From positions 62,001 through 126,000 of the forward strand of contig SVTH01000003.1 in assembly GCA_015063885.1 (NCBI GenBank): DNA of 64,000 nucleotides, read 5' to 3'. Below are positions 1 to 64,000 of this stretch, piece by piece. The stretch comes from Oscillospiraceae bacterium. GTDB taxonomy: Bacteria > Bacillota > Clostridia > Oscillospirales > CAG-382. Below the pieces are notes generated by a model. That model made no database searches. It was not told the DNA's origin and saw nothing but the letters and a program-made list of their open reading frames with translations. Position 1 is the stretch's first letter, and each line of letters starts with the position of its first letter. Made by a program: the position numbers and the translations under genes.

Positions 1-2250
1 GATCACGGTTCTGTCGTATTCGTGGAGCTGCTCCAGGGCCTTTTGGGGATCGTTCCCCAGCTTGCCGTCCTCGTAGAGGAACCAGTTGTTGGTCCAGGGC
101 TGGATCTCCAGGTAGTCGTACATTTCGGCGATCTTGCAAAGCTCCCCGAAGGGCTTGCCGTCCACCACCGCCTGGTAGAACTCCCCTGCGATACAGGCGG
201 AGCCTAAGATCAGACCCTCGCGGTGCTCCTTCAGCACCGTTTTGGGGATGCGGGGGTGACGGTTGAAATAGTTGAGATAGGAGAAGGAGACCAATTGATA
301 CAGGTTCTTCAGCCCCGTTTCGTTCTTGGCCAGCAGTACGATGTGATAGGTGTTCTTCAGCCGCTTGGGGTCGGAATTTTCCGCCATGGCGGTGACCATC
401 TCTCCCGTGGTGAAGATACCGTTGGCGGCAAGCTTCCCGATGAGGCAATCGAAGATGCGGGCAAGCATTTCCGTATCCTCGTTGGCACGGTGGTGGTCGA
501 AATCTCCCAGCTTGAAGTATCTCGCCAGGGAGTCCAGGGTGTGGCGGTTCAGATCGCTGTTGATGAAGCGGGACAGTGCCACGGTATCCAAACAGGGGCA
601 ATCGAACTCCATGCCGTAGTCGGCGCAGGCCTTGCGGATAAAGGAGGCGTCGAAGGAGGCGTTATGCGCCACCAGCATTCTTCCCCCTGCGAAGGCCAGG
701 AAGTCCCGCACGGCGGTCTCCACGTCGGGAGCGTCCTTCACCATGTCGTCGGTGATGCCCGTGAGCTGAGTGATGTTCTCGGGGATGGGCATACCGGGGT
801 TGACGAAGGTCTCGAAGGTCTCCCCCAGCTCCCCGCCCTTGTAAAGCAGGGCGGCGATCTGGGTGATGCCGCAGTTCTGCACGGAAAGTCCCGTGGTCTC
901 GATATCAAAGACGATGAATTCGTCCTTGGCAAAATTCTTGTTGTCCTTCTCGTCGGAGTAGAAGAACACCGCACGGGCGGTATCGTCCACCAAATAGCCC
1001 TCCATGCCGTAAATGGGCTTCACGTCGGGGCATTTTTTGGTGGCCTTCATGATCTCCGGGAAGGCCTGCAGGTTGCCGTGGTCGGTGATGGCCAGGGCGG
1101 GACAGCCCCAATCCTGAGCACGCTTCATAATAGCGCCGGGATCGGACATGGCGTCCATAGCGGACATATTGGTATGGCAATGGAGCTCCACACGGGGGGT
1201 GGGGTTGGTCTCCTTGCGGAACAGCGCCTTCACCGTTGCCATGGCGGAGACGCGGATCACCAGCTCCCCGTCGAAATCGGAGAACTGTGCCTTGCCCTCC
1301 ACCAGCACGTAGGCAGGTGCCTTGGGGAAGGAGGTGCCCTTTTCCGCCTGGAAGCGCAGCATCACGGAGGCTTCCCCGTCGGTGACGAACATCTTGAAGG
1401 AGTTCTTGGGCTTATCGTAGTTTTCCTTCTCTTCCCAGGAGAACAGCTTCCCCACGAAGGAAACGAAGGTATCCTTCCGCAGCATTTTGATGGGCACCAG
1501 GGGAGAACGGTTCTTCAGGGTGCCGTAGACGGGCTTGGGCTCGGTGATATCGAAGGTCATGTTGCCCACCTTCAACAGCACCTTGCCGTCCTCGGTATGC
1601 TCGGGGATGGCGGCGTCGGGGCCGAAGAAGTTCAGCGCCATGCTCTTGGATTCCTGCAACACGCTGTTACGGATGCTGTTGGCTTCCTCCGCGGCCTCCT
1701 CACGGGCGGCCTTCCGCATGGCGGCAACCCCTGCCGCCTCGTAGGTTGCGGGGTTTACCTCCTCGCCGGTGATATACACGGCGATATCCAGTCCGAACTG
1801 ACAACGGATGCACTCCGTCAGAAACACAGCCGCACCGCTGTGGGTGACGAAGGCGGGGGAAACGGCACGGCGGAGGCTGATCTCCAAGGTGCCTCTGGGG
1901 GCGTCGAAATGCAAAACGCAATCCTCAAAAAAGCCGTAGCTCACCCCGGAGCCGGTGACTCTCTTCAGCAATGCGATCAACCCCTTGACGCACTCCGGCG
2001 TAAAGGTCTCCGACGGGTATCTGGGGAAGATACGCACCTCGTTCAGCCCGTAGCTTACACGGATGAGATCCTCCAGGGCAAACAGCAGTCTGGGGTTTTC
2101 CACCTTGGCAAATTTTGCGTGGATCTCCACCCGCTTGTTCTCCTTGTCCACCTTCACGGAAAACTCCAGCATACGGCGGACAAGATCCTCGTCGTCCTTG
2201 GTCAGAAGCGCACGGGCAAATTTCTTTTTGAATTGTTCTAAGATGTCCAT
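1..2250 (-). CDS. polC: DNA polymerase III PolC, N-terminal half (runs off window)
   Basis: Replicative polymerase of the Gram-positive PolC type, which carries its own 3'-5' proofreading exonuclease. From the ATG at 2250, 750 codons stay open to the window edge; full PolC is usually about 1400-1500 aa, so the polymerase core lies outside. Visible in order: a variable N-terminal domain, an OB-fold-like stretch around residues 240-330, the start of the PHP domain with ELHCHTNMSAMDA near residue 352, an inserted DEDD exonuclease opening with FDIETTGLS near 447 and holding HHRANEDTE near 583, then PHP again with GLILGSACIAGEF. The SD AGGAG ends 5 nt before the ATG. It is last in the pyrH-to-polC row and follows ispG by 220 nt. 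Identity is clear from motif order. Confidence 0.96.
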   Translation of the reverse strand, partial: MDILEQFKKKFARALLTKDDEDLVRRMLEFSVKVDKENKRVEIHAKFAKVENPRLLFALEDLIRVSYGLNEVRIFPRYPSETFTPECVKGLIALLKRVTGSGVSYGFFEDCVLHFDAPRGTLEISLRRAVSPAFVTHSGAAVFLTECIRCQFGLDIAVYITGEEVNPATYEAAGVAAMRKAAREEAAEEANSIRNSVLQESKSMALNFFGPDAAIPEHTEDGKVLLKVGNMTFDITEPKPVYGTLKNRSPLVPIKMLRKDTFVSFVGKLFSWEEKENYDKPKNSFKMFVTDGEASVMLRFQAEKGTSFPKAPAYVLVEGKAQFSDFDGELVIRVSAMATVKALFRKETNPTPRVELHCHTNMSAMDAMSDPGAIMKRAQDWGCPALAITDHGNLQAFPEIMKATKKCPDVKPIYGMEGYLVDDTARAVFFYSDEKDNKNFAKDEFIVFDIETTGLSVQNCGITQIAALLYKGGELGETFETFVNPGMPIPENITQLTGITDDMVKDAPDVETAVRDFLAFAGGRMLVAHNASFDASFIRKACADYGMEFDCPCLDTVALSRFINSDLNRHTLDSLARYFKLGDFDHHRANEDTEMLARIFDCLIGKLAANGIFTTGEMVTAMAENSDPKRLKNTYHIVLLAKNETGLKNLYQLVSFSYLNYFNRHPRIPKTVLKEHREGLILGSACIAGEFYQAVVDGKPFGELCKIAEMYDYLEIQPWTNNWFLYEDGKLGNDPQKALEQLHEYDRTVI

Positions 2251-2265
2251 AAACGCTCCTTAATG

Positions 2266-2292
2266 CGATTGAAAAGCAACGCTTTTCAATCG
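2266..2292. promoter_or_regulatory. Perfect 12-bp hairpin just upstream of the polC SD
   Basis: Arms CGATTGAAAAGC (2266-2277) and GCTTTTCAATCG (2281-2292) with a 3-nt loop. It begins about 6 nt upstream of the polC SD in the transcript and has no T-run behind it, so it does not look like an intrinsic terminator. A second, weaker hairpin lies at 2396-2426 (GTTTTTTCG/CGAAAAAAC with GGC/GCC inside). A role in polC expression is only inference. Confidence 0.5.
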
Positions 2293-2470
2293 ATATCCGC
2301 GCGGCGGGGTACGCGCGCTTATCGCCGTGAGCCAAAATCATAGATTTCGACTCACTCCCCTCGGCGCGCGGACTCGCTTTGCTCGTCTTAGCGGTGTTTT
2401 TTCGTCGGCAAAGCCACCGAAAAAACGAATCTGTTTTAAATATGTTGCCGTTACAACAGGCTATGATTTC

Positions 2471-3523
2471 TTACTGTAATAGGCGGTTGATCTCTTCCCA
2501 CAAAACGGGGACGATCCGGTCCTCGGAGATCTTTCCGATGATCTCTCCTTTGCGGAAGAGCACCGCTTCCCCCTTGCCCCCTGCCACGCCTACGTGGGCT
2601 TCTCTGGCTTCACCGGGGCCGTTGACCACGCAGCCCATGAGGGCAACGTTCAGCTTCTTCCCGGCGGGGACGTTCAGGGTATCTATTTTTGTCTGCAGCT
2701 GCTCGGCGTAGCGGATGAGATCCACTTCCGTTCTGCCGCAGGTGGGGCAGGAGATGAGATTCACCCCGCCCAAAAGCCCGCAGGCTCTCAGAATTTCTTT
2801 TGCGGCGTAGATCTCCTCCACGGGATCCGCCGTTAAGGACACACGCATGGTGTCCCCGATGCCGTCGCACAGCAGAGCGCCGATGCCCACGGCGGATTTG
2901 ATGCTTCCTCCCCGCTTGGTGCCGGTTTCCGTGACGCCCAAATGCAAAGGATAGTCACATCTCTCCGCAAGCAGACGGTTCGCCTTGATCATATTGGGCA
3001 CGGAGGAGCTCTTCACGGAGAGCACTAAGTTATGGAGCCCCGCCTCCTCAAACTCCCTTGCCGCCTTCAAGGCAGACTCGCAAAGAGCCTCGGGAGTGGG
3101 AGCGCCGTATTTGGCAAGGAGCTCCTTTTCCAAAGAGCCGCCGTTGATGCCGATGCGGACGGGGATGTTCTTTTGGTTGCAGACCCTTGCCACTTCACGG
3201 ATGCGGTCCGGGGAGCCGATGTTGCCGGGGTTGATACGGATCTTATGGATGCCGTATTCCGCCGCCTTCAGCGCCAGACGGTAGTCGAAATGGATGTCCG
3301 CCACCAGGGGGATATGGGTATGCTCCCGCAAATACGGGATGGACTCCGCCGCTTCCTCCGTATTCACCGTGAAGCGGACGATCTGACAGCCCGCCTGCTC
3401 CAAGGCAAGGATCTGGGCCAGGGTAGCTTCCCTGTCTGCGGTATGGGTATTGGTCATGGATTGGATGGCCACGGGAGCACCGCCCCCGATGGTCATATTT
3501 CCGATTTTTACGATGTTTGACAT
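2471..3523 (-). CDS. ispG: 4-hydroxy-3-methylbut-2-enyl-diphosphate synthase IspG (GcpE)
   Basis: Penultimate enzyme of the MEP isoprenoid pathway; it reductively converts ME-cPP to HMBPP with a [4Fe-4S] cluster. The 350-aa length fits the short bacterial form. Visible: the N-terminal VKIGNMTIGGGAPVAIQSMTN, the barrel segment ADIHFDYRLAL and KIRINPGNIG, and the cluster ligands in ISCPTCGRTEVDL and ALMGCVVNGPGEA near the C-terminus. It lies between rseP and polC, a usual Firmicutes place, with dxr of the same pathway two genes upstream. The start matches the family, but no convincing SD precedes it: a palindromic repeat begins 11 nt upstream of the ATG (see findings). Confidence 0.96.
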   Translation of the reverse strand: MSNIVKIGNMTIGGGAPVAIQSMTNTHTADREATLAQILALEQAGCQIVRFTVNTEEAAESIPYLREHTHIPLVADIHFDYRLALKAAEYGIHKIRINPGNIGSPDRIREVARVCNQKNIPVRIGINGGSLEKELLAKYGAPTPEALCESALKAAREFEEAGLHNLVLSVKSSSVPNMIKANRLLAERCDYPLHLGVTETGTKRGGSIKSAVGIGALLCDGIGDTMRVSLTADPVEEIYAAKEILRACGLLGGVNLISCPTCGRTEVDLIRYAEQLQTKIDTLNVPAGKKLNVALMGCVVNGPGEAREAHVGVAGGKGEAVLFRKGEIIGKISEDRIVPVLWEEINRLLQ

Positions 3524-3534
3524 ATGTGGTACGA

Positions 3535-3702
3535 CTTAAGAACCTTTCTTTGAAAAGAAAGGTTCTTAAGAATCTCCAAAGAAACTTTTCATGCCGAAAA
3601 CTGTCGTTTTCGGAAAAATATATACTTCAAAATGCAGGGTTCTTAGGGGGATCATCCCCCTAAGCGGAGATTCTTAAGAGGCAGCGCCTCTTAAGCCCCC
3701 CC
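3535..3702. repeat. Composite palindromic element, full form (family P)
   Basis: Hairpin 1 has 16-bp arms (3535-3550/3555-3570) and loop TGAA. A linker with CCAAAGAAACTTTT follows, then hairpin 2, CCGAAAAC-TGTC-GTTTTCGG (3594-3613). After a 20-nt variable piece come two more hairpins: CTTAGGGGG/CCCCCTAAG around 3650, and CTTAAGAGGC/GCCTCTTAAG (about 3673-3695). The same module order recurs at 12527, 15926 and 61486. It fills the rseP-ispG gap and may end rseP transcripts. Confidence 0.85.
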
Positions 3703-3704
3703 CT

Positions 3705-4766
3705 TCAAAACAACGCAACGATGTCCTTAAAGAACACCAGCGCCATGATGACCAGTAGCGCCACCATGGTGCCGCCCACGATCCGTTCCTCCACCTTTTT
3801 GGAAAGGGGCTTTCTGCGGATGGCCTCGATGACGTAGATCAAAAACCGTCCGCCGTCCAACGCGGGGATGGGCAGGAGGTTCATAATGCCCAGGGAGACG
3901 GAGATCATCATGGTCATGCTCCCCAGATTCCGCAGGGTGTCGGCGAAGTTGTCGGCGGCGTCCATAGCCTCTCCGATCTGCTCGCCGATGGCGACGGGAC
4001 CGCCCACGGCCTCCAGACCGTAGCGCCCCGTGAAGGTATCGATGAGGGAATCCACCGTCATATAGATGGAGTTATATCCCTGCCAAAAGCTTTCGTACAG
4101 GATGGTGAGAGGCGTCTTGTCCTTGCGGTACACCTTGAAATCCAAGGCACCGTAGACGATGCCCTCCTCCTCGGTGTAGGCGAAGATCACGTTCTCCAAA
4201 AGCACCTCTTCCCCGTTACGCTCCACCAGGATATCCACCCCGAAGGCACCGTCCGCCATGACCTTATAGGAAAGATCCGGGAAGCAATGGATGGTCTTGC
4301 CGTCGATCTCCAGAATGGTATCGTTCACCTGCAAGCCGTATTTACCGCTTTCGTTGTGCTCCATCAGCTCCGCCACTTGGGTACTGCCGATGGCGTAGCT
4401 GGTGCTCACCAGAACCAGCATCACGGCGAAGGCCAGCAGGATGTTCATGAAGGGTCCTGCCAGGACGATGAGCATCCGCTTAAAAATGTTTACCTCGTTA
4501 ATCGGCTTTCTGCCGATGCAGGCCACCATGGATTCCACGTCGTCGTCCTCCCCGGGCTCCCCCGCCATACGGACGTAGCCGCCGATGGGAAGGGCACGGA
4601 TGGAGAAGGTATTGATCTTGCCCTGCCAGCTCTTGATCTTGGGACCCATGCCGATGGAAAACTCGATGATGGCCACTCCCGAGGCACGGGCAACCAGATA
4701 GTGCCCCAGCTCGTGGACGGTGACCAGCAGGCCGAAGATCAGAAGGGTAACGAGAATGGTGATCAT
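3705..4766 (-). CDS. rseP: RIP metalloprotease RseP/RasP (site-2 protease)
   Basis: Membrane-embedded zinc protease that cuts anti-sigma factors and leftover signal peptides within the bilayer. The 353-aa protein has HELGH at residues 18-22 in its first membrane helix (zinc ligands and catalytic Glu), a single PDZ-like region around residues 115-190 (LQVNDTILEIDGK), the third zinc ligand in PALDGGRFL near residue 305, and a hydrophobic C-terminal helix. A single PDZ and this length fit Gram-positive RasP. It follows dxr by 31 nt with SD AAAGGA, so co-transcription is likely. In Bacillus the same neighbours (cdsA, dxr, rasP) are found. Confidence 0.94.
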   Translation of the reverse strand: MITILVTLLIFGLLVTVHELGHYLVARASGVAIIEFSIGMGPKIKSWQGKINTFSIRALPIGGYVRMAGEPGEDDDVESMVACIGRKPINEVNIFKRMLIVLAGPFMNILLAFAVMLVLVSTSYAIGSTQVAELMEHNESGKYGLQVNDTILEIDGKTIHCFPDLSYKVMADGAFGVDILVERNGEEVLLENVIFAYTEEEGIVYGALDFKVYRKDKTPLTILYESFWQGYNSIYMTVDSLIDTFTGRYGLEAVGGPVAIGEQIGEAMDAADNFADTLRNLGSMTMMISVSLGIMNLLPIPALDGGRFLIYVIEAIRRKPLSKKVEERIVGGTMVALLVIMALVFFKDIVALF

Positions 4767-4797
4767 AAAAAACAGGGTTCCTTTCGTAGGTGAGGGG

Positions 4798-5928
4798 TCA
4801 ATGTGCTCTTACGTATTCCCTGGCGGCCGTGTCTGCCTCCAGGATCTGTGCCAAGGAAGGATGCTCCACAAAGTCTGCATTCTCCGTGGCGGAAATGACG
4901 ATGTCAAACAAACGGGTATATCCGATCTCGCCCTTTAAGAATCTGCCCACGGCCTCCTCGTTGGCGCCGTTCATGGCGGCGGGGAGGTTGCCGCCCTTCA
5001 GGATGGTGTCCTTGGCCAGCTGCAGCAGAGGGAAGGTCTCCGTATCCGGGCGGAAGAAGGTGAGCTTGCCTACCCGGAAGAGGTCCAGCTCTCCCGAGGG
5101 AGATTCCGTACGCTCCGGGTAGGTCAAGGCGTATTGGATGCAAAGCCGCATATCCGGCACGCCCATTTGTGCCAGCACGGCGTTATCTTCAAACTGAACC
5201 ATGGAATGGATGATGCTCTCCCTTTGGATCACCACCTCGATCTGGTCGGGGTGGACGTCAAAGAGATGCACCGCCTCGATAAACTCCAGACCCTTGTTCA
5301 TCAGGGTGGAGCTGTCCACGGTGATCTTGGGGCCCATGCTCCAATTGGGGTGGCGCAGGGCGTCTGCGGCGGTGACGGTCTTTAAGAATTCCTTGTCCTT
5401 CCCGAAGAAGGGACCGCCCGAGCCGGTGAGCAGGATCTTCTTCACCTTGCCCCCGCACTGCAGGCATTGGAAAATGGCGGAGTGCTCACTGTCCACGGGG
5501 AGGATCTTCAGCCCCTTCTCCCGTGCCAGAGACATCACTAAGTCGCCCCCTGCCACCAGAGTTTCCTTGTTGGCCAGGGCGATATCCTTCCCCGCCTCCA
5601 AGGCGGAGAGGGTGGGCTTCAGACCCAGGATCCCCGTGAGGGCGTTTACCACCGTGGGGGAAGGATCCGTTGCCGCAAGCTCGGTCAGCCCCTCGTCCCC
5701 GGAAAGGATGCGGATGCTCGTATCCGCAAGGCGGGTCTTCAAGGAGCTGTAACGGGACTTGTCAATATAAACGGCGGCAGGCAGGAACTCACGTGCCTGC
5801 CTTTCCAACGTTTCTTCTCTTGTACCCGCCGCCAAAGCGGTGACGGGGATGTGATGCTTACGGGCAACGTCCAGGGACTGGGTGCCGATGGAGCCCGTAG
5901 AGCCTAAAATACAGATAGAGGATGTCAT
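4798..5928 (-). CDS. dxr: 1-deoxy-D-xylulose 5-phosphate reductoisomerase
   Basis: Second enzyme of the MEP pathway: NADPH-dependent conversion of DXP to MEP. The 376-aa protein starts with the dinucleotide-binding loop ILGSTGSIGTQSLDV. It then shows ALANKETLVAGG and LPVDSEHSAIFQCL (metal and substrate binding) and ITVDSSTLMNKGLEFIEA, all family hallmarks. Its ATG overlaps the cdsA stop by 4 nt (ATGA), which suggests translational coupling. With ispG and uppS it makes this operon a supply line for undecaprenyl phosphate. Confidence 0.96.
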   Translation of the reverse strand: MTSSICILGSTGSIGTQSLDVARKHHIPVTALAAGTREETLERQAREFLPAAVYIDKSRYSSLKTRLADTSIRILSGDEGLTELAATDPSPTVVNALTGILGLKPTLSALEAGKDIALANKETLVAGGDLVMSLAREKGLKILPVDSEHSAIFQCLQCGGKVKKILLTGSGGPFFGKDKEFLKTVTAADALRHPNWSMGPKITVDSSTLMNKGLEFIEAVHLFDVHPDQIEVVIQRESIIHSMVQFEDNAVLAQMGVPDMRLCIQYALTYPERTESPSGELDLFRVGKLTFFRPDTETFPLLQLAKDTILKGGNLPAAMNGANEEAVGRFLKGEIGYTRLFDIVISATENADFVEHPSLAQILEADTAAREYVRAH

Positions 5929-6806
5929 ATCAAGTTCTCAAAATAAGGGAATAGCAGCAAAAGCTGTAACAGGATAGCCACGGGGATGGTGCTGTCAAAG
6001 CGGTCCATGATGCCGCCGTGTCCGGGGAACAGCTTGCCGTAGTCCTTCACGCCGAAGTGGCGCTTTACCACCGAGGCGAACAGGTCGCCGTAGATGGAGA
6101 CCACCGCCAACAGCATGGCGCCCACGAACACCGCCAGCAAGGGAACGATCTCCCAGCTCTTGGCAAAGCCGTACACCGCTACCGCCGCAATGCCCGTACC
6201 CAACACGCCGCCGATGGCGCCCTCCACCGTCTTTTTGGGAGAGATCTCCGGGCAGAGCTTATGCTTGCCCAAGAAATAGCCGGTGAAATAGGCCATGGTG
6301 TCCGCCACCCACGGGATGCACAGGGCGACCCAAAGGGGGATGGCCGCGCCGGAATCCCGATAGTTCAGGTACGCAGGGCCTTCCACCGCAAGGGAAGCCA
6401 ACGCGGAAAAGCCGAACTGCACGTAGAAGAACAGCCCGAAGAGCATGACGAGACGGTCCACGGGGAGCTTTTTGTAACGCACCACCGCCGCCAGCACAAA
6501 GGCCAACACGGTGACCACGTTCAAAACGTTGGGCAGGATGGAAAGGTACCTAAACCAATCGGTGAAGGCATACTCGTACACCAGTGCAGAGCTTGCGATC
6601 CGACAGCCGATGGTCAAAGTCAGGCTGAGGATGGAGACCACCCAGAGCCACACCTCTTTTTTGAATCCCACACAGGAGAAAAATTCATACACCGCCACAG
6701 CGCCCAAAAGCGCCCAGATGCAGGCCACCGCCCAGGCGGGGGCAAACAGCAGAATGGGGACCAACAGGCACAGAGCGACCACTGCCGTGATGATACGGGT
6801 CAACAT
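5925..6806 (-). CDS. cdsA: Phosphatidate cytidylyltransferase
   Basis: Makes CDP-diacylglycerol from phosphatidate and CTP, the branch point to phosphatidylglycerol and other phospholipids. The 293-aa protein is mostly hydrophobic, with about eight predicted membrane segments. The CDP-alcohol signature is intact near residues 240-266: SVVKRHFGVKDYGK followed by LFPGHGGIMDRFD. A strong SD, AGGAGG, precedes the ATG at 6806. It is separated from the upstream uppS by a 220-nt gap filled with repeats, whereas in many relatives these genes nearly touch. Confidence 0.95.
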   Translation of the reverse strand: MLTRIITAVVALCLLVPILLFAPAWAVACIWALLGAVAVYEFFSCVGFKKEVWLWVVSILSLTLTIGCRIASSALVYEYAFTDWFRYLSILPNVLNVVTVLAFVLAAVVRYKKLPVDRLVMLFGLFFYVQFGFSALASLAVEGPAYLNYRDSGAAIPLWVALCIPWVADTMAYFTGYFLGKHKLCPEISPKKTVEGAIGGVLGTGIAAVAVYGFAKSWEIVPLLAVFVGAMLLAVVSIYGDLFASVVKRHFGVKDYGKLFPGHGGIMDRFDSTIPVAILLQLLLLFPYFENLI

Positions 6807-6841
6807 AAGGATACCTCCTGTATGTAGGAATAGTACGGGGG

Positions 6842-7030
6842 CTTAAGGGGTTTTCTTTGAAAAGAAAGCCCCTTAAGGATCCCAAAGAAACTTTTATTGC
6901 CGAAAACTGTCGTTTTCGGAAAGAAGACGCACCTGGGCGATGCAAAAGGAAACGAATTGATTCTCCGCATCACAGGCTCCCCCTGGAAGGCGGGAGCTGT
7001 CGGCGATCAGCCGACTGAGGGGGTTGACCC
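6842..7030. repeat. Composite palindrome P fused to a family-Q palindrome
   Basis: 6842-6877 is hairpin 1 (CTTAAGGGG/CCCCTTAAG arms), followed by the linker CCCAAAGAAACTTTTATTG and hairpin 2 at 6900-6919, identical to the 3594 copy. From about 6972 a family-Q piece begins (CAGGCTCCCCCTGGAAGG, then GTCGGC-gatca-GCCGAC, then TGAGGGGGTTGA); this family is common at 39.6-40.8 and 46 kb. The element occupies the uppS-cdsA gap. Confidence 0.8.
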
Positions 7031-7726
7031 TCACTTTCCGAACCGTCTTTTGCGGGTCTCGAAGGAGGAAAGGGCTTTGTACAGCTCCTCCTTTTTGAAA
7101 TCCGGCCAATACACGTCGGTAAAATAATATTCCGCATAGGCGGACTGCCATAACAAAAAGTTGGAGATCCGATACTCTCCGCTGGTGCGGATGATCAGAT
7201 CCGGGTCGGGAAGCCCTGCGGAATAGAGGTGCTGTTCCAGCTCCTCTGCGGTGACCTCCTGTTTCCCCTCTGCCAGCAATTCGTTTACGGCGTGCAGGAT
7301 CTCCTGTCTGCCCCCGTAGGAAAGGCAGATGGAGAGCGTCATCCCCGTATTCCCGGAAAGCTCCTCCTCACATGCCAGCAAGGAGGTACGTTCCTTTTCG
7401 GGGAAGCGGGAAAGATCCCCCATAAGATGCAGGCGGATGTTCTTGCGGTGCATCTCCGGGGTGTAACGGCGGATGCCCGATTCCATTAAGGACATCAGGG
7501 CGTCCACTTCCGTTTTTTCTCTGTTCCAATTCTCGCTGGAAAAGGCGTACACCGTCATGTAGGGGATCCCCAGATCACTGCAGGTGTCTACCATTTCCAC
7601 GAAGGTGTCCAAGCCCACCTTATGTCCCGCCGTGCGGGGCAGCAGCCGTTTTTTTGCCCAACGGCCGTTGCCGTCCATGATCATGGCGATATGGGTGGGA
7701 AGGGTCTTGAAACCGGGATGCTCCAT
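7031..7726 (-). CDS. uppS: Isoprenyl transferase (undecaprenyl diphosphate synthase)
   Basis: cis-Prenyltransferase that builds the C55 lipid carrier for cell-wall precursors from FPP and IPP. The 231-aa protein has MIMDGNGRWAKKR with the catalytic Asp at residue 18, YMTVYAFSSENW, and the C-terminal DLIIRTSGEYRISNFLLWQ that binds IPP phosphate. I start it at ATG 7726, whose A is the last base of the frr stop (TGATG overlap). An in-frame TTG one codon earlier is less likely. Confidence 0.95.
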   Translation of the reverse strand: MEHPGFKTLPTHIAMIMDGNGRWAKKRLLPRTAGHKVGLDTFVEMVDTCSDLGIPYMTVYAFSSENWNREKTEVDALMSLMESGIRRYTPEMHRKNIRLHLMGDLSRFPEKERTSLLACEEELSGNTGMTLSICLSYGGRQEILHAVNELLAEGKQEVTAEELEQHLYSAGLPDPDLIIRTSGEYRISNFLLWQSAYAEYYFTDVYWPDFKKEELYKALSSFETRKRRFGK

Positions 7727-8280
7727 CAAAGCTCCATGATCTCCTTGTCCTTCTTGGCAACCACCTCATCAACCTTCTTCACGTACTTGTCGGTAAGATC
7801 CTGAACTGCCTTTTCTGCGATCTTCTGATCGTCCTCGGTGATGATGCTGTCCTTCTTCAGCTTCTTGATCTCTTCGTTGGCGTCTCTGCGCAGGTTACGG
7901 ATGGCAACCTTGGCTTCCTCGCCCATCTTTGCGGTCTTCTTGGTGAACTCCTTACGGCGCTCCTCGGTGAGCGGGGGGAAGTTCAAACGGATGGCCTTGC
8001 CGTCGTTCTGGGGAGTGATGCCCAAGTCGGATGCGGCGATGGCTTTTTCGATCTCCTTCAGCATGGAGGTCTCCCAGGGCTGGATCAGCAGAGTTCTTGC
8101 GTCGGGAGTCTTAACGGTGGCAACGCCGTCGATGCCGGTGGGGGTGCCGTAGTAAGGAACGGTGATCTTATCCAGCACTCTTGCGGAGGCTCTGCCTACA
8201 CGGATGGTGGCAAATTCGGACTCCAGGACGTCGATGGTCTTCTGCATTTTGGACTCGTAAGGCTTTTTGTCGAAACTCAT
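7726..8280 (-). CDS. frr: Ribosome recycling factor
   Basis: Splits the post-termination ribosome together with EF-G. The length of 184 aa is exactly that of the family. Visible: DKITVPYYGTPT near residue 50, IQPWETSMLKEIEKAI, the hinge, and the charged coiled-coil C-terminal half with NLRRDANEEIKKLKKD. It sits 30 nt after pyrH and overlaps uppS, the standard pyrH-frr-uppS order. Confidence 0.97.
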   Translation of the reverse strand: MSFDKKPYESKMQKTIDVLESEFATIRVGRASARVLDKITVPYYGTPTGIDGVATVKTPDARTLLIQPWETSMLKEIEKAIAASDLGITPQNDGKAIRLNFPPLTEERRKEFTKKTAKMGEEAKVAIRNLRRDANEEIKKLKKDSIITEDDQKIAEKAVQDLTDKYVKKVDEVVAKKDKEIMEL

Positions 8281-8310
8281 GGTGATTTTCCTTTCTATGT
8301 GAAGCTTTTT

Positions 8311-9030
8311 TTATTCGGTGATCAAGGTGCCCATGTTCTCCCCCATCACCGCGCGGGTGATGTTCTCGGGGTGGGAAAGCCCGAAGATCAGGGCGGGCAT
8401 TTTGTTTTCTCTGCCGATGGCGGAGGCGGTGAGGTCGATGGCCTTGAGATTCTTGGAAAGGATCTCGTCATAGGTCAGGGTATCGTACTTCTTGGCGGCG
8501 GGGTTCTTGGCAGGGTCACTGTCGTAGACGCCGTCCACGTTCTTGGCGGAAAGAAGCACGTCGCACTTCAATTCCACGGCACGGAGCATCATTCCCGTAT
8601 CGGTGGAGAAGTAGGGATAGCCCACGCCGCAGGGGATCAGCACGACGCTTCCCCGGTCCATATACTCCATGGCCTTATACTGGGCGTAGGGCTCGCAGAC
8701 CTGCTGGATCTGGAAGGCGCTCATCACCTTGGCGTCCACCCCTGCGGCGATCAGGTAATCCTGCATGGCCAGGGAGTTGATCACGGTGGCAAGCATGCCC
8801 ATGTGGTCCCCTCTTACACGGTCGATGGAAAGACCGCCCTGGCGGGCGCCTCTCCAGATGTTTCCCGCACCGATGACGATGCCGAACTGTACCCCTGCCT
8901 TTACGCAGGAGGCAATTTCCCCGGCAACGGCACGGAGAAAGCCGTCGTCAAGGATCTTGGTTCCGTCCCCGGACAAGGCCTCCCCGGAGAGCTTGAGTAA
9001 CACACGTTTGTATTTGGGCTGCATATTCAT
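8311..9030 (-). CDS. pyrH: UMP kinase
   Basis: Phosphorylates UMP to UDP; hexameric amino-acid-kinase-fold enzyme. With the start at 9030 (MNMQPKYKRVLLKLSGEAL) it has 239 aa, normal for PyrH. Motifs: LLKLSGEALSG, GIVIGAGNIWRG, RGDHMGMLATVIN and DSDPAKNPAAKKYDTLTY. A longer frame reaches 9093, but that would place the start upstream of the -10 box at 9065-9070, so it is rejected. The SD (AAGGGGG) is about 10 nt before the ATG. First gene of the row leading to polC; rpsB and tsf, its usual upstream partners, are absent here. Confidence 0.95.
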   Translation of the reverse strand: MNMQPKYKRVLLKLSGEALSGDGTKILDDGFLRAVAGEIASCVKAGVQFGIVIGAGNIWRGARQGGLSIDRVRGDHMGMLATVINSLAMQDYLIAAGVDAKVMSAFQIQQVCEPYAQYKAMEYMDRGSVVLIPCGVGYPYFSTDTGMMLRAVELKCDVLLSAKNVDGVYDSDPAKNPAAKKYDTLTYDEILSKNLKAIDLTASAIGRENKMPALIFGLSHPENITRAVMGENMGTLITE

Positions 9031-9064
9031 GGGCAGATTCCCCCTTATTGTATCGTTTGCAAAT

Positions 9065-9093
9065 ATTATAGCAAAGTTCTTTGAGAAACGCAA
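9065..9093 (-). promoter_or_regulatory. Promoter of the pyrH operon
   Basis: On the minus strand: -35 TTGCGT (9093-9088), 17-bp spacer, perfect -10 TATAAT (9070-9065), 35 nt upstream of the pyrH ATG. The -35 is weak but the spacing is exact. Confidence 0.65.
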
Positions 9094-9181
9094 GGGTTAA
9101 TTGTAAAAAAATTGTGAGAGAGAAGCCGTCCGCCAAAAAACGGTCATAAAACCGATTTTTAGCTGTACCTCGGTTTATACT

Positions 9182-10019
9182 CGTAGGGGTCGACGTCCTT
9201 CGGCGACCCGCATTGGGGAGGATAGGGTTGCGTTTTTTCCGCACAACGGCGGGGGGATGTTCCACGCAACGAGAACGTATAAGATCGTTTCGTCATGCAA
9301 CGCTTCCGGGTCGCCGTGGACGTCGACCCCTACGGTCACGCAAGGAACAACGTCATAATTCCTGCTTCGTTCCACGCAGGAAGGATGGTCGAAAACGGTA
9401 TTCTTACAGACCTTGTTGCGGAAGGGATGGTCCGATTTTTAGCCGTGCCTCGGTGCGGGTTCGTAGGGGTCGACGTCCTTCGGCGACCCGCATTGGGGAG
9501 GATAGGGTTGCGTTTTTTCCGCACAACGGCGGAGGGATGTTCCACGCAACGAGAACGTATAAGATCGTTTCGTCATGCAGCGCTTCCGGGTCGCCGTGGA
9601 CGTCGACCCCTACGGTCACGCAAGAAACAACGTCATAATTCCTGCTTCGTTCCACGCAGGAAGGATGATCGAAAACGGTATTCTTACAGACCTTGTTGCG
9701 GGAGGGATGGTCCGATTTTTTCCGTCTCTCGGTGCGGGTTCGTAGGGGTCGACGTCCTTCGGCGACCCGCATTGGGGAGGATAGGGATGCGTTTTTTCCG
9801 CACAACGGCGGGGGGATGTTCCACGCAACGAGAACGTATAAGATCGTTTCGTCATGCAACGCTTCCGGGTCGCCGTGGACGTCGACCCCTACGGTCACGC
9901 AAGGAACAACGTCATAATTCCTGCTTCGTTCCACGCAGGAAGGATGGTCGAAAACGGTATTCTTACAGACCTTGTTGCGGGAGGGATGGTCCGATTTTTA
10001 GCTGTACCTCGGCTTATGC
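9182..10019. repeat. Tandem array: three ~280-bp units with paired R palindromes
   Basis: Units begin at 9182, 9462 and 9741 (period 279-280) and are nearly identical. Each holds one palindrome GTAGGGG...GACCCG (GGGTCG/CGACCC arms, e.g. 9187-9192/9204-9209), then an inverted second copy about 125 bp later (for example near 9308), then ATTCCTGC...GCAGGAAGG. Open frames across it exist in several frames on both strands and repeat with the units, so they are not called as genes. The 9094-9181 gap before it holds only the pyrH promoter. Confidence 0.9.
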
Positions 10020-10040
10020 TCGCAGCCTGCCTTCCCCTGT

Positions 10041-10649
10041 TTAAAACATCAATTTCTCCCGCATCACCCGCATATCGGTGACCTTATCCCCCAAAAACTG
10101 CTCGATATAGGAGGGGTTCAGGTACTCGTTGCCGCAGGGAAGGACGCAACGTAAGGCCACGCCGGTTTCCGTTTTGGCAAAGGATTTTTCGGTGATGAGG
10201 GGTGCGATGTCCACGGTCGTTTCCCGGGTCTTGGTCTTCTTCACCACGGGCATTTCCCCGGCGAAGAGGGCTTGGAAGGTTTCCAAATCAAGCCCCGTCT
10301 CGAAGGTGAGGGTATACTCCGCCGCCTTGCAGGGAGGGAGCTTCTTTTCGGAATACTCCACCTTGGTGAAGGTCATCCCTTCGGGAGATTGGGCCTGCAA
10401 ACGCGCCAGGGTCTCTTCCTCGGCGGGGCACTCGTCCTCAAAGCGGAACTCCGCCACCTCGCAGACGCTTTCCTGGAACAGGGAAAGGGGCTGGGCGAAC
10501 ATCAGCTTGGGATGGGGGTTGAAGCCCTCGGAAAACTTGATGGGCAGACCCGTGCGGAGAAGCAGACGGGTGAAGGCTCTCTGGAGATCCAGGTGGGAGA
10601 TATAACGGAGGTTGCCCGTTTTTGTAAAGGTTGCGAATACGTACTTCAT
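10041..10649 (-). CDS. TIGR03936/DUF2344 family radical-SAM-associated protein
   Basis: A 202-aa protein with the DUF2344 hallmark start: FATFTKTGNLRYISHLDLQRAF, then LLRTGLPIKFSEGFNPHPKLMFAQPL. In many Clostridia it is a separate gene directly after, or fused to, the TIGR03960 radical-SAM protein; here the gap is 3 nt, so they are surely co-transcribed. The biochemical role is unsettled; a link to tRNA or ribosome modification has been supposed because of the fold, but nothing in this sequence proves it. SD GGAGG is inside the end of the upstream gene. Confidence 0.85.
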   Translation of the reverse strand: MKYVFATFTKTGNLRYISHLDLQRAFTRLLLRTGLPIKFSEGFNPHPKLMFAQPLSLFQESVCEVAEFRFEDECPAEEETLARLQAQSPEGMTFTKVEYSEKKLPPCKAAEYTLTFETGLDLETFQALFAGEMPVVKKTKTRETTVDIAPLITEKSFAKTETGVALRCVLPCGNEYLNPSYIEQFLGDKVTDMRVMREKLMF

Positions 10650-10652
10650 CTC

Positions 10653-12509
10653 TCAAGCCTCCTTTACGGGATGGGCGGAACAGCCCTTGCCGCCGCAGAG
10701 GGTATTTGCCCCGCAGGCGGAGCATTTGGTGCGGCAGTCGGGGGTGGTGGTCTCCGATTCTGCCTTATGCTTTTCGGACAGCAGGAATCTCTTGGTCACG
10801 CCGATGTCGATGAAATCCCAGGGCAAAAGCTCCTCTTCTCCCATGACGCGGTTGGCGTAGAAGGCGGGGTCGATCCCCGTTTCCGCAAAGTAGTTCATCC
10901 AATTTTCGTAGGAGAAGAACTCGTCCCAGGCGTCGAACTTCTGTCCCTGCTCCACGGCGTGTGCCAGCGCCTTGCCCAGACGGCGGTCGCCCTTGGCGAA
11001 CACAGCCTCCAGGCGGGAGACCTTGGCGTCGTGGTATTTGTAGTCGATCTTGCGGGAGGTGATGTGGTCACGAAGCAATTTTTGCTTCCGCTCCAGTTCT
11101 TCAAAATCGTTCTGTGCTTCCCACTGGAAGGGGGTGAAGGGCTTGGGCACGAAGCAGGAAACGCTCACCGTCACGGTAACGCCTCTCCCCTTCCGCTTTT
11201 TGGCGTAGAACAGATCCACGATCTTCTGCGCCAGCTCTGCGATACCAACGATGTCCTCGTCCCGCTCGGTGGGCAGGCCGTTCATGAAGTACAGCTTCAA
11301 ACTGTTTCTGCCCCCGTCGAAGGCCTTCTCGCAGGCCACTAAAATATCGTCCTCGGCGATGTTCTTGTTGATCACGTCACGGAGTCTTTGCGTACCCGCC
11401 TCGGGGGCGAAGGTAAGACCGCTCTTCCGCACGGACATCACCTTTTCCATCAGCTCCTCGTAGAAGGCGTCGATACGCTGGGAGGGCAGGGAAAGGCCTA
11501 CCTTTTGCTCCTCCGTCCACGCCAGCAGCTTGTCCACCAGCTCGGGCAGGCGGGGATAGTCGCTGATACTGAGAGAGGTCAGGGAGATCTCGGAATAGCC
11601 CGTATGGCCGATGGAAGCCATAGCGCAGGCGTTGATGCCCTCGGGAGATTTGTCACGGTAGGGACGGTAGATCATCCCCGCCTGGCAGAAGCGGCAGCCT
11701 CGGATACAACCGCGGGTAACCTCCATCATCACACGGTCGTGGACCACGTCCAGGTAGGGCATGGGAGACTTCTCGGGGAAGTACACCTTGTCCAGATCGG
11801 TGATGATACGCTTCTTCACGGTGGCGGGAACCCCTTCACGGTTGGGGGTAAAGGACTGCAGGGTGCCGTCCCCGTTGTAGGTTACGTCGTACAGGGAAGG
11901 CACGTAGAAGCCCTCCAGCCGGGAGGCTCTGTAGAGCAGCTCCTCCTTGGAAACGCCCTCCTTCTTGCAGGTGCGGATCAGCTCCGCCAGCTCGCAAAGG
12001 GCCTCCTCCCCTTCTCCGATGGAGAAGATATCCACGAAGTCCGCCAAGGGCTCGGGGTTGTAGGAGCAGGGACCGCCTGCGATGATGAGGGGCATCTCCC
12101 CCGTTCTGTCCTTTGCGTACATGGGCAAGCCCGCAAGGCGGATCATGTTCAGCACGTTGGTATAGCAAAGCTCGTACTGCAAAGTGAACAGCAGTGCGTC
12201 AAAATTGCAAAGCGCCTCCCCCGTTTCCAGGGCGTAGAGGGGCAGGTCGTTCTTTAACAGTTGTTCCTCCATATCCGGCCAGGGGGCGTAGGAGCGCTGG
12301 CAATACACCCCGTCCATTTGGTTGAGGCACCCCACCAGGATCCGCATGCCCAGGTTGGACATACCGATCTCGTAGGTGTCGGGGAAGCAGAAGCACAGGT
12401 TCAGGTCTACGGCGGCGGGGTCCTTGTACTCGCTGTTCAGCTCGCCCCCCACGTACCGCCCGGGCTTCTCCACGTGCTTTAACAGATGTGCGTATTTCTC
12501 GGTGTTCAT
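10653..12509 (-). CDS. TIGR03960 family B12-binding-domain radical SAM protein
   Basis: A 618-aa protein. The N-terminal part has a cobalamin-binding-like Rossmann region (CFCFPDTYEIGMSNLGMRIL; IIAGGPCSYNPEPLADFVD; IGEGEEAL). The radical-SAM cluster motif GCIRGCRFCQAG lies near residue 270, followed by a barrel with GLTFAPEAGTQRLRDVI. The C-terminus ends in a Cys-rich tail (CRTKCSACGANTLCGGKGC) that may bind another cluster. The substrate is unknown. A good SD (AAGGAGATATAC) precedes ATG 12509. The upstream side is a composite palindrome, and a promoter could not be fixed. The partner gene follows after 3 nt. Confidence 0.87.
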   Translation of the reverse strand: MNTEKYAHLLKHVEKPGRYVGGELNSEYKDPAAVDLNLCFCFPDTYEIGMSNLGMRILVGCLNQMDGVYCQRSYAPWPDMEEQLLKNDLPLYALETGEALCNFDALLFTLQYELCYTNVLNMIRLAGLPMYAKDRTGEMPLIIAGGPCSYNPEPLADFVDIFSIGEGEEALCELAELIRTCKKEGVSKEELLYRASRLEGFYVPSLYDVTYNGDGTLQSFTPNREGVPATVKKRIITDLDKVYFPEKSPMPYLDVVHDRVMMEVTRGCIRGCRFCQAGMIYRPYRDKSPEGINACAMASIGHTGYSEISLTSLSISDYPRLPELVDKLLAWTEEQKVGLSLPSQRIDAFYEELMEKVMSVRKSGLTFAPEAGTQRLRDVINKNIAEDDILVACEKAFDGGRNSLKLYFMNGLPTERDEDIVGIAELAQKIVDLFYAKKRKGRGVTVTVSVSCFVPKPFTPFQWEAQNDFEELERKQKLLRDHITSRKIDYKYHDAKVSRLEAVFAKGDRRLGKALAHAVEQGQKFDAWDEFFSYENWMNYFAETGIDPAFYANRVMGEEELLPWDFIDIGVTKRFLLSEKHKAESETTTPDCRTKCSACGANTLCGGKGCSAHPVKEA

Positions 12510-12526
12510 GTATATCTCCTTTTTTC

Positions 12527-13085
12527 CAAGAAACTTTCTTGAAAGAAAGTTTCTTGAACTTCAAAGAACTTTTATTGCCGAAAACTGTCGTTTTCGGGAG
12601 GGTGTATAAAAACGAAGAGGAAAATATCGTAGCGTCGGGTGAAAACCGTTTCCTTCGGTTCCGGGCGATTCGTGAAGCGCCCCTACTGTCACGAGGGAAA
12701 CATAAGCGAAAAATATCCTTGTGTCGGCAAAAGCCGTTGCCTTCGGTTCCGGGCTGCCGATACCGCCTGCGGCGGTGAGACGTCAGCCCCTACAAATACG
12801 CAAGATGCCTTGGATAAAATCAAACCATATTTTCACGCAGCGAGGTAGGTATAAACCGTTTTTCGTCCTTCCTATCTGCGGAAGAAAGGGCTACGTTTTT
12901 AACCTTTCCTCCGTTCGGGTTTGTAGGGGACGACGTCCACGGCGTCCCGCTTGCGTTGTGCTGCGAAACGACTTTACGCTGTACCCTATGCGGGAACTTT
13001 TTCATTTTCCCTCACAATACCGGGTTCTTAGGGAGCGGGCTCCCTAAGCGGAGATTCTTAAGAGGCAGAGCCTCTTAAGCGTCCC
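12527..13085. repeat. Left copy of the ~560-bp direct repeat flanking uvrA
   Basis: It starts with composite element P (hairpin 1 at 12527-12556, hairpin 2 at 12578-12597). It then holds an inner stretch with AAACCG/CCTTCGGTT motifs, a GGGCG.../...CGCCC palindrome, a CAGCCCCTACAAATACGC piece, and an R palindrome (GGGACG 12927-12932 / CGTCCC 12943-12948). It ends with the two terminal P hairpins from about 13022. The copy at 15926-16485 has the same order and mostly the same bases. No gene is seen in it. Confidence 0.9.
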
Positions 13086-13088
13086 CCC

Positions 13089-15899
13089 TTAAGCGTCCTT
13101 CTCCAAAACGTCCTTCAGATACTGACCGGTGTAGCTTTCTTTGCAGGCGGCTACCTCCTCGGGGGTACCGCAGGCGACCAGGGTGCCGCCGCCGTCTCCC
13201 CCCTCGGGTCCCATATCAATGATATAGTCCGCAGTCTTGATGAGATCCAGGTTGTGCTCGATGACCACAACGGTGTTGCCGTTATCCACCAGGCGCTGTA
13301 ACACGGCGCGGAGCTGATCCACGTCGTAGGAGTGAAGTCCCGTGGTGGGCTCGTCCAAAACGTACAGCGTTCTGCCGGTGGACACACGGGACAGCTCCGT
13401 GGCAAGCTTCACACGCTGTGCCTCGCCCCCGGACAGGGTGTTGGAGGGCTGACCGATCTTGATATAGCCCAGGCCCACGTCCTGCAGGGTCTTCAGCTTC
13501 CGCTGGATGCCGCGGTAGACGGAGAAGAACTCCACCCCTTCGTCCACGGTCATTTCCAAAACGTCGTAAATGCTCTTGCCCTTGTATTTCACCTCCAAGG
13601 TCTCACGGTTGTACCGCTTGCCCTTACACACGTCGCAGGTGACGTACACGTCGGGGAGGAAGTGCATCTCGATGAGGTTGGTGCCGTCGCCGCCGCAGGC
13701 CTCGCATCTGCCGCCCTTTACGTTGAAGGAGAAGCGGCCGTCCTTGTAGCCCCTGGCCTTGGCCTCGGGGGTGGCGGCAAACACGGAACGGATCTCCCCG
13801 AACATCCCCGTATAGGTGGCGGGGTTGGAGCGGGGGGTACGCCCGATGGGCGACTGGTCGATCTGGATCACCTTGTCGATGTGCTGAGTGCCCAGAACCT
13901 CCTCGTGCTTCCCGGGAACGATGGCCATTCTGCCAAGCTTCCGCGCCAGGGCACGGTAGAGGATCAGGTTCACCAGGGAGGATTTCCCCGACCCGGAAAC
14001 GCCCGTCACGCAGGTGAAGGTGCCCAGGGGGAAGTCCACGGTGAGATTTTTCAGATTGTTTTCGGAAGCGCCCACCACGGTGAGCTTGTTGCCGTTACCC
14101 TTGCGGCGTACCGTGGGAATATCGATCCTCCGCTTGCCCGTGAGGTACTGCCCCGTGAGAGATGCGGGACAGCCTTCGATGTCCTCCGGCTTGCCTGCGT
14201 AGATGATCTCGCCCCCGTGGATACCCGCCTTGGGGCCCACGTCCACCAGGAAGTCCGCACTGCGCATGGTCTCCTCGTCGTGCTCCACCACGATCACGGT
14301 GTTGCCCAGGTCGCGGAGCTTCTTGAGGGTGTTGATCAGCTTTGCGTTGTCCCGCTGGTGGAGACCGATGCTGGGCTCGTCCAGGATATACAGCACCCCC
14401 ATCAAAGAGGAGCCGATCTGGGTGGCCAGGCGGATCCGCTGTGCCTCACCCCCGGAAAGGGAGCCGGATTTTCTGCCCAGGGTGAGATATTCCAATCCTA
14501 CGCTCATCAAAAAGCCCAACCTTGCGTTGATCTCCTTGCGGATCTCAGAAGCGATCATGGTCTCGCTGTGGGAAAGGGTGAGCCCGTTCACAAACTCCAG
14601 GGCCTTCCCCACGGAAAGCCGGCAGAGCTCGTGAATATTCTTATCCCCCACGGTCACCGCCAGGGGCTCGGGACGGAGCCGCTTCCCCTGACAGGCGGGG
14701 CAGGGCACGTTGTCCATAAAGGTCTCGTAGTATTCACGGATCTCAAAGGAAGGGTTGGTATCGTAACGGCGCTTGATGAGATTCACGATGCCGTCGAACT
14801 TGGGCTCGCCCACGCTGCGGCGCTTGTTACCGTTGCCGTACATCACCACCCGGAAGGCTTCCTCGGAGTATTTATTCATGGGGGTATGGACATCGAAGCC
14901 GTACTTCTCACCCACCACCTGGATGATCTGTCCGTAGTAGCTGTCCGGCTCCACGGATTTGAAGCCGTTGCACACCACCGCCCCGCCGTAGAGGGACAGG
15001 GACATATCCGGGATCAGCTTTTCCGTGGTGAGGACGAAGTTTTCTCCGATGCCGTTGCAGGCCTCGCAGGCACCTGCGGGGTTGTTGAAGGAGAACATAC
15101 GGGGCTCCAGCTCGCCGATGGAGATGCCGTGGGTCTTACAGGCGTAGTTCTGGGAGAACAGGATCTCCTCGGGGCTGTCCCCCACGGTGACCACCAGCAC
15201 CAGCCCTTCGGAAAGCTTTGCGGCGGATTCCACGCTGTCTGCCAGGCGGGAGCGGATCTCCCCCTTGATCACCAAGCGGTCCACCACGATGTCGATGGTA
15301 TGCTTTAAGTTTTTATCCAGGTCGATCCTCTCGCTGAGGTCGTAGAGACTGCCGTCCACTCTGGCACGGACGTAACCGCTCTTGCGGGCGTCCTCCAGCA
15401 CCTTGTCGTGCATCCCCTTCTTCTCCCATACCACGGGGGAAAGCACCATGAAGCGGGTGCCCTCGGGCAATTCAAGAATGCGGTCCACGATCTCGTCCAC
15501 CGACTGCTGCTTGATCACCTCCCCGCAGATGGGACAATGGGGCACGCCGATACGGGCGTAGAGCAGACGGAGGTAGTCGTAGATCTCCGTCACCGTGCCC
15601 ACGGTGGAGCGGGGGTTCTTGGAGGTGGTCTTCTGGTCGATGGAAATGGCGGGAGACAGGCCGTCGATGCTGTCCACGTCGGGCTTGTCCAGCTGTCCCA
15701 AAAACATTCTTGCGTAAGAGGACAAAGACTGGACGAAACGGCGGTGCCCCTCGGCGTAGATGGTGTCGAAGGCCAGGCTGGATTTACCCGAGCCGGAAAG
15801 ACCTGTGAACACCACCAGCTGCTCCCTGGGGATGGAAAGGTCTACGTTTTTTAAGTTGTGGACGCGGGCGCCCTTGATGATCAATTCTGCGGATGCCAT
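13089..15899 (-). CDS. uvrA: Excinuclease ABC subunit A
   Basis: Damage-recognition ATPase of nucleotide excision repair. The 936 aa match the family. First Walker [15 protein letters not shown] near residue 33. Zinc-binding CPICGEV (insertion), then [15 protein letters not shown] signature [15 protein letters not shown] and [15 protein letters not shown]. Second half: Walker [13 protein letters not shown], zinc module CEACGGDG...CDVCKG, signature [15 protein letters not shown] and [23 protein letters not shown] precedes ATG 15899. It follows uvrB on the minus strand but a 587-nt repeat separates them, unlike the compact uvrBA of relatives. Confidence 0.98.
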
Positions 15900-15925
15900 G
15901 TGTTGTCCTTTCTGCGGTACGGGGG

Positions 15926-16485
15926 CTTAAGGGGATTTCTTTGGAAAGAAATCCCCTTAAGAATCCCAAAGAAACTTTTATTGCCGAAAACTGTCGTTTT
16001 CGGGAGGGTGTATAAAAAGCAAAGGGGAAAATATTGTAGCGTCGGCAAAAACCGTTTCCTTAACGGGCGATTCGTGAATCGCCCCTACGGTTACGGGGGA
16101 AACACAAGCGAAAAATATTCTTGTGTCGGCAAAAGCCGTTTCCTTCGGTTCCGGGCTGCCGATACCGCCTACGGCGGCGAGACGTCAGCCCCTACAAATA
16201 CGCAAGATGCCTTGGATAAAATCAAACCATATTTTCACGCAAGGCGGTGGGCATAAATCGGATAATTGCCGTCCGATCTGCGGGAGAAAAGGTATGTTTT
16301 TAACCTTTCCTCGGTTCGGGTCCGTAGGGGACGACGTCCACGGCGTCCCGCTTGCGTTGTACCGTGAAACGACTTTGCGCTGTACCCTATGCGGGAAATA
16401 TCTTCATTTTTCCTCACAATACCGGGTTCTTAGGGAGCGGGCTCCCTAAGCGGAGATTCTTAAGAGGCAGAGCCTCTTAAGCGTA
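15926..16485. repeat. Right copy of the ~560-bp direct repeat flanking uvrA
   Basis: Hairpin 1 at 15926-15961 (arms CTTAAGGGGATTTC/GAAATCCCCTTAAG), hairpin 2 at 15983-16002, then the same inner segment as 12600-13020 and the same terminal hairpins (about 16425-16480). Hairpin 1 differs in sequence from the left copy, but both arms changed together. No coding potential is supported. Confidence 0.9.
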
Positions 16486-16486
16486 C

Positions 16487-18445
16487 CTACTCCTTCTCGC
16501 CAAGAATGCGCCGTATCCTGTCGCGCAAAGCGGCGGCGGTCTCGAAGTCCAGCTCCTTGGCGGCCCGCTTCATCTCCACGGTGAGCATCTCCACCAGCTT
16601 GTTCTTCTGCGCCTTGGTCATCTTTCCGCCCTGGGCGGGCTCCGTCTTGGTGGTGACGGCGATGGGAGCACGGATCTCCTTGACGATGGTCTTGGGGGTG
16701 ATGCCGTTTGCTTTATTGAAGGCGTCCTGCACCTCTCGGCGGCGTCGGGTCTCGGTGATGGCGGCGTGCATGGAGCGGGTCTCCTTGTCGGCGTAGAGGA
16801 TCACCTTGCCCTGTGCATTACGGGCGGCACGGCCGATGGTCTGGATCAGGGAGGTCTCGCTACGCAGGAAGCCCTCCTTGTCTGCGTCCAGAATGGCCAC
16901 CAGGGACACCTCGGGCAGGTCAAGCCCCTCGCGGAGGAGGTTGATGCCCACCAAAACGTCGAACTCACCCTCGCGGAGCCCGCGCAAGATGTCGATACGC
17001 TCCATGGTGTCGATGTCGTAGTGCATATATTTGGTGCGGACGTCGTTTTTCACGAAGTATTCCGTCAGATCCTCCGCCATCTTCTTGGTGAGGGTGGTGA
17101 CCAGAACACGCTCCCCCTTGGCGGCGCGGAGACGGATCTCCCCCGTCAGGTCGTCGATCTGCCCCCCGGTGGGGCGTACCTCCACCTCCGGGTCAAGAAG
17201 TCCCGTGGGGCGGATGATCTGCTCTGCGATCTGTGTGGAAAGGTTCTTTTCGTATTCCCCGGGGGTGGCGGAGAAATAGATGGTCTGCCCGCGAAGCGCA
17301 TCAAACTCGTCGAACACCAAGGGGCGGTTATCAAAGGCGGAGGGCAATCGGAAGCCGTAATCCACCAAATTTTTCTTACGGGAGTAATCTCCCCCGGACA
17401 TCCCCCGCACCTGGGGAATGGTCACGTGGGATTCGTCCACCAGGAACAGAAAGTCCTTGGGGAAGAAATCGAACAAGGTAAAGGGGCGGCTCCCCGGCTC
17501 TCTGCCGGAAAGGACGCGGGAATAGTTCTCCACCCCGCTGCAGAAGCCGATCTCCCGTAGCTGCTCCACGTCGAAGAGGACACGCTCCTTGATCCGCTGT
17601 GCTTCGATGAATTTTTCCTGCTTTTCGAAGAATGCGATCCGCTCCGTCAGCTCGTCTAAGATCTCCTTGATGGCCTTTTCACGGCGCTCCTCCCCTGTGA
17701 CGTAATGGGAGGCGGGATAGATGGCGATGTGGGAAAGCTTGGCGGTGACCTCCCCCGTGGTCACGTCGATGACGCACAGGCGGTCGATCTCATCCCCGAA
17801 AAACTCCACGCGGATGGCGTCGGTGTTGGTGTTGGCGGGAAAGATCTCCAAAACGTCTCCGCGGACACGGAAGTTGTCGCGCTGGAAGTCCATATCACTG
17901 CGGGTGTACTGCATGGCCACCAGACGGCGGATCACGTCCTCACGGGCGATCTCCAGCCCGGGACGCAGGGAAAGGAGCTGGCTTTTGTACTCCTCCGGGT
18001 CGCCCAGGGAGTAGATACAGGACACGGAGGCCACCACGATCACGTCCTTCCGTTCCAGCAAGGCGCTGGTGGCGGAGTGGCGGAGCTTGTCGATCTCGTC
18101 GTTGACGGCGCTGTCCTTCTCGATATAAATATCTTTCCCGGGGACGTAGGCCTCGGGCTGGTAGTAGTCGTAGTAGGAAACGAAAAATTCCACGGCGTTG
18201 TTGGGGAAGAACTCACGGAACTCGGAGCAAAGCTGGGCGGCCAGGGTCTTGTTGTGGGCAAGCACCAGGGTGGGCTTGTTCACTTCCTTGATGATGTTGG
18301 CCATAGTGAAGGTCTTACCCGAGCCTGTAACCCCCAAAAGGGTCTGGTCCCTGTCCCCGCGGCGGACGCCTTCCACCAATTTTGCGATGGCTTCCGGCTG
18401 GTCGCCCATGGGCTTGTAATCGGATACCAATTCAAAATGATCCAT
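16487..18445 (-). CDS. uvrB: Excinuclease ABC subunit B
   Basis: Helicase-like subunit that verifies the lesion and recruits UvrC. 652 aa. Walker [14 protein letters not shown] near residue 39; the damage-probing beta-hairpin [15 protein letters not shown] near 92; DESHVTIPQ; motif VI region [19 protein letters not shown]; and a C-terminal UVR domain ([20 protein letters not shown]) for UvrC contact. SD AAAGGAAGG lies before ATG 18445. It is the first gene of a leftward run uvrB-uvrA-TIGR03960-DUF2344. Confidence 0.98.
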
Positions 18446-18486
18446 GCCTTTGTCCTTCCTTTCCCCGTTTTTTTCGGTAACGAGAC

Positions 18487-18515
18487 ATTATACCATACTT
18501 TTCCCAAAAATGGAA
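18487..18515 (-). promoter_or_regulatory. Probable uvrB promoter
   Basis: Perfect -10 TATAAT (18492-18487) 41 nt before the uvrB ATG. At 17-bp spacing the -35 would be TTCCAT (18515-18510), a poor match. A LexA-type operator was not recognised. Confidence 0.5.
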
Positions 18516-18600
18516 GAGGTACAGAGGATTTTGTGAAAAAAGTGGAGGGGAGGATTGCAGAGACGGCGGAGTGTGAGTTTTGCGGAAGGACGGTTTGAAA

Positions 18601-20600
18601 GTAACCGGCGGAACGGGAAAAAGCGGTAGTGCGAAGGGGGTACCATACCCTCAAAAAATGCTTGGCATTTTTTGACTCTTATTCGGGCTCACGCCGCTCA
18701 TAAGAGTTCGACTCGTGCGGGTTGTTTCCTTGTGCGCAGCCGCGACGGCTCTATCCCGCACTCGCTCAGAGTGACAATACAAGGCAAGGTTTGCGATATA
18801 CGTAGCGCTTATTGAGCTATATCAATTCGATTGTCATTCTGAGCGGAGCCGCGGGGAAGGGGGTAAGGATAGGAAAAGGGCGGCAATCCCGCGGCGGAGT
18901 CGAAGTTTTGCGGAGAAAGCAAGGCACGTTAGTGCCGTTCGGAGCAAAACCAAGGGGTGCGGAGCGCCCCGCAGGGATATGGTAGGGAATTAGATGTACT
19001 CTTTCTGTAACGCAAGAACTGTTTTAAGTAACTGACGGAACGGAAAAAAGCGGTATAGCAAAGGAGTAGCCATACCCTCAAAAAATGCTTGGCATTTTTT
19101 GACTCTTATTCGGGCTCACGCCGCTCATAAGAGTTCGACTCGTGCGGGGTGTTTCATTGTGCACAGCCGCGGCGGCTCTATCCCGCACTCGCTCAGAGTG
19201 ACCAAGTCGGCGAATGGGTGCGGGTTTAAAGGCAGCGTCAGTACGCCGACGTTAAAAACGGCTTCGCCGTTTTTTCAACCGTGGTGCCGTTTGTAGGGCA
19301 AGGTTTGCGATATACGTACGTTTTTGCTACCCTTACCCTCGGACTGTCATTCTGAGCGGAGCCGCGGAGAAGGGGGTAAGGATAGGAAAGAAAAGGCAAT
19401 CCCGCGGCGGAGTCGAAGTTTTGCGGAGAAAGCAAGGCACGTTAGTGCCGTTCGGAGCAAAACCAAGGGGTGCGGAGCGCCCCGCAGGGATATGGTTGGG
19501 AGTTAGATGTACCCTTCTGTAACGCAAGAACTGTTTATAGTAACTGAAGGAACGAAAAAGACGGTAGTGCAAATATGTAGCCATACCCTCAAAAAATGCG
19601 GGCATTTTTTGACTTCCGCTTAGGCTCACGCCACGCGCGGAAGTTCGACGCGGCAGGGATTTTGCCGTGTGCTCCTATCGAAAACACCGTGCTCCCTGCC
19701 TTGCTCAGGGTGACAATACAAGGGGTAGCGGTTGTGCTATGCGTGGCGGTTTCGCCGTTCTTGCCCCAGGATTGTCATTCTGAGCGGAGCCGCGGGGAAG
19801 GGTGTATGGATAGGAAAACGAAGGCTCTCCCGCGGCGGAGTCGAAGTTTTGCGGAGAAAGCAAGGCACGTTAGTGCCGTTCGGAGCAAAACCAAGGGGTG
19901 CTTTGCGCCCCGCAGGGATATGGTAGGGAATTAGATGTACCCTTCTGTAACGTAAGAACTGTTTTAAGTAACTGACGGAACGGAAAAGACGGTAGTGCGA
20001 AGGGGGTACCATACCCTCAAAAAATGCTTGGCATTTTTTGACTCTTATTCGGGCTCACGCCGCTCATAAGAGTTCGACGCGGCAGGGATTTTGCCGTGTA
20101 CTCCTATTGAAAACACCGTGCTCCCTGCCTTGCTCAGGGTGACAAACAGACGCTGCGTTGTCGATATACGTAACGTTTTCACCCTTCTCGCCCCAGGACT
20201 GTCATTCTGAGCGGAGCCGCGGAGAAGGGGGAGAGGATAGGAAAACGAAGGCTCTCCCGCGGCGGAGTCGAAGTTTTGCGGAGAAAGCAAGGCACGTTAG
20301 TGCCGTTCGGAGCAAAACCAAGGGGTGCTTTGCGCCCCGCAGGGATATGGTTGGGAGTTAGATGTATCCTTCTGTAACGCAAGAACTGTTTATAGTAACT
20401 GACGGAACGGAAAGAGCGGTATAGCAAATGTGTTACCATACCCTCAAAAAATGCTTGGCATTTTTTGACTCTTATTCGGGCTCACGCCGCTCATAAGAGT
20501 TCGACTCGTGCGGGTTGTTGCATTGTGCACAGCCGTGACGGCTCTATCCCGCACTCGCTCAGAGTGACAAACAGGGGTAGCGTTGTCGATATGCGTAGCG
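18601..20600. repeat. Five tandem copies of a multi-stem structured repeat (family S)
   Basis: Units begin at 18601, 19028, 19540, 19968 and 20395 (spacing 427, 512, 428 and 427). Each opens GTAACTGACGGAACG. Stem 1 is TCAAAAAATGC/GCATTTTTTGA. Stem 2 is 8 bp around a 17-nt loop containing GGCTCACGCC. Stem 3 is 7-8 bp and may enclose AGCCG/CGGCT. The second half of the unit carries GTCATTCTGAGCGGAGCCGC and GGCAC-gtta-GTGCC. Stems 2 and 3 exist in two alternative but self-complementary versions (see findings). Short open frames that recur in each unit are not called. This fills the 2.3-kb uvrB to 20789 gap. Confidence 0.92.
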
Positions 20601-20752
20601 TTTTCCCGTGCAACGCCTTGCTCGTTCTTGCGCCCTATACAAAACGCCGCTGAAGCGTCGTTTTGCGACCGCAGTGCCGTTTGCAGGGCGCCGTTGTGCT
20701 TTTTGCGTTCAACTACACTGCTTTCCGTAACCTTCCCCTCCCCTGCTGGTGC

Positions 20753-20782
20753 AAAAAGAGCCGCGTGTGCGACTCTTTTTTT
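20753..20782. terminator. Bidirectional intrinsic terminator
   Basis: A-rich run, then GAGCCGC/GCGACTC arms (one wobble pair), then TTTTTTT on the plus strand; the mirror image works for the minus-strand gene ending at 20789. It marks the edge between the S array and the surface-protein gene. Confidence 0.75.
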
Positions 20783-20788
20783 GCTTGC

Positions 20789-23161
20789 TTATTTCTTTCT
20801 GATGAACAGGATGACCACCACGGCCAGGGCGATCACCGCCAGGCCGCAAAGGAGGGTCCACCAGGGGAAGGAGCCGCCGTCCTCTACGGGAGCGGGCCGG
20901 GAGGAAGCCGCTTCCTTGGAAACTTCCTCGGATGCGGTGCCGGATTCCTCGGAGGAGCTGTCCTCACCCGGCTTTTCCAACGGCAGGAGGTAATCCCCGC
21001 CCTTGTAGGACTCCTTGGAGAACTTCTCGATGCGCAAAGCCAGCTCGATGTCCTGGAGCAGATAGGGATCGGCGGAATACTGCTTCATGCCGTCGTAGAT
21101 GGCTTGCAGGTCCTGTTCAAACAGGTCGCCGTAGGACTCGGTGTTGCCGTTTTGGCTCATCCAAAGCTCCAGACGTGCCTTGGCCATGCCCTTCAATGCC
21201 TCGACGCTTTCCGTCTCGTACTGGGTGAAGGACAGGGAGGGCTTTTTGAAGACAGTCTCGGCGAACAGGTCTGCGTAGCCGTGATCCTTGTAAGCGCCCC
21301 ATTCAAAGTAGCCGATACCATCTGCGCCGTGGATAGCGGTCTGGTTGGTCTGGAGGTACATTTCGTCGAAGGTCAGAGACAGGTAGGCACCGTTGCCCAT
21401 GATCAGGTAGGTTTCGTCGGTGAGGTAACCGGAGAACTTCTGAGTAGCGGTACCCATGATGCCTTCTGCGTAGGACATGGGGTAAATGGCGTCCACCCAG
21501 CCGTTCTTCATCCAGACGGAGCTGTCCTGACAATAAAGCTCCTTGCCGGTATCGTTGGCCACGGCGGCGGAGATATACAGGTCGGGACGGTAGGAACGGA
21601 TCATCTCGGTGAACTGCTGTACCCGCTGATGGATCAGGTTCACCTTGAAATCCACCCAACGATCCCACTGGGGATGGGCGCGGAGCTGAGTGGCGATCTC
21701 ATCCACCACGGATTCGTCCAGCCCCGTGGTCTGAGCAAACAGCTTGCGGGAGGCCTCGTCGTAGCCGTAGTCGATGTTGCCGTCGAAATAGGGGTAGCGG
21801 ATATAGTCGTACTGGATGCCGTCGATGTCGTAGTGGCGGACGATGTATTCCAGGTACTCCATCATGGCCGCCATAAAGTCCTCGTTGGCGGGAGAAGCGA
21901 AGGTCTCCGCAGTATCGGAGGGCTTGTTGGTGGTGGCGATCCAATGGGGGTTCTTTTCGGAGCCGCAGCCGTAGAAGGTGGGCACGGAGACCACAAGCTC
22001 CATGTCGTATTCCTTGCAGGCTCTCACGTAGACCTCCAGGATGTCGATACGGCGGGCACGGGAGTCCACGGTGAAGGGATGCTCGTCGGAGACCTTCACG
22101 ATGCTCTTGCCGCTGTCGATGACGCCGATGTTCAGCTGGTTGATGCCCACGCGCTTCATCTCGGCAACCGTCTCGAAGATGTCCTCTTCCTTCCGCTCCA
22201 GGGGAACGTACCAAACGGCGCGGACCTCCACGTCACGGGATTCGATCATGGAGCGGCGGATGGAATCCACCTCCTTCAGCATGGCGTCACGCTGCTCCAA
22301 GGTGGTGATGGAGGCGGGGTCAAGATCCGCAACGGCGTTTTCCAGGCCCTTGTAGTCGATGAGGCGGAGCTGGGACTTTGCTTCCTCCAGCTCCTGCTCC
22401 AGCAGAAGGATCTCTCCCTCCACGGTGGAGCCCAGCATGGTGTCGTCGTAGGTGACGGTGACAGTCATGCCGGAGATCACGCATTGTGCACCGGGGATGC
22501 AGTAGATCTTCAACAGGTTCTTGTCCTCCGGCTCGATGGCGGAGATCACGAAGCCCCCTGCGGGTACCTCGTTGTCGTTGCCGCCGGCGGAAATGACGTA
22601 GCCGTCTGCGTCTACCACCACCTCAAAGCCGTAGCCGTTGGTGCCGGTCTTGGTGCCCGCCTTGTTGTACACCACCAGGTACTGGGCGTAGCGGGGGGTG
22701 TTGTAGTGGGTGAAGGGAATGTCCTGCTCGTAGAAGGGATCCACTTCTCCCTTGGCGGCCAAACAGCGCATGCCGTATTCGTCGAAGATCACGTGGTCTC
22801 CCACGTCGATGCTCTCGTACATCTCCTGGCCCACGGTCCCGGTGCCGGAAAGCACGAAGCCTCCCACGGGAACGGCCAGGTTTTTACCTCTGGAGTCGCC
22901 GCCGGCGATCTTATCGGTGACGATCCCCTCGGGGCTCACCACCACGTTCCAGCCCCATTCGTTCTGCTGGGTGGTGGGTCTGTCCTTGTAGACGCACATG
23001 GTGTCCGCCCAGCGGGTGCCGTTGACGGAATCCACGGGGATGATAAGGGTGTCCCCGTTGGTGACCAGTGCGGAAGGAAGCACGGCCGCCAATGCGGTGG
23101 TCAGGGTGACAGCCGCCATCAGCGCCGCAAAAAATCTTGTGCGTTTGAAAAATCTTGCCAT
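20789..23161 (-). CDS. Membrane-anchored surface protein with glycosyl-hydrolase-like 10 (GHL10/DUF187) domain
   Basis: 790 aa from ATG 23161. N-terminal signal peptide (FFAALMAAVTLTTALAAVLP). Residues about 30-250 hold two similar modules around WGWNVVVSPEGIV...VPVGGFVLSG and YGFEVVVDADGYV...VPAGGFVIS. A coiled stretch follows. From about residue 313 comes a TIM-barrel-like region, EVRAVWYVPL...GINQLNIGV...DIDGIQYDYIRYPYFD, as in GHL10 putative glycosidases. Near the end, a Ser/Glu-rich linker, a membrane helix (TLLCGLAVIALAVVVILF) and RKK anchor it outside the cell. Longer upstream starts would pass over its promoter and are rejected. Substrate unknown. Confidence 0.82.
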   Translation of the reverse strand: MARFFKRTRFFAALMAAVTLTTALAAVLPSALVTNGDTLIIPVDSVNGTRWADTMCVYKDRPTTQQNEWGWNVVVSPEGIVTDKIAGGDSRGKNLAVPVGGFVLSGTGTVGQEMYESIDVGDHVIFDEYGMRCLAAKGEVDPFYEQDIPFTHYNTPRYAQYLVVYNKAGTKTGTNGYGFEVVVDADGYVISAGGNDNEVPAGGFVISAIEPEDKNLLKIYCIPGAQCVISGMTVTVTYDDTMLGSTVEGEILLLEQELEEAKSQLRLIDYKGLENAVADLDPASITTLEQRDAMLKEVDSIRRSMIESRDVEVRAVWYVPLERKEEDIFETVAEMKRVGINQLNIGVIDSGKSIVKVSDEHPFTVDSRARRIDILEVYVRACKEYDMELVVSVPTFYGCGSEKNPHWIATTNKPSDTAETFASPANEDFMAAMMEYLEYIVRHYDIDGIQYDYIRYPYFDGNIDYGYDEASRKLFAQTTGLDESVVDEIATQLRAHPQWDRWVDFKVNLIHQRVQQFTEMIRSYRPDLYISAAVANDTGKELYCQDSSVWMKNGWVDAIYPMSYAEGIMGTATQKFSGYLTDETYLIMGNGAYLSLTFDEMYLQTNQTAIHGADGIGYFEWGAYKDHGYADLFAETVFKKPSLSFTQYETESVEALKGMAKARLELWMSQNGNTESYGDLFEQDLQAIYDGMKQYSADPYLLQDIELALRIEKFSKESYKGGDYLLPLEKPGEDSSSEESGTASEEVSKEAASSRPAPVEDGGSFPWWTLLCGLAVIALAVVVILFIRKK

Positions 23162-23195
23162 AGGAAAATTCGTCCTTTCGGTGTTTCGTGGCACC

Positions 23196-23224
23196 AGTAT
23201 AGCACAGAAAAACGCTTTTGTCAA
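23196..23224 (-). promoter_or_regulatory. Promoter of the GHL10 surface protein gene
   Basis: TTGACA (23224-23219), 17-bp spacer, TATACT (23201-23196) on the minus strand, 34 nt before ATG 23161 with SD AAAGGA. Just upstream (to the right) lies the terminator of the small-RNA candidate. Two AAAAATCCCGC direct repeats lie at about 23230-23252. Confidence 0.85.
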
Positions 23225-23261
23225 ATCCGCAAAAATCCCGCAAAAATCCCGCTTTTTTCCG

Positions 23262-23467
23262 AAAAGAAAGAAACCTCCCCGCCGCAGGCGCCGGAGGTCT
23301 CTTCCCGAAGGGGCTCTTGTATAGCAATTCCGTTTGCAGGAGGCGCAGGAGAATTCCATGGCACGATCAACGCCCGTCTTGCAATGCGGCGGAGGAAAAG
23401 GGGTCGCTGTCCCATTCCCCGCCGGGAAGAACTACCGTTTTTTTGTAATAGTTAGCTTTTGCTAACT
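23262..23467 (-). ncRNA. Candidate trans-acting small RNA (about 200 nt)
   Basis: Minus-strand transcription unit with no convincing ORF. Promoter TTGACA (23502-23497), 17 bp, TATACT (23479-23474). Predicted 5' end near 23467 begins directly with a stem-loop AGTTAGC-AAAA-GCTAACT (23467-23450). Further on is an unpaired TTTTCCTCCGCC (CCTCC at 23395-23391), then AATTC/GAATT arms (23355-23351 and 23330-23326) holding a 20-nt loop with CTCCTGCGCCTCC. It ends in a terminator: ACCTCC...GGAGGT (23298-23273) with an inner CGCC-tgc-GGCG stem, then a T-rich tract. The CCTCC segments could pair with SD sites. It matches no RNA family I recognise: no SRP core and no 6S-like closing stem. Confidence 0.6.
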
Positions 23468-23577
23468 GCCGGTAGTATAGCATGGATCTTTCGGTTTGTC
23501 AAGGGGGAGAAGAAAAATTTTCCCTGCTTTTCCAAGCCGTTCCTCCCTTCACGCGTGTACGCGCGCGCGCACCCCAT

Positions 23578-23816
23578 CTCTAATCTATTCTTTATAGGTA
23601 CATGAATGTAGTTGTAGTAGTAGGGGTGGAAAATTTTGGTGGAAAACTTTTTTGCCCCTCTTTTTCCCCCCGACTTGGCGGAACAAACTCACTTCGAACA
23701 AGCGTTCTATTCCACAAAGAACAGGCGTTCTGCGCATTTGAAAAATGTGGACAAGTCCTTCTTCCAAGGGTGGAAAACACCATATGTTGTGCACATCCTT
23801 CCACAAGATATCCACA
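23578..23816. other. Cluster of DnaA-box-like sites beside TAG triplets (origin-like)
   Basis: Sites related to TTATCCACA or its complement: GGTGGAAAA at 23625, 23638 and 23769; TATTCCACA at 23708; TGTGGACAA at 23746 (8/9 match); CCTTCCACA at 23797; ATATCCACA at 23808 (8/9). Directly left of the first two is TAG-TTG-TAG-TAG-TAG (23609-23623) followed by GGGG, then an A+T-rich stretch (23578-23606). This order (A+T-rich, DnaA-trio-like triplets, G-rich, DnaA box) resembles the basal unwinding region of bacterial oriC. No dnaA/dnaN is nearby, so it is only a candidate. The rest of the 23503-23870 gap shows nothing else clear. Confidence 0.4.
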
Positions 23817-23870
23817 TGTAGTAAATTCCCCCATGAGACGAAAAAAGCGCAACTTTTGACGGAATAGACC

Positions 23871-23899
23871 TTGCTTTTTTTGGAAAAGGAGAGTATAAT
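23871..23899 (+). promoter_or_regulatory. Promoter of the two-gene exported-protein operon
   Basis: TTGCTT (23871-23876), 17-bp spacer, TATAAT (23894-23899), 36 nt before the ATG at 23935, which has the strong SD AAAGGAGGA. Confidence 0.75.
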
Positions 23900-23934
23900 A
23901 AAGGGGATCATTCCCTACCGAAAGGAGGACAGCC

Positions 23935-24318
23935 ATGAAGCGGTTGCCCATTCTGATCCTGATCTCTCTGCTGTTGACCGCCTGCGTGGTGATGGCGGCG
24001 TATCTGTTGATCTACCACCATTCCTACGAGCTGGAATACGCAGACCTGGATATCGACGAGACCACGTATGAAAACGGGGTGCTCACCGTCACCGTCAAGT
24101 CTGCCACGGCGGGGGAATTTCTTTACCGTATGATCGGTGCGCCCAACGATAAGGGGGAGTTTGAGCTGACCTTCCGCGGAGGGAAGCAGGGTGCCCTTGC
24201 CCAGACGCCCGGAAAGTATTCCGCCACCTTCACCGTGGAGGTACCCGAGGAATACAAAAAGGTGGTCTGCGGGAAATCCACCATCTATACCATCTCTGAT
24301 GAAGAAGGAGAAGATTAA
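23935..24318 (+). CDS. Small membrane-anchored or lipoprotein, unknown function
   Basis: 127 aa. Start MKRLPILILISLLLTACVVMAAYLLIYHH: a hydrophobic segment with a possible lipobox LLTAC (Cys17), but the hydrophobic run continues after the Cys, so a plain membrane anchor is just as likely. The outside part (YADLDIDETTYENGVLTVTV...) looks like a beta-rich domain of about 90 residues with no known motif. Its stop directly abuts the next gene's ATG, so the two are co-translated. I do not recognise a family. Confidence 0.75.
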   Translation: MKRLPILILISLLLTACVVMAAYLLIYHHSYELEYADLDIDETTYENGVLTVTVKSATAGEFLYRMIGAPNDKGEFELTFRGGKQGALAQTPGKYSATFTVEVPEEYKKVVCGKSTIYTISDEEGED

Positions 24319-24867
24319 ATGAAGAAGACTTTACTGCTGTTGCTCCTCTGCGCTTGCACGGTCCTGATGGCAAGCTGTAACAAGGCACCCGTGGACGAGA
24401 CCCTGCCCGAGGGCTGTCTCCGCGCGGAAAACGACGCAACGGATTTCAATTTCTGCTATCCCAACACCTGGACCGTCGACCGTAACGACGGGATGATCTC
24501 CATTAAGACCAACGTGGGCAAGAGCGGTACTCTGGCATACGCCACCGTTTCCGTACAGGCCTACACCATGGAGGATTCCACCATGTCCGCGGGAAATTTC
24601 TGGGACGCCCATAAGGCCGATCTGGAGGATCTTTACGGGGAGAAGCTGGTGATCGAAAAGGAAAAGGAAGAGACCGAGCTGGCGGGAAATATTGCCGCAA
24701 GAGCCAAGTATTCCATCAAGCTTTCCGATATGACCTACGTTTTTGAGCAGATCATCTGCGTGCGCTACGGCGTGGCCTATATGATCACCCTGACCGCTCC
24801 CGAAGGTACCTACGAGACCGCCGCCCCCGGGTTGGAAACGGTGATGACCTATTTCGTGTTTGAATAA
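24319..24867 (+). CDS. Lipoprotein, PsbP/Mog1-like fold suspected
   Basis: 182 aa with a clear lipoprotein signal: MKKTLLLLLLCACTVLMASC, lipobox MASC with Cys20. The mature part has FNFCYPNTWTVDRNDGMISIKT, the 'F..P..W' start typical of small secreted PsbP-like domains, and ends in TAPEGTYETAAPGLETVMTYFVFE, the usual final helix-strand of that fold. Another, distantly similar lipoprotein is at 40795-41421 (TFPEGWTQ). Function unknown. Second gene of the operon starting at 23935, followed by an intrinsic terminator. Confidence 0.78.
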   Translation: MKKTLLLLLLCACTVLMASCNKAPVDETLPEGCLRAENDATDFNFCYPNTWTVDRNDGMISIKTNVGKSGTLAYATVSVQAYTMEDSTMSAGNFWDAHKADLEDLYGEKLVIEKEKEETELAGNIAARAKYSIKLSDMTYVFEQIICVRYGVAYMITLTAPEGTYETAAPGLETVMTYFVFE

Positions 24868-24890
24868 AAGTATTGATTGATATGACGAAG

Positions 24891-24916
24891 CCTCTCCCGA
24901 AAAGGAGAGGTTTTTT
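24891..24916 (+). terminator. Intrinsic terminator of the 23935-24867 operon
   Basis: CCTCTCC-cgaaaa-GGAGAGG followed by TTTTTT, 23 nt after the stop codon at 24867. Confidence 0.92.
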
Positions 24917-24939
24917 CGTTTGGGGAATGGGGAGAAGCC

Positions 24940-25415
24940 ACGCAGGGAGGGTGGTGTGAATTTCGTCGTGTCGGTGCACGCAGGGTGGGTCGCCGTGGAC
25001 GTCGACCCCTACGAATACGCAATAACGGTTGCGAAGGGGCATGCCGAATTCCACGCAGGGAGGGGGGTGTGGATCCGTTGCGCCGGTGCACGCGGGACGG
25101 GTCGCCGTGGACGTCGACCCCTACGAATACGCAATAACGGTTGTGTAAGGACATGCCGAATTCCACGCAGGGAGGGTGGTGGAATTTCGTTGCGCCGGTG
25201 CACGCGGGGCGGGTCGCCGTGGACGTCGACCCCTACGAATACGCAATAACGGTTGCGAAAGGGGCAGGCAGAATTCCACGCAGGGAAGGGCGGTGTGAAT
25301 CCGTTGCGCCGGCGCACGCAGGGCGGGTCGCCGTGGACGTCGACCCCTACGCATACGCAATAACGGTTGCGAAGGGGCATGCCGAATTCCACGCAGGGAG
25401 GGTGGTGGAAATAAC
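24940..25415. repeat. Tandem array: four 112-114 bp units with R palindromes
   Basis: The core CGCCGTGGACGTCGACCCCT recurs at 24991, 25103, 25215 and 25329. Each unit also carries ACGAATACGCAATAACGG and GAATTCCACGCAGGGAGGG. Frames on both strands are open through several units and give repeated peptides; I regard none as a gene. Confidence 0.9.
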
Positions 25416-25480
25416 GGTTATTACGGTGTCCTGATTGCGGGAGAGGAGGTTTGGCTTTTCACCCCACGCTTCCTTCGTGA

Positions 25481-25590
25481 CCGTAGGGGCGATTCACGAA
25501 TCGCCCGTCCTGCGGGAGATGAGGTCTGTTGTTTGCCCATCCTCCGTTCGTGTCCGTAGGGGGCGACGTCCACGGCGCCCCGTCCTGCGG
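25481..25590. repeat. Two single R palindromes with different stems
   Basis: 25487-25506: GGGCGATTC-ac-GAATCGCCC, a perfect 9-bp stem. 25560-25581: GGGGCG...CGCCCC. Both are framed by GTAGGGG on the left and CCCGTCCTGCGGG on the right, like the array copies, but with other stem bases. With the terminator at 25644 they fill the gap to mrp. Confidence 0.8.
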
Positions 25591-25643
25591 GGAATATGGT
25601 TTGACTTTTCCCCCTTCCCCTATGCGTGCTCCTTCTGCGGCAT

Positions 25644-25672
25644 AAAAAAACACCGAAGACGGCAGTCTTCGG
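25644..25672 (-). terminator. Intrinsic terminator of mrp
   Basis: On the minus strand CCGAAGAC-tgcc-GTCTTCGG followed by TG and seven T. A second large hairpin, GGGGGC.CTTTTT/AAAAAG.GCCCCC, lies nearer the gene at about 25696-25726. Confidence 0.93.
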
Positions 25673-25737
25673 CATTGCTTTTTGTGGGGGTTCAAGGGGG
25701 CGCTTTTTTGAAAAAGTGCCCCCTTGCGTTTCCTTGC

Positions 25738-26553
25738 TCAGCAGATCTTGGAAAACAGCTCGTCCAGCCAGTCGCCCTCAAAGAGCTCGATCATACCCTC
25801 GTCACAGGCGGCGGCCAGCTTGCGGTTGATGGGCAGGCGGGCGGTGGCGGGGATGCCGAAGGCCTCTGCGGTCTTCTCGATGCTGCTTTCCCCGTAGGGA
25901 TAGTGCTTCTTGCCGCAATCGGGGCATTCAAAGTAGGAGAAGTTCTCCACCAGACCCAGGACGGGCACGTTCATCAGCTTGGCCATCTTCACGGCCTTTT
26001 CCACGATCATGGTCACCAGCTCCTGGGGAGAGGTGACGATGATGATGCCGTCCAGAGGGATGGACTGGAAGACGGTGAGGGGCACGTCTCCCGTTCCGGG
26101 AGGCATGTCGATGAACATGAGATCCACCTTGTTCCAGATCACGTCCGTCCAAAACTGCTTGACACAGCCTGCGATGACGGGGCCGCGCCAAACGACGGGG
26201 TCGGATTCGTTTTCCAGCAGGAGGTTGACGGACATGGTGGCGATGCCGGTCTTGGAGAAGACGGGGTAAATGCCCTCCTCGGAGGCAAGGGCTTTTTCGT
26301 GGATGCCGAAGGCCTTGGGGATGGAGGGGCCGGTGATATCGGCGTCCAGAACGGCGGTGGAGTAGCCGGCACGGTTTGCCAGCACGGCAAGGAGGGAGGT
26401 GACGGAGGATTTGCCTACGCCGCCCTTACCGCTGACCACGCCGATGACTTTTTTGATCTGAGACAGCTCGTGGGGCTTGGCCAGCAGGCTTTCCGCCCGG
26501 CGTTCCCCGCAGTTGGCACTGCAGTTGGAGCAGTCGTGATTACACTCGGACAT
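25738..26553 (-). CDS. mrp: Mrp/NBP35 family ATP-binding protein (Fe-S carrier)
   Basis: P-loop ATPase of the Mrp/ApbC type that carries and passes on Fe-S clusters. 271 aa. A Cys-rich N-terminus (CNHDCSNCSANCG), deviant Walker A GVVSGKGGVGKSSVTSLLA near residue 40, DADITGPSIPKAFG, MFIDMPPGTGDVPLT, and the cluster-binding pair ECPDCGKKH near residue 218. SD AAAGGA before ATG 26553. It lies downstream of valS across a 180-nt gap with a composite palindrome and has its own terminator behind it. Confidence 0.93.
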   Translation of the reverse strand: MSECNHDCSNCSANCGERRAESLLAKPHELSQIKKVIGVVSGKGGVGKSSVTSLLAVLANRAGYSTAVLDADITGPSIPKAFGIHEKALASEEGIYPVFSKTGIATMSVNLLLENESDPVVWRGPVIAGCVKQFWTDVIWNKVDLMFIDMPPGTGDVPLTVFQSIPLDGIIIVTSPQELVTMIVEKAVKMAKLMNVPVLGLVENFSYFECPDCGKKHYPYGESSIEKTAEAFGIPATARLPINRKLAAACDEGMIELFEGDWLDELFSKIC

Positions 26554-26589
26554 GATGGTTTTCCTTTCTGTTTGACGGGGAGAAAGAAA

Positions 26590-26722
26590 ACTTTTTGAAA
26601 AAAGTTTCTCTCTCGTGCTCTCTCTTCAAAAACTTTTCCCTCCAAAACGCATATTTATGCGTTTTGGCAATAGGGTTTCTTGGGAGGTGCGGAACCCTTC
26701 TTTTTCCCGAAAAGAAGGGTTC
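26590..26722. repeat. Composite palindrome P, minus orientation, variant stems
   Basis: Read on the minus strand: hairpin 1 GAACCCTTCTT.../...AAGAAGGGTTC (26722-26692), linker CCAAGAAACCCTATTG, hairpin 2 CCAAAACGCAT/ATGCGTTTTGG (26667-26642). Further left another imperfect hairpin of AAAGTTT type. Hairpin 2 has a completely different stem from the other copies but is still perfectly paired. Confidence 0.8.
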
Positions 26723-26734
26723 TGCGTCGTTCTC

Positions 26735-29365
26735 TTAAAGACTCTTAAGGTTCTCAATGGCCGCGCGGAGCTTCTCACACTTGGCGGTGAAGACCTCGAT
26801 CTTGCTGCGCTCACCCTCTACCAGCTTGGCGGGTGCCTTTGCCACGAAGTCGGCGTTCTCCAGCTTCTTGGTGGCACGCATGATCTCGTTCTCGGCATTG
26901 GCCAGCTCCTTGGTGAGACGTGCCATCTCCTCTTCCTTGTCGATCATGTCGGCAATGGGAATGAGGATCTCGCAGGCGTCGGTGATGACGCGGACACAGC
27001 CCTTGTCGTCTGCCTTTTCGGAGACGATCTCCACGCCGGAGGCGGAGGCCAGGCGGGTGAAGAAGGCGTCCTTCCCTGCGAAGGTCGCGCCCTCGGAGGT
27101 GACGATGAACAGGTGGGCCTTGCGGGAGTTGGGAACGTTCATCTCACTGCGGATGTTACGTACCGCACGGATGGCGTCGATGACCTTGGCCATGGCGGCT
27201 TCCTCTGCGGGGAAGTTCAGGCTTTCGGTGTAGGCGGGGTAGTCTGCGATCATGATGGACTCGCCGTCGTGGGGCAGGGTCTGCCAGATCTCCTCGGTGA
27301 TGAAGGGCATGAAGGGATGCAAAAGCTTCATCACGCCGGAAAGGACGTAGACCAGAACGCTCTGAGCGTCCTTGTTGCTCTGAGTGCCCTTGTCGTTCAG
27401 ACGGGACTTCACCAGCTCGATATACCAGTCGCAGAAGATATCCCAGATGAAATCGTACAGCTTGGAAAGCGCGATACCCAGCTCGTAGCGATCCAGGTTG
27501 TCGCGAACCTCCTTGGTGAGGGCGTTGAAGCGGGACAGGATCCACTTGTCCTCGTCGGGGAGGCGGTCAAAGGCGGGAGCCTCTGCGGTGCAATCCTCGT
27601 CCAGGTTCATGAGCACGAAGCGGGCGGCGTTCCAGATCTTGTTGGCAAAGTTACGGGACGCCTCGAAGCGCTCGTCGGAAACGCGCATATCGTTGCCGGG
27701 GCTGTTGCCGTTCACCAGGGTGAAGCGGAGGGCGTCACAGCCGTATTTCTTGATGATCTCCAGGGGGTCGATACCGTTGCCCAGGGACTTGGACATCTTT
27801 CTGCCCAAGGCGTCACGGACCAGACCGTGAACGTACACGTCGGTGAAGGGCTTCTTACCGGTGTGCTCCAGGCCGGAGAAGATCATACGGGACACCCAGA
27901 AGGTGATGATGTCGTAGCCGGTGACCAGGGTGGTGGTGGGGTAGAAGGTGGCCAGGTCTTCCGTCTCCTCGGGCCAGCCCAGGGTAGAGAAGGGCCAGAG
28001 AGCGGAGGAGAACCAGGTGTCCAGGGTGTCGGGATCCTGGCGCATAGCCTTGCCGCACTTGGGGCAAACGACTTCCTTTTCCTTGGAAACCACCAGCTCG
28101 CCGCAATCGTCGCAATAGAAGGCGGGAATGCGGTGGCCCCACCAAAGCTGACGGGAGATACACCAGTCGCGGATGTTTTCCATCCAGTGGAGGTAGTTCT
28201 TGGAGAAGCGGTCGGGCACGAATCTCAATTCGCCGCTCTTCACCACGTCGATGGCGGGCTTTGCCAGCTCCTCCATCTTCACGAACCACTGGAGAGATAC
28301 GCGGGGCTCGATGGTGGTGCCGCAACGGTAGCAGGTGCCCACGTTGTGGGAGTAATCCTCGATCTTCACCAGGTAGCCCTGCTCCTCCAGATCCTTCACC
28401 ATGGCCTTTCTGGCCTCGAAGCGGTCCATGCCTGCGTAAGCCGGGTAATCCTCGGTGATCTTGGCGTCGGGAGTCATCACGTTGATGACGGGCAGGTTAT
28501 GGCGCAGACCCACCTCAAAGTCGTTGGGGTCGTGGGCGGGGGTGATCTTCACCACGCCGGTACCGAAATCCATCTCTACGTAGTCGTCTGCCACCACGGG
28601 GATCTCTCTGCCAACCAGGGGCAGGATGACCATCTTGCCCACCAGGTGTGCGTAGCGCTCGTCCTTGGGGTTGACGGCAACGGCGGTATCGCCCAGCAGG
28701 GTCTCGGGACGGGTGGTAGCTAAGTAGATATACTCGTCGCTGTCCTTGACGGGATAGCGGAGATGCCAGAAGTGGCCTGCCTGATCCTCGTATTCCACCT
28801 CTGCGTCGGAGATGGAGGTGAGACAGTGGGGGCACCAGTTGATGATGCGGTTGCCACGGTAGATCAGACCCTTGTCGTACAGGTTGACGAACACGTCCTG
28901 CACCGCCTTGGAGCAACCCTCGTCAAGGGTAAAGCGCTGTCTGCTCCAATCGCAGGAGGTGCCGATCTTCTTCAGCTGCTCGGTAATTCTGCCGCCGTAG
29001 ACGCGGTTCCATTCCCAGGCACGCTCCAGGAAGGCTTCTCTGCCGATGTCTTCCTTGGTGACGCCGTCCTTGCGCATGGCTTCCACGATCTTGGCCTCGG
29101 TGGCGATGGAGGCGTGGTCGGTGCCGGGCACCCACAGGGTGTTATAGCCGCACATTCTCTTGTAGCGCACCAGAATGTCCTGCAGGGTGTTGTCCAAAGC
29201 GTGACCCATGTGAAGCTGACCCGTGATATTGGGAGGGGGCATCACGATGGTGAAGGCCTCGGCGCCGGGCTTTGCGGGCTTGAAATAGCCCTTCCCGCTC
29301 CATTCGGCGTAGAGCCGATCCTCAAATTCGGCGGGATTGTAGGTTTTTTCCAGTTGTCTTGCCAT
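26735..29365 (-). CDS. valS: Valyl-tRNA synthetase
   Basis: Class I synthetase charging tRNA-Val and editing Thr-tRNA-Val. 876 aa, normal length. HIGH-type motif in [14 protein letters not shown] (about residues 42-56), editing CP1 domain with [17 protein letters not shown] before it and [17 protein letters not shown] inside, KMSKS loop [16 protein letters not shown] near 523, anticodon-binding region, and a C-terminal coiled coil ([16 protein letters not shown]...). Follows the DUF1015 gene by 28 nt with SD AAGAGGATG, so it is probably in the pcrA operon. No T-box leader was seen upstream. Confidence 0.98.
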
Positions 29366-29393
29366 ATGTATTCATCCTCTTTAATAAGGTTCT

Positions 29394-30662
29394 TTATCGT
29401 CGTAATGGGTTCATCACCAAGCCCGTCTTCAGCTTGGGATAGAAATAGGTGCTCTTTTGGGGCATTTTGTCCCCTGCCTCCGCCACGGCGCGGATCTCCT
29501 CCACGGTGGTGGCGTTCAACAGGAAGGCGGCGGTGGACTCGCCCCTGCGGACAGATAACACGGCTTCCTCCTCGTTTCGGGTGTAGCGGAGATTGATCTG
29601 CTTTGCCATGTTCTCAAAATCGATGCCCAGCACTCCCTCCAGAAGCAGGGTGTGGAGCACGGTGACGTCCAGGTCTGCGTAGGCGGCGGAGCGTCCCTCC
29701 ACGGTGAGGGCATCCGCACGGTCGTTACCGATCAGCAGGGTGAACCCCTCTCCCCCGGTGTAAAGGCCGAAGGCGTGGCGGTCCTTGTGCTCTTCCAGCA
29801 CTTCCTTTGCCTTGGCGACGTCGGGGTATTCTCTTGCTGTGAAGTAAGGGCTTGCCTTTTCCAGGAAGGCTTCCTTCTCCACGGGCAGATCACGGATCAG
29901 GCGGTGGGTGGGCAGTACCACCAAACCGTCGTCCTCCAGATCCACCAAGGTCATGAGGATGGAATCGGCTTCCGAATCCTCGGGGTTGCCGTTCTGCTCC
30001 AAGTGTTTTTTGAAGTTCAGCCCCGTTTCGTAGCGGTGGTGGCCGTCTGCGATGAAAAGCTGTTTATCCTTGAAAGCTTCCGCAAGACGGGCAATGAGAA
30101 CGGGGTCCTCGATCTTTTGCAGGGTATGGGTGACGCCCTCTCCGTCGGTGAACTCCCCAAGGACGGGAAGGTCTTCACAGCCCGCCAAAAGGGTGCGGAC
30201 GGTGCCTTCCTCATCCCTGTACAGGGAATACACGGAGGAGAAATTACACCCCGTGGCGCACATCAGATTGAAGCGGTCGGTCTTTGCTTTCGAAAGGGTC
30301 TCCTCGTGGGGGAGCACCACACGCTCCGAGAAGGGCACCAGCCCCACGCGGCACACCAGGCCGCGGAAGGAATAGGTCTTCCCCTCCAGGGTGAAGGTCT
30401 CCCTGTAAAGGTAAATCCCCTCTGTTTCGTCACGGGCCAGGATGCCTTCCTCCAGCCAGGTCCGAAACAGCTTCCCGGCCTCCTCGTACCGCTCTTCCCC
30501 GCCCATGGGGAGTTCCAAGCGGATGAGGTTGTAGGGGTTCCCATCACAAAGGGACCTGTATTCTTTATCACTTACGATGTCGTAAGGGGGGCAAACGCAG
30601 GTGGAAAGCTCCCCTGCCTTTGCCGTATACCGCAAAGCGCGGATTGGCTTGATCTCTGCCAT
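29394..30662 (-). CDS. DUF1015 family protein (SerK-like kinase fold family)
   Basis: 422 aa from ATG 30662 (MAEIKPIRALRYTAKAGEL). Family marks: CPPYDIVSDKEYRSL and YNLIRLELP near the N-terminus, and FIADGHHRYETGLNFKKH near residue 210. Some archaeal members of this group phosphorylate free serine; in bacteria the role is mostly unknown, so no reaction is assigned. The start is 4 nt beyond the pcrA stop, with SD AAAGGA overlapping the pcrA end. A longer frame to 30719 would overlap pcrA and lacks an SD. Confidence 0.85.
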   Translation of the reverse strand: MAEIKPIRALRYTAKAGELSTCVCPPYDIVSDKEYRSLCDGNPYNLIRLELPMGGEERYEEAGKLFRTWLEEGILARDETEGIYLYRETFTLEGKTYSFRGLVCRVGLVPFSERVVLPHEETLSKAKTDRFNLMCATGCNFSSVYSLYRDEEGTVRTLLAGCEDLPVLGEFTDGEGVTHTLQKIEDPVLIARLAEAFKDKQLFIADGHHRYETGLNFKKHLEQNGNPEDSEADSILMTLVDLEDDGLVVLPTHRLIRDLPVEKEAFLEKASPYFTAREYPDVAKAKEVLEEHKDRHAFGLYTGGEGFTLLIGNDRADALTVEGRSAAYADLDVTVLHTLLLEGVLGIDFENMAKQINLRYTRNEEEAVLSVRRGESTAAFLLNATTVEEIRAVAEAGDKMPQKSTYFYPKLKTGLVMNPLRR

Positions 30663-30666
30663 GGTA

Positions 30667-33018
30667 TCATTCCTTTTGCAGTTTTGCAAAGCTCCCCATG
30701 ATCCGTTTGGTGGAGCCATTGTCGAAGGTGATCTCGTAAAGCATATCCCCGCCCATATTCTGTGCGGAAAGGATCTCTCCCCCTCCGAAGAAGGGGTGCT
30801 TCACCCTGTCCCCGGGGGCAAAGGTGATCTGCCCGCCTGCGGGCTGTCGGGGCTGGGCGAAGGTGATGGTCTCCCGACGGGTCTCCTCCCTACTCATCTC
30901 CCTACGGGAGGGAACGGTGCGATAGGATTTCTCGCAATCCTCCTCGGGGATCTCCGTCAGGAAGCGGGAGGCCGTGCGGAGGTCCGTTCTGCCGTAAAGC
31001 ATACGGGATTCGCAATGGTAGATATACAGCGCCTCCTTGGCGCGGGTGATGGCAACGTAGGCCAGACGGCGCTCTTCCTCCACGCCCCCCTCCATGAGGG
31101 CCTGCATGCTGGGAAACAGTCCGTCCTCAAAGCCGATGAGGAACACCACGGGGAACTCCAGCCCCTTGGCGGAATGGACGGTCATCATGGTGACGGCGTC
31201 CTGTCCTTCCTCCAGCTCGTCCAGGTCGGAGACCAGGGCCATTTCCTCTAAGAAGGCTGCTAAGGTGGGCTCCTCAGCCGTCTCCTCGAACATCTTCACG
31301 GTGGAAAGGAATTCCTTTACGTTCTGTTCTCTCTCGTGCTCAGTGTCTCCGTCGGCCTTGGCCTCCTCTGCAAGGAAGCGCATATACCCGGAGGCCTGGA
31401 GCACGTATTCCACGGTGGCGGTCAGGGAATGAACCTCCCCGAACTCCCGCATGGATTCGATCAGCCTTGCAAATTCCTTCAGCTTGGCGGAGGCCTTCCC
31501 CATCTCGGAGTAACAATCGGCGTTGGCGGCCACGTCAAACAAGCTCTTTCCCTCTCTACCGGCGATGGTCTCCAGCTTCAGAAGGGTGGTGTCCCCGATG
31601 GCACGCTTGGGCACGTTGATGATACGGCGCAGACGGACGTTGTCGGCGGGGTTGTTCACCACGGAAAGATAGGACAGCACGTCCTTGATCTCACGGCGCT
31701 CGTTGAAGCGCAAGCCCCCGCAGATGCGGTAAGGGATGCGGTGCTTCACAAACATCTGCTCGATGTTGTTGGAAAGGGCGGTGAGGCGGTACAGCACGGC
31801 GAAATCCCCGTACTTCCGCTTGCCGGCATTCACCTGCTTACGGATTTCTCCGATGATGGCCAGGGCTTCCTCCCCCTGGGTCATGGGACGGTGGACGTGG
31901 ATGCACTCCCCTTCCCCCGCCTTGGTCCAAAGGTTTTTTCCCTTTCTGCCTTGGTTGTGCTTGATCACGGCGTTGGCCGCGTTTAAGATATGCCCCGTGG
32001 AGCGGTAGTTCTGCTCCAGGCGGATGATCTTCGCCTTGGGGAAGGTGTGGTCGAACTGCAAAATGTTCTCCACGGTAGCCCCGCGGAAGCTGTAGATGGA
32101 CTGGTCGTCGTCCCCCACCACGCACACGTTCTCCTTACCGCCGCCAAGCATGGCCACCAAGCGGTTCTGAGAAGGGTTGGTGTCCTGAAACTCGTCCACC
32201 AGAACGTAATCGAATCGGTTGCGGTACTGCTCCAGCACCGCGGGATGCTCACGGAACAAGGTCTCGGTGAGCATGATGATATCGTCGAAATCCAAGGCCC
32301 CCGACTGCTTCAGCTCTTTTTGGTACTCGGCGTACACCTCGGCGGATTTGAGGATGCGGGTGTCCTTTCCTGCGTCCAGCATCATTTCCTCGGGGGTGTA
32401 GCTCTTGTCCTTGTAGCGGGAGATCAGTCCCATCACCGCCTTGGGGGAAAGGATCTTTTCGTCCATATGACGGCGCTTCATGATGGCGGTGACCACCTTT
32501 TTCACGTCGTCGGTGTCGTAAATGGTAAAGTTGGTGGGGTAGCCCAACAGCCCGATATGACGGCGCAGGATCCGCACGCAGACGGAATGGAAGGTGCCTG
32601 CCCAGATGTCTCTTGCACGCTCTCCCAGAAGGGTCTGCAGACGCTCCTTGAACTCGCCCGCCGCCTTATTGGTGAAGGTGATGCACAAAACCCGCCAGGG
32701 ACGGGCGGGCTCCACCGCCATCTGCTCCAGCACGCTGCGGATCCCCGCACGGGAGCCCTGCTCCGCCTCCAGCATTTGGGGGTAGAGCTCCTCTGCGTCG
32801 TAGGGGAGCTCCTCGCTCTGCCAGGCGTTGCCGAAGAGGATGATGTTGCCGATGCGGTTTACCAGCACGGTGGTCTTCCCCGAGCCTGCACCCGCCAGCA
32901 CCAGCAGAGGGCCGTTGACGGTGGCCACCGCTTCCTGCTGGGGAGGGTTGAGAAATCCGTAATAACGGGCAAACAGCTCCCGCTTTTTTTGGTTGAATTG
33001 CTTTGCAAACTCCGTCAC
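30667..33018 (-). CDS. pcrA: ATP-dependent DNA helicase PcrA/UvrD
   Basis: Superfamily 1A 3'-5' helicase for repair, replication restart and removal of RNA polymerase or RecA from DNA. 783 aa from the GTG at 33018 (VTEFAKQFNQKKRELF). I choose this start because a perfect SD, AAGGAGG, lies 8 nt before it; an in-frame ATG at 33054 has no SD. Motifs: NPPQQEAVATVNGPLLVLAGAG (Q motif and Walker A AGAGSGKT), VLVDEFQDTNPSQ, GDDDQSIYSFRGA, MTVHSAKGLEFPVVF and YVAITRAKEALYIY. A C-terminal Tudor-like tail (GDRVKHPFFGGGEIL) contacts RNA polymerase in relatives. First gene of pcrA-DUF1015-valS(-mrp). Confidence 0.96.
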   Translation of the reverse strand: MTEFAKQFNQKKRELFARYYGFLNPPQQEAVATVNGPLLVLAGAGSGKTTVLVNRIGNIILFGNAWQSEELPYDAEELYPQMLEAEQGSRAGIRSVLEQMAVEPARPWRVLCITFTNKAAGEFKERLQTLLGERARDIWAGTFHSVCVRILRRHIGLLGYPTNFTIYDTDDVKKVVTAIMKRRHMDEKILSPKAVMGLISRYKDKSYTPEEMMLDAGKDTRILKSAEVYAEYQKELKQSGALDFDDIIMLTETLFREHPAVLEQYRNRFDYVLVDEFQDTNPSQNRLVAMLGGGKENVCVVGDDDQSIYSFRGATVENILQFDHTFPKAKIIRLEQNYRSTGHILNAANAVIKHNQGRKGKNLWTKAGEGECIHVHRPMTQGEEALAIIGEIRKQVNAGKRKYGDFAVLYRLTALSNNIEQMFVKHRIPYRICGGLRFNERREIKDVLSYLSVVNNPADNVRLRRIINVPKRAIGDTTLLKLETIAGREGKSLFDVAANADCYSEMGKASAKLKEFARLIESMREFGEVHSLTATVEYVLQASGYMRFLAEEAKADGDTEHEREQNVKEFLSTVKMFEETAEEPTLAAFLEEMALVSDLDELEEGQDAVTMMTVHSAKGLEFPVVFLIGFEDGLFPSMQALMEGGVEEERRLAYVAITRAKEALYIYHCESRMLYGRTDLRTASRFLTEIPEEDCEKSYRTVPSRREMSREETRRETITFAQPRQPAGGQITFAPGDRVKHPFFGGGEILSAQNMGGDMLYEITFDNGSTKRIMGSFAKLQKE

Positions 33019-33073
33019 GGTCTTTCCCTCCTTCCCGTGGGTATAAACAGGCATTTTAGAATATCATTCACAT

Positions 33074-33102
33074 ATTATATACCATCCATCTAAAAAAATC
33101 AA
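33074..33102 (-). promoter_or_regulatory. pcrA promoter
   Basis: TTGATT (33102-33097), 17 bp, TATAAT (33079-33074) on the minus strand. It is divergent from the SGNH-hydrolase promoter 20 nt away. Confidence 0.75.
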
Positions 33103-33122
33103 TCCTTTTTTTCACGAAAACA

Positions 33123-33151
33123 TTGCATTCCCGCCGTCAATATGATAAAAT
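33123..33151 (+). promoter_or_regulatory. Promoter of the secreted SGNH hydrolase gene
   Basis: TTGCAT (33123-33128), 17 bp, TAAAAT (33146-33151), 35 nt before ATG 33187. Confidence 0.7.
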
Positions 33152-33186
33152 GTTACCAAAATCAAAGGGAAAGGAACAACCACGCC

Positions 33187-35361
33187 ATGAAACTTCTTCG
33201 GATCCTTGCCATTCTGCTGGTGACGGCCACCCTGCTTCCCATGACGGCGTTTGCCTACGGAAGCGGTGACGGCACCCTGCTCATCACCCACATCAACACC
33301 TCTCCTTCCACGGAGGGCTCCGCCATCATCCTTTCCGGCTCTGCGGTGCAGAAGCTGGGGGAAAAGGGCACCTTTGCCTGGTGGACGGCTCTCATCTTCG
33401 ACTGGGATGCCGAAGAGGGATGCTTCGTTTTGGTGGAAAGCAACACCAATTCCGCTAACGTGGATAAATCCCAGATGGAGATTCCCGAAAACGGCTTTGC
33501 CTACTGCATCTGCGTGGGGAACGACTACTCCTCCACCGGGGGCATCAACTACGTCACCGACCGCATCAAGCAAAGCAACGAATACGCCAAATCCTTGAAG
33601 GTGGGCACCAAGGCTTACCTTTACGAGACCTCCCTGGCGGCGGGAAGCATCAAGACCAACGGCAAGAACTGGTATGCCGAAGATTTCGTCAGTGAGTCTT
33701 ACGTAAAGATCGGCTCTCCCGACGAAGGCAAGACGGCTTACGATCCCATCGCCAACCGTGACGATCTGCCCCAGCTGGTGATCTCCCCCAACTACGTGAA
33801 TTCCACCCATTACGCCGAGCAGGACTGCATCTTGTTCGACAGCTCCTTCGGCGGCTACGTGAAGAACGTTTACGACTACTCCTGGTGGAGATGCCTGATC
33901 TTCGATTGGGATCCCGCAGAGGGCTGTTACCGTGTGACCGCCACCGATACCAACGTGGGAAGCGGCTTGAGCAAAGCTCCCGTGATCCCCAAGAACGGCT
34001 TCGTCATCCTGGACTGCGCCTCCCCCTCCCAGAACAGCGTTTCCGCCGCTTCCGTGGGGAACAAGGCCTATTTCTACAAGGAAAACGGCAAATACACCGT
34101 CTGTCTGAACCAACCCATGGAGGGGAAGACCCCTCTCGCTCCCGAGAACGGGGACAGCATCGCCTCCGCCCCCGTTTTGAAGATGGCGGCCAAGGAGAAG
34201 TGCACCCCCGAGGGCTACACCGTGGAATGGGAGGCTGTGGAGGGCGCTACCTCCTACACCGTCTCCGTAAACAACTCCACCTCCAACAATCTCTGCACCC
34301 TTTTGGTGACCCCCACCAAGGTGAACGGTACCTCCTACACCATCCCGAAAGGGAAATTGGAGATCGGCAGCTCCTACACCGTGACCGTCTCCGCGGACAA
34401 CTCCGTTTCCGCCTCCGCCAAGCTGTATTGCTTCTCCGCAGAGGCGCTGGATTCCAGTCTTTCCGATAAGACCGTATTGGCCTTCGGCGACTCCTTGACC
34501 GCAAGAAGCGGCTGGGTGGCTATGCTGGGAGGCTACATCGGCACCGAGGTGATCAACGCAGGTGTGGGCGGCGACTCCACCATCAATGCCGTGGGCAGAT
34601 TGGAGCGGGACGTGCTTTCCAAGAAGCCCGACGTGGCCTTGGTGTGCTTCGGTATGAACGACCAGGCACAATCCGAAAGCAAAAAGGCCCCCAACGTGGC
34701 CTTGGACAAATACAGAGAGAACATGGTCCATATCATCGAGGAGCTTAGGGCCATCGGCACCGACGTGATCCTCATCGCACCCCACGACGCTTACAGCGGC
34801 AAGGGCTACTACACCCCCGGCGGCTACGGGCTGGATTACGCCTACGGCAACATGAAGGATTTCTGTAACGTTGTTCGTGAGCTGGCAGTGGAATACGGCT
34901 GCGGGCTCATCGACATCTACGCCGAGGCTGAGCTGGAGGACATGACCAAGTTCCTGGCGGCGGGAGACGGTATTCACCAATCCCCCGAGGGACACAAGCT
35001 TTGGGCGAAGTACGTTTCCGAATACCTCCTGGCGGCTTACGACGGTAAGAACGCCGTGAACGTTTCCGTCGCAGTAAAGGGCGAGAACAAGACGTTGGAA
35101 GGGATGACTTGGGTCATGGCAAAGGGTGCCACCATGTACGTGCCCATGCCGAAGGAAGGGGAAGGCGAGCTGCAAAAAGTCACCGCCGAACAGGATATGA
35201 CCGTCACCTATGCTCTGCGTAGCGAGCTGGACGTTCCCGAGGAGGAAAGCACTCCTGCAGAGGAGGAAGGCGGGATCAACTACACCGCCATCGGCGTGAT
35301 CTGCATCGGCGTGATGCTGGTCTGCGGCGGCGCGGTGGCCTTCCTGAAGAAGAGAAAGTAA
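33187..35361 (+). CDS. Secreted, membrane-anchored SGNH/GDSL hydrolase with duplicated N-terminal module
   Basis: 724 aa from ATG 33187 (SD AAAGGAA). Signal peptide ILAILLVTATLLPMTAFA. Two copies of one module of about 130 residues: one with WWTALIFDWDAEEGCFVLVE, one with WWRCLIFDWDPAEGCYRVTA, each ending IPENGFAYCI or IPKNGFVILD. Next a fibronectin-III-like domain (YTVEWEAVEGATSYTVSV). Then the SGNH esterase: LAFGDSLTARSGW near 434, GVGGDST, CFGMNDQAQ near 491, and GDGIHQSPEGHKLW near 594 with the catalytic Asp/His. It ends with a membrane helix (GVICIGVMLVCGGAVAFL) and KKRK. Likely an esterase on surface or dietary glycans; the substrate is unknown. Confidence 0.87.
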   Translation: MKLLRILAILLVTATLLPMTAFAYGSGDGTLLITHINTSPSTEGSAIILSGSAVQKLGEKGTFAWWTALIFDWDAEEGCFVLVESNTNSANVDKSQMEIPENGFAYCICVGNDYSSTGGINYVTDRIKQSNEYAKSLKVGTKAYLYETSLAAGSIKTNGKNWYAEDFVSESYVKIGSPDEGKTAYDPIANRDDLPQLVISPNYVNSTHYAEQDCILFDSSFGGYVKNVYDYSWWRCLIFDWDPAEGCYRVTATDTNVGSGLSKAPVIPKNGFVILDCASPSQNSVSAASVGNKAYFYKENGKYTVCLNQPMEGKTPLAPENGDSIASAPVLKMAAKEKCTPEGYTVEWEAVEGATSYTVSVNNSTSNNLCTLLVTPTKVNGTSYTIPKGKLEIGSSYTVTVSADNSVSASAKLYCFSAEALDSSLSDKTVLAFGDSLTARSGWVAMLGGYIGTEVINAGVGGDSTINAVGRLERDVLSKKPDVALVCFGMNDQAQSESKKAPNVALDKYRENMVHIIEELRAIGTDVILIAPHDAYSGKGYYTPGGYGLDYAYGNMKDFCNVVRELAVEYGCGLIDIYAEAELEDMTKFLAAGDGIHQSPEGHKLWAKYVSEYLLAAYDGKNAVNVSVAVKGENKTLEGMTWVMAKGATMYVPMPKEGEGELQKVTAEQDMTVTYALRSELDVPEEESTPAEEEGGINYTAIGVICIGVMLVCGGAVAFLKKRK

Positions 35362-35373
35362 AGGGAGAGCGCC

Positions 35374-35449
35374 CTTAAACCCCTTTTTCGAGAAAAAGGG
35401 GTTTAAGAATCCCCAAAAAGCTTTTCCTGCCGAAAACTTCCGTTTTCGG
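35374..35449. repeat. Composite palindrome P (two-hairpin form)
   Basis: Hairpin 1 CTTAAACCCCTTTTTC/GAAAAAGGGGTTTAAG (35374-35407), linker CCCCAAAAAGCTTTTCCTG, hairpin 2 CCGAAAAC-TTCC-GTTTTCGG (35430-35449). It lies just behind the SGNH gene. Confidence 0.85.
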
Positions 35450-35462
35450 GAAAATAATAACG

Positions 35463-35504
35463 AAAAAACGGTAGCCCGATGCTGATGCTGAGCTACCGTT
35501 TTTT
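35463..35504. terminator. Bidirectional terminator between convergent genes
   Basis: AAAAAACGGTAGC (35463-35475) and GCTACCGTTTTTT (35492-35504) around a 16-nt loop. It serves the plus-strand SGNH gene and the minus-strand antitoxin gene ending at 35507. Confidence 0.93.
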
Positions 35505-35506
35505 AT

Positions 35507-35818
35507 TCATCTTACAACGATTCCCGATCTTTGAGGGAACGTAGGATCCTCTCTCGTCAGAGAAAGTAATCTGCAGGCAGCACCCTCGGGATGGTTACGG
35601 CCCGCTTCCCAAGCTTCCACGGATTTCACCGAAACACCCATAAATTTGGCAAACAAAACCTGGGTGAGCCCCGTTTTATTCCGTATTTCCTTGATCTCCC
35701 CGGGAGTGAACACTTCAACGGGGGCAACGGTCAAGGTGGTCTTCTTCGCTTTCAGATTTCCCTTTTCGTATTCGATAGCCTGCCCCAAGCCAAGCTTGAT
35801 CTCGTCAAACAAAGGCAT
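35507..35818 (-). CDS. HigA-type antitoxin, XRE/Cro helix-turn-helix
   Basis: 103 aa from ATG 35818 (MPLFDEIKLGLGQAIEYEKG), chosen because AAGGAGGAGG sits right before it; a longer frame runs into the toxin end. The second half is an HTH of the XRE kind: FTPGEIKEIRNKTGLTQVLFAKFMGVSVKSVEAWEAGRNHPEG. This 'targeted' layout (N-terminal arm, then HTH) is common for antitoxins paired with RelE/HigB-like toxins placed upstream. It starts 16 nt after the toxin stop and should bind both the toxin and the operator in the shared promoter. Confidence 0.85.
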   Translation of the reverse strand: MPLFDEIKLGLGQAIEYEKGNLKAKKTTLTVAPVEVFTPGEIKEIRNKTGLTQVLFAKFMGVSVKSVEAWEAGRNHPEGAACRLLSLTREDPTFPQRSGIVVR

Positions 35819-35834
35819 AGCCTCCTCCTTTCCG

Positions 35835-36179
35835 TCAGCCATTCTCTTCCAACTGTTTTTCAAGAATAGCTACCATTTGCCGCAGCTCGTTTCGCTCTGC
35901 GTCAGTCAAATTGTCTTTTTCGTTCTTAGGATATGCAGTGATCAGATAGATCTTTTCGTAAACCTCAAAATCTATATAAATAATGCGAATACTTCCGCTT
36001 TTTCCTCTGTCCTCAAAGGCAAAGCGCATCTTTCGTATTCCGCCCGTCCCTCTCATCACGGCGCCGACCTTGGGATCGGCGAGCAATTCTTCCTGCAATC
36101 GCCGAAGATCGCCGTCCGTCAGCCCAAGTTTTTCCCATTTTGATCGAAACAGCGGCAATTCAATAAACGATCTCGTCAT
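35835..36179 (-). CDS. HigB/RelE-superfamily toxin (probable mRNA interferase)
   Basis: 114 aa from ATG 36179 (MTRSFIELPLFRSKWEKLGLTDGDLRRLQ); a TTG two codons earlier is less likely. RelE-like core: ELLADPKVGAVMRGTGGIRKMRFAFEDRGKSGSIRIIYIDF, followed by KIYLITAYPKNEKDNLT, typical of HigB2/RelE toxins that cut mRNA on the ribosome. The order toxin then antitoxin, a shared promoter and close spacing support a type II module. Toxicity is inferred from the family. Confidence 0.85.
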   Translation of the reverse strand: MTRSFIELPLFRSKWEKLGLTDGDLRRLQEELLADPKVGAVMRGTGGIRKMRFAFEDRGKSGSIRIIYIDFEVYEKIYLITAYPKNEKDNLTDAERNELRQMVAILEKQLEENG

Positions 36180-36204
36180 AACCAATATCCTATGTTTTTT
36201 CTTT

Positions 36205-36233
36205 ATTATACCCTATTTAATAGGGTTTGTCAA
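36205..36233 (-). promoter_or_regulatory. higBA promoter with palindromic operator in the spacer
   Basis: Perfect TTGACA (36233-36228), 17 bp, perfect TATAAT (36210-36205). The spacer contains a perfect inverted repeat CCCTATT-T-AATAGGG (36211-36225). A repressor bound there would block RNA polymerase, which suggests autoregulation by the HTH antitoxin. Confidence 0.85.
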
Positions 36234-36272
36234 GAGGGATTCAGCAAAAAAAGAAGGATATACCGTCCCCGC

Positions 36273-36301
36273 TTGCTTTTTTTCATAATCTGTGCTATAC
36301 T
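36273..36301 (+). promoter_or_regulatory. Promoter of DUF4855 lipoprotein 1
   Basis: TTGCTT (36273-36278), 17 bp, TATACT (36296-36301), 29 nt before ATG 36331. Confidence 0.75.
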
Positions 36302-36330
36302 GTCAAAAACGAGACGAGGAGACTACAGCT

Positions 36331-39300
36331 ATGAAAAGAATCATCGCCTTTCTTTTATTGACTTGTATGCTGCTTTTGGCGGCCTGCGACGGGAATCCTC
36401 CCGCCGGGACGAGCGGCGGGGAGAGCGCCCCCGAAACCGGTTCCGAAAGCGTGGAGGAAAGCTCCGAGGTAACGGAAGAAGGCTTCCGCAAGACCTTGAT
36501 CAGCGTGGGCAAGAGCTACACCTACGACTCTACCACCCCTTCGCCGTACTATCCCGACCTGTTCGATCAGCAGTTGACCGACGGGCAGAAGGCCTTTGAC
36601 ACCGGGGTACACTACACCGACGTCCGCATGGTGGGCTACACCGACGACCTGGTAGTGATCGTGGACCTGGGAGAGGACGGCAAGCGCATTTCCGGTGCCT
36701 CCGCAAGAGGCATCGACATGAACAAGGACGGGGTGAAGCTCCCCGACCGTCTCCGTATTTCCGGCTCCGACGACGGCAGAAAATGGACCTCCCTGGGGAA
36801 GGCCGAATTTGAAGCCACGGGAGACATGACGGTCAGCACCGCCACCGTGGAGCTTGAGGAGCTGTGTGATTTCCGCTACATCCGTTTCCGCATCACCCGC
36901 ACCGGCGGCTTTATCTTCCTGGATGAATTGGAGGTCTACGCCGACGTGGACGCCCCCGAGGAAAAGGGGGACGGCGCAGAGCTGATCTACACCTCCGAGG
37001 ACGTTGACCGCGGCGCATGGGCGGCCCTTTCCACCGGCAAGACGGCAAAGCCCACCTACAGCGAAAACCTGGCACTTTACAAGACCTACGCCTTTGAAGG
37101 CTGTTCCTTTGATGAACGGGCTCCCAAGAACGACAAGCTTCTCACCGACGACGCCCGCACGGGAAGACTGTTCGGCCAGCCCGTTTGGGTGGGACTGAAG
37201 GGCGGCAGCGTGAAGGTGGATCTGGGGAAGGCTCACGAAAACCTTTACGCCGTGCAGGTCTTCACCTTAGGGGCAGGCCCGGGAGTGGAGCTACCCGATT
37301 ACCTGGATCTTTACGGCTCTCCCGACGGTAAGAAGTTCACTCTGCTGGGCAGAGCGTATTCCCCCGGGAGGGGCAACCATCACACCTACACCGTCCTGCT
37401 GCCGGAATACGTGAAGGCGAGATATATCCGCGTCACCTTCCCCGGTGAGCAGACCTGCTGGGTGGAGGAGATCCGCGTGCTGGGAGGCGTTTCCGAGGCA
37501 CCCGAGACGGAGCTGTATCCCCCGCTGAACTTCCCCATCGTGGAAGAGAACGTCTATTGGGACGCCTCCGAGGAGGATTACGCAGACCGTCAGAATCTGC
37601 TGCTGGGGTTGATTCAGCAGGTGGCCTGCTCCGGGTACGAGCCCTCTCATCAGCTTCAGCCCGACGCTCAGAAGCGTACGGACCCCGATTCCCCCATCCT
37701 CACCGACGGCAAGCTTGGGGACGGCCAGGGAATGTACTGCTACAGCGGAGAATGGTTCTTCGTCACCGGCGGTAACGCCTACGAGTTCTTCTACGATCTG
37801 GGCAAGCTGTCCTCCATCGATACCCTGGAGATCAGCCTGCTGGAGCAGACGGCCTGGGGCATTTCCCGTCCCAAAACCATCTCCATGTTCCTTTCCGAAA
37901 ACGGGGAGGACTGGTACGAGGTCTATCAGTACCTGCGGGATGAAAACGAGCCCAAAAACAAGAACGCCACCCGTCTTACCTTCACCTGTGAGCTTGAGAC
38001 CCCTTACGCCGCAAGATTCGTGCGGTTCCGCATAGAGGGCGGTGCCACCTTCATCGACGAGCTGCGGGCCTTCGGCACCAAGCAGATCCGTGAGATCACC
38101 AAGCCCTTGGAAGACAGCGGCATCCGCCCCGTGGTGTACTACACCAACCCTGCAAGAGAGCAGTACGCCAACAGCGAGAACACCTCCGTGAAGGCAGACG
38201 ACATCTACCTTGCCTTCGGCAACGTGGAATACGGCGAGGGCATGAAGGGCCTGGTGGCCTACGTGGACGAGGAGGGCAAGGCCAAGGACTTCTATTTCGA
38301 CGGCTTCCTTTACGGCATGTACGGCCTTCCCGTCAAGACCGACAATCAGACCCATCTTTACAACGTGAAATCCGACTGGGAGGAGCAGTTTGACGCCATC
38401 TTTGACGGTGTGGGCGGATTGGATCTGCTGAACGAGACCGTTGGCAAGGTAAAAGAGGAGCTGAACCGCCCGGATCACAAGGTATACGTTTACATCACCA
38501 TGTGGTGTGTCTGCGAGAACGTCACAGATTTCGGGGACGTGGACGGGGACGGTATTTCCGAGGACCTGTCCAAGACGGAGGACCGCAAGAAGGTGGTGGA
38601 TTGGTACACAGGGATGTGCATGGAGGAGTTCGCCTCCAGAGGCTACGAGCACCTGGAATTCGACGGCTTCTACTGGCAGGGAGAATCGGTGAACTGGGAC
38701 AACCCCGCCACCCCCGTTTGCGAGGACAACAGCCACATCATCACCGAGGTTTCCGAATATATCCACGCCAAGAACACCAACCTGCTGTGGATCCCCTACT
38801 ACACCGCCATCGGGTACTACCAGACCTACGAGCTGGGCTTCGACCTCATCTGCATGCAGCCCAACTATATGTTCGACCTGGAGCAGCCCCTCTACCGCTT
38901 TGACGTCACCGCTTCCCGCACCAAGCGTCAGCATTTGTGCGTGGAGATCGAGCACTCTTACCAGGCACTTTCCGACCCGTTGTTCGTGCGGAATTATATG
39001 CTGTATCTGTATTACGGCGCTATCACGGGGTATATGAATGAGGCTACCCATATCTACTACGCCGACCTTACCAACTTCGTACAGCTGGCCTACAGCGACG
39101 AGCCCCTGGCACGGCTGCAATACGACGCCACCTATCAGTTCATGCAGGGCACGCTGAAGCCCAACCCCGACGTAGTGGAGACCCTCTCCGTGAAGGGAAG
39201 CAAGGACACCATGACAGAGGGTGAGCTGAACACGGAAGGCGGGCTGTATCTCTACACCCTCACCTCCTCCGCCGCCCACGGCTACGTCACCCTGGCAAGC

Positions 39301-39420
39301 GACGGAAGCTTCCGTTACTTCCCCGACAAGGGATTTACCGGCAAGGATTCCTTCACCTATACTTACAACAACTACATGGGCGAATCGGAGACCTGCACCG
39401 TGGAGATCACGGTAGAATAA
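36331..39420 (+). CDS. Large lipoprotein with discoidin-like and DUF4855 domains (paralog 1)
   Basis: 1029 aa from ATG 36331 (SD GAGGAG). Lipoprotein signal MKRIIAFLLLTCMLLLAAC, Cys19, then an acidic/Ser linker. Three F5/8-type-C-like beta domains: about 55-215 (FRYIRFRITRTGGFIFLDELEVYA), 240-390 (VKARYIRVTFPGEQTCWVEEIRVLG) and 400-600 (AARFVRFRIEGGATFIDELRAFG). DUF4855 about 610-930 (VVYYTNPAREQYANSE...DFYFDGFLYG...EHLEFDGFYWQGE...LLWIPYYTA). C-terminal Ig/cadherin-like module FRYFPDKGFTGKDSFTYTYNN. DUF4855 looks like a glycosidase-type barrel, so carbohydrate binding and cleavage at the cell surface is a fair guess. A paralog lies at 58374-61475. Confidence 0.85.
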   Translation: MKRIIAFLLLTCMLLLAACDGNPPAGTSGGESAPETGSESVEESSEVTEEGFRKTLISVGKSYTYDSTTPSPYYPDLFDQQLTDGQKAFDTGVHYTDVRMVGYTDDLVVIVDLGEDGKRISGASARGIDMNKDGVKLPDRLRISGSDDGRKWTSLGKAEFEATGDMTVSTATVELEELCDFRYIRFRITRTGGFIFLDELEVYADVDAPEEKGDGAELIYTSEDVDRGAWAALSTGKTAKPTYSENLALYKTYAFEGCSFDERAPKNDKLLTDDARTGRLFGQPVWVGLKGGSVKVDLGKAHENLYAVQVFTLGAGPGVELPDYLDLYGSPDGKKFTLLGRAYSPGRGNHHTYTVLLPEYVKARYIRVTFPGEQTCWVEEIRVLGGVSEAPETELYPPLNFPIVEENVYWDASEEDYADRQNLLLGLIQQVACSGYEPSHQLQPDAQKRTDPDSPILTDGKLGDGQGMYCYSGEWFFVTGGNAYEFFYDLGKLSSIDTLEISLLEQTAWGISRPKTISMFLSENGEDWYEVYQYLRDENEPKNKNATRLTFTCELETPYAARFVRFRIEGGATFIDELRAFGTKQIREITKPLEDSGIRPVVYYTNPAREQYANSENTSVKADDIYLAFGNVEYGEGMKGLVAYVDEEGKAKDFYFDGFLYGMYGLPVKTDNQTHLYNVKSDWEEQFDAIFDGVGGLDLLNETVGKVKEELNRPDHKVYVYITMWCVCENVTDFGDVDGDGISEDLSKTEDRKKVVDWYTGMCMEEFASRGYEHLEFDGFYWQGESVNWDNPATPVCEDNSHIITEVSEYIHAKNTNLLWIPYYTAIGYYQTYELGFDLICMQPNYMFDLEQPLYRFDVTASRTKRQHLCVEIEHSYQALSDPLFVRNYMLYLYYGAITGYMNEATHIYYADLTNFVQLAYSDEPLARLQYDATYQFMQGTLKPNPDVVETLSVKGSKDTMTEGELNTEGGLYLYTLTSSAAHGYVTLASDGSFRYFPDKGFTGKDSFTYTYNNYMGESETCTVEITVE

Positions 39421-39427
39421 AAAAATC

Positions 39428-39463
39428 AAGGGGAGCTTTCCGGAAAGAAAGCTCCCCTTTGCG
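39428..39463 (+). terminator. Terminator of DUF4855 lipoprotein 1
   Basis: AAGGGGAGCTTTC (39428-39440) and GAAAGCTCCCCTT (39447-39459) then a short T run; same general shape as hairpin 1 of family P. Confidence 0.75.
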
Positions 39464-39589
39464 TTGATTGCAAGCGAAGTGTGATATGCTTTTGAAAGTT
39501 AGTTTTGCCCGCGGGACAATCCCCTCCTTCCCCTATGCTAAGGGGAGCCTTTGCGGCACTACTAAAGTGAACTCCTTTTTCTTGGCGAA

Positions 39590-40790
39590 AAATTCAAGCC
39601 ATCCGCACCGCAGGCTGCCCCTGGAAGGGGGAGCTGGCGGCGTCAGCCGACTGAGGGGGTTGAACCGTGCGGAAAGATTCTTTCAGTAGCGGGAAAATAG
39701 ACGTAGGTATAAGCCGTCGGTTGATTCGTACCGTCGGCGTCGCCTTTGGGGGGAGTACTACTTGTTGCCGGCTTTTGAAAGTTGTTTTGCCCGTGGGACA
39801 ATCCCCTCAGTCACACCGCAAGCGGCGCGACAGCTCCCCTTGCTAAGGGGAGCCTTTCACCTCGGCTTAATCTCTAACTTTACGCACCGCAGGCTGCCCC
39901 TGGAAGGGGGAGCTGGCGGCGTCAGCCGACTGAGGGGGTTGAGCCATGCGGAAAGATTCTTTCGGTAGCGGGAAAATAGACGTAGGTATAAGCCGTCGGT
40001 TGATTCGTGCCGTTGGCGTTGCCTCCGGGGGGGAGTACTACTTGTTGCCGGCTTATGAAAGTTAGTTTTGCCCGCGGGACAATCCCCTCAGTCACACCGC
40101 AAGTGGCGCGACAGCTCCCCTTACTAAGGGGAGCCTTTCACCTCGGCTAAATCTCTAACTTTACACACCGCAGGCTGCCCCTGGAAGGGGGAGCTGGCGG
40201 CGTCAGCCGACTGAGGGGGTTGAACCGTGCGGAAAGATTCTTTCAGTAGCGGGAAAATAGACGTAGGTATAAGCCGTCGGTTGATTCGTACCGTCGGCGT
40301 CGCCTTTGGGGGGAGTACTACTTGTTGCCGGCTTTTGAAAGTTGTTTTGCCCGTGGGACAATCCCCTCAGTCACACCGCAAGCGGCGCGACAGCTCCCCT
40401 TGCTAAGGGGAGCCTTTCACCTCGGCTTAATCTCTAACTTTACGCACCGCAGGCTGCCCCTGGAAGGGGGAGCTGGCGGCGTCAGCCGACTGAGGGGGTT
40501 GAGCCATGCGGAAAGATTCTTTCGGTAGCGGGAAAATAGACGTAGGTATAAGCCGTCGGTTGATTCGTGCCGTTGGCGTTGCCTCCGGGGGGGAGTACTA
40601 CTTGTTGCCGGCTTATGAAAGTTAGTTTTGCCCGCGGGACAATCCCCTCAGTCACACCGCAAGTGGCGCGACAGCTCCCCTTACTAAGGGGAGCCTTTCA
40701 CCTCGGCTAAATCTCTAACTTTACACACCGCAGGCTGCCCCCGGAAGGGGGGAATAGTCGGCTTTGCCGACCGAGGGGTTGAATCGCTCC
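39590..40790. repeat. Family-Q tandem block with an exact 560-bp duplication
   Basis: CAGGCTGCCCCTGGAAGGGG recurs at 39611, 39890, 40171 and 40450, and as a CCCCGGAAGGGG variant at 40731 (spacing 279-281). Units alternate in two types A-B-A-B, and the second A-B pair repeats the first exactly by eye, so a 560-bp dimer has been duplicated recently. Each unit contains GGCGTCAGCCGACTGAGGGGG and CTCCCCTTGCTAAGGGGAGC hairpins. The recurring 68-codon frames (39762, 40322) are artefacts of the repeat. Confidence 0.92.
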
Positions 40791-40794
40791 GGAA

Positions 40795-41421
40795 TCAAAC
40801 TCCGGAAAAGCAATTTATCAGGACTGCTCGTTGATCCTCGGCGTAGGTGGTGACGGTGATGGTCAAGAAGCCGTTTTCGGTGAGGAGATACGCTTGGTAT
40901 TGAAACACCGCAGTTCCGCCGGAGACGCCTTGCAAGGAGACGGCGGCACAGGAAACACCGCCTACGGTAAGCTCCGGAAGATCGGCAGTCACCCCCGTCA
41001 GTCCTGCACCTTCCCAGGCCTTTTGCAGGTCGTCACAGGCGGCGGACGCCAGCATCTCCCCTGTCAAGCCCTGCATGGAGTCCATGGGGGTAAAGCTTCC
41101 CTGCACCGAGGCGTTCCCGTCGGGGGATTGGGCAAACAGCCCCTCCCCTTCGGCTTGGGTCCAGCCCTCCGGGAAGGTAAACACCAAAAGCTCCTCCAGC
41201 ACCACGGGATCGGGGGGGACGGGAAGAGCAATGCTTTCCTCCGTCTCCGCCGAGGAGTCCTCGGGCAGAGGGATCACCTGGAGAGAGGACGAGGTCCGGG
41301 AAACAGCCCCGCTCTCGGCAGAGGGAAAAGAGGGTTCCCCGCTTTCCTGCTCCCCGGGGACTTGGCACCCCGCCAGCAACAGCAGCGCCGTCAGCAGGAC
41401 GGCTGTTTTTTTCATCTTCAT
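40795..41421 (-). CDS. Lipoprotein of unknown function
   Basis: 208 aa. Lipoprotein signal MKMKKTAVLLTALLLLAGC, lipobox LAGC, then a Ser/Glu/Pro-rich linker of about 60 residues and a compact domain VLEELLVFTFPEGWTQAEGEGLF...ENGFLTITVTTYAEDQRAVLINCF. The 'TFPEGW' opening and the final strand resemble the small lipoprotein at 24319-24867. SD AAAGGAAG before the ATG at 41421. Single-gene unit, divergent from trkA. Function not known. Confidence 0.75.
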   Translation of the reverse strand: MKMKKTAVLLTALLLLAGCQVPGEQESGEPSFPSAESGAVSRTSSSLQVIPLPEDSSAETEESIALPVPPDPVVLEELLVFTFPEGWTQAEGEGLFAQSPDGNASVQGSFTPMDSMQGLTGEMLASAACDDLQKAWEGAGLTGVTADLPELTVGGVSCAAVSLQGVSGGTAVFQYQAYLLTENGFLTITVTTYAEDQRAVLINCFSGV

Positions 41422-41453
41422 TTCGTATCTTCCTTTGCGTGCTCTTTGCCTTT

Positions 41454-41482
41454 AGGATAGCATCCTGCGGGGTGTTTGTCAA
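41454..41482 (-). promoter_or_regulatory. Promoter of the 40795 lipoprotein gene
   Basis: TTGACA (41482-41477), 17 bp, TATCCT (41459-41454) on the minus strand. Confidence 0.75.
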
Positions 41483-41535
41483 GGCGATCTTTGTTGTTTT
41501 TTTGCCAAAAAGAAAAGCGGCGGCTCGATTGGCTC

Positions 41536-41564
41536 TTGCAATTTTCCGTTCGGCGTGGTATACT
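41536..41564 (+). promoter_or_regulatory. trkA-trkH promoter
   Basis: TTGCAA (41536-41541), 17 bp, TATACT (41559-41564), 35 nt before ATG 41600 with SD AAAGGAG. Confidence 0.8.
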
Positions 41565-41599
41565 GTAATCGTATTTCTTCATAAAGGAGTCTTCTTTTT

Positions 41600-42961
41600 A
41601 TGAACATCGTCATCATCGGAGGCGGTACCGTAGGCGCCGCCATCTGTGCGGAGCTTTCCGCAGAAAAGCATGACATTACCATCATCGACGGCGATCCCAA
41701 CGCCGTGGAGAAGATCACCAGCACCAGCGACGTGTTCGGCGTGGTGGGCAACGGTGCGGATATTTCCGTCCTCCGCAAGGCGGGTGCGGAAAAGGCCGAC
41801 CTGGTCATTGCTGTGACCTCGGGGGATGAATTGAATATCCTTTGCTGTGCCGCCGCCAAGAAGCTGGGGGCCCAGAACACCGTGGCAAGAGTGCGGAACC
41901 CCGAGTATTCCGAGCTGATGGCCTTGATGAAATCCGAAATGAATCTTTCCCTCACCATCAACCCCGAGCTGGCGGCGGCCAAGGAGATCTACCGTGCCCT
42001 GCGGTTCCCCGCGGCGGCCAAGGTGGACACCTTTTACCGCGGACGGGTGGAGATGGCAGAGTTTGTGGTATCGGAGAGCTCTCCCCTTTGCGGCGTGACC
42101 TTGAACGAGCTCCGCTCCAAGCTGAATCTGCGCTTTTTGGTGTGCGGCGTGCTCCGCGGGGAGGAGGCCGTGATCCCCAACGGTCTGTTCCGCCTGAACG
42201 CAGGGGACGTGATCTGCGTCACCGCACCCGACGAGGAGCTTTCCCGCTTCTTTCTGGCGGCGGGCGAGAAAAAACGCCCTGTGAAGGACGTGCTCATTGC
42301 GGGAGGCGGCAGAGTCAGCTATTACCTGGAGGCTTTGCTCCAGAAGGCCCATATCAAATCCACGGTCATTGAAAAGGGCCGTGCCCTTTGCGACGATATT
42401 GCCCAGGAATACGCCTCTGCCACCGTGGTGTGCGGAGACGCAACCCACCAGGAACTCCTGTTGGAGGAGGGGCTGGAGCGCACGGACGCCTTCCTGGCGC
42501 TGTTGGATACCGACGAGGAAAACGCCATCATCTCCATGTACGCCAAGACCAAGGGTGTTCGGAAGGTAGTCACCCTGATCCGTACCATGTCCTACATCGA
42601 CTTCTTCCGAGGCGTGGGACTGCAGAGCATCGTCTCTCCCCGTTCCTCCACGGCTTCTTTTATCCTGCGCTACGTGCGTTCCCTGGCAAATGCGGGCAGT
42701 TCCCATATCGAGACCCTCCATAAGGTGCTTTTCGACCGCGTTGCCGCCATTGAATTCCGTGTGAAGGAGAACATCCAGGGGCTCACAGACGTCCCTTTGA
42801 AGGCTCTGAAGTGCAAGAAGGGTATCCTGATCGCCTGTATCGGCAGGAAGGATAAGGTGATCATCCCCACGGGTGACGACGTCATCAACAACGGTGATAC
42901 CGTGATCGTCGTGACCGCCAAGCACCATCCCGAAGGATTGGAGGATATTCTGGAATCATGA
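41600..42961 (+). CDS. trkA: Trk potassium uptake regulatory subunit TrkA
   Basis: Cytoplasmic gating protein that binds NAD(H) or ATP and controls TrkH. 453 aa with two RCK halves. First half: NAD-binding MNIVIIGGGTVGAAICAELS then DITIIDGD, followed by a TrkA-C domain (EFVVSESSPLCGVTLNEL). Second half from about residue 231: VLIAGGGRVSYYLEALL, TVIEKGRALCDDI, VVCGDATHQELL, then a second TrkA-C domain (FRVKENIQGLTDVPLKAL). The tandem layout fits full-length TrkA rather than single-domain KtrA. Overlaps trkH by 4 nt (ATGA). Confidence 0.95.
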   Translation: MNIVIIGGGTVGAAICAELSAEKHDITIIDGDPNAVEKITSTSDVFGVVGNGADISVLRKAGAEKADLVIAVTSGDELNILCCAAAKKLGAQNTVARVRNPEYSELMALMKSEMNLSLTINPELAAAKEIYRALRFPAAAKVDTFYRGRVEMAEFVVSESSPLCGVTLNELRSKLNLRFLVCGVLRGEEAVIPNGLFRLNAGDVICVTAPDEELSRFFLAAGEKKRPVKDVLIAGGGRVSYYLEALLQKAHIKSTVIEKGRALCDDIAQEYASATVVCGDATHQELLLEEGLERTDAFLALLDTDEENAIISMYAKTKGVRKVVTLIRTMSYIDFFRGVGLQSIVSPRSSTASFILRYVRSLANAGSSHIETLHKVLFDRVAAIEFRVKENIQGLTDVPLKALKCKKGILIACIGRKDKVIIPTGDDVINNGDTVIVVTAKHHPEGLEDILES

Positions 42962-44397
42962 ATTACCGTATGGTGGGGTATCTGTTGGGTGTGATCCTCT
43001 CCATTGAGGCCGCCTTACTGTTTGTGCCGATGCTGACGGCGCTTCTTTACGGCGAACCCTTGATGCCCTTCGTATTCACCATTCTGATCCTTTTGGCGGT
43101 GTCCGTTCCCGCCTTATTCTTAAGACCCAAGGAATCCCGCTTCTACGCCAAGGACGGATTCGTTTGTGTGGCGGGAGCGTGGATCCTGCTTTCCATGTTC
43201 GGTGCGTTGCCCTTCGTGTTCTCCGGTGCCATCCCTTCTTACGTAGATGCCGTGTTCGAGACGGTGTCCGGGTTCACCACCACGGGTGCCACCATCCTTT
43301 CCGATATCGAATCCCTGCCAAAGGGGATCCTGCTGTGGCGCAGTTTTACCCACTGGATCGGCGGCATGGGGGTGCTGGTATTCATGCTGGCCATTCTGCC
43401 TTCCGTGGGAGGACAGGCCATTCACCTGCTCCGTGCGGAGACCACAGGCCCTCAAAAGGGCAAGCTGGTTCCCAAAATGAAGCATTCCGCCATGATCTTA
43501 TACGCCATCTATTTCGCCCTTTCCGTATTGATGGCGGTTCTGTTGCTTTGTACGGGGATGCCCTTGTACGATTCCATCGTCAGCACCTTTGCTACCGCAG
43601 GCACGGGAGGCTTTTCCGTGCTGAACGATTCCATCGCAGGCTACCATAACCCTGCGGCGGAATGGATCATCTCCGTGTTTATGGTGCTCTTTGGAGTGAA
43701 CTTCAACCTGTATTTCTTCCTGTTGCTGCGGAGATATAAAGAGGTCTTGAAGAATGAGGAGCTTCGCGTGTACCTCATCCTTTGCATGGCAGCCACTGCC
43801 GTCATTGCCTGGAACGTTTGGGACAGCTTCGCTTCTGCGGAAGGGTGCATCCGCACCGCCTTCTTCCAGGCGGCCTCCATCATCTCCACCACGGGCTTTT
43901 CCACGGTGAACTACGATCTTTGGCCGGATCTTGCCAAAACCATCCTGCTATGCCTGATGGTGGTGGGCTCCTGTGCGGGCTCTACCGCAGGCGGCCTGAA
44001 GGTCTCCCGCGTGATCTTAATGTTCAAGAACATGGGGCGAGAGCTGAAGCATTTGGTGCGCCCCAACTCGGTGAACGTGGTGCGTATGGACGGCGAGGCC
44101 GTTCCCACGGAGACACAGCGCAGGGTCAGCAATTACGTTTGTATGTACGTTTCTTTCATTGCGGTGTCGGTGTTGCTCCTCTCCGTTGAAGGCTTTGGAT
44201 TCGAGACCCACTTTACCTCGGTGCTCACCTGTATCAATAACGTTGGCCCCGGCCTTGCTAAGGTGGGCCCTGCAGAGAATTTCGCGGATTACTCGGTATT
44301 CTCCAAGCTCCTGCTGTCGCTGAATATGCTCATCGGCAGATTGGAGATCCTGCCCATGCTGGTCTTCTTCACCCCCACGGTGTGGAAGAAAACGTGA
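42958..44397 (+). CDS. trkH: Trk potassium uptake channel subunit TrkH
   Basis: Membrane K+ (or Na+-coupled K+) translocating subunit. 479 aa, about ten or more hydrophobic segments with four half-membrane pore loops of the family: SGFTTTGATIL (near 100), HWIGGMGVLVFMLAILP, TFATAGTGGFSVLNDS, AASIISTTGFSTVNYD, GSCAGSTAGGLKVSRV and TCINNVGPGLAKVGP. Translationally coupled to trkA. A GGGGGCTTTTT/AAAAAGTCCCC hairpin follows the stop. Confidence 0.95.
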   Translation: MNYRMVGYLLGVILSIEAALLFVPMLTALLYGEPLMPFVFTILILLAVSVPALFLRPKESRFYAKDGFVCVAGAWILLSMFGALPFVFSGAIPSYVDAVFETVSGFTTTGATILSDIESLPKGILLWRSFTHWIGGMGVLVFMLAILPSVGGQAIHLLRAETTGPQKGKLVPKMKHSAMILYAIYFALSVLMAVLLLCTGMPLYDSIVSTFATAGTGGFSVLNDSIAGYHNPAAEWIISVFMVLFGVNFNLYFFLLLRRYKEVLKNEELRVYLILCMAATAVIAWNVWDSFASAEGCIRTAFFQAASIISTTGFSTVNYDLWPDLAKTILLCLMVVGSCAGSTAGGLKVSRVILMFKNMGRELKHLVRPNSVNVVRMDGEAVPTETQRRVSNYVCMYVSFIAVSVLLLSVEGFGFETHFTSVLTCINNVGPGLAKVGPAENFADYSVFSKLLLSLNMLIGRLEILPMLVFFTPTVWKKT

Positions 44398-44414
44398 TCG
44401 TTGCGATGAGATAA

Positions 44415-44528
44415 GGGGGGCTTTTTCAAAAAAGTCCCCGCTTGCCCCCTCAAAAGCTTTTCATTCAAAATAGGTTTTCTTTGGGATTTTTAAGGGCCTT
44501 TCTTTTTCCGAAAAGAAAGGCCCTTAAA
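44415..44528. repeat. Terminator-like hairpin plus composite palindrome P (minus orientation)
   Basis: 44415-44439 holds a hairpin with GGGG/CCCC and T5/A6 arms just behind trkH. 44489-44528 is hairpin 1 of family P with arms TTTAAGGGCCTTTCTTTT/AAAAGAAAGGCCCTTAAA. Between them is the linker seen elsewhere (minus strand: ATCCCAAAGAAAACC), but hairpin 2 is degenerate (AAAAGCTTTT). The element sits between two convergent genes and may stop both. Confidence 0.75.
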
Positions 44529-44538
44529 CGTTATTCTC

Positions 44539-45960
44539 TTATTCCCGGTTCTCCGTCCTTGCCGCCTTGCCCAGGAGGGTTTGGTAATCCGACTCCCCGT
44601 CCCACAGCATCCGCCCGAAGAGCACGGCGGGAAGCCAGGGCTTTTCTTCAAACAAGCCGTCCTCCAACAGCCCGCAGATCTCTGCGCTCCCCTCGGATGC
44701 CTCCGCCAGCAAACGGATCATGCGGAAGGCGTACTCCCCGTTTTCCAGCCAGAAGGAGGTCTGGTTGCGCATGATATCCCTGCGGAGCGGAAGCTTTTCT
44801 TCCATCTCCTGCTTTTCGGAGACGCCCAGAAGGTAGGGACCCGTCTGGTGGGCAAAGCTGCTCCAATCCAGCCAGCTCATCCCCTTCAGAACGGCACCGA
44901 AGCCCTTGCCGCCCCGCAGGGATGCGATCTTGCGGGAGAACGCTTCGGTCTCCGCCGCAGTCTCCACCAAGGAGGCGCTGTATTCGTAGGGGAAGGCGCC
45001 GCAGTCCTCCCAAATGATGGAAAGCCGCTCGTCCGTCTTTGCGATCTCCTCAAGGGAGTTCTTCACGGAGGTGGCGTGGAGGCCGAACTCGATCTTCAGA
45101 TCCGGGTACAGGGCAAGCAATGCTTCCGCCACCTCGTTCACCCATTCCACGGCACATTCCGCTCTGTTGCGCCCCTCGATGGTCTCCACTCCCGTTTCCG
45201 TAAAGGTCTGGAAGTAGATGCCGTCTCCCCCAAGATGGGCGTAATCGCCTTGGTAGTTGGCAAGGATCTTTTCCTTCCATGCTTTTCTAAGCTCCGGGTT
45301 GGTGACCACGCCCTCCGGCTTTTCGTCCCACATCCAGGAGTATCCCCAGATCACGCGGATCCCCAAAGAATGGGCGTAGTCCACGAACTCCCTGCCGTTG
45401 ACGGGGGCAAAATCGTTCCACACGGTGATCTTGTTCATTTTCAGCCGTGCCATGTTGTCCAGGTATCTGCGGTAGTCGTAGATCACGTGCCCCCAGGTCC
45501 AAAGCCCACGCTCCTTGATGAGAGGGCGGGAGAGATGCTCGTAGGCGGGCAGGTCGTCGATGAAGGGCTTGATGAAATAGGGGTTGGCCCAGCCTCTGCG
45601 GCGGCGGATATCCGGCAGGTATTCGTCTGCAAACTCCACGGCGGCGTAGTAGCAGGCGGCTTCACTGCCCCCGGAGACGATCACCGTCTGTGCGTCTCCC
45701 TCCCCGTACACCTTCACGTAGGTGGCGTCGGCGGGAAGCTCCACTTCCGATAAAAGCTTGCGGATATGGGGATTGCTTTCCTTGGTGCCCACGTATATCG
45801 GGCAGGCCTTCCCCGTGGGGTTGGTATACAGAGCCAAAATGTAGGGCACGTAGCGCTTCACCGCACTTTGCACCAGATCCACGGCATTCTTTTCCATGCC
45901 GGTGTAGCTGCCGTAGATGATCTCAAAGCGGCGGCCCTCGTAAGTCTTCGTCAGTTCCAT
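44539..45960 (-). CDS. Probable glycoside hydrolase (GH20/GH84-like layout)
   Basis: 473 aa from ATG 45960, fixed by SD AGGAGG 7 nt before it. No signal peptide, so cytoplasmic. Residues about 10-130 form an alpha/beta N-terminal domain (YVPYILALYTNPTGKACPIYVG...VSGGSEAACYYAAVEFADEYLP) like those before the barrel of GH20, GH67 and GH84. The barrel includes RGLWTWGHVIYDYRRYLDNMARLKMNKITVW, GIRVIWGYSWMWDE, HLGGDGIYFQTFTETG, KIEFGLHAT and LSIIWEDCGAFPY. A pair of acids in the GGDGIYFQTFTE segment could be catalytic. The exact family is not recognised, and the substrate could be an amino sugar or uronide. Confidence 0.6.
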   Translation of the reverse strand: MELTKTYEGRRFEIIYGSYTGMEKNAVDLVQSAVKRYVPYILALYTNPTGKACPIYVGTKESNPHIRKLLSEVELPADATYVKVYGEGDAQTVIVSGGSEAACYYAAVEFADEYLPDIRRRRGWANPYFIKPFIDDLPAYEHLSRPLIKERGLWTWGHVIYDYRRYLDNMARLKMNKITVWNDFAPVNGREFVDYAHSLGIRVIWGYSWMWDEKPEGVVTNPELRKAWKEKILANYQGDYAHLGGDGIYFQTFTETGVETIEGRNRAECAVEWVNEVAEALLALYPDLKIEFGLHATSVKNSLEEIAKTDERLSIIWEDCGAFPYEYSASLVETAAETEAFSRKIASLRGGKGFGAVLKGMSWLDWSSFAHQTGPYLLGVSEKQEMEEKLPLRRDIMRNQTSFWLENGEYAFRMIRLLAEASEGSAEICGLLEDGLFEEKPWLPAVLFGRMLWDGESDYQTLLGKAARTENRE

Positions 45961-45982
45961 ATGCGGTACCTCCTGTAAGTTC

Positions 45983-46011
45983 AGTATATCATAAGTAAAG
46001 AGAAAAAGCAA
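45983..46011 (-). promoter_or_regulatory. Promoter of the probable glycosidase gene
   Basis: TTGCTT (46011-46006), 17 bp, TATACT (45988-45983) on the minus strand, 22 nt before ATG 45960. Confidence 0.75.
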
Positions 46012-46084
46012 GAAGAATTCGCTTGGCTGAACGTTTTACGCCCAGTTATCTCTGCCCGTTTGTTTCTCCCCATTGTATGAGGAA

Positions 46085-46890
46085 AAGCTACAATCTCGCC
46101 ACGGCAACGCAGGCTGCCCCCGGAATGGGGGAGCCTTTGCGACCTTGCTAAGGGGGGTACATCGGTAAAATTTCAGGTTATCCGCACCGCAGGCTGCCCC
46201 TGGAAGGGGGAGCTGGCGGCGTCAGCCGACTGAGGGGGTTGAGCCATGCGGAAAGATTCTTTCGGTAGCGGGAAAATAGACGTGGGTATAAGCCGTTGGT
46301 TGATTCGTGCCGGCGTCGTCGCCTCCGGGGGGGAGTACTACTTGTTACCGGCTTTTGAAAGTTAGTTTTGCCCGTGGGACAATCCCCTCAGTCACACCGC
46401 AAGCGGCGCGACAGCTCCCCTTGCTAAGGGGAGCCTTTTGACACAGCGATCATTTAGTTTGACAATCTTTTTATTCCGCTTGCTACCTTACTGATGGGAG
46501 CGTTTTTTCTCGGTGAAAAATGCAAGTTGCCCGCAACGCAGGCTGCCCCTGGAAGGGGGAGCTGGCACGGCGTGTCCGGCCGCCGTGACTGAGGGGGTTG
46601 AGCCGTGCGGAAAGATTCTTTCAGTAGCGGGAAAATAGACGTGGGTATAAGCCGTCGGTTGATTCGTACCGTCGGCGTCGTCTTTGGGGAAAGTGTTGCT
46701 TGTTACCGGCTTTTGAAAAGTTAGTTTTGCCCGCGGGACAATCCCCTCAGTCACACCGCAAGCGGCGCGACAGCTCCCCTTACTAAGGGGAGCCTTTAGC
46801 TTCGGCTAAATCTCTAACTTTACGCACCACAGGCTGCCCCTGGAAGGGGGGAATAGTCGGCTTTGCCAACCAAGGGGTTGACCCACGCCG
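46085..46890. repeat. Cluster of family-Q repeats, divergent copies
   Basis: CAGGCTGCCCC...GGAAGGGG starts at about 46107, 46191, 46541 and 46831. The copy near 46541 has an altered hairpin, CACGGCG...CGCCGTG, in place of GGCGTCAGCC-type stems. The units also carry GGGAAAATAGACGTGGGTATAAGCCG and CTCCCCTT.CTAAGGGGAG hairpins. No gene is supported in 46012-46966. Confidence 0.85.
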
Positions 46891-46966
46891 AAAGATTCCT
46901 TTTGGTTATACAAAAGAAGAGCCGAGTCTTTTGACCCGGCTCCCAAACGTCTTCGTTATGCGGTTT

Positions 46967-48526
46967 TCACGCCTGCTTTTCTTCCTGCTTTTCCTCGTGG
47001 TATTCCTTGTCGGTGTTGACGCTCCACACGGAGGAACGGTCGGTAGAACCGTTTTTGATGCACTTGGCCGCCTCGAAAGCGGTGACCATGGAGTGGTCCA
47101 TGTTGTTGTAGCGGTGCTGACCGTTTCTGCCCACGCAGAACAGGTTCTCGTAGGTGTCCAGGTGGTTCTTCACCACGTCGAACTTGTAGTAGGAGCCGAA
47201 GTAAGCGGGGTACGCCTTCTTCACGCGGACGCGGTTGGCATCCAGAACGTCTGCTTCATCGATGACGCCGATGTGGGCAAGCTCCTTCTTGGCGAAGGCG
47301 ATGAAGTCCTCGTCGGACATCTCCCACATTTCGTCGCCCTCGGTGCAGAAGTACTCAAGGCCGATCCAAACGGTATCCTCGGGCTTTTCCACCATATAGG
47401 GGGACCAGTTGTTGAAGATCTGCAGTCTGCCCAGCTTTACGTCACGCTCCTGGATGTAGATCCAGCAGTCGGGAACGATATCCCCCAGGGTCTTCATCTT
47501 GGTCCGGTTCTTGATCTGCAGCTTGTTCACCAAAAGACCTACGGTGATGAAATCACGGTAAGGCAGGGTGGTAGCCACCTCGTAGACGTCGGCGGGAACG
47601 TTGTCCTTGCCCATGCCCTCCACCAGGTCCTTGATGGGCATGGAGGAGATGAAGTAATCACCCTCCACCACGGAGCCGTCTGACAAGGTCACGGAGTTTA
47701 CCTTGCCCTCGCCCAGGTTGATGCCCTTGACGGAGCTGTTCATACGGATCTCGCCGCCCAAGGACTTGATCTCCTCCGCCAGGGTCTCCCAAAGCTGGCC
47801 GGGACCCTTCTTGGGGTAAACGAACTGCTCGATAAGGGAAGTCTCCACCTTGCCGCCCTTCTTCTTGAAGGGGCCGGTGACGGCGTTGGCCAGGGCCTTC
47901 CACAGGGAAAGTCCCTTCACACGCTGTGCGCCCCAATCGGCGGAGAGGTACTTGGGGTTCACGCCCCAAAGCTTTTCGGTATAATCCTCAAAGAACATCT
48001 CGTACAGAGGCTTGCCGAAGCGGTTGATATAGAAGTTGGCCAGGTTGTCCTCCGGCTTCTTGTGGACGCAGGACCAAACGTAGCCGAAGCCCGCCTTCAC
48101 GGTGTTCTTGAAGCCCATGTTCTTCAGCGTCTCGCCGCTTAAGGACACGGGATACTTGAAGAACTTCTTCAGGAAGTAGATACGGGAAACACGGTCGCGG
48201 ACCAGCATGACCTGATCGGTGACCTCGGGGTCGGGGCCGCCCGCAACCAGGGGCTTTTCTCTCCCCAGCACCTTATCGTCGTATGCGGGAGCGCCCTGGG
48301 TGGGCAGGATGTGCGCCCAAAGCTCGTTGACGTCCTTATCCTTGGAGAAGAAACGGTGGCCGCCGATATCCATACGGTTGCCGTTGTAGTTGACGGTACG
48401 GGAAATACCGCCGATGGCGTCGCTTTCCTCCAAAATGATGGGCTTCACGTCCGTCTCGGTAAGCAGCTTGTAGGCTGCGGTCAGACCTGCGGGGCCTGCG
48501 CCGATGATGATGGCTGTCTTAGACAT
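46967..48526 (-). CDS. FAD-dependent oxidoreductase, UDP-galactopyranose mutase/amine oxidase-like
   Basis: 519 aa from ATG 48526 ([30 protein letters not shown]). Rossmann FAD site GAGPAGL with the acidic strand end [16 protein letters not shown] and GGHRFFSKD, typical of the NAD(P)-binding_8/UGM/protoporphyrinogen-oxidase group. [26 protein letters not shown] is the motif shared with UDP-galactopyranose-mutase-like proteins. The C-terminal FAD contact is [29 protein letters not shown]. The tail ([10 protein letters not shown]) is charged. It lies 15 nt after gtrA, so a role in nucleotide-sugar or lipid-linked sugar handling is likely but unproved. Confidence 0.78.
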
Positions 48527-48541
48527 AATACACCTCAAAAA

Positions 48542-48994
48542 TCACTTTCTGTTGGCGAAGAACTTCCGCCCGACGTAGTTCCAGCCCGTTACGGGGATGG
48601 CGATGGAAACCTTATAGATCAGCTCGTTGAGGTCGCCCTCTCCGAACAGCGCGATACAGCCCTGGTTCAGCCCGATGCTCAAAAGCAAGCCCACGATGCC
48701 CACCACGGTGAACTGCATAAACGCCTTCGCCGTGCGGCTGTTCTTCTTCTGCTCCTCGCTTGTGAACACCAGGAACATGGACATGAAGTTGTTGATGAGC
48801 AAGCCCACGATGAACCCCATGGTCACGGAGATCATGTTGGTCACGTCCATGCCCATCCATACTCCCAAGTCGGGCAGCAGGAACATATTGAACAGGTTGA
48901 ACACTAAGATATTATCGAAAACGAACGCCGTTCCTCCGGCGAACAGATAGCGGATGATCTCCATCCCCCAAAGCTTTTTGATCAGCGAAATCAT
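48542..48994 (-). CDS. GtrA-like membrane protein
   Basis: 150 aa from ATG 48994 (MISLIKKLWGMEIIRYLFAGG). Four membrane segments with the GtrA family pattern: FAGGTAFVFDNILVFNLFNMF, ISVTMGFIVGLLINNFMSMFLVF, FTVVGIVGLLLSIGLNQ and the final VSIAIPVTGWNYVGRKFFANRK. GtrA proteins are thought to move undecaprenyl-linked sugars across the membrane or assist surface glycosylation. It starts the two-gene unit with the FAD enzyme at 46967. The longer in-frame start would lie on the promoter and is rejected. Confidence 0.88.
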   Translation of the reverse strand: MISLIKKLWGMEIIRYLFAGGTAFVFDNILVFNLFNMFLLPDLGVWMGMDVTNMISVTMGFIVGLLINNFMSMFLVFTSEEQKKNSRTAKAFMQFTVVGIVGLLLSIGLNQGCIALFGEGDLNELIYKVSIAIPVTGWNYVGRKFFANRK

Positions 48995-49027
48995 AGCCTG
49001 TTTTCCCTCTATTGTACAGTTACCGAT

Positions 49028-49056
49028 AGTATACTCCAAAAATCGCCCTAAGTCAA
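49028..49056 (-). promoter_or_regulatory. gtrA operon promoter
   Basis: TTGACT (49056-49051), 17 bp, TATACT (49033-49028) on the minus strand. Confidence 0.8.
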
Positions 49057-49099
49057 GTCTTTTTTGTGAACAACTGCGAAGCAGTGTTCGTTAACCACT

Positions 49100-49768
49100 C
49101 TACGGCTTGATGGTCCAGTCGATGGCGCGGTCTCCCAGGAAGGCGTTGCACTTGGAGAAGTGACCGCACCCCATAAAGCCCCGGGAGGCGGAAAGGGGGC
49201 TGGGATGCACCGTCTCCAGCACCAGATGGCGGGGGTTGGTGATGAGTGCCTTCTTGGCACGGGCGTAGTTCCCCCACAGGAAGAACACCACGGGCTCCTC
49301 TTTTTCGTTGAGCAGGCTGATGGCCCTGTCGGTAAACTGCTCCCAGCCCTTGCCGCGGTGGGAGCCTGCCATGCCCTCCCGTACGGTGAGGACGCTGTTG
49401 AGAAGCAAAACGCCCTGCTTTGCCCATTCCGTCAGATCCCCGTGAGGGGGCGGAACGAAGCCGATGTCACGGGCCAGCTCTTTGTAAATATTCTGCAAGG
49501 AAGGAGGGATCTGCACGCCCTTCCGCACGGAAAAGCACATGCCGTGGGCCTGTCCGATCTCGTGGTAGGGATCCTGCCCCAAGATCACCGCCTTCACGTT
49601 CTCGTAGCCCGTCATACGGAAGGCGGAGAACAAGTCCTCCATGGGCGGAAAGATACGGTGTCCGCTTTGGAGGTATTCCTTCTTTAAGAACCCCCGCAGG
49701 GCTTGGTAATAGGGCTTGTCGTATTCCGGCGCCAGCAAGGCGTCCCAGCCGTTGTCGAATTTGAACAT
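49100..49768 (-). CDS. ung: Uracil-DNA glycosylase
   Basis: Removes uracil from DNA at the start of base-excision repair. 222 aa, family 1. Water-activating loop [20 protein letters not shown] near residue 62, uracil-binding [25 protein letters not shown], and the leucine-loop motif [15 protein letters not shown] near 188, all intact. SD AAGGAGG before ATG 49768, own promoter. A 9-bp hairpin (GAACACTGC/GCAGTTGTTC with a bulge, 49069-49090) lies behind its stop. Confidence 0.97.
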
Positions 49769-49790
49769 AGACGCAACCTCCTTTTCTTGC

Positions 49791-49819
49791 AGTATACCAC
49801 ATTATTTTCGTTTGTGCAA
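49791..49819 (-). promoter_or_regulatory. ung promoter
   Basis: TTGCAC (49819-49814), 17 bp, TATACT (49796-49791) on the minus strand. Confidence 0.8.
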
Positions 49820-49869
49820 GAGGGAAAACGGGATTTGAAGGAGACGGAGGAAATGGGTGGCATAGGCAA

Positions 49870-50200
49870 AAAATATTGACGTGTCGGCGAAAACCGTTAC
49901 GTTCGGTTCCGGGACGCCATACCGCCTTCGGCGGCAAAACAGTGACCCCTACGGATCCGAAGGGAGCACAGCGGAAAAATCAAACCTCGTCTTTCGCAGG
50001 ATGGGTCGCCGTGGACGTCGACCCCTACAGGACCGAATCAACAAAAGATGAAAAACATACCTTCTCTCCCGCATAGAGTACGGTTTAAAATCCGGTTTAT
50101 ACCCACCTCATTGCGTGAAAATACTGTACGGATTCGGATAACGATCCCTGCGTATTTGTAGGGGTCGACGTCCACGGCGACCCGCCTGCGTTGAAGGGCA
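49870..50200. repeat. Intergenic repeat cluster with R palindromes in both orientations
   Basis: Contains GTGTCGGCGAAAACCGTT and CCGCCTTCGGCGG, related to the inner part of the uvrA-flanking repeats. One inverted R palindrome lies near 50005-50030 and one direct copy at 50162-50183 (GGGTCG/CGACCC). No gene is supported between ung and the alpha-galactosidase. Confidence 0.8.
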
Positions 50201-50247
50201 AAAACGGTTTTATGCCGTACTCCATGGGCGGGGTTCCCCGATAACCC

Positions 50248-50276
50248 TTGACAAATATACATTTTTCCTGTAAAAT
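50248..50276 (+). promoter_or_regulatory. Alpha-galactosidase promoter
   Basis: TTGACA (50248-50253), 17 bp, TAAAAT (50271-50276), 35 nt before ATG 50312 with SD GGAGGAG. No clear operator was seen. Confidence 0.8.
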
Positions 50277-50311
50277 ACGAAAAGGAAAAAACAAACACAC
50301 GGAGGAGTCAT

Positions 50312-52492
50312 ATGATCCGTTTTGACAAAGAGATCCTTCAATTTCAATTGAATACCAAAAGCTTCAGCTACGTGATGCAGGTAAGGGACGGCTTCCTTTT
50401 GCATTTGTACTGGGGCAAGAAGCTTTCTGCGGGAGATCACTCCTACTTCTTCCGCGAGCAGGGCAGAGCCGCCTTCTCCCCCCGTCTGGAGGGCTGCAAA
50501 GGCTTTATCCTGGACGACGTTCCTCTGGAATACCCCTGCTGGGGCAGAGGCGACTTGCGTACCCCCGCTTTGGAGATCGAAAACACCGACGGCAGTAACA
50601 TCGTGGATCTCCGCTACGTGAGCCACGAGCTCCTTTCCGGCAAGCCCGGCATCCCCGGTCTGCCTGCGGTGTACGTAGAGAATGACAGCGAGTGCGAGAC
50701 CTTGGTGATCCGCTTGCAGGATGCTTACAGCAAGGTGGCCGTGGAGCTGTATTACTGCGTGATGGAGGGTTACGATATCCTCACCCGCTACGCCCGCATC
50801 ATCAACGAGGGCGAGGGAAGCGTGCAGATCCGCCGTGCCATGTCCGCAAGCTTTGATTTCGACAAGGCGGAGTTTGACATCATCTCCAACTACGGCACCC
50901 ATTGCAGAGAGCGTCAGATCGAGCGCCACGCCCTCAAGCACGGCAGATTCTTAATGTCCAGCCGCAGAGGTGCTTCCTCCCACGTTCACAACCCCTTTAT
51001 GATCCTCACCTCCCCCACCGCCGACGAGACCAGCGGCGACGTATACGCCACCGTTCTGGTGTATTCCGGCAACTTCGCGGCGGAGGCCGCACCCGGTCAG
51101 TTTGACGTGACCCGTGCCATGATCGGTCTCAATCCCGAGGAGTTCTCCTGGAAGCTGGATCCCGGAGAAGACTTCTACACCCCCGAGGCGGTGCAGACTT
51201 ATTCTTCTACCGGCTTGGAGACCATGTCCCACAACTTCCACAAGCTGTTCCGCACCCGTTTGGCAAGGGGCACCTACCGCGACGCCCGCCGTCCCGTACT
51301 GCTCAACAGCTGGGAGGCCTGCTACTTCGGCTTTGACGAAGAGCGGCTGAAGAAGATCGGCACCTGCTGCGGCGACCTGGGCATTGAGCTGTTGGTCATC
51401 GACGACGGCTGGTTCGGCAAGCGTGACAGCGACAACTGCTCCCTGGGCGACTGGGTGGTGGATAAGAGAAAGCTCCCGGGCGGCATTGAGGGCATTTACA
51501 ACCATCTGAAGCCCTTGAACATCGACCTGGGCATCTGGTTTGAGCCCGAGATGGTCTCCCCCGACAGTGATCTTTACCGCAACCATCCCGATTGGTGCCT
51601 GCATATTGCAGACCGCCCCCGCAGCGAGGGCAGAAACCAGCTGATTTTGGATCTTTCCCGCAAGGAGGTCTGCGATTACCTGTACGATTCCCTTGCCGCC
51701 GTGCTGAACACCGGTATGATCGCCTACGTGAAGTGGGACTTCAACCGCAACATGACGGAGGTGGGCAACCCCAATATTCCCGCCGATCAAAAGAGAGAGA
51801 TCACCCACCGCTACTACCTGGGCCTTTACAGCCTGCTGGAGCGCTTGGTCACCGACTTCCCCCACGTTCTGTTTGAATCCTGCTCCGGCGGCGGAGGACG
51901 GTTTGACGCAGGCCTGCTCTACTATATGCCCCAGGTATGGACCTCCGACAACTCCGACGCCATCGAGAGACTGCGGATCCAATACGGCACCTCTTTGGTA
52001 TACCCCCTGTCTGCCATGAGCGCCCACGTTTCCGCCTCCCCCAACCATCAGACGGGGCACGTCACCTCCTTCGAGACCCGCTTCAACGTGGCTCTCACAG
52101 GGTCCTTCGGCTACGAGCTGGATCCCACCCAGCTTTCCGATACCGAAAAGCAGCTGGTGCTTTCCACCGGGAACACCTTCAAGGAATACGGAGAGCGCAT
52201 CGCCAAGGGCACCTACTACCGTCTCCGTGACCCCCATGCGGGAGATCACGCCGCCTGGTGTACCGTTTCCGAAGACAAGTCTTTGTGTATCGCTTCCTTC
52301 GTGCTGACCCACGTGCGGATGTACGGCCACAACGAGCGGATCTGCCTGAGAGGACTGAAGCCCGAGGCAACCTACGTGGATAAGAACACCGGTATCTCCT
52401 ACCGAGGCGACCAACTGATGAATTTCGGTCTCCACGTGCCGCTGTCTTTGGAATTCACAAGCCTTTTGTGGATCCTGGAAGAAAAACGGTAA
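50312..52492 (+). CDS. Alpha-galactosidase, GH36
   Basis: Releases terminal alpha-galactose from raffinose-family sugars or melibiose. 726 aa without signal peptide, so it acts inside the cell on imported sugar. Order: N-terminal beta-supersandwich (residues 1-320), TIM barrel, C-terminal beta domain. Barrel signatures: LLVIDDGWFGKRDSDN, GIWFEPEMVSPDSDLY, catalytic nucleophile in YVKWDFNRNMTE (Asp near 474), ESCSGGGGRFD and the acid/base in WTSDNSDAIERLRIQYG (Asp near 546). Spacing and length match GH36 enzymes of Gram-positives. No transporter lies beside it. Monocistronic by its promoter. Confidence 0.95.
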   Translation: MIRFDKEILQFQLNTKSFSYVMQVRDGFLLHLYWGKKLSAGDHSYFFREQGRAAFSPRLEGCKGFILDDVPLEYPCWGRGDLRTPALEIENTDGSNIVDLRYVSHELLSGKPGIPGLPAVYVENDSECETLVIRLQDAYSKVAVELYYCVMEGYDILTRYARIINEGEGSVQIRRAMSASFDFDKAEFDIISNYGTHCRERQIERHALKHGRFLMSSRRGASSHVHNPFMILTSPTADETSGDVYATVLVYSGNFAAEAAPGQFDVTRAMIGLNPEEFSWKLDPGEDFYTPEAVQTYSSTGLETMSHNFHKLFRTRLARGTYRDARRPVLLNSWEACYFGFDEERLKKIGTCCGDLGIELLVIDDGWFGKRDSDNCSLGDWVVDKRKLPGGIEGIYNHLKPLNIDLGIWFEPEMVSPDSDLYRNHPDWCLHIADRPRSEGRNQLILDLSRKEVCDYLYDSLAAVLNTGMIAYVKWDFNRNMTEVGNPNIPADQKREITHRYYLGLYSLLERLVTDFPHVLFESCSGGGGRFDAGLLYYMPQVWTSDNSDAIERLRIQYGTSLVYPLSAMSAHVSASPNHQTGHVTSFETRFNVALTGSFGYELDPTQLSDTEKQLVLSTGNTFKEYGERIAKGTYYRLRDPHAGDHAAWCTVSEDKSLCIASFVLTHVRMYGHNERICLRGLKPEATYVDKNTGISYRGDQLMNFGLHVPLSLEFTSLLWILEEKR

Positions 52493-52509
52493 TTTTTGAA
52501 AAAAAGGTA

Positions 52510-52538
52510 TTGAAAAATCTATTTTGCCGTGCTATACT
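52510..52538 (+). promoter_or_regulatory. Promoter of the small membrane protein gene
   Basis: TTGAAA (52510-52515), 17 bp, TATACT (52533-52538), 35 nt before ATG 52574. Confidence 0.75.
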
Positions 52539-52573
52539 GTAGGCAACAAAAATCCGAAAAAGGAGTTTTTATC

Positions 52574-52843
52574 ATGGCTTTTCTTAAGAAATTCTGGCCC
52601 TATTCCTTCACCGTGAAGGCTAAGGACGTTACCTCCCTGGTAGTAAACATCATCATTCAGATCCTGGTTGCCTTTGCGGCAGGTCTGTTGATCTGGCTGG
52701 CTACCGCCATCACCGGTTGGATCCCCGTTCTGGGCGGTCTGTTGGGCATTCTGCTGGGCGCCGTAGGTTCCGTGATCGAGATCTACGTTCTCATCGGCAT
52801 CGTGCTTTCCGTTCTGAACTTCTGTGACGTTCTGAAGGACTGA
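52574..52843 (+). CDS. Small membrane protein, unknown function
   Basis: 89 aa from ATG 52574 with SD AAGGAG. The start MAFLKKFWPYSFTVKAKDV is amphipathic. Two long hydrophobic helices follow: VVNIIIQILVAFAAGLLIWL and the Gly-rich IPVLGGLLGILLGAVGSV, running on into YVLIGIVLSVLNF. Own promoter and terminator, so it is a real small gene. The layout recalls small conserved 'YqaE-like' or envelope-stress proteins, but I do not recognise the family. Confidence 0.75.
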   Translation: MAFLKKFWPYSFTVKAKDVTSLVVNIIIQILVAFAAGLLIWLATAITGWIPVLGGLLGILLGAVGSVIEIYVLIGIVLSVLNFCDVLKD

Positions 52844-52860
52844 GATCATTTGCAAAACAA

Positions 52861-52892
52861 AACGCAACCCCGTAAAAAGGGTTGCGTTTTTT
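52861..52892. terminator. Bidirectional terminator
   Basis: AACGCAACCC-cgtaaaaa-GGGTTGCGTT followed by TTTT on plus and preceded by an A-rich run for the minus-strand rubrerythrin gene, which ends at 52903. Confidence 0.93.
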
Positions 52893-52902
52893 GTTTGCTT
52901 AC

Positions 52903-53442
52903 TTAATACTTTTCCACTTTCTTCTGGAAGTATGCCTTGGGGTGTGCGCAAACGGGGCACATCTCGGGGGCGGCTTTCCCTACGTGTACGTGGCCGCAGT
53001 TGGTGCAGAGCCATACGCAAACGTCCTCGGAAACGAAGATCTTCTCGGTCTGCAGCTTCTCCAGAACCGCTCTGTAGCGAGCCTCGTGCTCCTTCTCGAT
53101 GGCGCCTACCATTTCGAACAGCAATGCGATGTGGGTGAAGCCTTCCTCACGGGCGTCCTTGGCAAAGCCTGCGTACATATCCGTCCACTCGTAGTGCTCT
53201 CCTGCAGCCGCATCCTCCAGGTTGGTGGCGGTGTCGGGAATGCCGCCGTCGTGGAGAAGCTTGAACCAGATCTTGGCGTGCTCCTTCTCGTTCTTGGCGG
53301 TCTCGGTGAAGACGTCGGCAAGGAGGGTGTAGCCTTCCTTCTTTGCCACGGAGGCGTAGTAGTCGTACTTGTTACGCGCCTGGGATTCCCCTGCAAAAGC
53401 CGCAAGCAGGTTCATTTCGGTTTTGGTGCCCTTCAGTTCCAT
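52903..53442 (-). CDS. Rubrerythrin family protein
   Basis: Diiron peroxidase protecting anaerobes from H2O2. 179 aa. The four-helix domain carries the metal ligands in [33 protein letters not shown], and [15 protein letters not shown]. The C-terminal rubredoxin-like domain has [10 protein letters not shown] and [11 protein letters not shown] for one iron. Complete on both counts. It starts 32 nt after the perR-like gene with SD AAAGGAG, so both share a transcript. This pairing (PerR with rubrerythrin) is typical of anaerobic peroxide defence. Confidence 0.93.
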
Positions 53443-53474
53443 AGATCATAGACTCCTTTTGTGATAGAGAAAAT

Positions 53475-53858
53475 TTATTGTACTTGTACTTTTTTTCCTT
53501 TGGCCTTGCAGGCGGGGCAAATGCCGCGGATGTTCAGTTGGTAATCCAGCACGGTGATCTCTCCCCTGGATTCCAGAAGCTCCTTCAGCCCGCCGAAGGT
53601 GATGTCCACCAGCTTGCCGCATCCGTCGCAATGGAGATGCTCGTGGGGGATCATGTTGCGGTCGTAACGGTCGGGGCCGTATTCCGTGACGATCTGACGG
53701 ATCTCCTTGTCCTCCACCATCAGCCGCAAATTGCGGTATACCGTCCCCAGCGCGATGGAGGGCATCTCCGCCTTGGCGTAGCCGAAGATCTCGTCTGCGG
53801 ACAAGTGCCCTTCCGTATTCATAATGATCTTGTAGATCAACTGTCTTTGTCTTGTCAT
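53475..53858 (-). CDS. perR: Fur-family repressor, PerR type
   Basis: 127 aa. Winged-helix N-terminus: MTRQRQLIYKIIMNTEGHLSADEIFGYAK, then SIALGTVYRNLRLMVEDKEI (recognition helix). Metal sites: HEHLHCDGCGK and, near the end, GICPACK, giving two CxxC pairs for structural zinc. The gene partner (rubrerythrin) and short length favour PerR over Fur or Zur, but the oxidisable His cannot be proved from sequence alone. A small inverted repeat, AATAG-TTC-CTATT, lies in its 5' leader (53875-53887) and may be its own operator. Confidence 0.85.
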   Translation of the reverse strand: MTRQRQLIYKIIMNTEGHLSADEIFGYAKAEMPSIALGTVYRNLRLMVEDKEIRQIVTEYGPDRYDRNMIPHEHLHCDGCGKLVDITFGGLKELLESRGEITVLDYQLNIRGICPACKAKGKKVQVQ

Positions 53859-53874
53859 GGCTACTCCGTTTAAG

Positions 53875-53925
53875 AATAGTTCCTATTTCTTTGCTTAGTA
53901 TACCACCTTTTTTCGACTTTGTCAA
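53875..53925 (-). promoter_or_regulatory. perR-rubrerythrin promoter with possible operator
   Basis: TTGACA (53925-53920), 17 bp, TATACT (53902-53897) on the minus strand. Downstream inverted repeat AATAG-TTC-CTATT (53875-53887), A+T-rich like Fur-family boxes though not the canonical PerR box. Confidence 0.7.
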
Positions 53926-53933
53926 GTTCTTTC

Positions 53934-53962
53934 TTTACAAAACCGAAAAAATATGCTACAAT
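53934..53962 (+). promoter_or_regulatory. Promoter of the YgiQ-type gene
   Basis: TTTACA (53934-53939), 17 bp, TACAAT (53957-53962), divergent from the perR promoter with only 8 nt between the two -35 boxes. Confidence 0.75.
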
Positions 53963-53991
53963 GGAAAAAACGCCAAGAGGAGGAAAAAACC

Positions 53992-55860
53992 ATGCCCTTT
54001 TTACCCGTTACCCCGGAGGAACTGGGGGGACAACCGGATTTTATCATCGTCACGGGGGACGCATACGTGGACCATCCCTCCTTCGGCACCGCCATCATCT
54101 CCCGCGTGCTGGAGGCGGAGGGCTTTTCCGTTGCCATCCTGCCCCAGCCGGAGTACCGCTCCTGCGAGGCCTTCAAGAAATTCGGCAAGCCCAGGCTGGC
54201 CTTTTTGGTGAACAGCGGAAATATTGATTCCATGGTGGCCCATTACACCGTGGCCAAGAAGCGCCGCAACGACGACTATTACTCCCCAGGCGGCAAGGCG
54301 GGCTACCGTCCCGACAGGGCGGTGATCGTGTACTGCAACCGCATTCGTGAGGCTTACGGAGATATTCCCATCATCATCGGGGGCGTGGAGGCCTCCACAA
54401 GACGGTTTGCTCATTACGATTACTGGACGGACTCCGTGCGGAGAAGCATTCTCGTGGACAGCCGTGCGGACATCCTCACCTACGGCATGGGGGAGAATAT
54501 CCTCCGCCGTCTGGCCTTCCTTTTGGACAAGGGCGTACCGGTACGGAAGATCCGTGACGTGCGGGGCACGGTATTTATGGAGTCAAGAGAGTTTTGCCCC
54601 CATTTTGAATCTGCATTCATCGGGGAGTACGACGATCTGAAAACCGACAAAAAAGAATACGCAAAAGCCTTCCGTATTCAGAACGAAAACCAGGATCCCT
54701 TCTACGGCAAGGCGCTGGTGGAGGGATACGACAACAAGATCCTGGTGCAGAACCCGCCCATGCATCCCTTGACCACGGAAGAGCTGGACAAGGTGTACGC
54801 CCTGCCCTATATGCGGGCTTACCACCCCATGTACGAAAAGGACGGGGGCATCCCCGCAATTCAGGAAGTGCAGTTCTCCATCACCCACAACAGAGGGTGC
54901 TTCGGCAACTGCAATTTCTGCTCCATCGCCTTCCACCAGGGCAGAACGGTGACCTCCCGCAGTGTGGAGTCCTGCTTGGAGGAGGCAAAGCTGCTGACCA
55001 AGCTTCCCGGATTTAAGGGGTACATCCACGACGTGGGCGGTCCTTCCGCAAACTTCCGCGGAAATTACTGCGAAAAGGCAAAGAAGGCGGGCGTCTGCAA
55101 GAACAAGAACTGCCTGACTCCCTCCATCTGCAAGAATATGAAGGTGGATCACGAGGAATACTTAGACCTTTTGAAGAAGGTGGAGGCGGTTCCCGGGGTG
55201 AAGAAGGTATTCGTCCGTTCGGGCTTGCGGTACGACTATATGCTGGCGGACAAAAACGACGATTTCTTCCGCAAGATCGTAAAGGATCACGTCAGCGGAC
55301 AGCTGAAGGTGGCCCCCGAGCATTGCTCCAACCACGTGCTGAAGCTGATGGGCAAGCCCTCTATTGAGACCTACGACAGATTCAAGGCCAAGTTCTATAA
55401 GATCACCGAGGAATTGGGAAAAGAGCAGTATCTGGTGCCCTACCTTATGTCCTCCCATCCCGGCTCTACCCTGGAGGACGCCATTGAGCTGGCACTTTAC
55501 TTGAAGAAGAACCGCATCAATCCCGAGCAGGTGCAGGATTTCTATCCCACCCCCGGCACGGCTTCCACCTGTATGTTCTGGACGGGGCTGGATCCCTTTA
55601 CCGGGGAGGCGGTGTTCGTGCCCAAGGACTACGAGGAAAAAAGACAGCAGAGAGCCCTTTTGCAGTGGTACAAGCCGGAAAACCACGACACCGTGCGGAA
55701 GGCGCTGTACCGTGCGGGCAGGCAGGACCTTATCGGCTTCGGGCCGGATTGCCTGGTGAAGCCTCGGGTGCTTTCCAAGGAAAAGTCCTACGGCAGGAAG
55801 GATACGAAAAAGCCCCAAGGGAAGCCCTTGGGGAAAAAGCCGCATGGGAAAAAGAAATAA
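53992..55860 (+). CDS. YgiQ family radical SAM protein
   Basis: 622 aa from ATG 53992 (SD GAGGAGG). N-terminal YgiQ marks: [30 protein letters not shown] and [19 protein letters not shown], then [19 protein letters not shown]. The radical-SAM triad lies in [20 protein letters not shown] near residue 301; extra Cys follow in [24 protein letters not shown]. The C-terminus is basic ([16 protein letters not shown]) and may contact nucleic acid. Reaction unknown for the family. Shares an intergenic region with perR. A GGGAC/GTCCC hairpin follows (55870-55898). Confidence 0.9.
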
Positions 55861-55869
55861 GAGTACGTT

Positions 55870-55898
55870 AAGGGACGCTTTTTGAAAAAGGGTCCCTT
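55870..55898 (+). terminator. Terminator behind the YgiQ-type gene
   Basis: AAGGGAC.CTTTTT-g-AAAAAG.GTCCCTT, then TT; same build as the hairpins near 25700 and 44420. Confidence 0.7.
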
Positions 55899-56038
55899 TT
55901 CAATACGTTTTGCCTGTGTAATCCTCCGGACGCATCAGGAGCGTTCGTGCTATGGGTAGCATTTATTGGGTTCAAACCCTCGAAATGTCATTCTTGAGCT
56001 CAGGTTTGCAAGCAAACCGTCGAAGTTTTCGTTTGAAA

Positions 56039-56740
56039 GTAACTGACGGAACGAAAAAAGCGGTAGTGCGAAGGGGAGACCATACCCTCAAAAAATGCTC
56101 GGCATTTTTTGCCTCTTATTCGGGCTCACGCCGCTCATAAGAGTTCGACTCGTGCGGGTTGTTTCATTGTGCACAGCCGCGACGGCTCTGTCCCGCACTC
56201 GCTCAGAGTGACCAAGTCGGCGAATGGGTGCGGGTTTAAAGGCAGCGTCAGTACGCCGACGTTAAAAACGGCTTCGCCGTTTTTTCAACCGCGGTGCCGT
56301 TTGTAGGGCAAGGTTTGCGATATACGTAGCGCTTATTGAGCTATATCAATTCGACTGTCATTCTGAGCGGAGCCGCGGAACAGGGTGTAAGGATAGGAAA
56401 GAAAAGGCTGTCCCGCGGCGGAGTCGAAGTTTTGCGGAGAAAGCAAGGCACGTTAGTGCCGTTCGGAGCAAAACCGAAGCCTGCGATAGCGGGCTGAGGG
56501 ATATGATTGGGAGTTAGATCGACCTTTTTGTAACGCAAGAACTGTTTTTAGTAACTGACGGAACGGAAAAGACGGTAGTGCAAATGTGTAACCATACCCT
56601 CAAAAAATGCTCGGCATTTTTTGACTCTTATTCGGGCTCACGCCACTCATAAGAGTTCGACTCGTGCGGGTTGTTTCATTGTGCACAGCCGCGACGGCTC
56701 TATCCCGCACTCGCTCAGAGTGACCACCGGGGGGGCTGTT
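56039..56740. repeat. Two copies of structured repeat S
   Basis: Units begin at 56039 and 56551 (spacing 512, as for the long unit at 19028). Stem 1 has loop TCG instead of TTG; stem 2 (CTCTTAT/ATAAGAG) and stem 3 (GTGCGGG/CCCGCAC) are the type-1 versions. The middle piece with GTACGCCGACGTTAAAAACGGC is shared with the 19028 unit. No gene is supported between 55861 and 56888. Confidence 0.9.
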
Positions 56741-56812
56741 GCGCCCTTTACAAAAGCAAGTAGCGGTCACACTTGTATGCGTGCTCTACATTTCTTCCTC
56801 TCCCGAAAGCGA

Positions 56813-56880
56813 CAGCTTTCGGCAATAAGTTTCTTTTGGATTCTTAAGGGGTTTTCTTTTTCGAAAGAAAACCCCTTAAG
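56813..56880. repeat. Composite palindrome P, minus orientation, compensated hairpin 2
   Basis: Minus strand: hairpin 1 CTTAAGGGGTTTTCTTTC.../...GAAAACCCCTTAAG (56880-56843), linker ATCCAAAAGAAACTTATTG, hairpin 2 CCGAAAGC-TGTC-GCTTTCGG (56832-56813). Against the common copy, an A-T pair of hairpin 2 has become G-C on both sides. Confidence 0.88.
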
Positions 56881-56888
56881 CGTTCCCC

Positions 56889-57077
56889 TTAAGCCTCGTC
56901 CTTGATGATCCGCACCTGGTCCAGCACCAGCTGGAGTGCCATGTCCCAATCCCGGGAGAGCTCCACCACGTCGTCGATGATAAAGCCTTCTGTGGTAAAG
57001 CGCTCGTATTTTTCGGGAGAGATCTTTTCCTTCCAGACCTCTTCCAAGCCCTCTTTGATCATATACGTCTTAGACAT
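56889..57077 (-). CDS. Small protein of unknown function
   Basis: 62 aa, MSKTYMIKEGLEEVWKEKISPEKYERFTTEGFIIDDVVELSRDW..., acidic and helix-rich, no membrane segment, no known motif. Supported by its own promoter (57139-57111) and by codon use like the neighbours, but its SD is weak. Divergent from the DUF4317 gene. Confidence 0.6.
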   Translation of the reverse strand: MSKTYMIKEGLEEVWKEKISPEKYERFTTEGFIIDDVVELSRDWDMALQLVLDQVRIIKDEA

Positions 57078-57110
57078 ACCGCATTCTCTTTTCCGTCGAT
57101 GATTTTTTAC

Positions 57111-57139
57111 AGTTTAACACAAGAAAAAACCCTTGTCAA
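57111..57139 (-). promoter_or_regulatory. Promoter of the 62-aa gene
   Basis: TTGACA (57139-57134), 17 bp, TAAACT (57116-57111) on the minus strand. Its -35 lies 5 bp from the -35 of the divergent DUF4317 promoter. Confidence 0.7.
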
Positions 57140-57143
57140 GGGG

Positions 57144-57172
57144 TTGCTTTTTTTACGGTTTTGTGGTAGACT
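57144..57172 (+). promoter_or_regulatory. Promoter of the DUF4317 gene
   Basis: TTGCTT (57144-57149), 17 bp, TAGACT (57167-57172), 35 nt before ATG 57207. Confidence 0.7.
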
Positions 57173-57206
57173 AAGATAAATACACTATTGACCAAAGGAA
57201 GATACC

Positions 57207-58340
57207 ATGCTTGACAAAGAAGTTGCGGAGCTGAGACGACGCTTCCGCTATCAAAAGAACAATTTCTCTACCTTGTACGGCTGTTACGTTAACGGCAACA
57301 AGGAGATCATCACCACCTTCTCCCGCTCCTTCCAGCTGTTGGATCAGGACGAGCAGGAAAAATACCTGGGCTTCTTCCGCAGGAACCTGGCAGGCAATCT
57401 GGGGAAGAACCTTTTGGAGCTCCCCTTCACCAACGAACAGGTGCTTTCCTCGGAGGAGCATATTCTGCTTCGCACCCTGAGAGACAGCAAGCTGAAGGAC
57501 GAGGAGGCCTTGCAGACCTTCTGCGGGAAGATCGTGGAAAACCTGGAGCTGGGCTGTAACTACCTGATCCTGCTGGCTCACGATACCTACGACGTGTTCA
57601 CCTACGGCAAGGACGGAGAGAAATCCCAGGAATCCGAATCCCAGTTCTCCTATATCACCGGGTGCGTCTGCCCCATGAAGCCCTCCAAGCCCGCTTTGTG
57701 CTACGATCCCATTCAGGCAAGCTTCCGCAGTAAGAGCGAGGAGCTGACGGTGGCCGCCCCCGAGCTGGGCTTCCTCTTCCCCGCCTTTGACAACCGCAGT
57801 GCCAACCTTTACAGCGTGCTGTATTCCAATAAGAATTTAAGCGAGCACCGCGAGGCGCTGATCACTGCCCTCTTCGGCACCCCCGTGCCCACCCCCGCCA
57901 ACGTGCAGAAGGAGGCCTTCGGCGGCATCCTTTCCTCCAGCCTGGAGGAGGAATGCAGCTACGACGTGGTGCAGACGGTGCACGACAAGCTTCTTGCCCG
58001 TGTGGAGGCGCAGAAGGAGCAGAAGGACGAGCCCTTCCTGGCGGTGACCAAGTCCGATCTGAAGAACACCCTCACGGATCTGGGTGTTTCCGATGCCAAG
58101 GTAGAAACCTTCGAAAAGCAGTTTGACGAGTCCTTTGGGGAGCACACCGAGATCTGCCCCCGCAATCTGCTTTCCGGAAACGGACTGGAGCTTTGCACCG
58201 ACGACGTGAAGGTGCGGGTGGACGCCGCACACAGCGACCTGGTGGAGACCCGTCTTCTGGACGGCAAGCCCTGCATCATCATCCATGCGGAGGGCAACCT
58301 CACCGTCAACGGCATCTCCGTGAAGATCCGCAAGCAGTAA
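57207..58340 (+). CDS. DUF4317 family protein
   Basis: 377 aa. The start MLDKEVAELRRRFRYQKNNFSTLYGCYVN is the family hallmark; also ITTFSRSFQLLDQDEQEKYL, LLAHDTYDVF and the FAYITGCVCP-like segment FSYITGCVCPMKPSKPAL. Cytoplasmic, no signal peptide. The family is widespread in Clostridia and uncharacterised; I assign no function. It is followed after 33 nt by the second DUF4855 lipoprotein, so they probably share a transcript, which is the only functional hint. Confidence 0.87.
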   Translation: MLDKEVAELRRRFRYQKNNFSTLYGCYVNGNKEIITTFSRSFQLLDQDEQEKYLGFFRRNLAGNLGKNLLELPFTNEQVLSSEEHILLRTLRDSKLKDEEALQTFCGKIVENLELGCNYLILLAHDTYDVFTYGKDGEKSQESESQFSYITGCVCPMKPSKPALCYDPIQASFRSKSEELTVAAPELGFLFPAFDNRSANLYSVLYSNKNLSEHREALITALFGTPVPTPANVQKEAFGGILSSSLEEECSYDVVQTVHDKLLARVEAQKEQKDEPFLAVTKSDLKNTLTDLGVSDAKVETFEKQFDESFGEHTEICPRNLLSGNGLELCTDDVKVRVDAAHSDLVETRLLDGKPCIIIHAEGNLTVNGISVKIRKQ

Positions 58341-58373
58341 AAAAAAGCTTACATACAGAAAGGAAATTCCGCT

Positions 58374-61300
58374 ATGAAAAGATGGATCGCCTGGCTTCTT
58401 TTGGCAAGCATGCTGCTTTTGGCGTCTTGCGAAAGCACCCCCGGTACCACCTCCGGTGAAAGCGCTTCCTCCACGGAAACGGAGTCCTCTGAGGACACCT
58501 CGGAGCCGCCTATGGAAACCGTGAAGCACACTGTGGTCAGCGTAGGCAAGACCTACACCACCTCCACCAAACCCGCCTCCGGGTATGAAGACCTGTTCGG
58601 TCAGCAGTTGACCGACGGTCAGAAGGCTTACGACACCGCCGTTCACTACACCGACGTGCGTCTGGTAGGCTTTAACGACGACGTACGTATCGACATGGAC
58701 CTGGGAGAGGACGGCAAAGCCCTGACCTCCGCCACCGTCCGCGTCATCGACATCAACACCGACGGCGTCAAGCTGGCAAAGCGCGTCCGTTTCTACGGCA
58801 GTAACTCCGCAACCAGCGGCTGGAAGACCCTGGGCAAGGCAAGCTTTGTCCCCACCGGTGACAGAACCATGTCCACCGCCACCGTTGAGTTCGAGGAGCC
58901 CGTGGATTACCGTTACATCCGTGCCTCCATCACCCGTGAGGACGGAGCACACTTCTTCTTCATCGACGAGTTTGAGGTCTGCGCCAACGTGGACGCTCCC
59001 GAGAAGGTGAACACCGCCGATCCCGTCTACGACGCAGAGGACATCGACCGCGGCGCCTGGACGGCACTTTCCACCGGCATCACCGCCGCTCCCGTGGACA
59101 GCACCAACGTGGCAAACGGCGTTGCCTACACCTTCAAGGACTGCACCTTTGACCGGCGTGCGTCCGAAAGCAAGACCCTCCTCACCGACGGCGACCGTAC
59201 CACCCGCCGCTTCGGCGACAAGGTATGGGTGGGCATCAAGGCGGAAGGCACCCCTTCCATCTCCATGACCCTGCCCCAGACCTACGACAATCTGTACGGC
59301 TTCCGTATTCACATGCTGGGCGCAGGCCTTGACGTGACCTATCCCGGCGCCATCGACGTTTACGCCTCCGCAGACAACAAGAATTTCGTTTTGGCAGGCA
59401 GGATCTACGCCCCCGGCGACGTGGCAAACCAGGCCTACACCCTTCTGATGCCCGAGTATCTGAAGGCGAAATACCTGCGCTTTGACTTTGTGGGCGGCAA
59501 CGAAGGACAGTACCTGTGGATCGAGGAGATCGAGGTATTGGCAGGCCACGGCACCGTTCAGGCAGGAGAGCATTTCTCGGAGCTGAACTTCCCCATCGTC
59601 ACCGAGGACGCATACTGGGATGCCTCCGCCTCCGACTACACCACCTATCAGAACCTGCTGTTGGGGCTGGGCCAGCAGATCGCGGCCTCCGACTACGTGC
59701 CCGCATACAACCCCAAGCTTTCCAACCAGCTCACCTCCGCCGATACCAAGCTCCTTACCGACGGCAAGCACGGCAACGTGGCTTCCTGCTACGGTCCCGA
59801 CTGGTTCTACTTCTACGGCGGCAACGCCATCGACGTCTTCTACGATATGGGCAAGCTGTCCTCCATCGACAAGGTGGTCATCAGCCTGCTGGAGTACGGC
59901 TCCTGGGGCATTCAGCGTCCCAAGTTCCACTCCGTCTTCCTTTCCGACGACGGTGAGACCTGGTACAAGGTAGCGGACTATCAGCGTCCCAAAAACCAGA
60001 AGTTTGAAGACGCCAACAACGTGCAGTACGAGTATCAGCTGGACAAGACCTACGCCGCCCGGTTCGTCCGCTTCCGTATCGAGTGCACCGGCCACACCTT
60101 CATCGACGAGTTTGAGGCCTACGGCACCAAGGAAGTGAAGGAAGGCACCACCCGTCTGGCGGATACCGACCTCCGTGTTTCCGTATTCTACACCAACCCC
60201 TCCCGCGCCCAATTCGCCACCGACGACAACACCGGCGTCCACGCCGAGGAGATCGCTCTTTTGTGGGGCGGCAACGAGGGTTCCGACAATATGCTCATGG
60301 GCTTTGCCGCTTATCTGGATGAAAACGGAAACATCAAGGATACCATGATGGACGGCTTTATGTACTTCCCGGATTATCACCTGCCCACCGGCGCATTGGG
60401 TTACCAGGCCAGCGGTAAGGCGGACTGGGACTACATGTTCGACACCACCTTCGACGGCAAGAACGGTCTTGAGAAGCTGGAAGAGGTGGTGGGCGAGATC
60501 AAGTCCACGTTGAACATCCCCGATTACAAGGTTTACGTTTACTTCCCCCTGCTGCGTCTTTGCGACGTGGCGAAGAGCACTCTTGACCCCAAGAACAACG
60601 TGCTGAACTTCGGTGACGTGGACGGCGACGGCGTCATTGAGGACACCACCAAGTCCGAGGACCGTATCAAGATCTTTGAATGGTACGTGGAAAAGGTGGC
60701 CACCGAGTTTGCCGCAAGAGGCTACGAGAACCTGGTTCTGGACGGCTTCTGCTGGGTCAACGAGGACGTTGGCTACGAGAGGGACGACTCCCACATCATC
60801 ACCGAGGCGGGCGACGTTTGCAAGAAGGCGGGTCAGAACATGCTGTGGATCCCCTACTACACCGCAAACCGTTACTTCCTGGGTCACGAGATGGGCGTTG
60901 GCGTGACCAACATGCAGCCCAACTATATGTTCGACCTGGAGCAGTCCACCTCCCGTCTGGAGGTAGCCGCCACCCGTCTGAAGTGGATGAAGATGTGCGT
61001 GGAGATCGAGCACAACTTCGAGGCCTTTGCAGATCCGCTGTTCCTGCGCAACTACATGATGTATCTGTACTACGGCGCACTTTCCGGGTACATGGATTCC
61101 ATCCACATCTACTACGACAACATCGAGAACATCTCCCTCATGGCTTACAGCAAGGATCCCATGATCCGCTTCCAGTACGAGGCCACCTACCACTTCATCA
61201 AGAACGATCTGGACATCTACCCCGATGCCCGTGACGTGTTGAAGTTCACCACCAAGCAGAACACCGTTCTGGAGGGCACTCTGAACGTGGAGGACAGCTT

Positions 61301-61475
61301 CTCCCTGTACACCCTTACCAGCGGCGCCAAGAACGGTACCGTCTCCCTCTCCACCGACGGCACCCTGCGCTACTACCCCGCACCCGGCTTCACCGGCACG
61401 GACTCCTTCACCTACACCTATAACAACTACCTGGGTGAGTCCGAGACCTGCACCGTGGAGATTACGGTAGAATAA
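58374..61475 (+). CDS. Large lipoprotein with discoidin-like and DUF4855 domains (paralog 2)
   Basis: 1033 aa with SD AAAGGAAA. Signal MKRWIAWLLLASMLLLASC, Cys19. Same layout as the 36331 gene: three F5/8-like domains (VDYRYIRASITREDGAHFFFIDEFEV; KAKYLRFDFVGGNEGQYLWIEEIEVL; AARFVRFRIECTGHTFIDEFEA), DUF4855 about residues 610-930 (FYTNPSRAQFATDDN...MMDGFMYFPDYHLP...ENLVLDGFCWVNED...MLWIPYYTANRYF), and a C-terminal module ending SFTYTYNNYLGESETCTVEI that is nearly identical to paralog 1. The ends are more alike than the middle, so the two may recognise different ligands. Confidence 0.85.
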   Translation: MKRWIAWLLLASMLLLASCESTPGTTSGESASSTETESSEDTSEPPMETVKHTVVSVGKTYTTSTKPASGYEDLFGQQLTDGQKAYDTAVHYTDVRLVGFNDDVRIDMDLGEDGKALTSATVRVIDINTDGVKLAKRVRFYGSNSATSGWKTLGKASFVPTGDRTMSTATVEFEEPVDYRYIRASITREDGAHFFFIDEFEVCANVDAPEKVNTADPVYDAEDIDRGAWTALSTGITAAPVDSTNVANGVAYTFKDCTFDRRASESKTLLTDGDRTTRRFGDKVWVGIKAEGTPSISMTLPQTYDNLYGFRIHMLGAGLDVTYPGAIDVYASADNKNFVLAGRIYAPGDVANQAYTLLMPEYLKAKYLRFDFVGGNEGQYLWIEEIEVLAGHGTVQAGEHFSELNFPIVTEDAYWDASASDYTTYQNLLLGLGQQIAASDYVPAYNPKLSNQLTSADTKLLTDGKHGNVASCYGPDWFYFYGGNAIDVFYDMGKLSSIDKVVISLLEYGSWGIQRPKFHSVFLSDDGETWYKVADYQRPKNQKFEDANNVQYEYQLDKTYAARFVRFRIECTGHTFIDEFEAYGTKEVKEGTTRLADTDLRVSVFYTNPSRAQFATDDNTGVHAEEIALLWGGNEGSDNMLMGFAAYLDENGNIKDTMMDGFMYFPDYHLPTGALGYQASGKADWDYMFDTTFDGKNGLEKLEEVVGEIKSTLNIPDYKVYVYFPLLRLCDVAKSTLDPKNNVLNFGDVDGDGVIEDTTKSEDRIKIFEWYVEKVATEFAARGYENLVLDGFCWVNEDVGYERDDSHIITEAGDVCKKAGQNMLWIPYYTANRYFLGHEMGVGVTNMQPNYMFDLEQSTSRLEVAATRLKWMKMCVEIEHNFEAFADPLFLRNYMMYLYYGALSGYMDSIHIYYDNIENISLMAYSKDPMIRFQYEATYHFIKNDLDIYPDARDVLKFTTKQNTVLEGTLNVEDSFSLYTLTSGAKNGTVSLSTDGTLRYYPAPGFTGTDSFTYTYNNYLGESETCTVEITVE

Positions 61476-61485
61476 ATATTGACGT

Positions 61486-61640
61486 CAAGGGGACTTTCTT
61501 TCGAAAAAGAAAGTCCCCTTAACAATCCCCAAAGAAACCGTATTGCCGAAAACTGCCGTTTTCGGGAGAGGATGATATAGCATGCGGGATTCTTAAGGGA
61601 CGCAGTTCCTTAAGCGGAGATCATAAGAGGCGGCGCCTCT
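61486..61640. repeat. Composite palindrome P, full form
   Basis: Hairpin 1 AAGGGGACTTTCTTT/AAGAAAGTCCCCTT (61488-61521, could also terminate the upstream gene), linker CCCCAAAGAAACCGTATTG, hairpin 2 CCGAAAAC-TGCC-GTTTTCGG (61547-61566), then the terminal hairpins TTAAGGGA..TTCCTTAA and ATAAGAGGC/GCCTCTTAT followed by a T-rich run. Best-preserved copy besides 3535-3702. Confidence 0.88.
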
Positions 61641-61737
61641 TATTTTTTATTTTTAAAAAATGTTCCAATCATATTTTCGCCGTCTCCAACAAACAATACT
61701 CCTGCGGCAAAAATCGCAAAAGGGAAAGGAAACAGAC

Positions 61738-62742
61738 ATGATCAAACGTGTATGCAGACCGATCTTGATTTTTTTGCTTGCAAGTATCCTATTCTTATAC
61801 GGAGGTCTTTTCGCGGCTGCGGAAAGCCCTGTGAAAGAGGTGATCCCGGGCGGCATGGCGTTCGGGGTCAAGTATTATGCAGAGGGTGCCATCGTGATCG
61901 GTGTGTGTGACGTTGAAACCGCATCGGGATTGGTTTCCCCCGCCGAAAGCGCAGGCTTGATGAAGGGCGACGTCATCATCGGCGCAGGCGGGAGCAAGGT
62001 AGACTCCTTGGAGCACCTTTTGGATACGGTAAAGGGATGCGGCGGCAGAAAGCTTGAGATCGAATATCAACGAGAGGGAAAAACAAGCAAAATCACCCTG
62101 ACCCCCGCTAAGGACAAGACCACAGGGGAATACCGCATCGGCGTATGGGTACGGGACAGCACGGCGGGCATCGGCACCATCACCTATATTGACAAGGAGA
62201 GCAAGTCCTTCGGCGGCTTGGGCCACGGCATCAACGACGCCTCCACGGGGATCTTAATGCCCTTCGGCAGAGGGAGCGTGGTGGACGTCACCCTCAAGGG
62301 CGTGGTGAAGGGGCTCAAAAGCGTCCCCGGGGAACTGAAGGGGGAATTCGGCAAAACAGAAAAGGGCATCCTCACCGGGAACACCGAGGCAGGGATTTTT
62401 GGGATCTATCACACCCTGCCGGAACACCTCGCCTCCCCCATCCCCCTGGGGAAGGCGGCAGAGGGAAAGGCCACCGTGCGCTCCTGCGTCAGCGGGGAGA
62501 TCAAGGACTACGAAATTGAGATCAAAGAGATCTACAAGGACAGCGGAAAGACGAAAAACTTCCTGATCCGCGTCACCGACGAAAGGCTTCTTGCCATCAC
62601 CGGGGGCATCGTCCAGGGCATGAGCGGCTCCCCCATCATCCAGAACGGCCGCCTGGTAGGCGCCGTCACCCACGTGCTGGTGAACGACCCCACCAAGGGC
62701 TACGGGATCTTCATTGAGAATATGCTGGAAGCAATGGGGTAA
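61738..62742 (+). CDS. spoIVB: SpoIVB-type serine peptidase (S55)
   Basis: In sporulating Firmicutes SpoIVB is secreted from the forespore and triggers pro-sigma-K processing. 334 aa from ATG 61738 (SD AAAGGAAA). N-terminal signal/anchor (PILIFLLASILFLYGGLFAAA), a PDZ domain about residues 45-130 (GLMKGDVIIGAGGSKVDSLEHLL), then the S55 domain: GIGTITYIDKESKSFGGLGHGI with His163, and QGMSGSPIIQNGRLVGAVTHVLVNDPTKGYGIFIENML with the catalytic Ser in GMSGSP (residues 294-299). Usually it sits beside recN and spo0A; here it does not, so it may be a second copy. Confidence 0.9.
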   Translation: MIKRVCRPILIFLLASILFLYGGLFAAAESPVKEVIPGGMAFGVKYYAEGAIVIGVCDVETASGLVSPAESAGLMKGDVIIGAGGSKVDSLEHLLDTVKGCGGRKLEIEYQREGKTSKITLTPAKDKTTGEYRIGVWVRDSTAGIGTITYIDKESKSFGGLGHGINDASTGILMPFGRGSVVDVTLKGVVKGLKSVPGELKGEFGKTEKGILTGNTEAGIFGIYHTLPEHLASPIPLGKAAEGKATVRSCVSGEIKDYEIEIKEIYKDSGKTKNFLIRVTDERLLAITGGIVQGMSGSPIIQNGRLVGAVTHVLVNDPTKGYGIFIENMLEAMG

Positions 62743-62849
62743 AAAACGCATAAAAAGGTTGTCCCTTGCATCACGCCCTTCATCCGGCGGGTCCTGCAAG
62801 GGACAACTGTCTTTTGTCCAAAGGTATTCAATGCTTCGTGTGTAAATAT

Positions 62850-63290
62850 CTAATCCCAAAATTCCTTAATATTCTTTTTATAATACTCCTTCAAAAGTTT
62901 AGCGGTTTTTCTGTTGCTTACAATGGAGCCTTCCATAAAAAACGGCATTTTTCCTTTCTTCGGATATATGACCTCATACACGGGAAAGCCTTTGCCTTTG
63001 CCTCCGAACCAACCGCCCATTTTTTTGACGGAGCGTATTTCTTTCCAAGTGACGCTCTCTTTCATGCCCAAACAATAAACAATGGTTAATTTATCATCCT
63101 CAAATATATAGATCGCCGGAGATATGGCAATTGCAAAACCGAGAACGGCCGCCAATACAAAGCCTGCGACAGAAAGAGCGATATCAGCATCTTCACGATC
63201 CGTCAGAAAGAAAATAGCTAATCCAACAAAAACAAGCAATAGCGTGAACAAGAAGATCAAATATGTATGAAATGCAATTTTACGTTTCAT
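62850..63290 (-). CDS. Two-helix membrane protein with PH-like cytoplasmic part
   Basis: 146 aa from ATG 63290 (MKRKIAFHTYLIFLFTLLL). Two membrane helices (residues about 8-30 and 40-62), then a soluble part, AIYIFEDDKLTIVYCLGMKESVTWKEIRSVKKMG...YEVIYPKKGK, which reads like a small bacterial PH-type beta domain ending in a helix (TAKLLKEYYKKNI). Its start overlaps the end of doc by 11 nt, so it is the third gene of the phd-doc transcript. No SD is obvious; coupling to doc translation is likely. Function unknown. Confidence 0.7.
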   Translation of the reverse strand: MKRKIAFHTYLIFLFTLLLVFVGLAIFFLTDREDADIALSVAGFVLAAVLGFAIAISPAIYIFEDDKLTIVYCLGMKESVTWKEIRSVKKMGGWFGGKGKGFPVYEVIYPKKGKMPFFMEGSIVSNRKTAKLLKEYYKKNIKEFWD

Positions 63291-63657
63291 TTTCCAAGAT
63301 CCATGCCAGCAGTTCTTCGTAGCCCATCTCCCCTGCCGCAATGGCAAGCCCCACACGTGCCACCTCAGCGTTGGTGGGGCGGATCTTAATGCCGTTGGTT
63401 TCAAGGAAGGTAAGCAGGACGTACATGCCGATGCGCTTGTTTCCGTCCACAAAGGCGTGGTTGGAAATAAGAGAGAAACCGAGTCTGGCTCCTTTTTCCT
63501 GTTTTGTGGAATATAATTCTTTTCCGTCAAAGGTGGCAAAAGCGGATTCCAAGGCGCTGTTCAGCAACGCCAGGTCTCTCAAATTGGGATCTCCCCCCGT
63601 TTCCGCCGTGATCAATTGGTGAAGAAGCAATACCTTTTCTTTACTGAATTTGATCAT
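63280..63657 (-). CDS. doc: Doc-type Fic toxin
   Basis: 125 aa. The Fic/Doc active-site motif is complete: HAFVDGNKR at residues 67-75. Doc proteins phosphorylate elongation factor Tu and stop translation; that activity is inferred from the family. The N-terminus (VLLLHQLITAETGGDPNLRDLALLNSALE) matches Doc with its G-x-x-x-R/D-L-LL-SAL pattern. Overlaps phd by 4 nt (ATGA), so both are translated together. Confidence 0.92.
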   Translation of the reverse strand: MIKFSKEKVLLLHQLITAETGGDPNLRDLALLNSALESAFATFDGKELYSTKQEKGARLGFSLISNHAFVDGNKRIGMYVLLTFLETNGIKIRPTNAEVARVGLAIAAGEMGYEELLAWILENET

Positions 63658-63896
63658 TTGGCAAGCTCCTCGAAGGCAGGGCGGTAAAGCTTCAAAATAC
63701 GTGCCGCCACAAAATCGATCTTCTCGTCGTCGGTCATTTCGATGGCGGTATCGTTTTCCAGATCTACCAGCTTATATTTGGGCTTGTTGTTTTTAAAAAT
63801 ATAGATCTCCCCGTTTTTGTCCGCCATACGCGCCACCCGGGAGAAGTTTTGGTTTGCCTCGGAGATGGAAACGATCTTACCGATATCGATGTTCAT
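63654..63896 (-). CDS. phd: Phd/YefM-type antitoxin
   Basis: 80 aa from ATG 63896 (MNIDIGKIVSISEANQNFSRVARMADKNG), with AAGGAGG 8 nt upstream. The N-terminal half has the Phd DNA-binding pattern (SISEANQNFSRV...YIFKNNKPKYKLVDL); the C-terminal half (DDEKIDFVAARILKLYRPAFEELAK) is the toxin-wrapping tail. First gene of a three-gene unit phd-doc-membrane protein. A longer frame to 63935 would cross the -10 box and is rejected. Confidence 0.9.
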   Translation of the reverse strand: MNIDIGKIVSISEANQNFSRVARMADKNGEIYIFKNNKPKYKLVDLENDTAIEMTDDEKIDFVAARILKLYRPAFEELAK

Positions 63897-63926
63897 AACG
63901 ATAACCTCCTTACTTAGGTCGCTCTT

Positions 63927-63955
63927 ATTATACACGAATTTTAGGATATTGTCAA
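63927..63955 (-). promoter_or_regulatory. phd-doc promoter
   Basis: Perfect TTGACA (63955-63950), 17 bp, perfect TATAAT (63932-63927) on the minus strand. TTAGG/CCTAA inverted repeats overlap the -35 (around 63941-63960) and could be Phd operators. The last 40 bases of the window end with TTGACA on the plus strand, possibly the -35 of a gene beyond the edge. Confidence 0.85.
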
Positions 63956-64000
63956 CCTAATTTTTCTCATAAATTATTATAATTGTTTTTCTTGTTGACA

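Follow-up and report, generated by a model that had tools for sequence, protein, structure and literature searches.

The intergenic composite at position 3535 of the window (the whole stretch of 64,000 nucleotides that was analysed) raises the question of what is held constant among recurring copies of two hairpins and a joining linker at gene borders, and of what such a structure could do there. The source genome, 2.14 Mb in 22 contigs and about 85% complete, belongs to an uncultured gut bacterium and carries dozens of short intergenic repeats; some stretches of sequence were masked. The window covers bases 62001–126000 of contig 22. The initial annotation listed nine places in the window, and hairpin 1 indeed has complementary arms at all nine, over 13–18 bp. 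Its claim that the stems compensate on both sides also holds, by the complementary hairpin 1 arms at the nine sites and by several covarying forms of hairpin 2. Hairpin 2 itself is present at eight of the nine sites and missing at 44489, where a second hairpin of the hairpin 1 kind follows. The composite at 3535 runs on to about 3695 through two further hairpins (3 and 4). The features of the window are as follows.

3535–3570, plus strand: hairpin 1 (CTTAAGAACCTTTCTT-TGAA-AAGAAAGGTTCTTAAG), a perfect 16-bp stem
3571–3591, plus strand: linker AATCTCCAAAGAAACTTTTCA, the parallel complement of the hairpin 1 left arm and putative third strand
3594–3613, plus strand: hairpin 2 CCGAAAACTGTCGTTTTCGG
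3642–3664, minus strand: hairpin 3 CTTAGGGGGATCATCCCCCTAAG, in the same composite as the 3535 copy; the block recurs at other loci
3665–3695, minus strand: hairpin 4 (AAGAGGC..GCCTCTT) with the third-strand-like flank AATCTCCG, 10 nt from the stop at 3705
6842–6919, plus strand: copy with hairpin 1 (6842–6877), linker (6878–6897) and hairpin 2 (6900–6919)
12525–12597, plus strand: copy with hairpin 1 (12525–12558, AAACTTTCTT), linker CTTCAAAGAAC and hairpin 2 (12578–12597)
15926–16003, plus strand: copy with hairpin 1 (15926–15961), linker (15962–15981) and hairpin 2 (15984–16003)
25653–25726, minus strand: tenth copy, absent from the initial list, with hairpin 1 (25693–25726), linker (25675–25692, AACCCCCACAAAAAGCAA) and the hairpin 2 variant CCGAAGAC/GTCTTCGG
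26580–26725, no single strand: dyad copy with one hairpin 1 on the plus strand (about 26580–26614) and one on the minus strand (26689–26725), each with its own linker, and a common central hairpin CCAAAACGCATATTTATGCGTTTTGG (26642–26667)
35374–35449, plus strand: copy with hairpin 1 (35374–35407, CCCCTTTTTCG), linker CCCCAAAAAGC and hairpin 2 (35430–35449)
44465–44528, minus strand: copy with hairpin 1 (44489–44528) and linker AATCCCAAAGAAAACC, without canonical hairpin 2, adjoining a second hairpin of the hairpin 1 kind
56803–56880, minus strand: copy with hairpin 1 (56843–56880, GGGGTTTTCTTT), linker CCAAAAGAAAC and the hairpin 2 variant CCGAAAGC/GCTTTCGG
61484–61565, plus strand: copy with hairpin 1 (61484–61523, 9 nt after the stop at 61475), linker (61524–61543) and hairpin 2 (61546–61565)

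The window contains other repeats as well. Two large paralogous ORFs (36292–39420 and 58374–61475) encode more than 1000 aa and are 72–76% identical in parts of their DNA; the element at 61484 lies about 9 nt after the second. A second repeat family, GGGTCGCCGTGGACGTCGACCCCTAC and its relatives (9300–9892, 12910–12958, 16311–16359, 24979–25350 and 50003–50193), is present in either orientation and also as short tandem arrays, spaced by 112 and 280 bp. A tandem array at 39574–40794 consists of units of about 280 bp with CGCACCGCAGGCTGCCCCTGGAAGGGGGAGCTGGC and has a partial copy 6 kb off at 46153–46893, and repeat units of about 427/513 bp are common to 18616–20684 and 56053–56840, 36 kb apart.

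The composite is genuine and recurs. Hairpin 2, as TGCCGAAAACTGNCGTTTTCGG or a covarying form, occurs at about 60 places genome-wide with at most three mismatches, some of the listed matches being the opposite strand of the same place, and the reversed hairpin 2 pattern, used as a control, has no match in the 2.14-Mb genome. Its arms change together between copies (CCGAAAAC/GTTTTCGG, CCAAAAAC/GTTTTTGG, CCGAAAGC/GCTTTCGG and CCGAAGAC/GTCTTCGG). Four congeners carry about 30–50 copies each; hairpin 2 was not found in 19 other congeners or in 16 genera of the order, and the nearest named records with the same hairpin 2 are Clostridia MAGs from the ruminant gut. Hairpin 1 is followed on its 3' side by AATCTCCAAAG..., and hairpin 2 mostly by GGAG or GAAAA. 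Dyad copies, in which two hairpin 1 units have a common hairpin 2, also exist. At four loci (L023:1501, L031:708, L047:1462 and L058:1499) a small hairpin CTCGCC-NN-GGCGAG is located between hairpin 1 and the linker, with the match between linker and hairpin 1 intact.

The linker had been described as staying near CCCAAAGAAACTTTTATTG, which proved incorrect: it varies, and it does so jointly with hairpin 1. In copies anchored by hairpin 2, in the source genome and its relatives, the A/G block of the linker tracks the T/C block of the left arm of hairpin 1 letter by letter and in the same 5'–3' direction. The left-arm/linker pairs are TTTCTT/AAAGAA, TTTCTTT/AAAGAAA, TTTTTCG/AAAAAGC, TTTCTTTT/AAAGAAAA, TTTTCTTT/AAAAGAAA, TTTTTTTCTTTTT/AAAAAAAGAAAA and, at locus L010, TTTTTCTTT/AAAAAGAAA, where the reversed linker block is AAAGAAAAA. 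Since a hairpin is a palindrome, linker and right arm are mirror repeats of each other. The constant part of the element is therefore the rule that joins the linker to the stem, not the letters of the linker. By the initial annotation, a linker rare in the genome would count against the element; a genome-wide search for the fixed linker does find only six places, literally few copies, because the linker coevolves with hairpin 1, and the element is nevertheless common, as the hairpin 2 count indicates.

The polarity of this rule is evident from 110 distinct cassettes, in which the lengths of linker and arm blocks correlate in the parallel arrangement (r = 0.73 and 0.84) and far less in the antiparallel one (0.26 and 0.20). 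Blocks are asymmetric in 64 cassettes. In 35 of these the linker block is the exact parallel complement and in none the exact reverse complement; 47 lie nearer to the parallel complement, one lies nearer to the reverse complement, and 16 tie. Exact matches number 71, compared with a mean of 26.5 and a maximum of 41 for permuted linkers, permutation figures that overstate the independent evidence because the cassettes are related by descent. In a set of 139 hairpins of at least 12 bp from the source genome, chosen without regard to hairpin 2 or linker fit and including the 3-kb loci around hairpin 2 matches, the parallel complement reaches z = 16, with 17 strong matches where 1.3 are expected (maximum 3). 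The weaker reverse-complement signal in the same set (z = 7.2) arises because the symmetric AAAGAAA can pair with TTTCTTT. Linkers that would be a direct copy or a reversal of the left arm are both at chance level among these 139 hairpins.

Hairpins without hairpin 2 follow the rule over longer purine tracts, as at L067:13781 (ACGAGAGGGAACCTTTTT with GCTCTCCCTCGAAAAA) and L065:2986 (TGAGGGAGGCACCTTT with AACTCCCTCCTCCAAAACTT), and the flank of hairpin 4 changes with its stem (AGAGGC/TCTCCG, GAGGGC/CTCCCG and AGGGGC/TCCCCG). Loop letters match the parallel complement in part (TGAA with ACTT), inconsistently, and were not counted as evidence. The rule is not a general property of hairpins: canonical terminators of the source genome score low, and in congener G019 1/20 reaches a score of at least 7. 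Congeners G019, G021, and G023 have no excess of hairpins following the mirror rule, and G011 has a few.

The linker's C/T block tracks the lower stem down to individual base pairs. With the stem written as AAG-n1-A-n3-C-TTT and the linker as TC-m2-m3-C-AAA, an A-T pair at n1 is accompanied by T in the putative third strand in 60/60 cases and a G-C pair by C in 8/11 (Fisher 1.6e-8; 4.9e-7 on distinct sequences only). At n3, a C-G pair goes with C in 55/56 cases and an A-T pair with T in 16/16 (Fisher 4e-15). One stem nucleotide beside the purine/pyrimidine junction is skipped by the linker. The offset of the A-block in CTTAA-based stems equals the lower-stem length minus 3 in 45/54 cassettes and minus 4 in 8 (r = 0.80; standard deviation 0.66 against a permuted minimum of 1.00). 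That the offset tracks lower-stem length indicates that the linker follows the stem in register. This register test is strong for CTTAA-based stems and weak over all cassettes because stem ends are ambiguous.

Orthologous loci were compared between congeners by their 500-bp flanks, so that a few pairs may be linked by repeated flanks instead of true orthology. Among pairs with different hairpin 1 sequences, the linker matches its own hairpin better than that of the other species in 31, less well in 3 and equally in 15; counted by locus, the figures are 19, 3, and 4. A single-step case is provided by L037 (GGGGTGC/CCCCG) and L121 (GGGGTAC/CCCTG), in which a stem G-C to A-T change is matched by C to T in the linker. 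The element can also be inverted at a shared intergenic place, as in L143 at the locus of L020:695 and L170 at the locus of L061:1520.

A scan of other genera revealed the same rule in genus g19 of the same family, where genome G041 contains an unrelated hairpin, CTTACTTTTTCTTT..AAAAGAAAAAGTAAG followed by CAAAAAGAAAA. Among 63 family members, its pattern is confined to the g19 genomes, all four of which carry it. The right arms AAAAGAAAAA, AAAAGAGAAA, and AAAAGAAGAA pair with the linkers AAAAAGAAAA, AAAGAGAAAA, and AAGAAGAAAA, respectively, and the variants change at mirror positions (AAAAGAGAAA..AAAGAGAAAA 52 times and AAAAGAAGAA..AAGAAGAAAA 15 times among the matches listed). Corresponding direct copies were not found in a pattern search allowing only two mismatches, in which not every alternative is visible; over the stretches from g19, the parallel complement is the better fit 32 times and the reverse complement 5 times. 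Genus g19 is an independent replication of the mirror rule. Some g19 hairpins of this triplex type are tandemly repeated about every 144 bp (G041:C18:141398–141852 and C26:21739–22054).

A parallel complement cannot form Watson–Crick pairs in the required register; such polarity is characteristic of a third strand lying in the major groove. One strand would fold into hairpin 1, and the linker would then fold back into its major groove as the third strand, base by base and in register. Within the left arm, a purine tract mostly precedes a pyrimidine tract, and the third strand would therefore read the left-arm purines first, in the pyrimidine motif (T.A-T and C+.G-C), and the right-arm purines next, in the purine motif (A.A-T and G.G-C). 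Such a triplex would be of the alternate-strand kind, and the complementary strand would form its mirror version (over the upper block, of U.A-U type). Hairpin 2 could serve as a spacer able to join two such units head to head.

Canonical triads number 12 per cassette in the median (of about 12 aligned), compared with a permuted mean of 9.4, and the three tracts on one strand follow an order typical of an intrastrand triplex (Y-R-RH, R-Y-H or a reverse of these). An alternate-strand arrangement can be read, for example, at L067:13781 (GAGAGGGAACCTTTTT with CTCTCCCTCGAAAAA) and L065:2986, the junction C's being exceptions. By the four classes of PMC4666352, the plus strand is a combination of class III (lower block) with class II (upper block), and the minus strand one of classes IV and I. 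The fit is imperfect in two respects. A junction C over C-G (AACC with CTCC) is non-canonical in the plus-strand reading, though on the minus strand this position becomes G over G-C and is less problematic; and runs of C+.G-C require protonation.

Gene context was determined for the copies in the source genome with a codon-model gene caller. None lies inside a gene; 15 are between convergent genes, 10 and 17 between tandem genes in the two orientations, and 1 between divergent genes, the convergent share being 15/43 compared with 7/69 background intergenic regions. Where hairpin 1 faces a gene end, it starts a median of 14–16 nt after the stop codon, while on the hairpin 2 side canonical terminators or hairpins 3 and 4 often intervene. 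Canonical intrinsic terminators adjoin several copies, indicating that the element is not needed for termination there, and the element itself does not present the G+C-rich hairpin directly followed by a U tract that marks an intrinsic terminator. The mixed orientation favours a role at the DNA level over a one-sided RNA signal. At gene 3' ends, single-stranded DNA or negative supercoiling behind converging polymerases may let the hairpin and third strand form, and the folded structure would hinder polymerase run-on. We infer that a triplex forms, that it forms as DNA, and that it acts as a boundary. An extragenic repeat family with an intrastrand triple helix at its core, likely a DNA boundary at gene 3' ends, is the reading to which we give a probability of roughly 0.6.

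The linker match itself could have simpler sources. The elements might be ordinary bidirectional terminators whose linker competes for one arm by Watson–Crick pairing, as in an attenuator; the position at gene ends and the ability of symmetric AAAGAAA to pair with TTTCTTT, which accounts for the z of 7.2, agree with this. Such pairing of linker to arm is contradicted by the asymmetric blocks (35 to 0 for the parallel complement), a result that genus g19 repeats, and hairpin 1 has no U tract while terminators of the usual form coexist alongside, making this explanation very improbable. Cassettes are clearly common to several loci and species, so a few ancestral hairpin–linker pairs might also have been copied around, the match being an accident of the founders. 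This is hardly compatible with at least nine asymmetric block types that each obey one rule, two stem positions that covary with base pairs, and the same rule in an unrelated hairpin of a second genus; moreover, we know of no copying process that yields a mirror sequence. We regard hitchhiking as very improbable.

Two further explanations accept a fold and differ on its role. As a mobile or selfish element of REP, BIME, or MITE type, the folded single strand would be a substrate of a transposase or recombinase, and its sites would be tolerated insertions. Copy orientation varies, some orthologous loci are inverted (L143 and L170) or have another hairpin 1 cassette between well-conserved flanks, and dyads with a common hairpin 2 and the g19 arrays fit this as well. 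The Y1/REP-associated transposase (PF01797) that the initial annotation proposed to look for is, however, absent from the source genome (about 85% complete) and from three of the four congeners with the element (not found in G000, G003, G004, and G010), a non-systematic look identified no target-site duplication or autonomous copy, and selfish origin alone leaves the tracking of stem by linker unexplained unless movement needs the fold. It seems an unlikely account of the whole, with a mobile origin of the boundary structure being possible. The fold might instead act in RNA: in a transcript entering from the side of hairpin 2, the linker, UUUCUUU, might form a U.A-U/C+.G-C major-groove triplex on hairpin 1 and shield the mRNA 3' end, by analogy with MALAT1/ENE, the 3'-end triple helix of eukaryotic and viral RNAs. 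The upper block of minus-strand RNA here would likewise be U.A-U with a C+.G-C triplet, and the strictest covariation falls in this block. A stable hairpin 1 lies about 15 nt past stop codons in convergent and ++ arrangements, and pyrimidine-motif intrastrand triplexes form in RNA, in which purine-motif ones cannot (PMC4666352). Unlike in ENE/MALAT1, orientation to transcription is mixed, balanced in the tandem class by the codon-model calls (10 and 17) and by a crude longest-ORF count (21 and 22). Moreover, a hairpin 1 placed after a stop codon belongs to the plus-strand transcript, whose upper block would be of the purine motif and hence not form in RNA. Rfam holds no matching family, with no match in the window and two chance matches elsewhere in a permissive search. 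An RNA role is thus rather improbable, and the 3'-end boundary structure at the DNA level is preferred.

The view of the initial annotation that a BIME-like element is used repeatedly at gene borders stands as far as repetition, extragenic location, and convergent/3'-end bias are concerned; a REP/RAYT origin is not supported. REP/BIME and the present element are both extragenic palindromes with this bias, arranged in composite inverted units with a linker. Unlike the RAYT-associated REP/BIME, the element is accompanied by Y1 in only one (G008) of five carriers, and its linker is not constant; to our knowledge, a third-strand rule is not a feature of REP. H-DNA mirror repeats resemble it in having two purine tracts that mirror each other. 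H-DNA, however, arises from a duplex that donates one strand; here palindrome and mirror repeat coincide, which lets one strand alone provide every strand of the triplex.

Among known elements, the BoxC/PIT/TM_ECO repeat comes closest. Repeats with intrastrand triplexes have been on record in bacteria since about 2000, as near-identical copies, with PIT elements reported by Hoyne and Maher. PIT/BoxC/TM_ECO (PMC4666352), like the element described here, are short extragenic repeats in tens of copies, with extreme copy-number differences between close relatives, and comprise a hairpin and a same-strand third tract able to fold back as a (reverse) Hoogsteen strand. In PIT/ITxF terms, the upper block of the present element falls in class II when read on one strand and in class IV when read on its complement. 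TM_ECO has a single G/C-rich consensus (CCCTCNCCC-N3-6-GGGNGAGGG-N3-GGGNGAGGG), without a match in the whole source genome, while here the sequences are diverse and three strands covary. Further differences are the joining of purine and pyrimidine motifs in an alternate-strand design, a spacer between duplex and third strand that can span the lower stem, and a conserved hairpin 2 as part of the unit. For TM_ECO, the isolated strand folds into a triplex of high stability (Holder et al., 2015, PMC4666352); DMS footprinting gave no support for a stable triplex in vivo, and neither promoter nor terminator activity had been seen in earlier work (PMC4666352). The kind of element, an intrastrand triplex repeat, is known, and the family, its alternate-strand design and above all the three-strand covariation appear new, as they were not found in the open-access literature.

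Because the known repeats are near-identical copies, the importance of their triplex could not be judged from sequence alone, and we know of no earlier covariation evidence for a natural DNA triplex being of importance to its host. We tentatively suggest, as a stronger and more doubtful claim, that selection in a family of gut Clostridia keeps alternate-strand intrastrand DNA triplexes by coordinated change of three strands, and that the cells use them as boundaries at gene ends. Three strands that change together in two genera, with a polarity unexplained by Watson–Crick pairing, make the role of natural DNA triplexes testable by linker swaps. If the triple-helix reading is true, the element would be unusually direct evolutionary evidence that selection keeps natural DNA triple helices.

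Follow-up and report, generated by a model that had tools for sequence, protein, structure and literature searches.

What does a minus-strand promoter-to-terminator unit with no credible ORF produce, and what switches it on? The unit lies in the window, by which we mean the whole 64 000-nt stretch of an Oscillospiraceae genome (contig SVTH01000003.1) that was analysed. A preliminary description took its product for a trans-acting small RNA (sRNA). Its sequence lends good support to a small RNA that is transcribed separately, while a trans-acting role by pairing to Shine–Dalgarno (SD) sites is predicted as the most likely reading. Our preferred interpretation, which we think probable but by no means certain, is that the unit is the gene for an iron-starvation sRNA working like FsrA, IsrR or RyhB.

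A predicted short transcription unit with its own terminator

The unit proved real, with a minus-strand promoter TTGACA-17-TATACT that scores 11/12, a terminator with a T-rich tail, and no credible ORF in about 190 nt (Table 1). Some 150 nt lie between operator and terminator; the terminator stem is of 9 + 4 bp and its tail is TTTCTTTTC. All six possible starts within the transcript were checked: none has an SD site, and five run through the terminator. A small-protein reading is ruled out by the lack of an SD-led start codon. The predicted product is thus a short non-coding transcript with its own terminator, as in the iron-responsive sRNA class. About 100 nt beyond the terminator, on the same strand, follows a gene for a GHL10-like protein, whose own promoter (promoter 2) is equal in strength to that of the unit.

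Against Rfam, the window RNA has no match at gathering score, and the sole match at E ≤ 10 is an unrelated ctRNA (E 1.1). The preliminary description had judged it not to be 6S RNA, correctly: 6S RNA (RF00013) is excluded, the 6S RNA of this genome being found elsewhere, on contig C3.

Table 1. Features of the predicted sRNA unit and its surroundings (window coordinates)
Feature	Position	Strand	Basis or remark
Second promoter TTGACA-17-TATACT, serving the downstream GHL10-like gene, outside the unit	23196..23224	-	Kept in relatives
Predicted non-coding RNA	23262..23467	-	About 205 nt, including operator-derived 5′ hairpin and terminator
Intrinsic terminator GAGACCTCC-GG-CGCC-TGC-GGCG-G-GGAGGTTTC with T-rich tail	23262..23301	-	Sequence and fold
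Second anti-SD segment CTCCTGCGCCTCCT, partly unpaired	23338..23351	-	Fold ensemble
Internal hairpin GGCGGGGAA..TTTTCCTCCGCC, first CCTCC mostly in stem	23388..23423	-	Fold ensemble
18-bp palindrome AGTTAGCAAAAGCTAACT, feoAB-type operator over the expected start site	23450..23467	.	Sequence comparison
-10 box TATACT	23474..23479	-	17-nt spacer from -35, TG extension just before
-35 box TTGACA	23497..23502	-	Promoter search and sequence inspection

The palindrome as a feoAB-type operator

The predicted 5′ end carries a stem-loop that had been taken for an RNA hairpin; sequence comparison suggests that it is better explained as a palindromic DNA operator common to feoAB promoters. In the window, GTTAGCAAAAGCTAAC starts 7 nt after the -10 box, within the 18-bp palindrome AGTTAGC-AAAA-GCTAACT (23467-23450). 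This is the sole exact copy of AGTTAGC-N4-GCTAACT in the genome, and two-mismatch versions stand, among other places, at the feoA promoter and the feoA–feoB gap (FeoA and FeoB of this genome are confirmed by Pfam). Among 80 related genomes, GTTAGCN4GCTAAC occurs at 119 sites in 52 genomes, compared with 5 sites for the reversed control; feoA or feoB adjoins the operator at 23 of the 30 loci inspected in relatives. Other genes behind it encode FecCD permease, ZIP, HMA (heavy-metal), DUF3793, DUF2325, AhpC and ABC transporter proteins. Of 394 genomes from the order, 140 have the combined pattern of promoter and operator, and the control hits none; at most feo promoters the palindrome starts 7-10 nt past the -10 box. 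The N4 loop varies freely in sequence across sites, as in DNA operators.

Since the same operator stands at feoAB with the same spacing to the -10 box, the window RNA is most likely iron-repressed. Iron control of the window promoter is a well-supported prediction, the metal response being read from the operator-linked genes, and the unit has what is expected of an iron-responsive sRNA gene, the operator of an iron-uptake regulon at its promoter.

The genome has one DtxR-family gene, on contig C9. The only Fur-family gene detected lies within the window (53475-53858, minus strand) and is followed by a rubrerythrin gene (52903-53442, minus strand), a PerR-like arrangement. A rubrerythrin neighbourhood is the usual place for PerR, and judged by this neighbour the sole detected Fur-family gene is PerR-like. 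This assignment, together with the half-site TTAG, makes the DtxR-family protein the candidate regulator; by the half-site and elimination of Fur, it is probably the operator's repressor. Our literature search found nothing that names the GTTAGC operator together with DtxR and feoB.

Several further operator sites deserve mention. In the same genome, the promoter of a gene for a copper-type P-ATPase contains a degenerate palindrome, AGTTAGC-N4-GCTTACA (L082; G000:C22:23601), and in other genomes the full operator stands at HMA genes resembling this one (L110, L143 and L170). Between a third operator-promoter of this genome (G000 contig C17:59072-59128; L003/L098) and a gene resembling diaminopimelate dehydrogenase come first a T-run and then another promoter; the operator-promoter perhaps yields a very short RNA or places that gene under iron control. 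DUF3793 and DUF2325 proteins stand repeatedly directly behind the operator across the order (L096, L134, L156, L195, L158, L262 and others), which suggests roles in iron metabolism for these uncharacterised families. At L127 (G049:C7:4757), the gene directly behind the operator reads as pyruvate formate-lyase or a relative, so a metabolic switch at low iron may belong to the regulon.

Other short RNAs behind the same operator

We fetched 98 more promoter-operator sites and screened them for a terminator before any SD-led ORF; some candidates were picked by eye. At least 11 other operator-driven, ORF-less, terminated short RNAs were found, spread over six families besides the window's own and one other genus of the window's family. 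The clear loci, with a terminator before any credible ORF, are L126/L219/L270/L271, L209/L210, L164, L256, L174 and L201, from genomes G049/G229/G166 and G264 (one RNA in two genera), G042/G137, G308, G345, G343 and G029; L244/L245, from G221/G230, are weaker. At none of these sister RNAs did Rfam give anything above gathering score.

Several sister RNAs are C-rich and complementary to SD sites. With one RNA taken per family, the anti-SD 5-mers CCTCC, CTCCT and TCCTT, a set chosen after the preliminary description had named CCTCC, occur 13 times; dinucleotide shuffles hold 3.7 ± 2.1, and not one of 2000 reaches 13. Four of the eight RNA families contain none of them, so that the window RNA and three others account for the signal. 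Leaders of feoA-like transcripts hold 0 such 5-mers in 2032 nt. Conservation of the C-rich loops with changing flanks had been proposed as support for the sRNA; it is seen in another of the operator-driven sRNAs, but not in the window RNA. In that sister RNA, of the G049 set, four species from two genera share an identical AATCTCCTTCCT, with CUCCUUCCU invariant, whereas the spacer and terminator stem diverge; the operator is kept, with one mismatch in two species.

We propose tentatively, with a little less than even confidence, that within this order of Clostridia a non-Fur iron operator has come again and again to drive short RNAs that are unrelated and turn over fast, and that several of these converge on C-rich anti-SD segments. 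They would make up a recurrently born iron-sparing class, of which the window RNA would be a young, species-level example.

The locus in related genomes

The window RNA is known from one species, so conservation cannot serve as evidence for it. It is missing at the locus in three genomes of the same genus (G010, G003 and G004). In all three, the downstream gene, its promoter 2 and the intergenic sequence upstream are retained; G010 and G003 also have the divergent 127-aa gene, and the downstream protein of G010 has 92% identity. Relatives that keep the neighbouring genes and lack the unit had been named beforehand as contrary evidence, and these three are literally such relatives. To judge from genome comparison, however, their lack of the unit shows a putatively lineage-specific gene, not a lack of function; the window RNA may have arisen recently, or relatives may have lost it. 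A search for its DNA homologues in 60 relatives returned only promoter-like or short stretches, and in plasmids, phages and viral contigs it returned none. Named relatives of the GHL10-like gene come from Clostridia MAGs of the ruminant gut (sheep rectum, yak colon and water buffalo cecum).

The surroundings (23161-23935) are a variable spot, in which L023, L025 and L024 hold different ∼100-bp repeated elements in place of the sRNA unit. Beside the locus, at 24849-25434, are tandem frame-like repeats (RRGRRPLRIRN... in several frames) that look like dispersed non-coding repeats.

The unit might instead have arisen by recent insertion or duplication, as an iron operator-promoter with filler that is transcribed in iron starvation but has no function of its own. 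The absence from three close relatives, the other inserts that relatives carry at this variable spot, and an anti-SD excess that is moderate for the window RNA by itself (four anti-SD 5-mers, P ∼0.01 against shuffles; CCTCC twice, P ∼0.03) all speak for such an origin. We nonetheless consider it unlikely, as promoter, operator and terminator are all complete, and the same architecture turns up again in several lineages, one of which conserves it.

Rather improbable, too, is an iron-controlled leader that adds conditional transcription into the GHL10-like gene, with the hairpins and terminator as a cis attenuator. The shared strand and the short distance from terminator to gene would suit it. 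Yet the gene has its own near-consensus promoter past the terminator, relatives retain that promoter and the gene without the unit, and the predicted full-length ensemble of the window RNA contains no alternative antiterminator fold.

Predicted fold and pairing to SD sites

The window RNA folds more stably than its shuffles (z -2.7; 0/200 shuffles). It has CCTCC at 23391-23395 and at 23339-23343, and a third copy within the terminator stem. Both of the CCTCC segments of the preliminary description are therefore present, but they are more paired than it claimed. The first, supposedly unpaired, is placed mostly in a stem by the predicted ensemble (unpaired probability ≤0.02 at 4 of its 5 bases). 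The second had been assigned to a 20-nt loop closed by AATTC/GAATT; that sequence exists and folds locally, but the full-length ensemble mostly pairs the stretch elsewhere. In target prediction on a 464-kb sample with 351 crude start regions, duplex energies of the window segments average -23.7, stronger than the -20.1 of shuffled segments, but the result is not specific, and the top predicted targets, under crude gene calling, have no visible bias to iron proteins.

This extensive pairing of the CCTCC segments, in an RNA that is larger and more structured than its sisters, would accord with an iron-regulated unit that acts otherwise than by SD pairing, for example as an RNA sponge or a protein-binding RNA; we regard this as very unlikely, because the set of operator-driven RNAs is enriched in anti-SD motifs, and one of its members keeps them invariant. 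It is more improbable still that a trans-acting sRNA stands outside iron control and that its palindrome, which if transcribed is predicted to fold into a stable 7-bp hairpin, merely stabilises the RNA at its 5′ end, given that many genomes have this palindrome at feoAB and further metal genes, with an equal distance to the -10 box and a control near zero, and that its loop varies freely, as for a DNA operator.

Proposed mechanism and its significance

In the iron-starvation sRNA model that we favor, an iron-sensing repressor, probably the DtxR-family protein of contig C9, would occupy the palindrome over the start site when iron is plentiful and block transcription, as expected at feoAB. Under iron scarcity the promoter would open and an RNA of ∼200 nt would be made, ended by its own terminator. 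Its C-rich anti-SD segments CCUUUUCCUCC and CUCCUGCGCCUCCU would then pair with ribosome-binding sites and lower the synthesis of iron-using proteins, an iron-sparing response.

Strict gut anaerobes depend heavily on iron-sulfur enzymes. The occurrence of unrelated short RNAs behind the same switch across the order suggests small-RNA shutdown of iron-using proteins when iron runs out. With the operator defined here, such RNAs and the iron regulon can be sought by a simple genome search in hundreds of uncultured species; sister loci in more complete genomes are better test cases than the window.

Comparison with known iron-sparing RNAs

No iron-sparing RNA of this bacterial group appeared in the literature searched; the paper on the Clostridioides difficile iron regulon mentions small RNAs only in its reference list (PMC6311696). 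The preliminary description compared the unit with RsaE-type RNAs. Because the 5′ stem-loop is a feoAB-type operator, the iron-sparing RNAs FsrA, IsrR and RyhB are closer parallels. RoxS uses C-rich regions for pairing with G-rich ribosome-binding sites (PMC12871923); RsaE/RoxS resemble the window RNA in such regions, but there is no sequence match, and the operator ties the window RNA to iron.

In FsrA of Bacillus subtilis, a C-rich motif pairs to SD sites (PMC9410917), and FsrA works without Hfq (PMC12871923). It shares with the window unit a promoter that has an iron operator and a short non-coding product that has C-rich segments; FsrA is Fur-repressed and iron-sparing. Membership of the FsrA family was rejected, as there is no sequence match in Rfam and GTTAGC-N4-GCTAAC is by inspection unlike a Fur box; FsrA is also shorter, at 84 nt compared with about 200 nt. 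IsrR of Staphylococcus aureus is iron-repressed and Hfq-independent, with 174 nt and three C-rich regions (PMC9410917). It is similar to the window RNA in length and in having several C-rich regions, but has Fur boxes and is conserved across its genus, whereas the window RNA has no counterpart found in the closest relatives and no match in Rfam.

IdeR is a DtxR-family regulator. MrsI of Mycobacterium tuberculosis, a species without Hfq, is an iron-sparing sRNA predicted to be under IdeR (PMC9410917). It thus parallels the window RNA in its link to a DtxR-family regulator, which for the window RNA is a prediction, and, it would seem, in the lack of Hfq, although its lineage is unrelated. RyhB of enterobacteria is Hfq-dependent and Fur-controlled (PMC9410917). 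The likeness here is one of logic, an iron-repressed RNA that lowers iron-using proteins; RyhB needs Hfq, whereas no Hfq gene was found in the window genome, which is 85% complete. RyhB, PrrF, MrsI, FsrA and IsrR have neither sequence nor synteny in common (PMC9410917). If our reading is right, the window RNA would work like these known iron-sparing sRNAs, from outside the Rfam sequence families and under a different operator.
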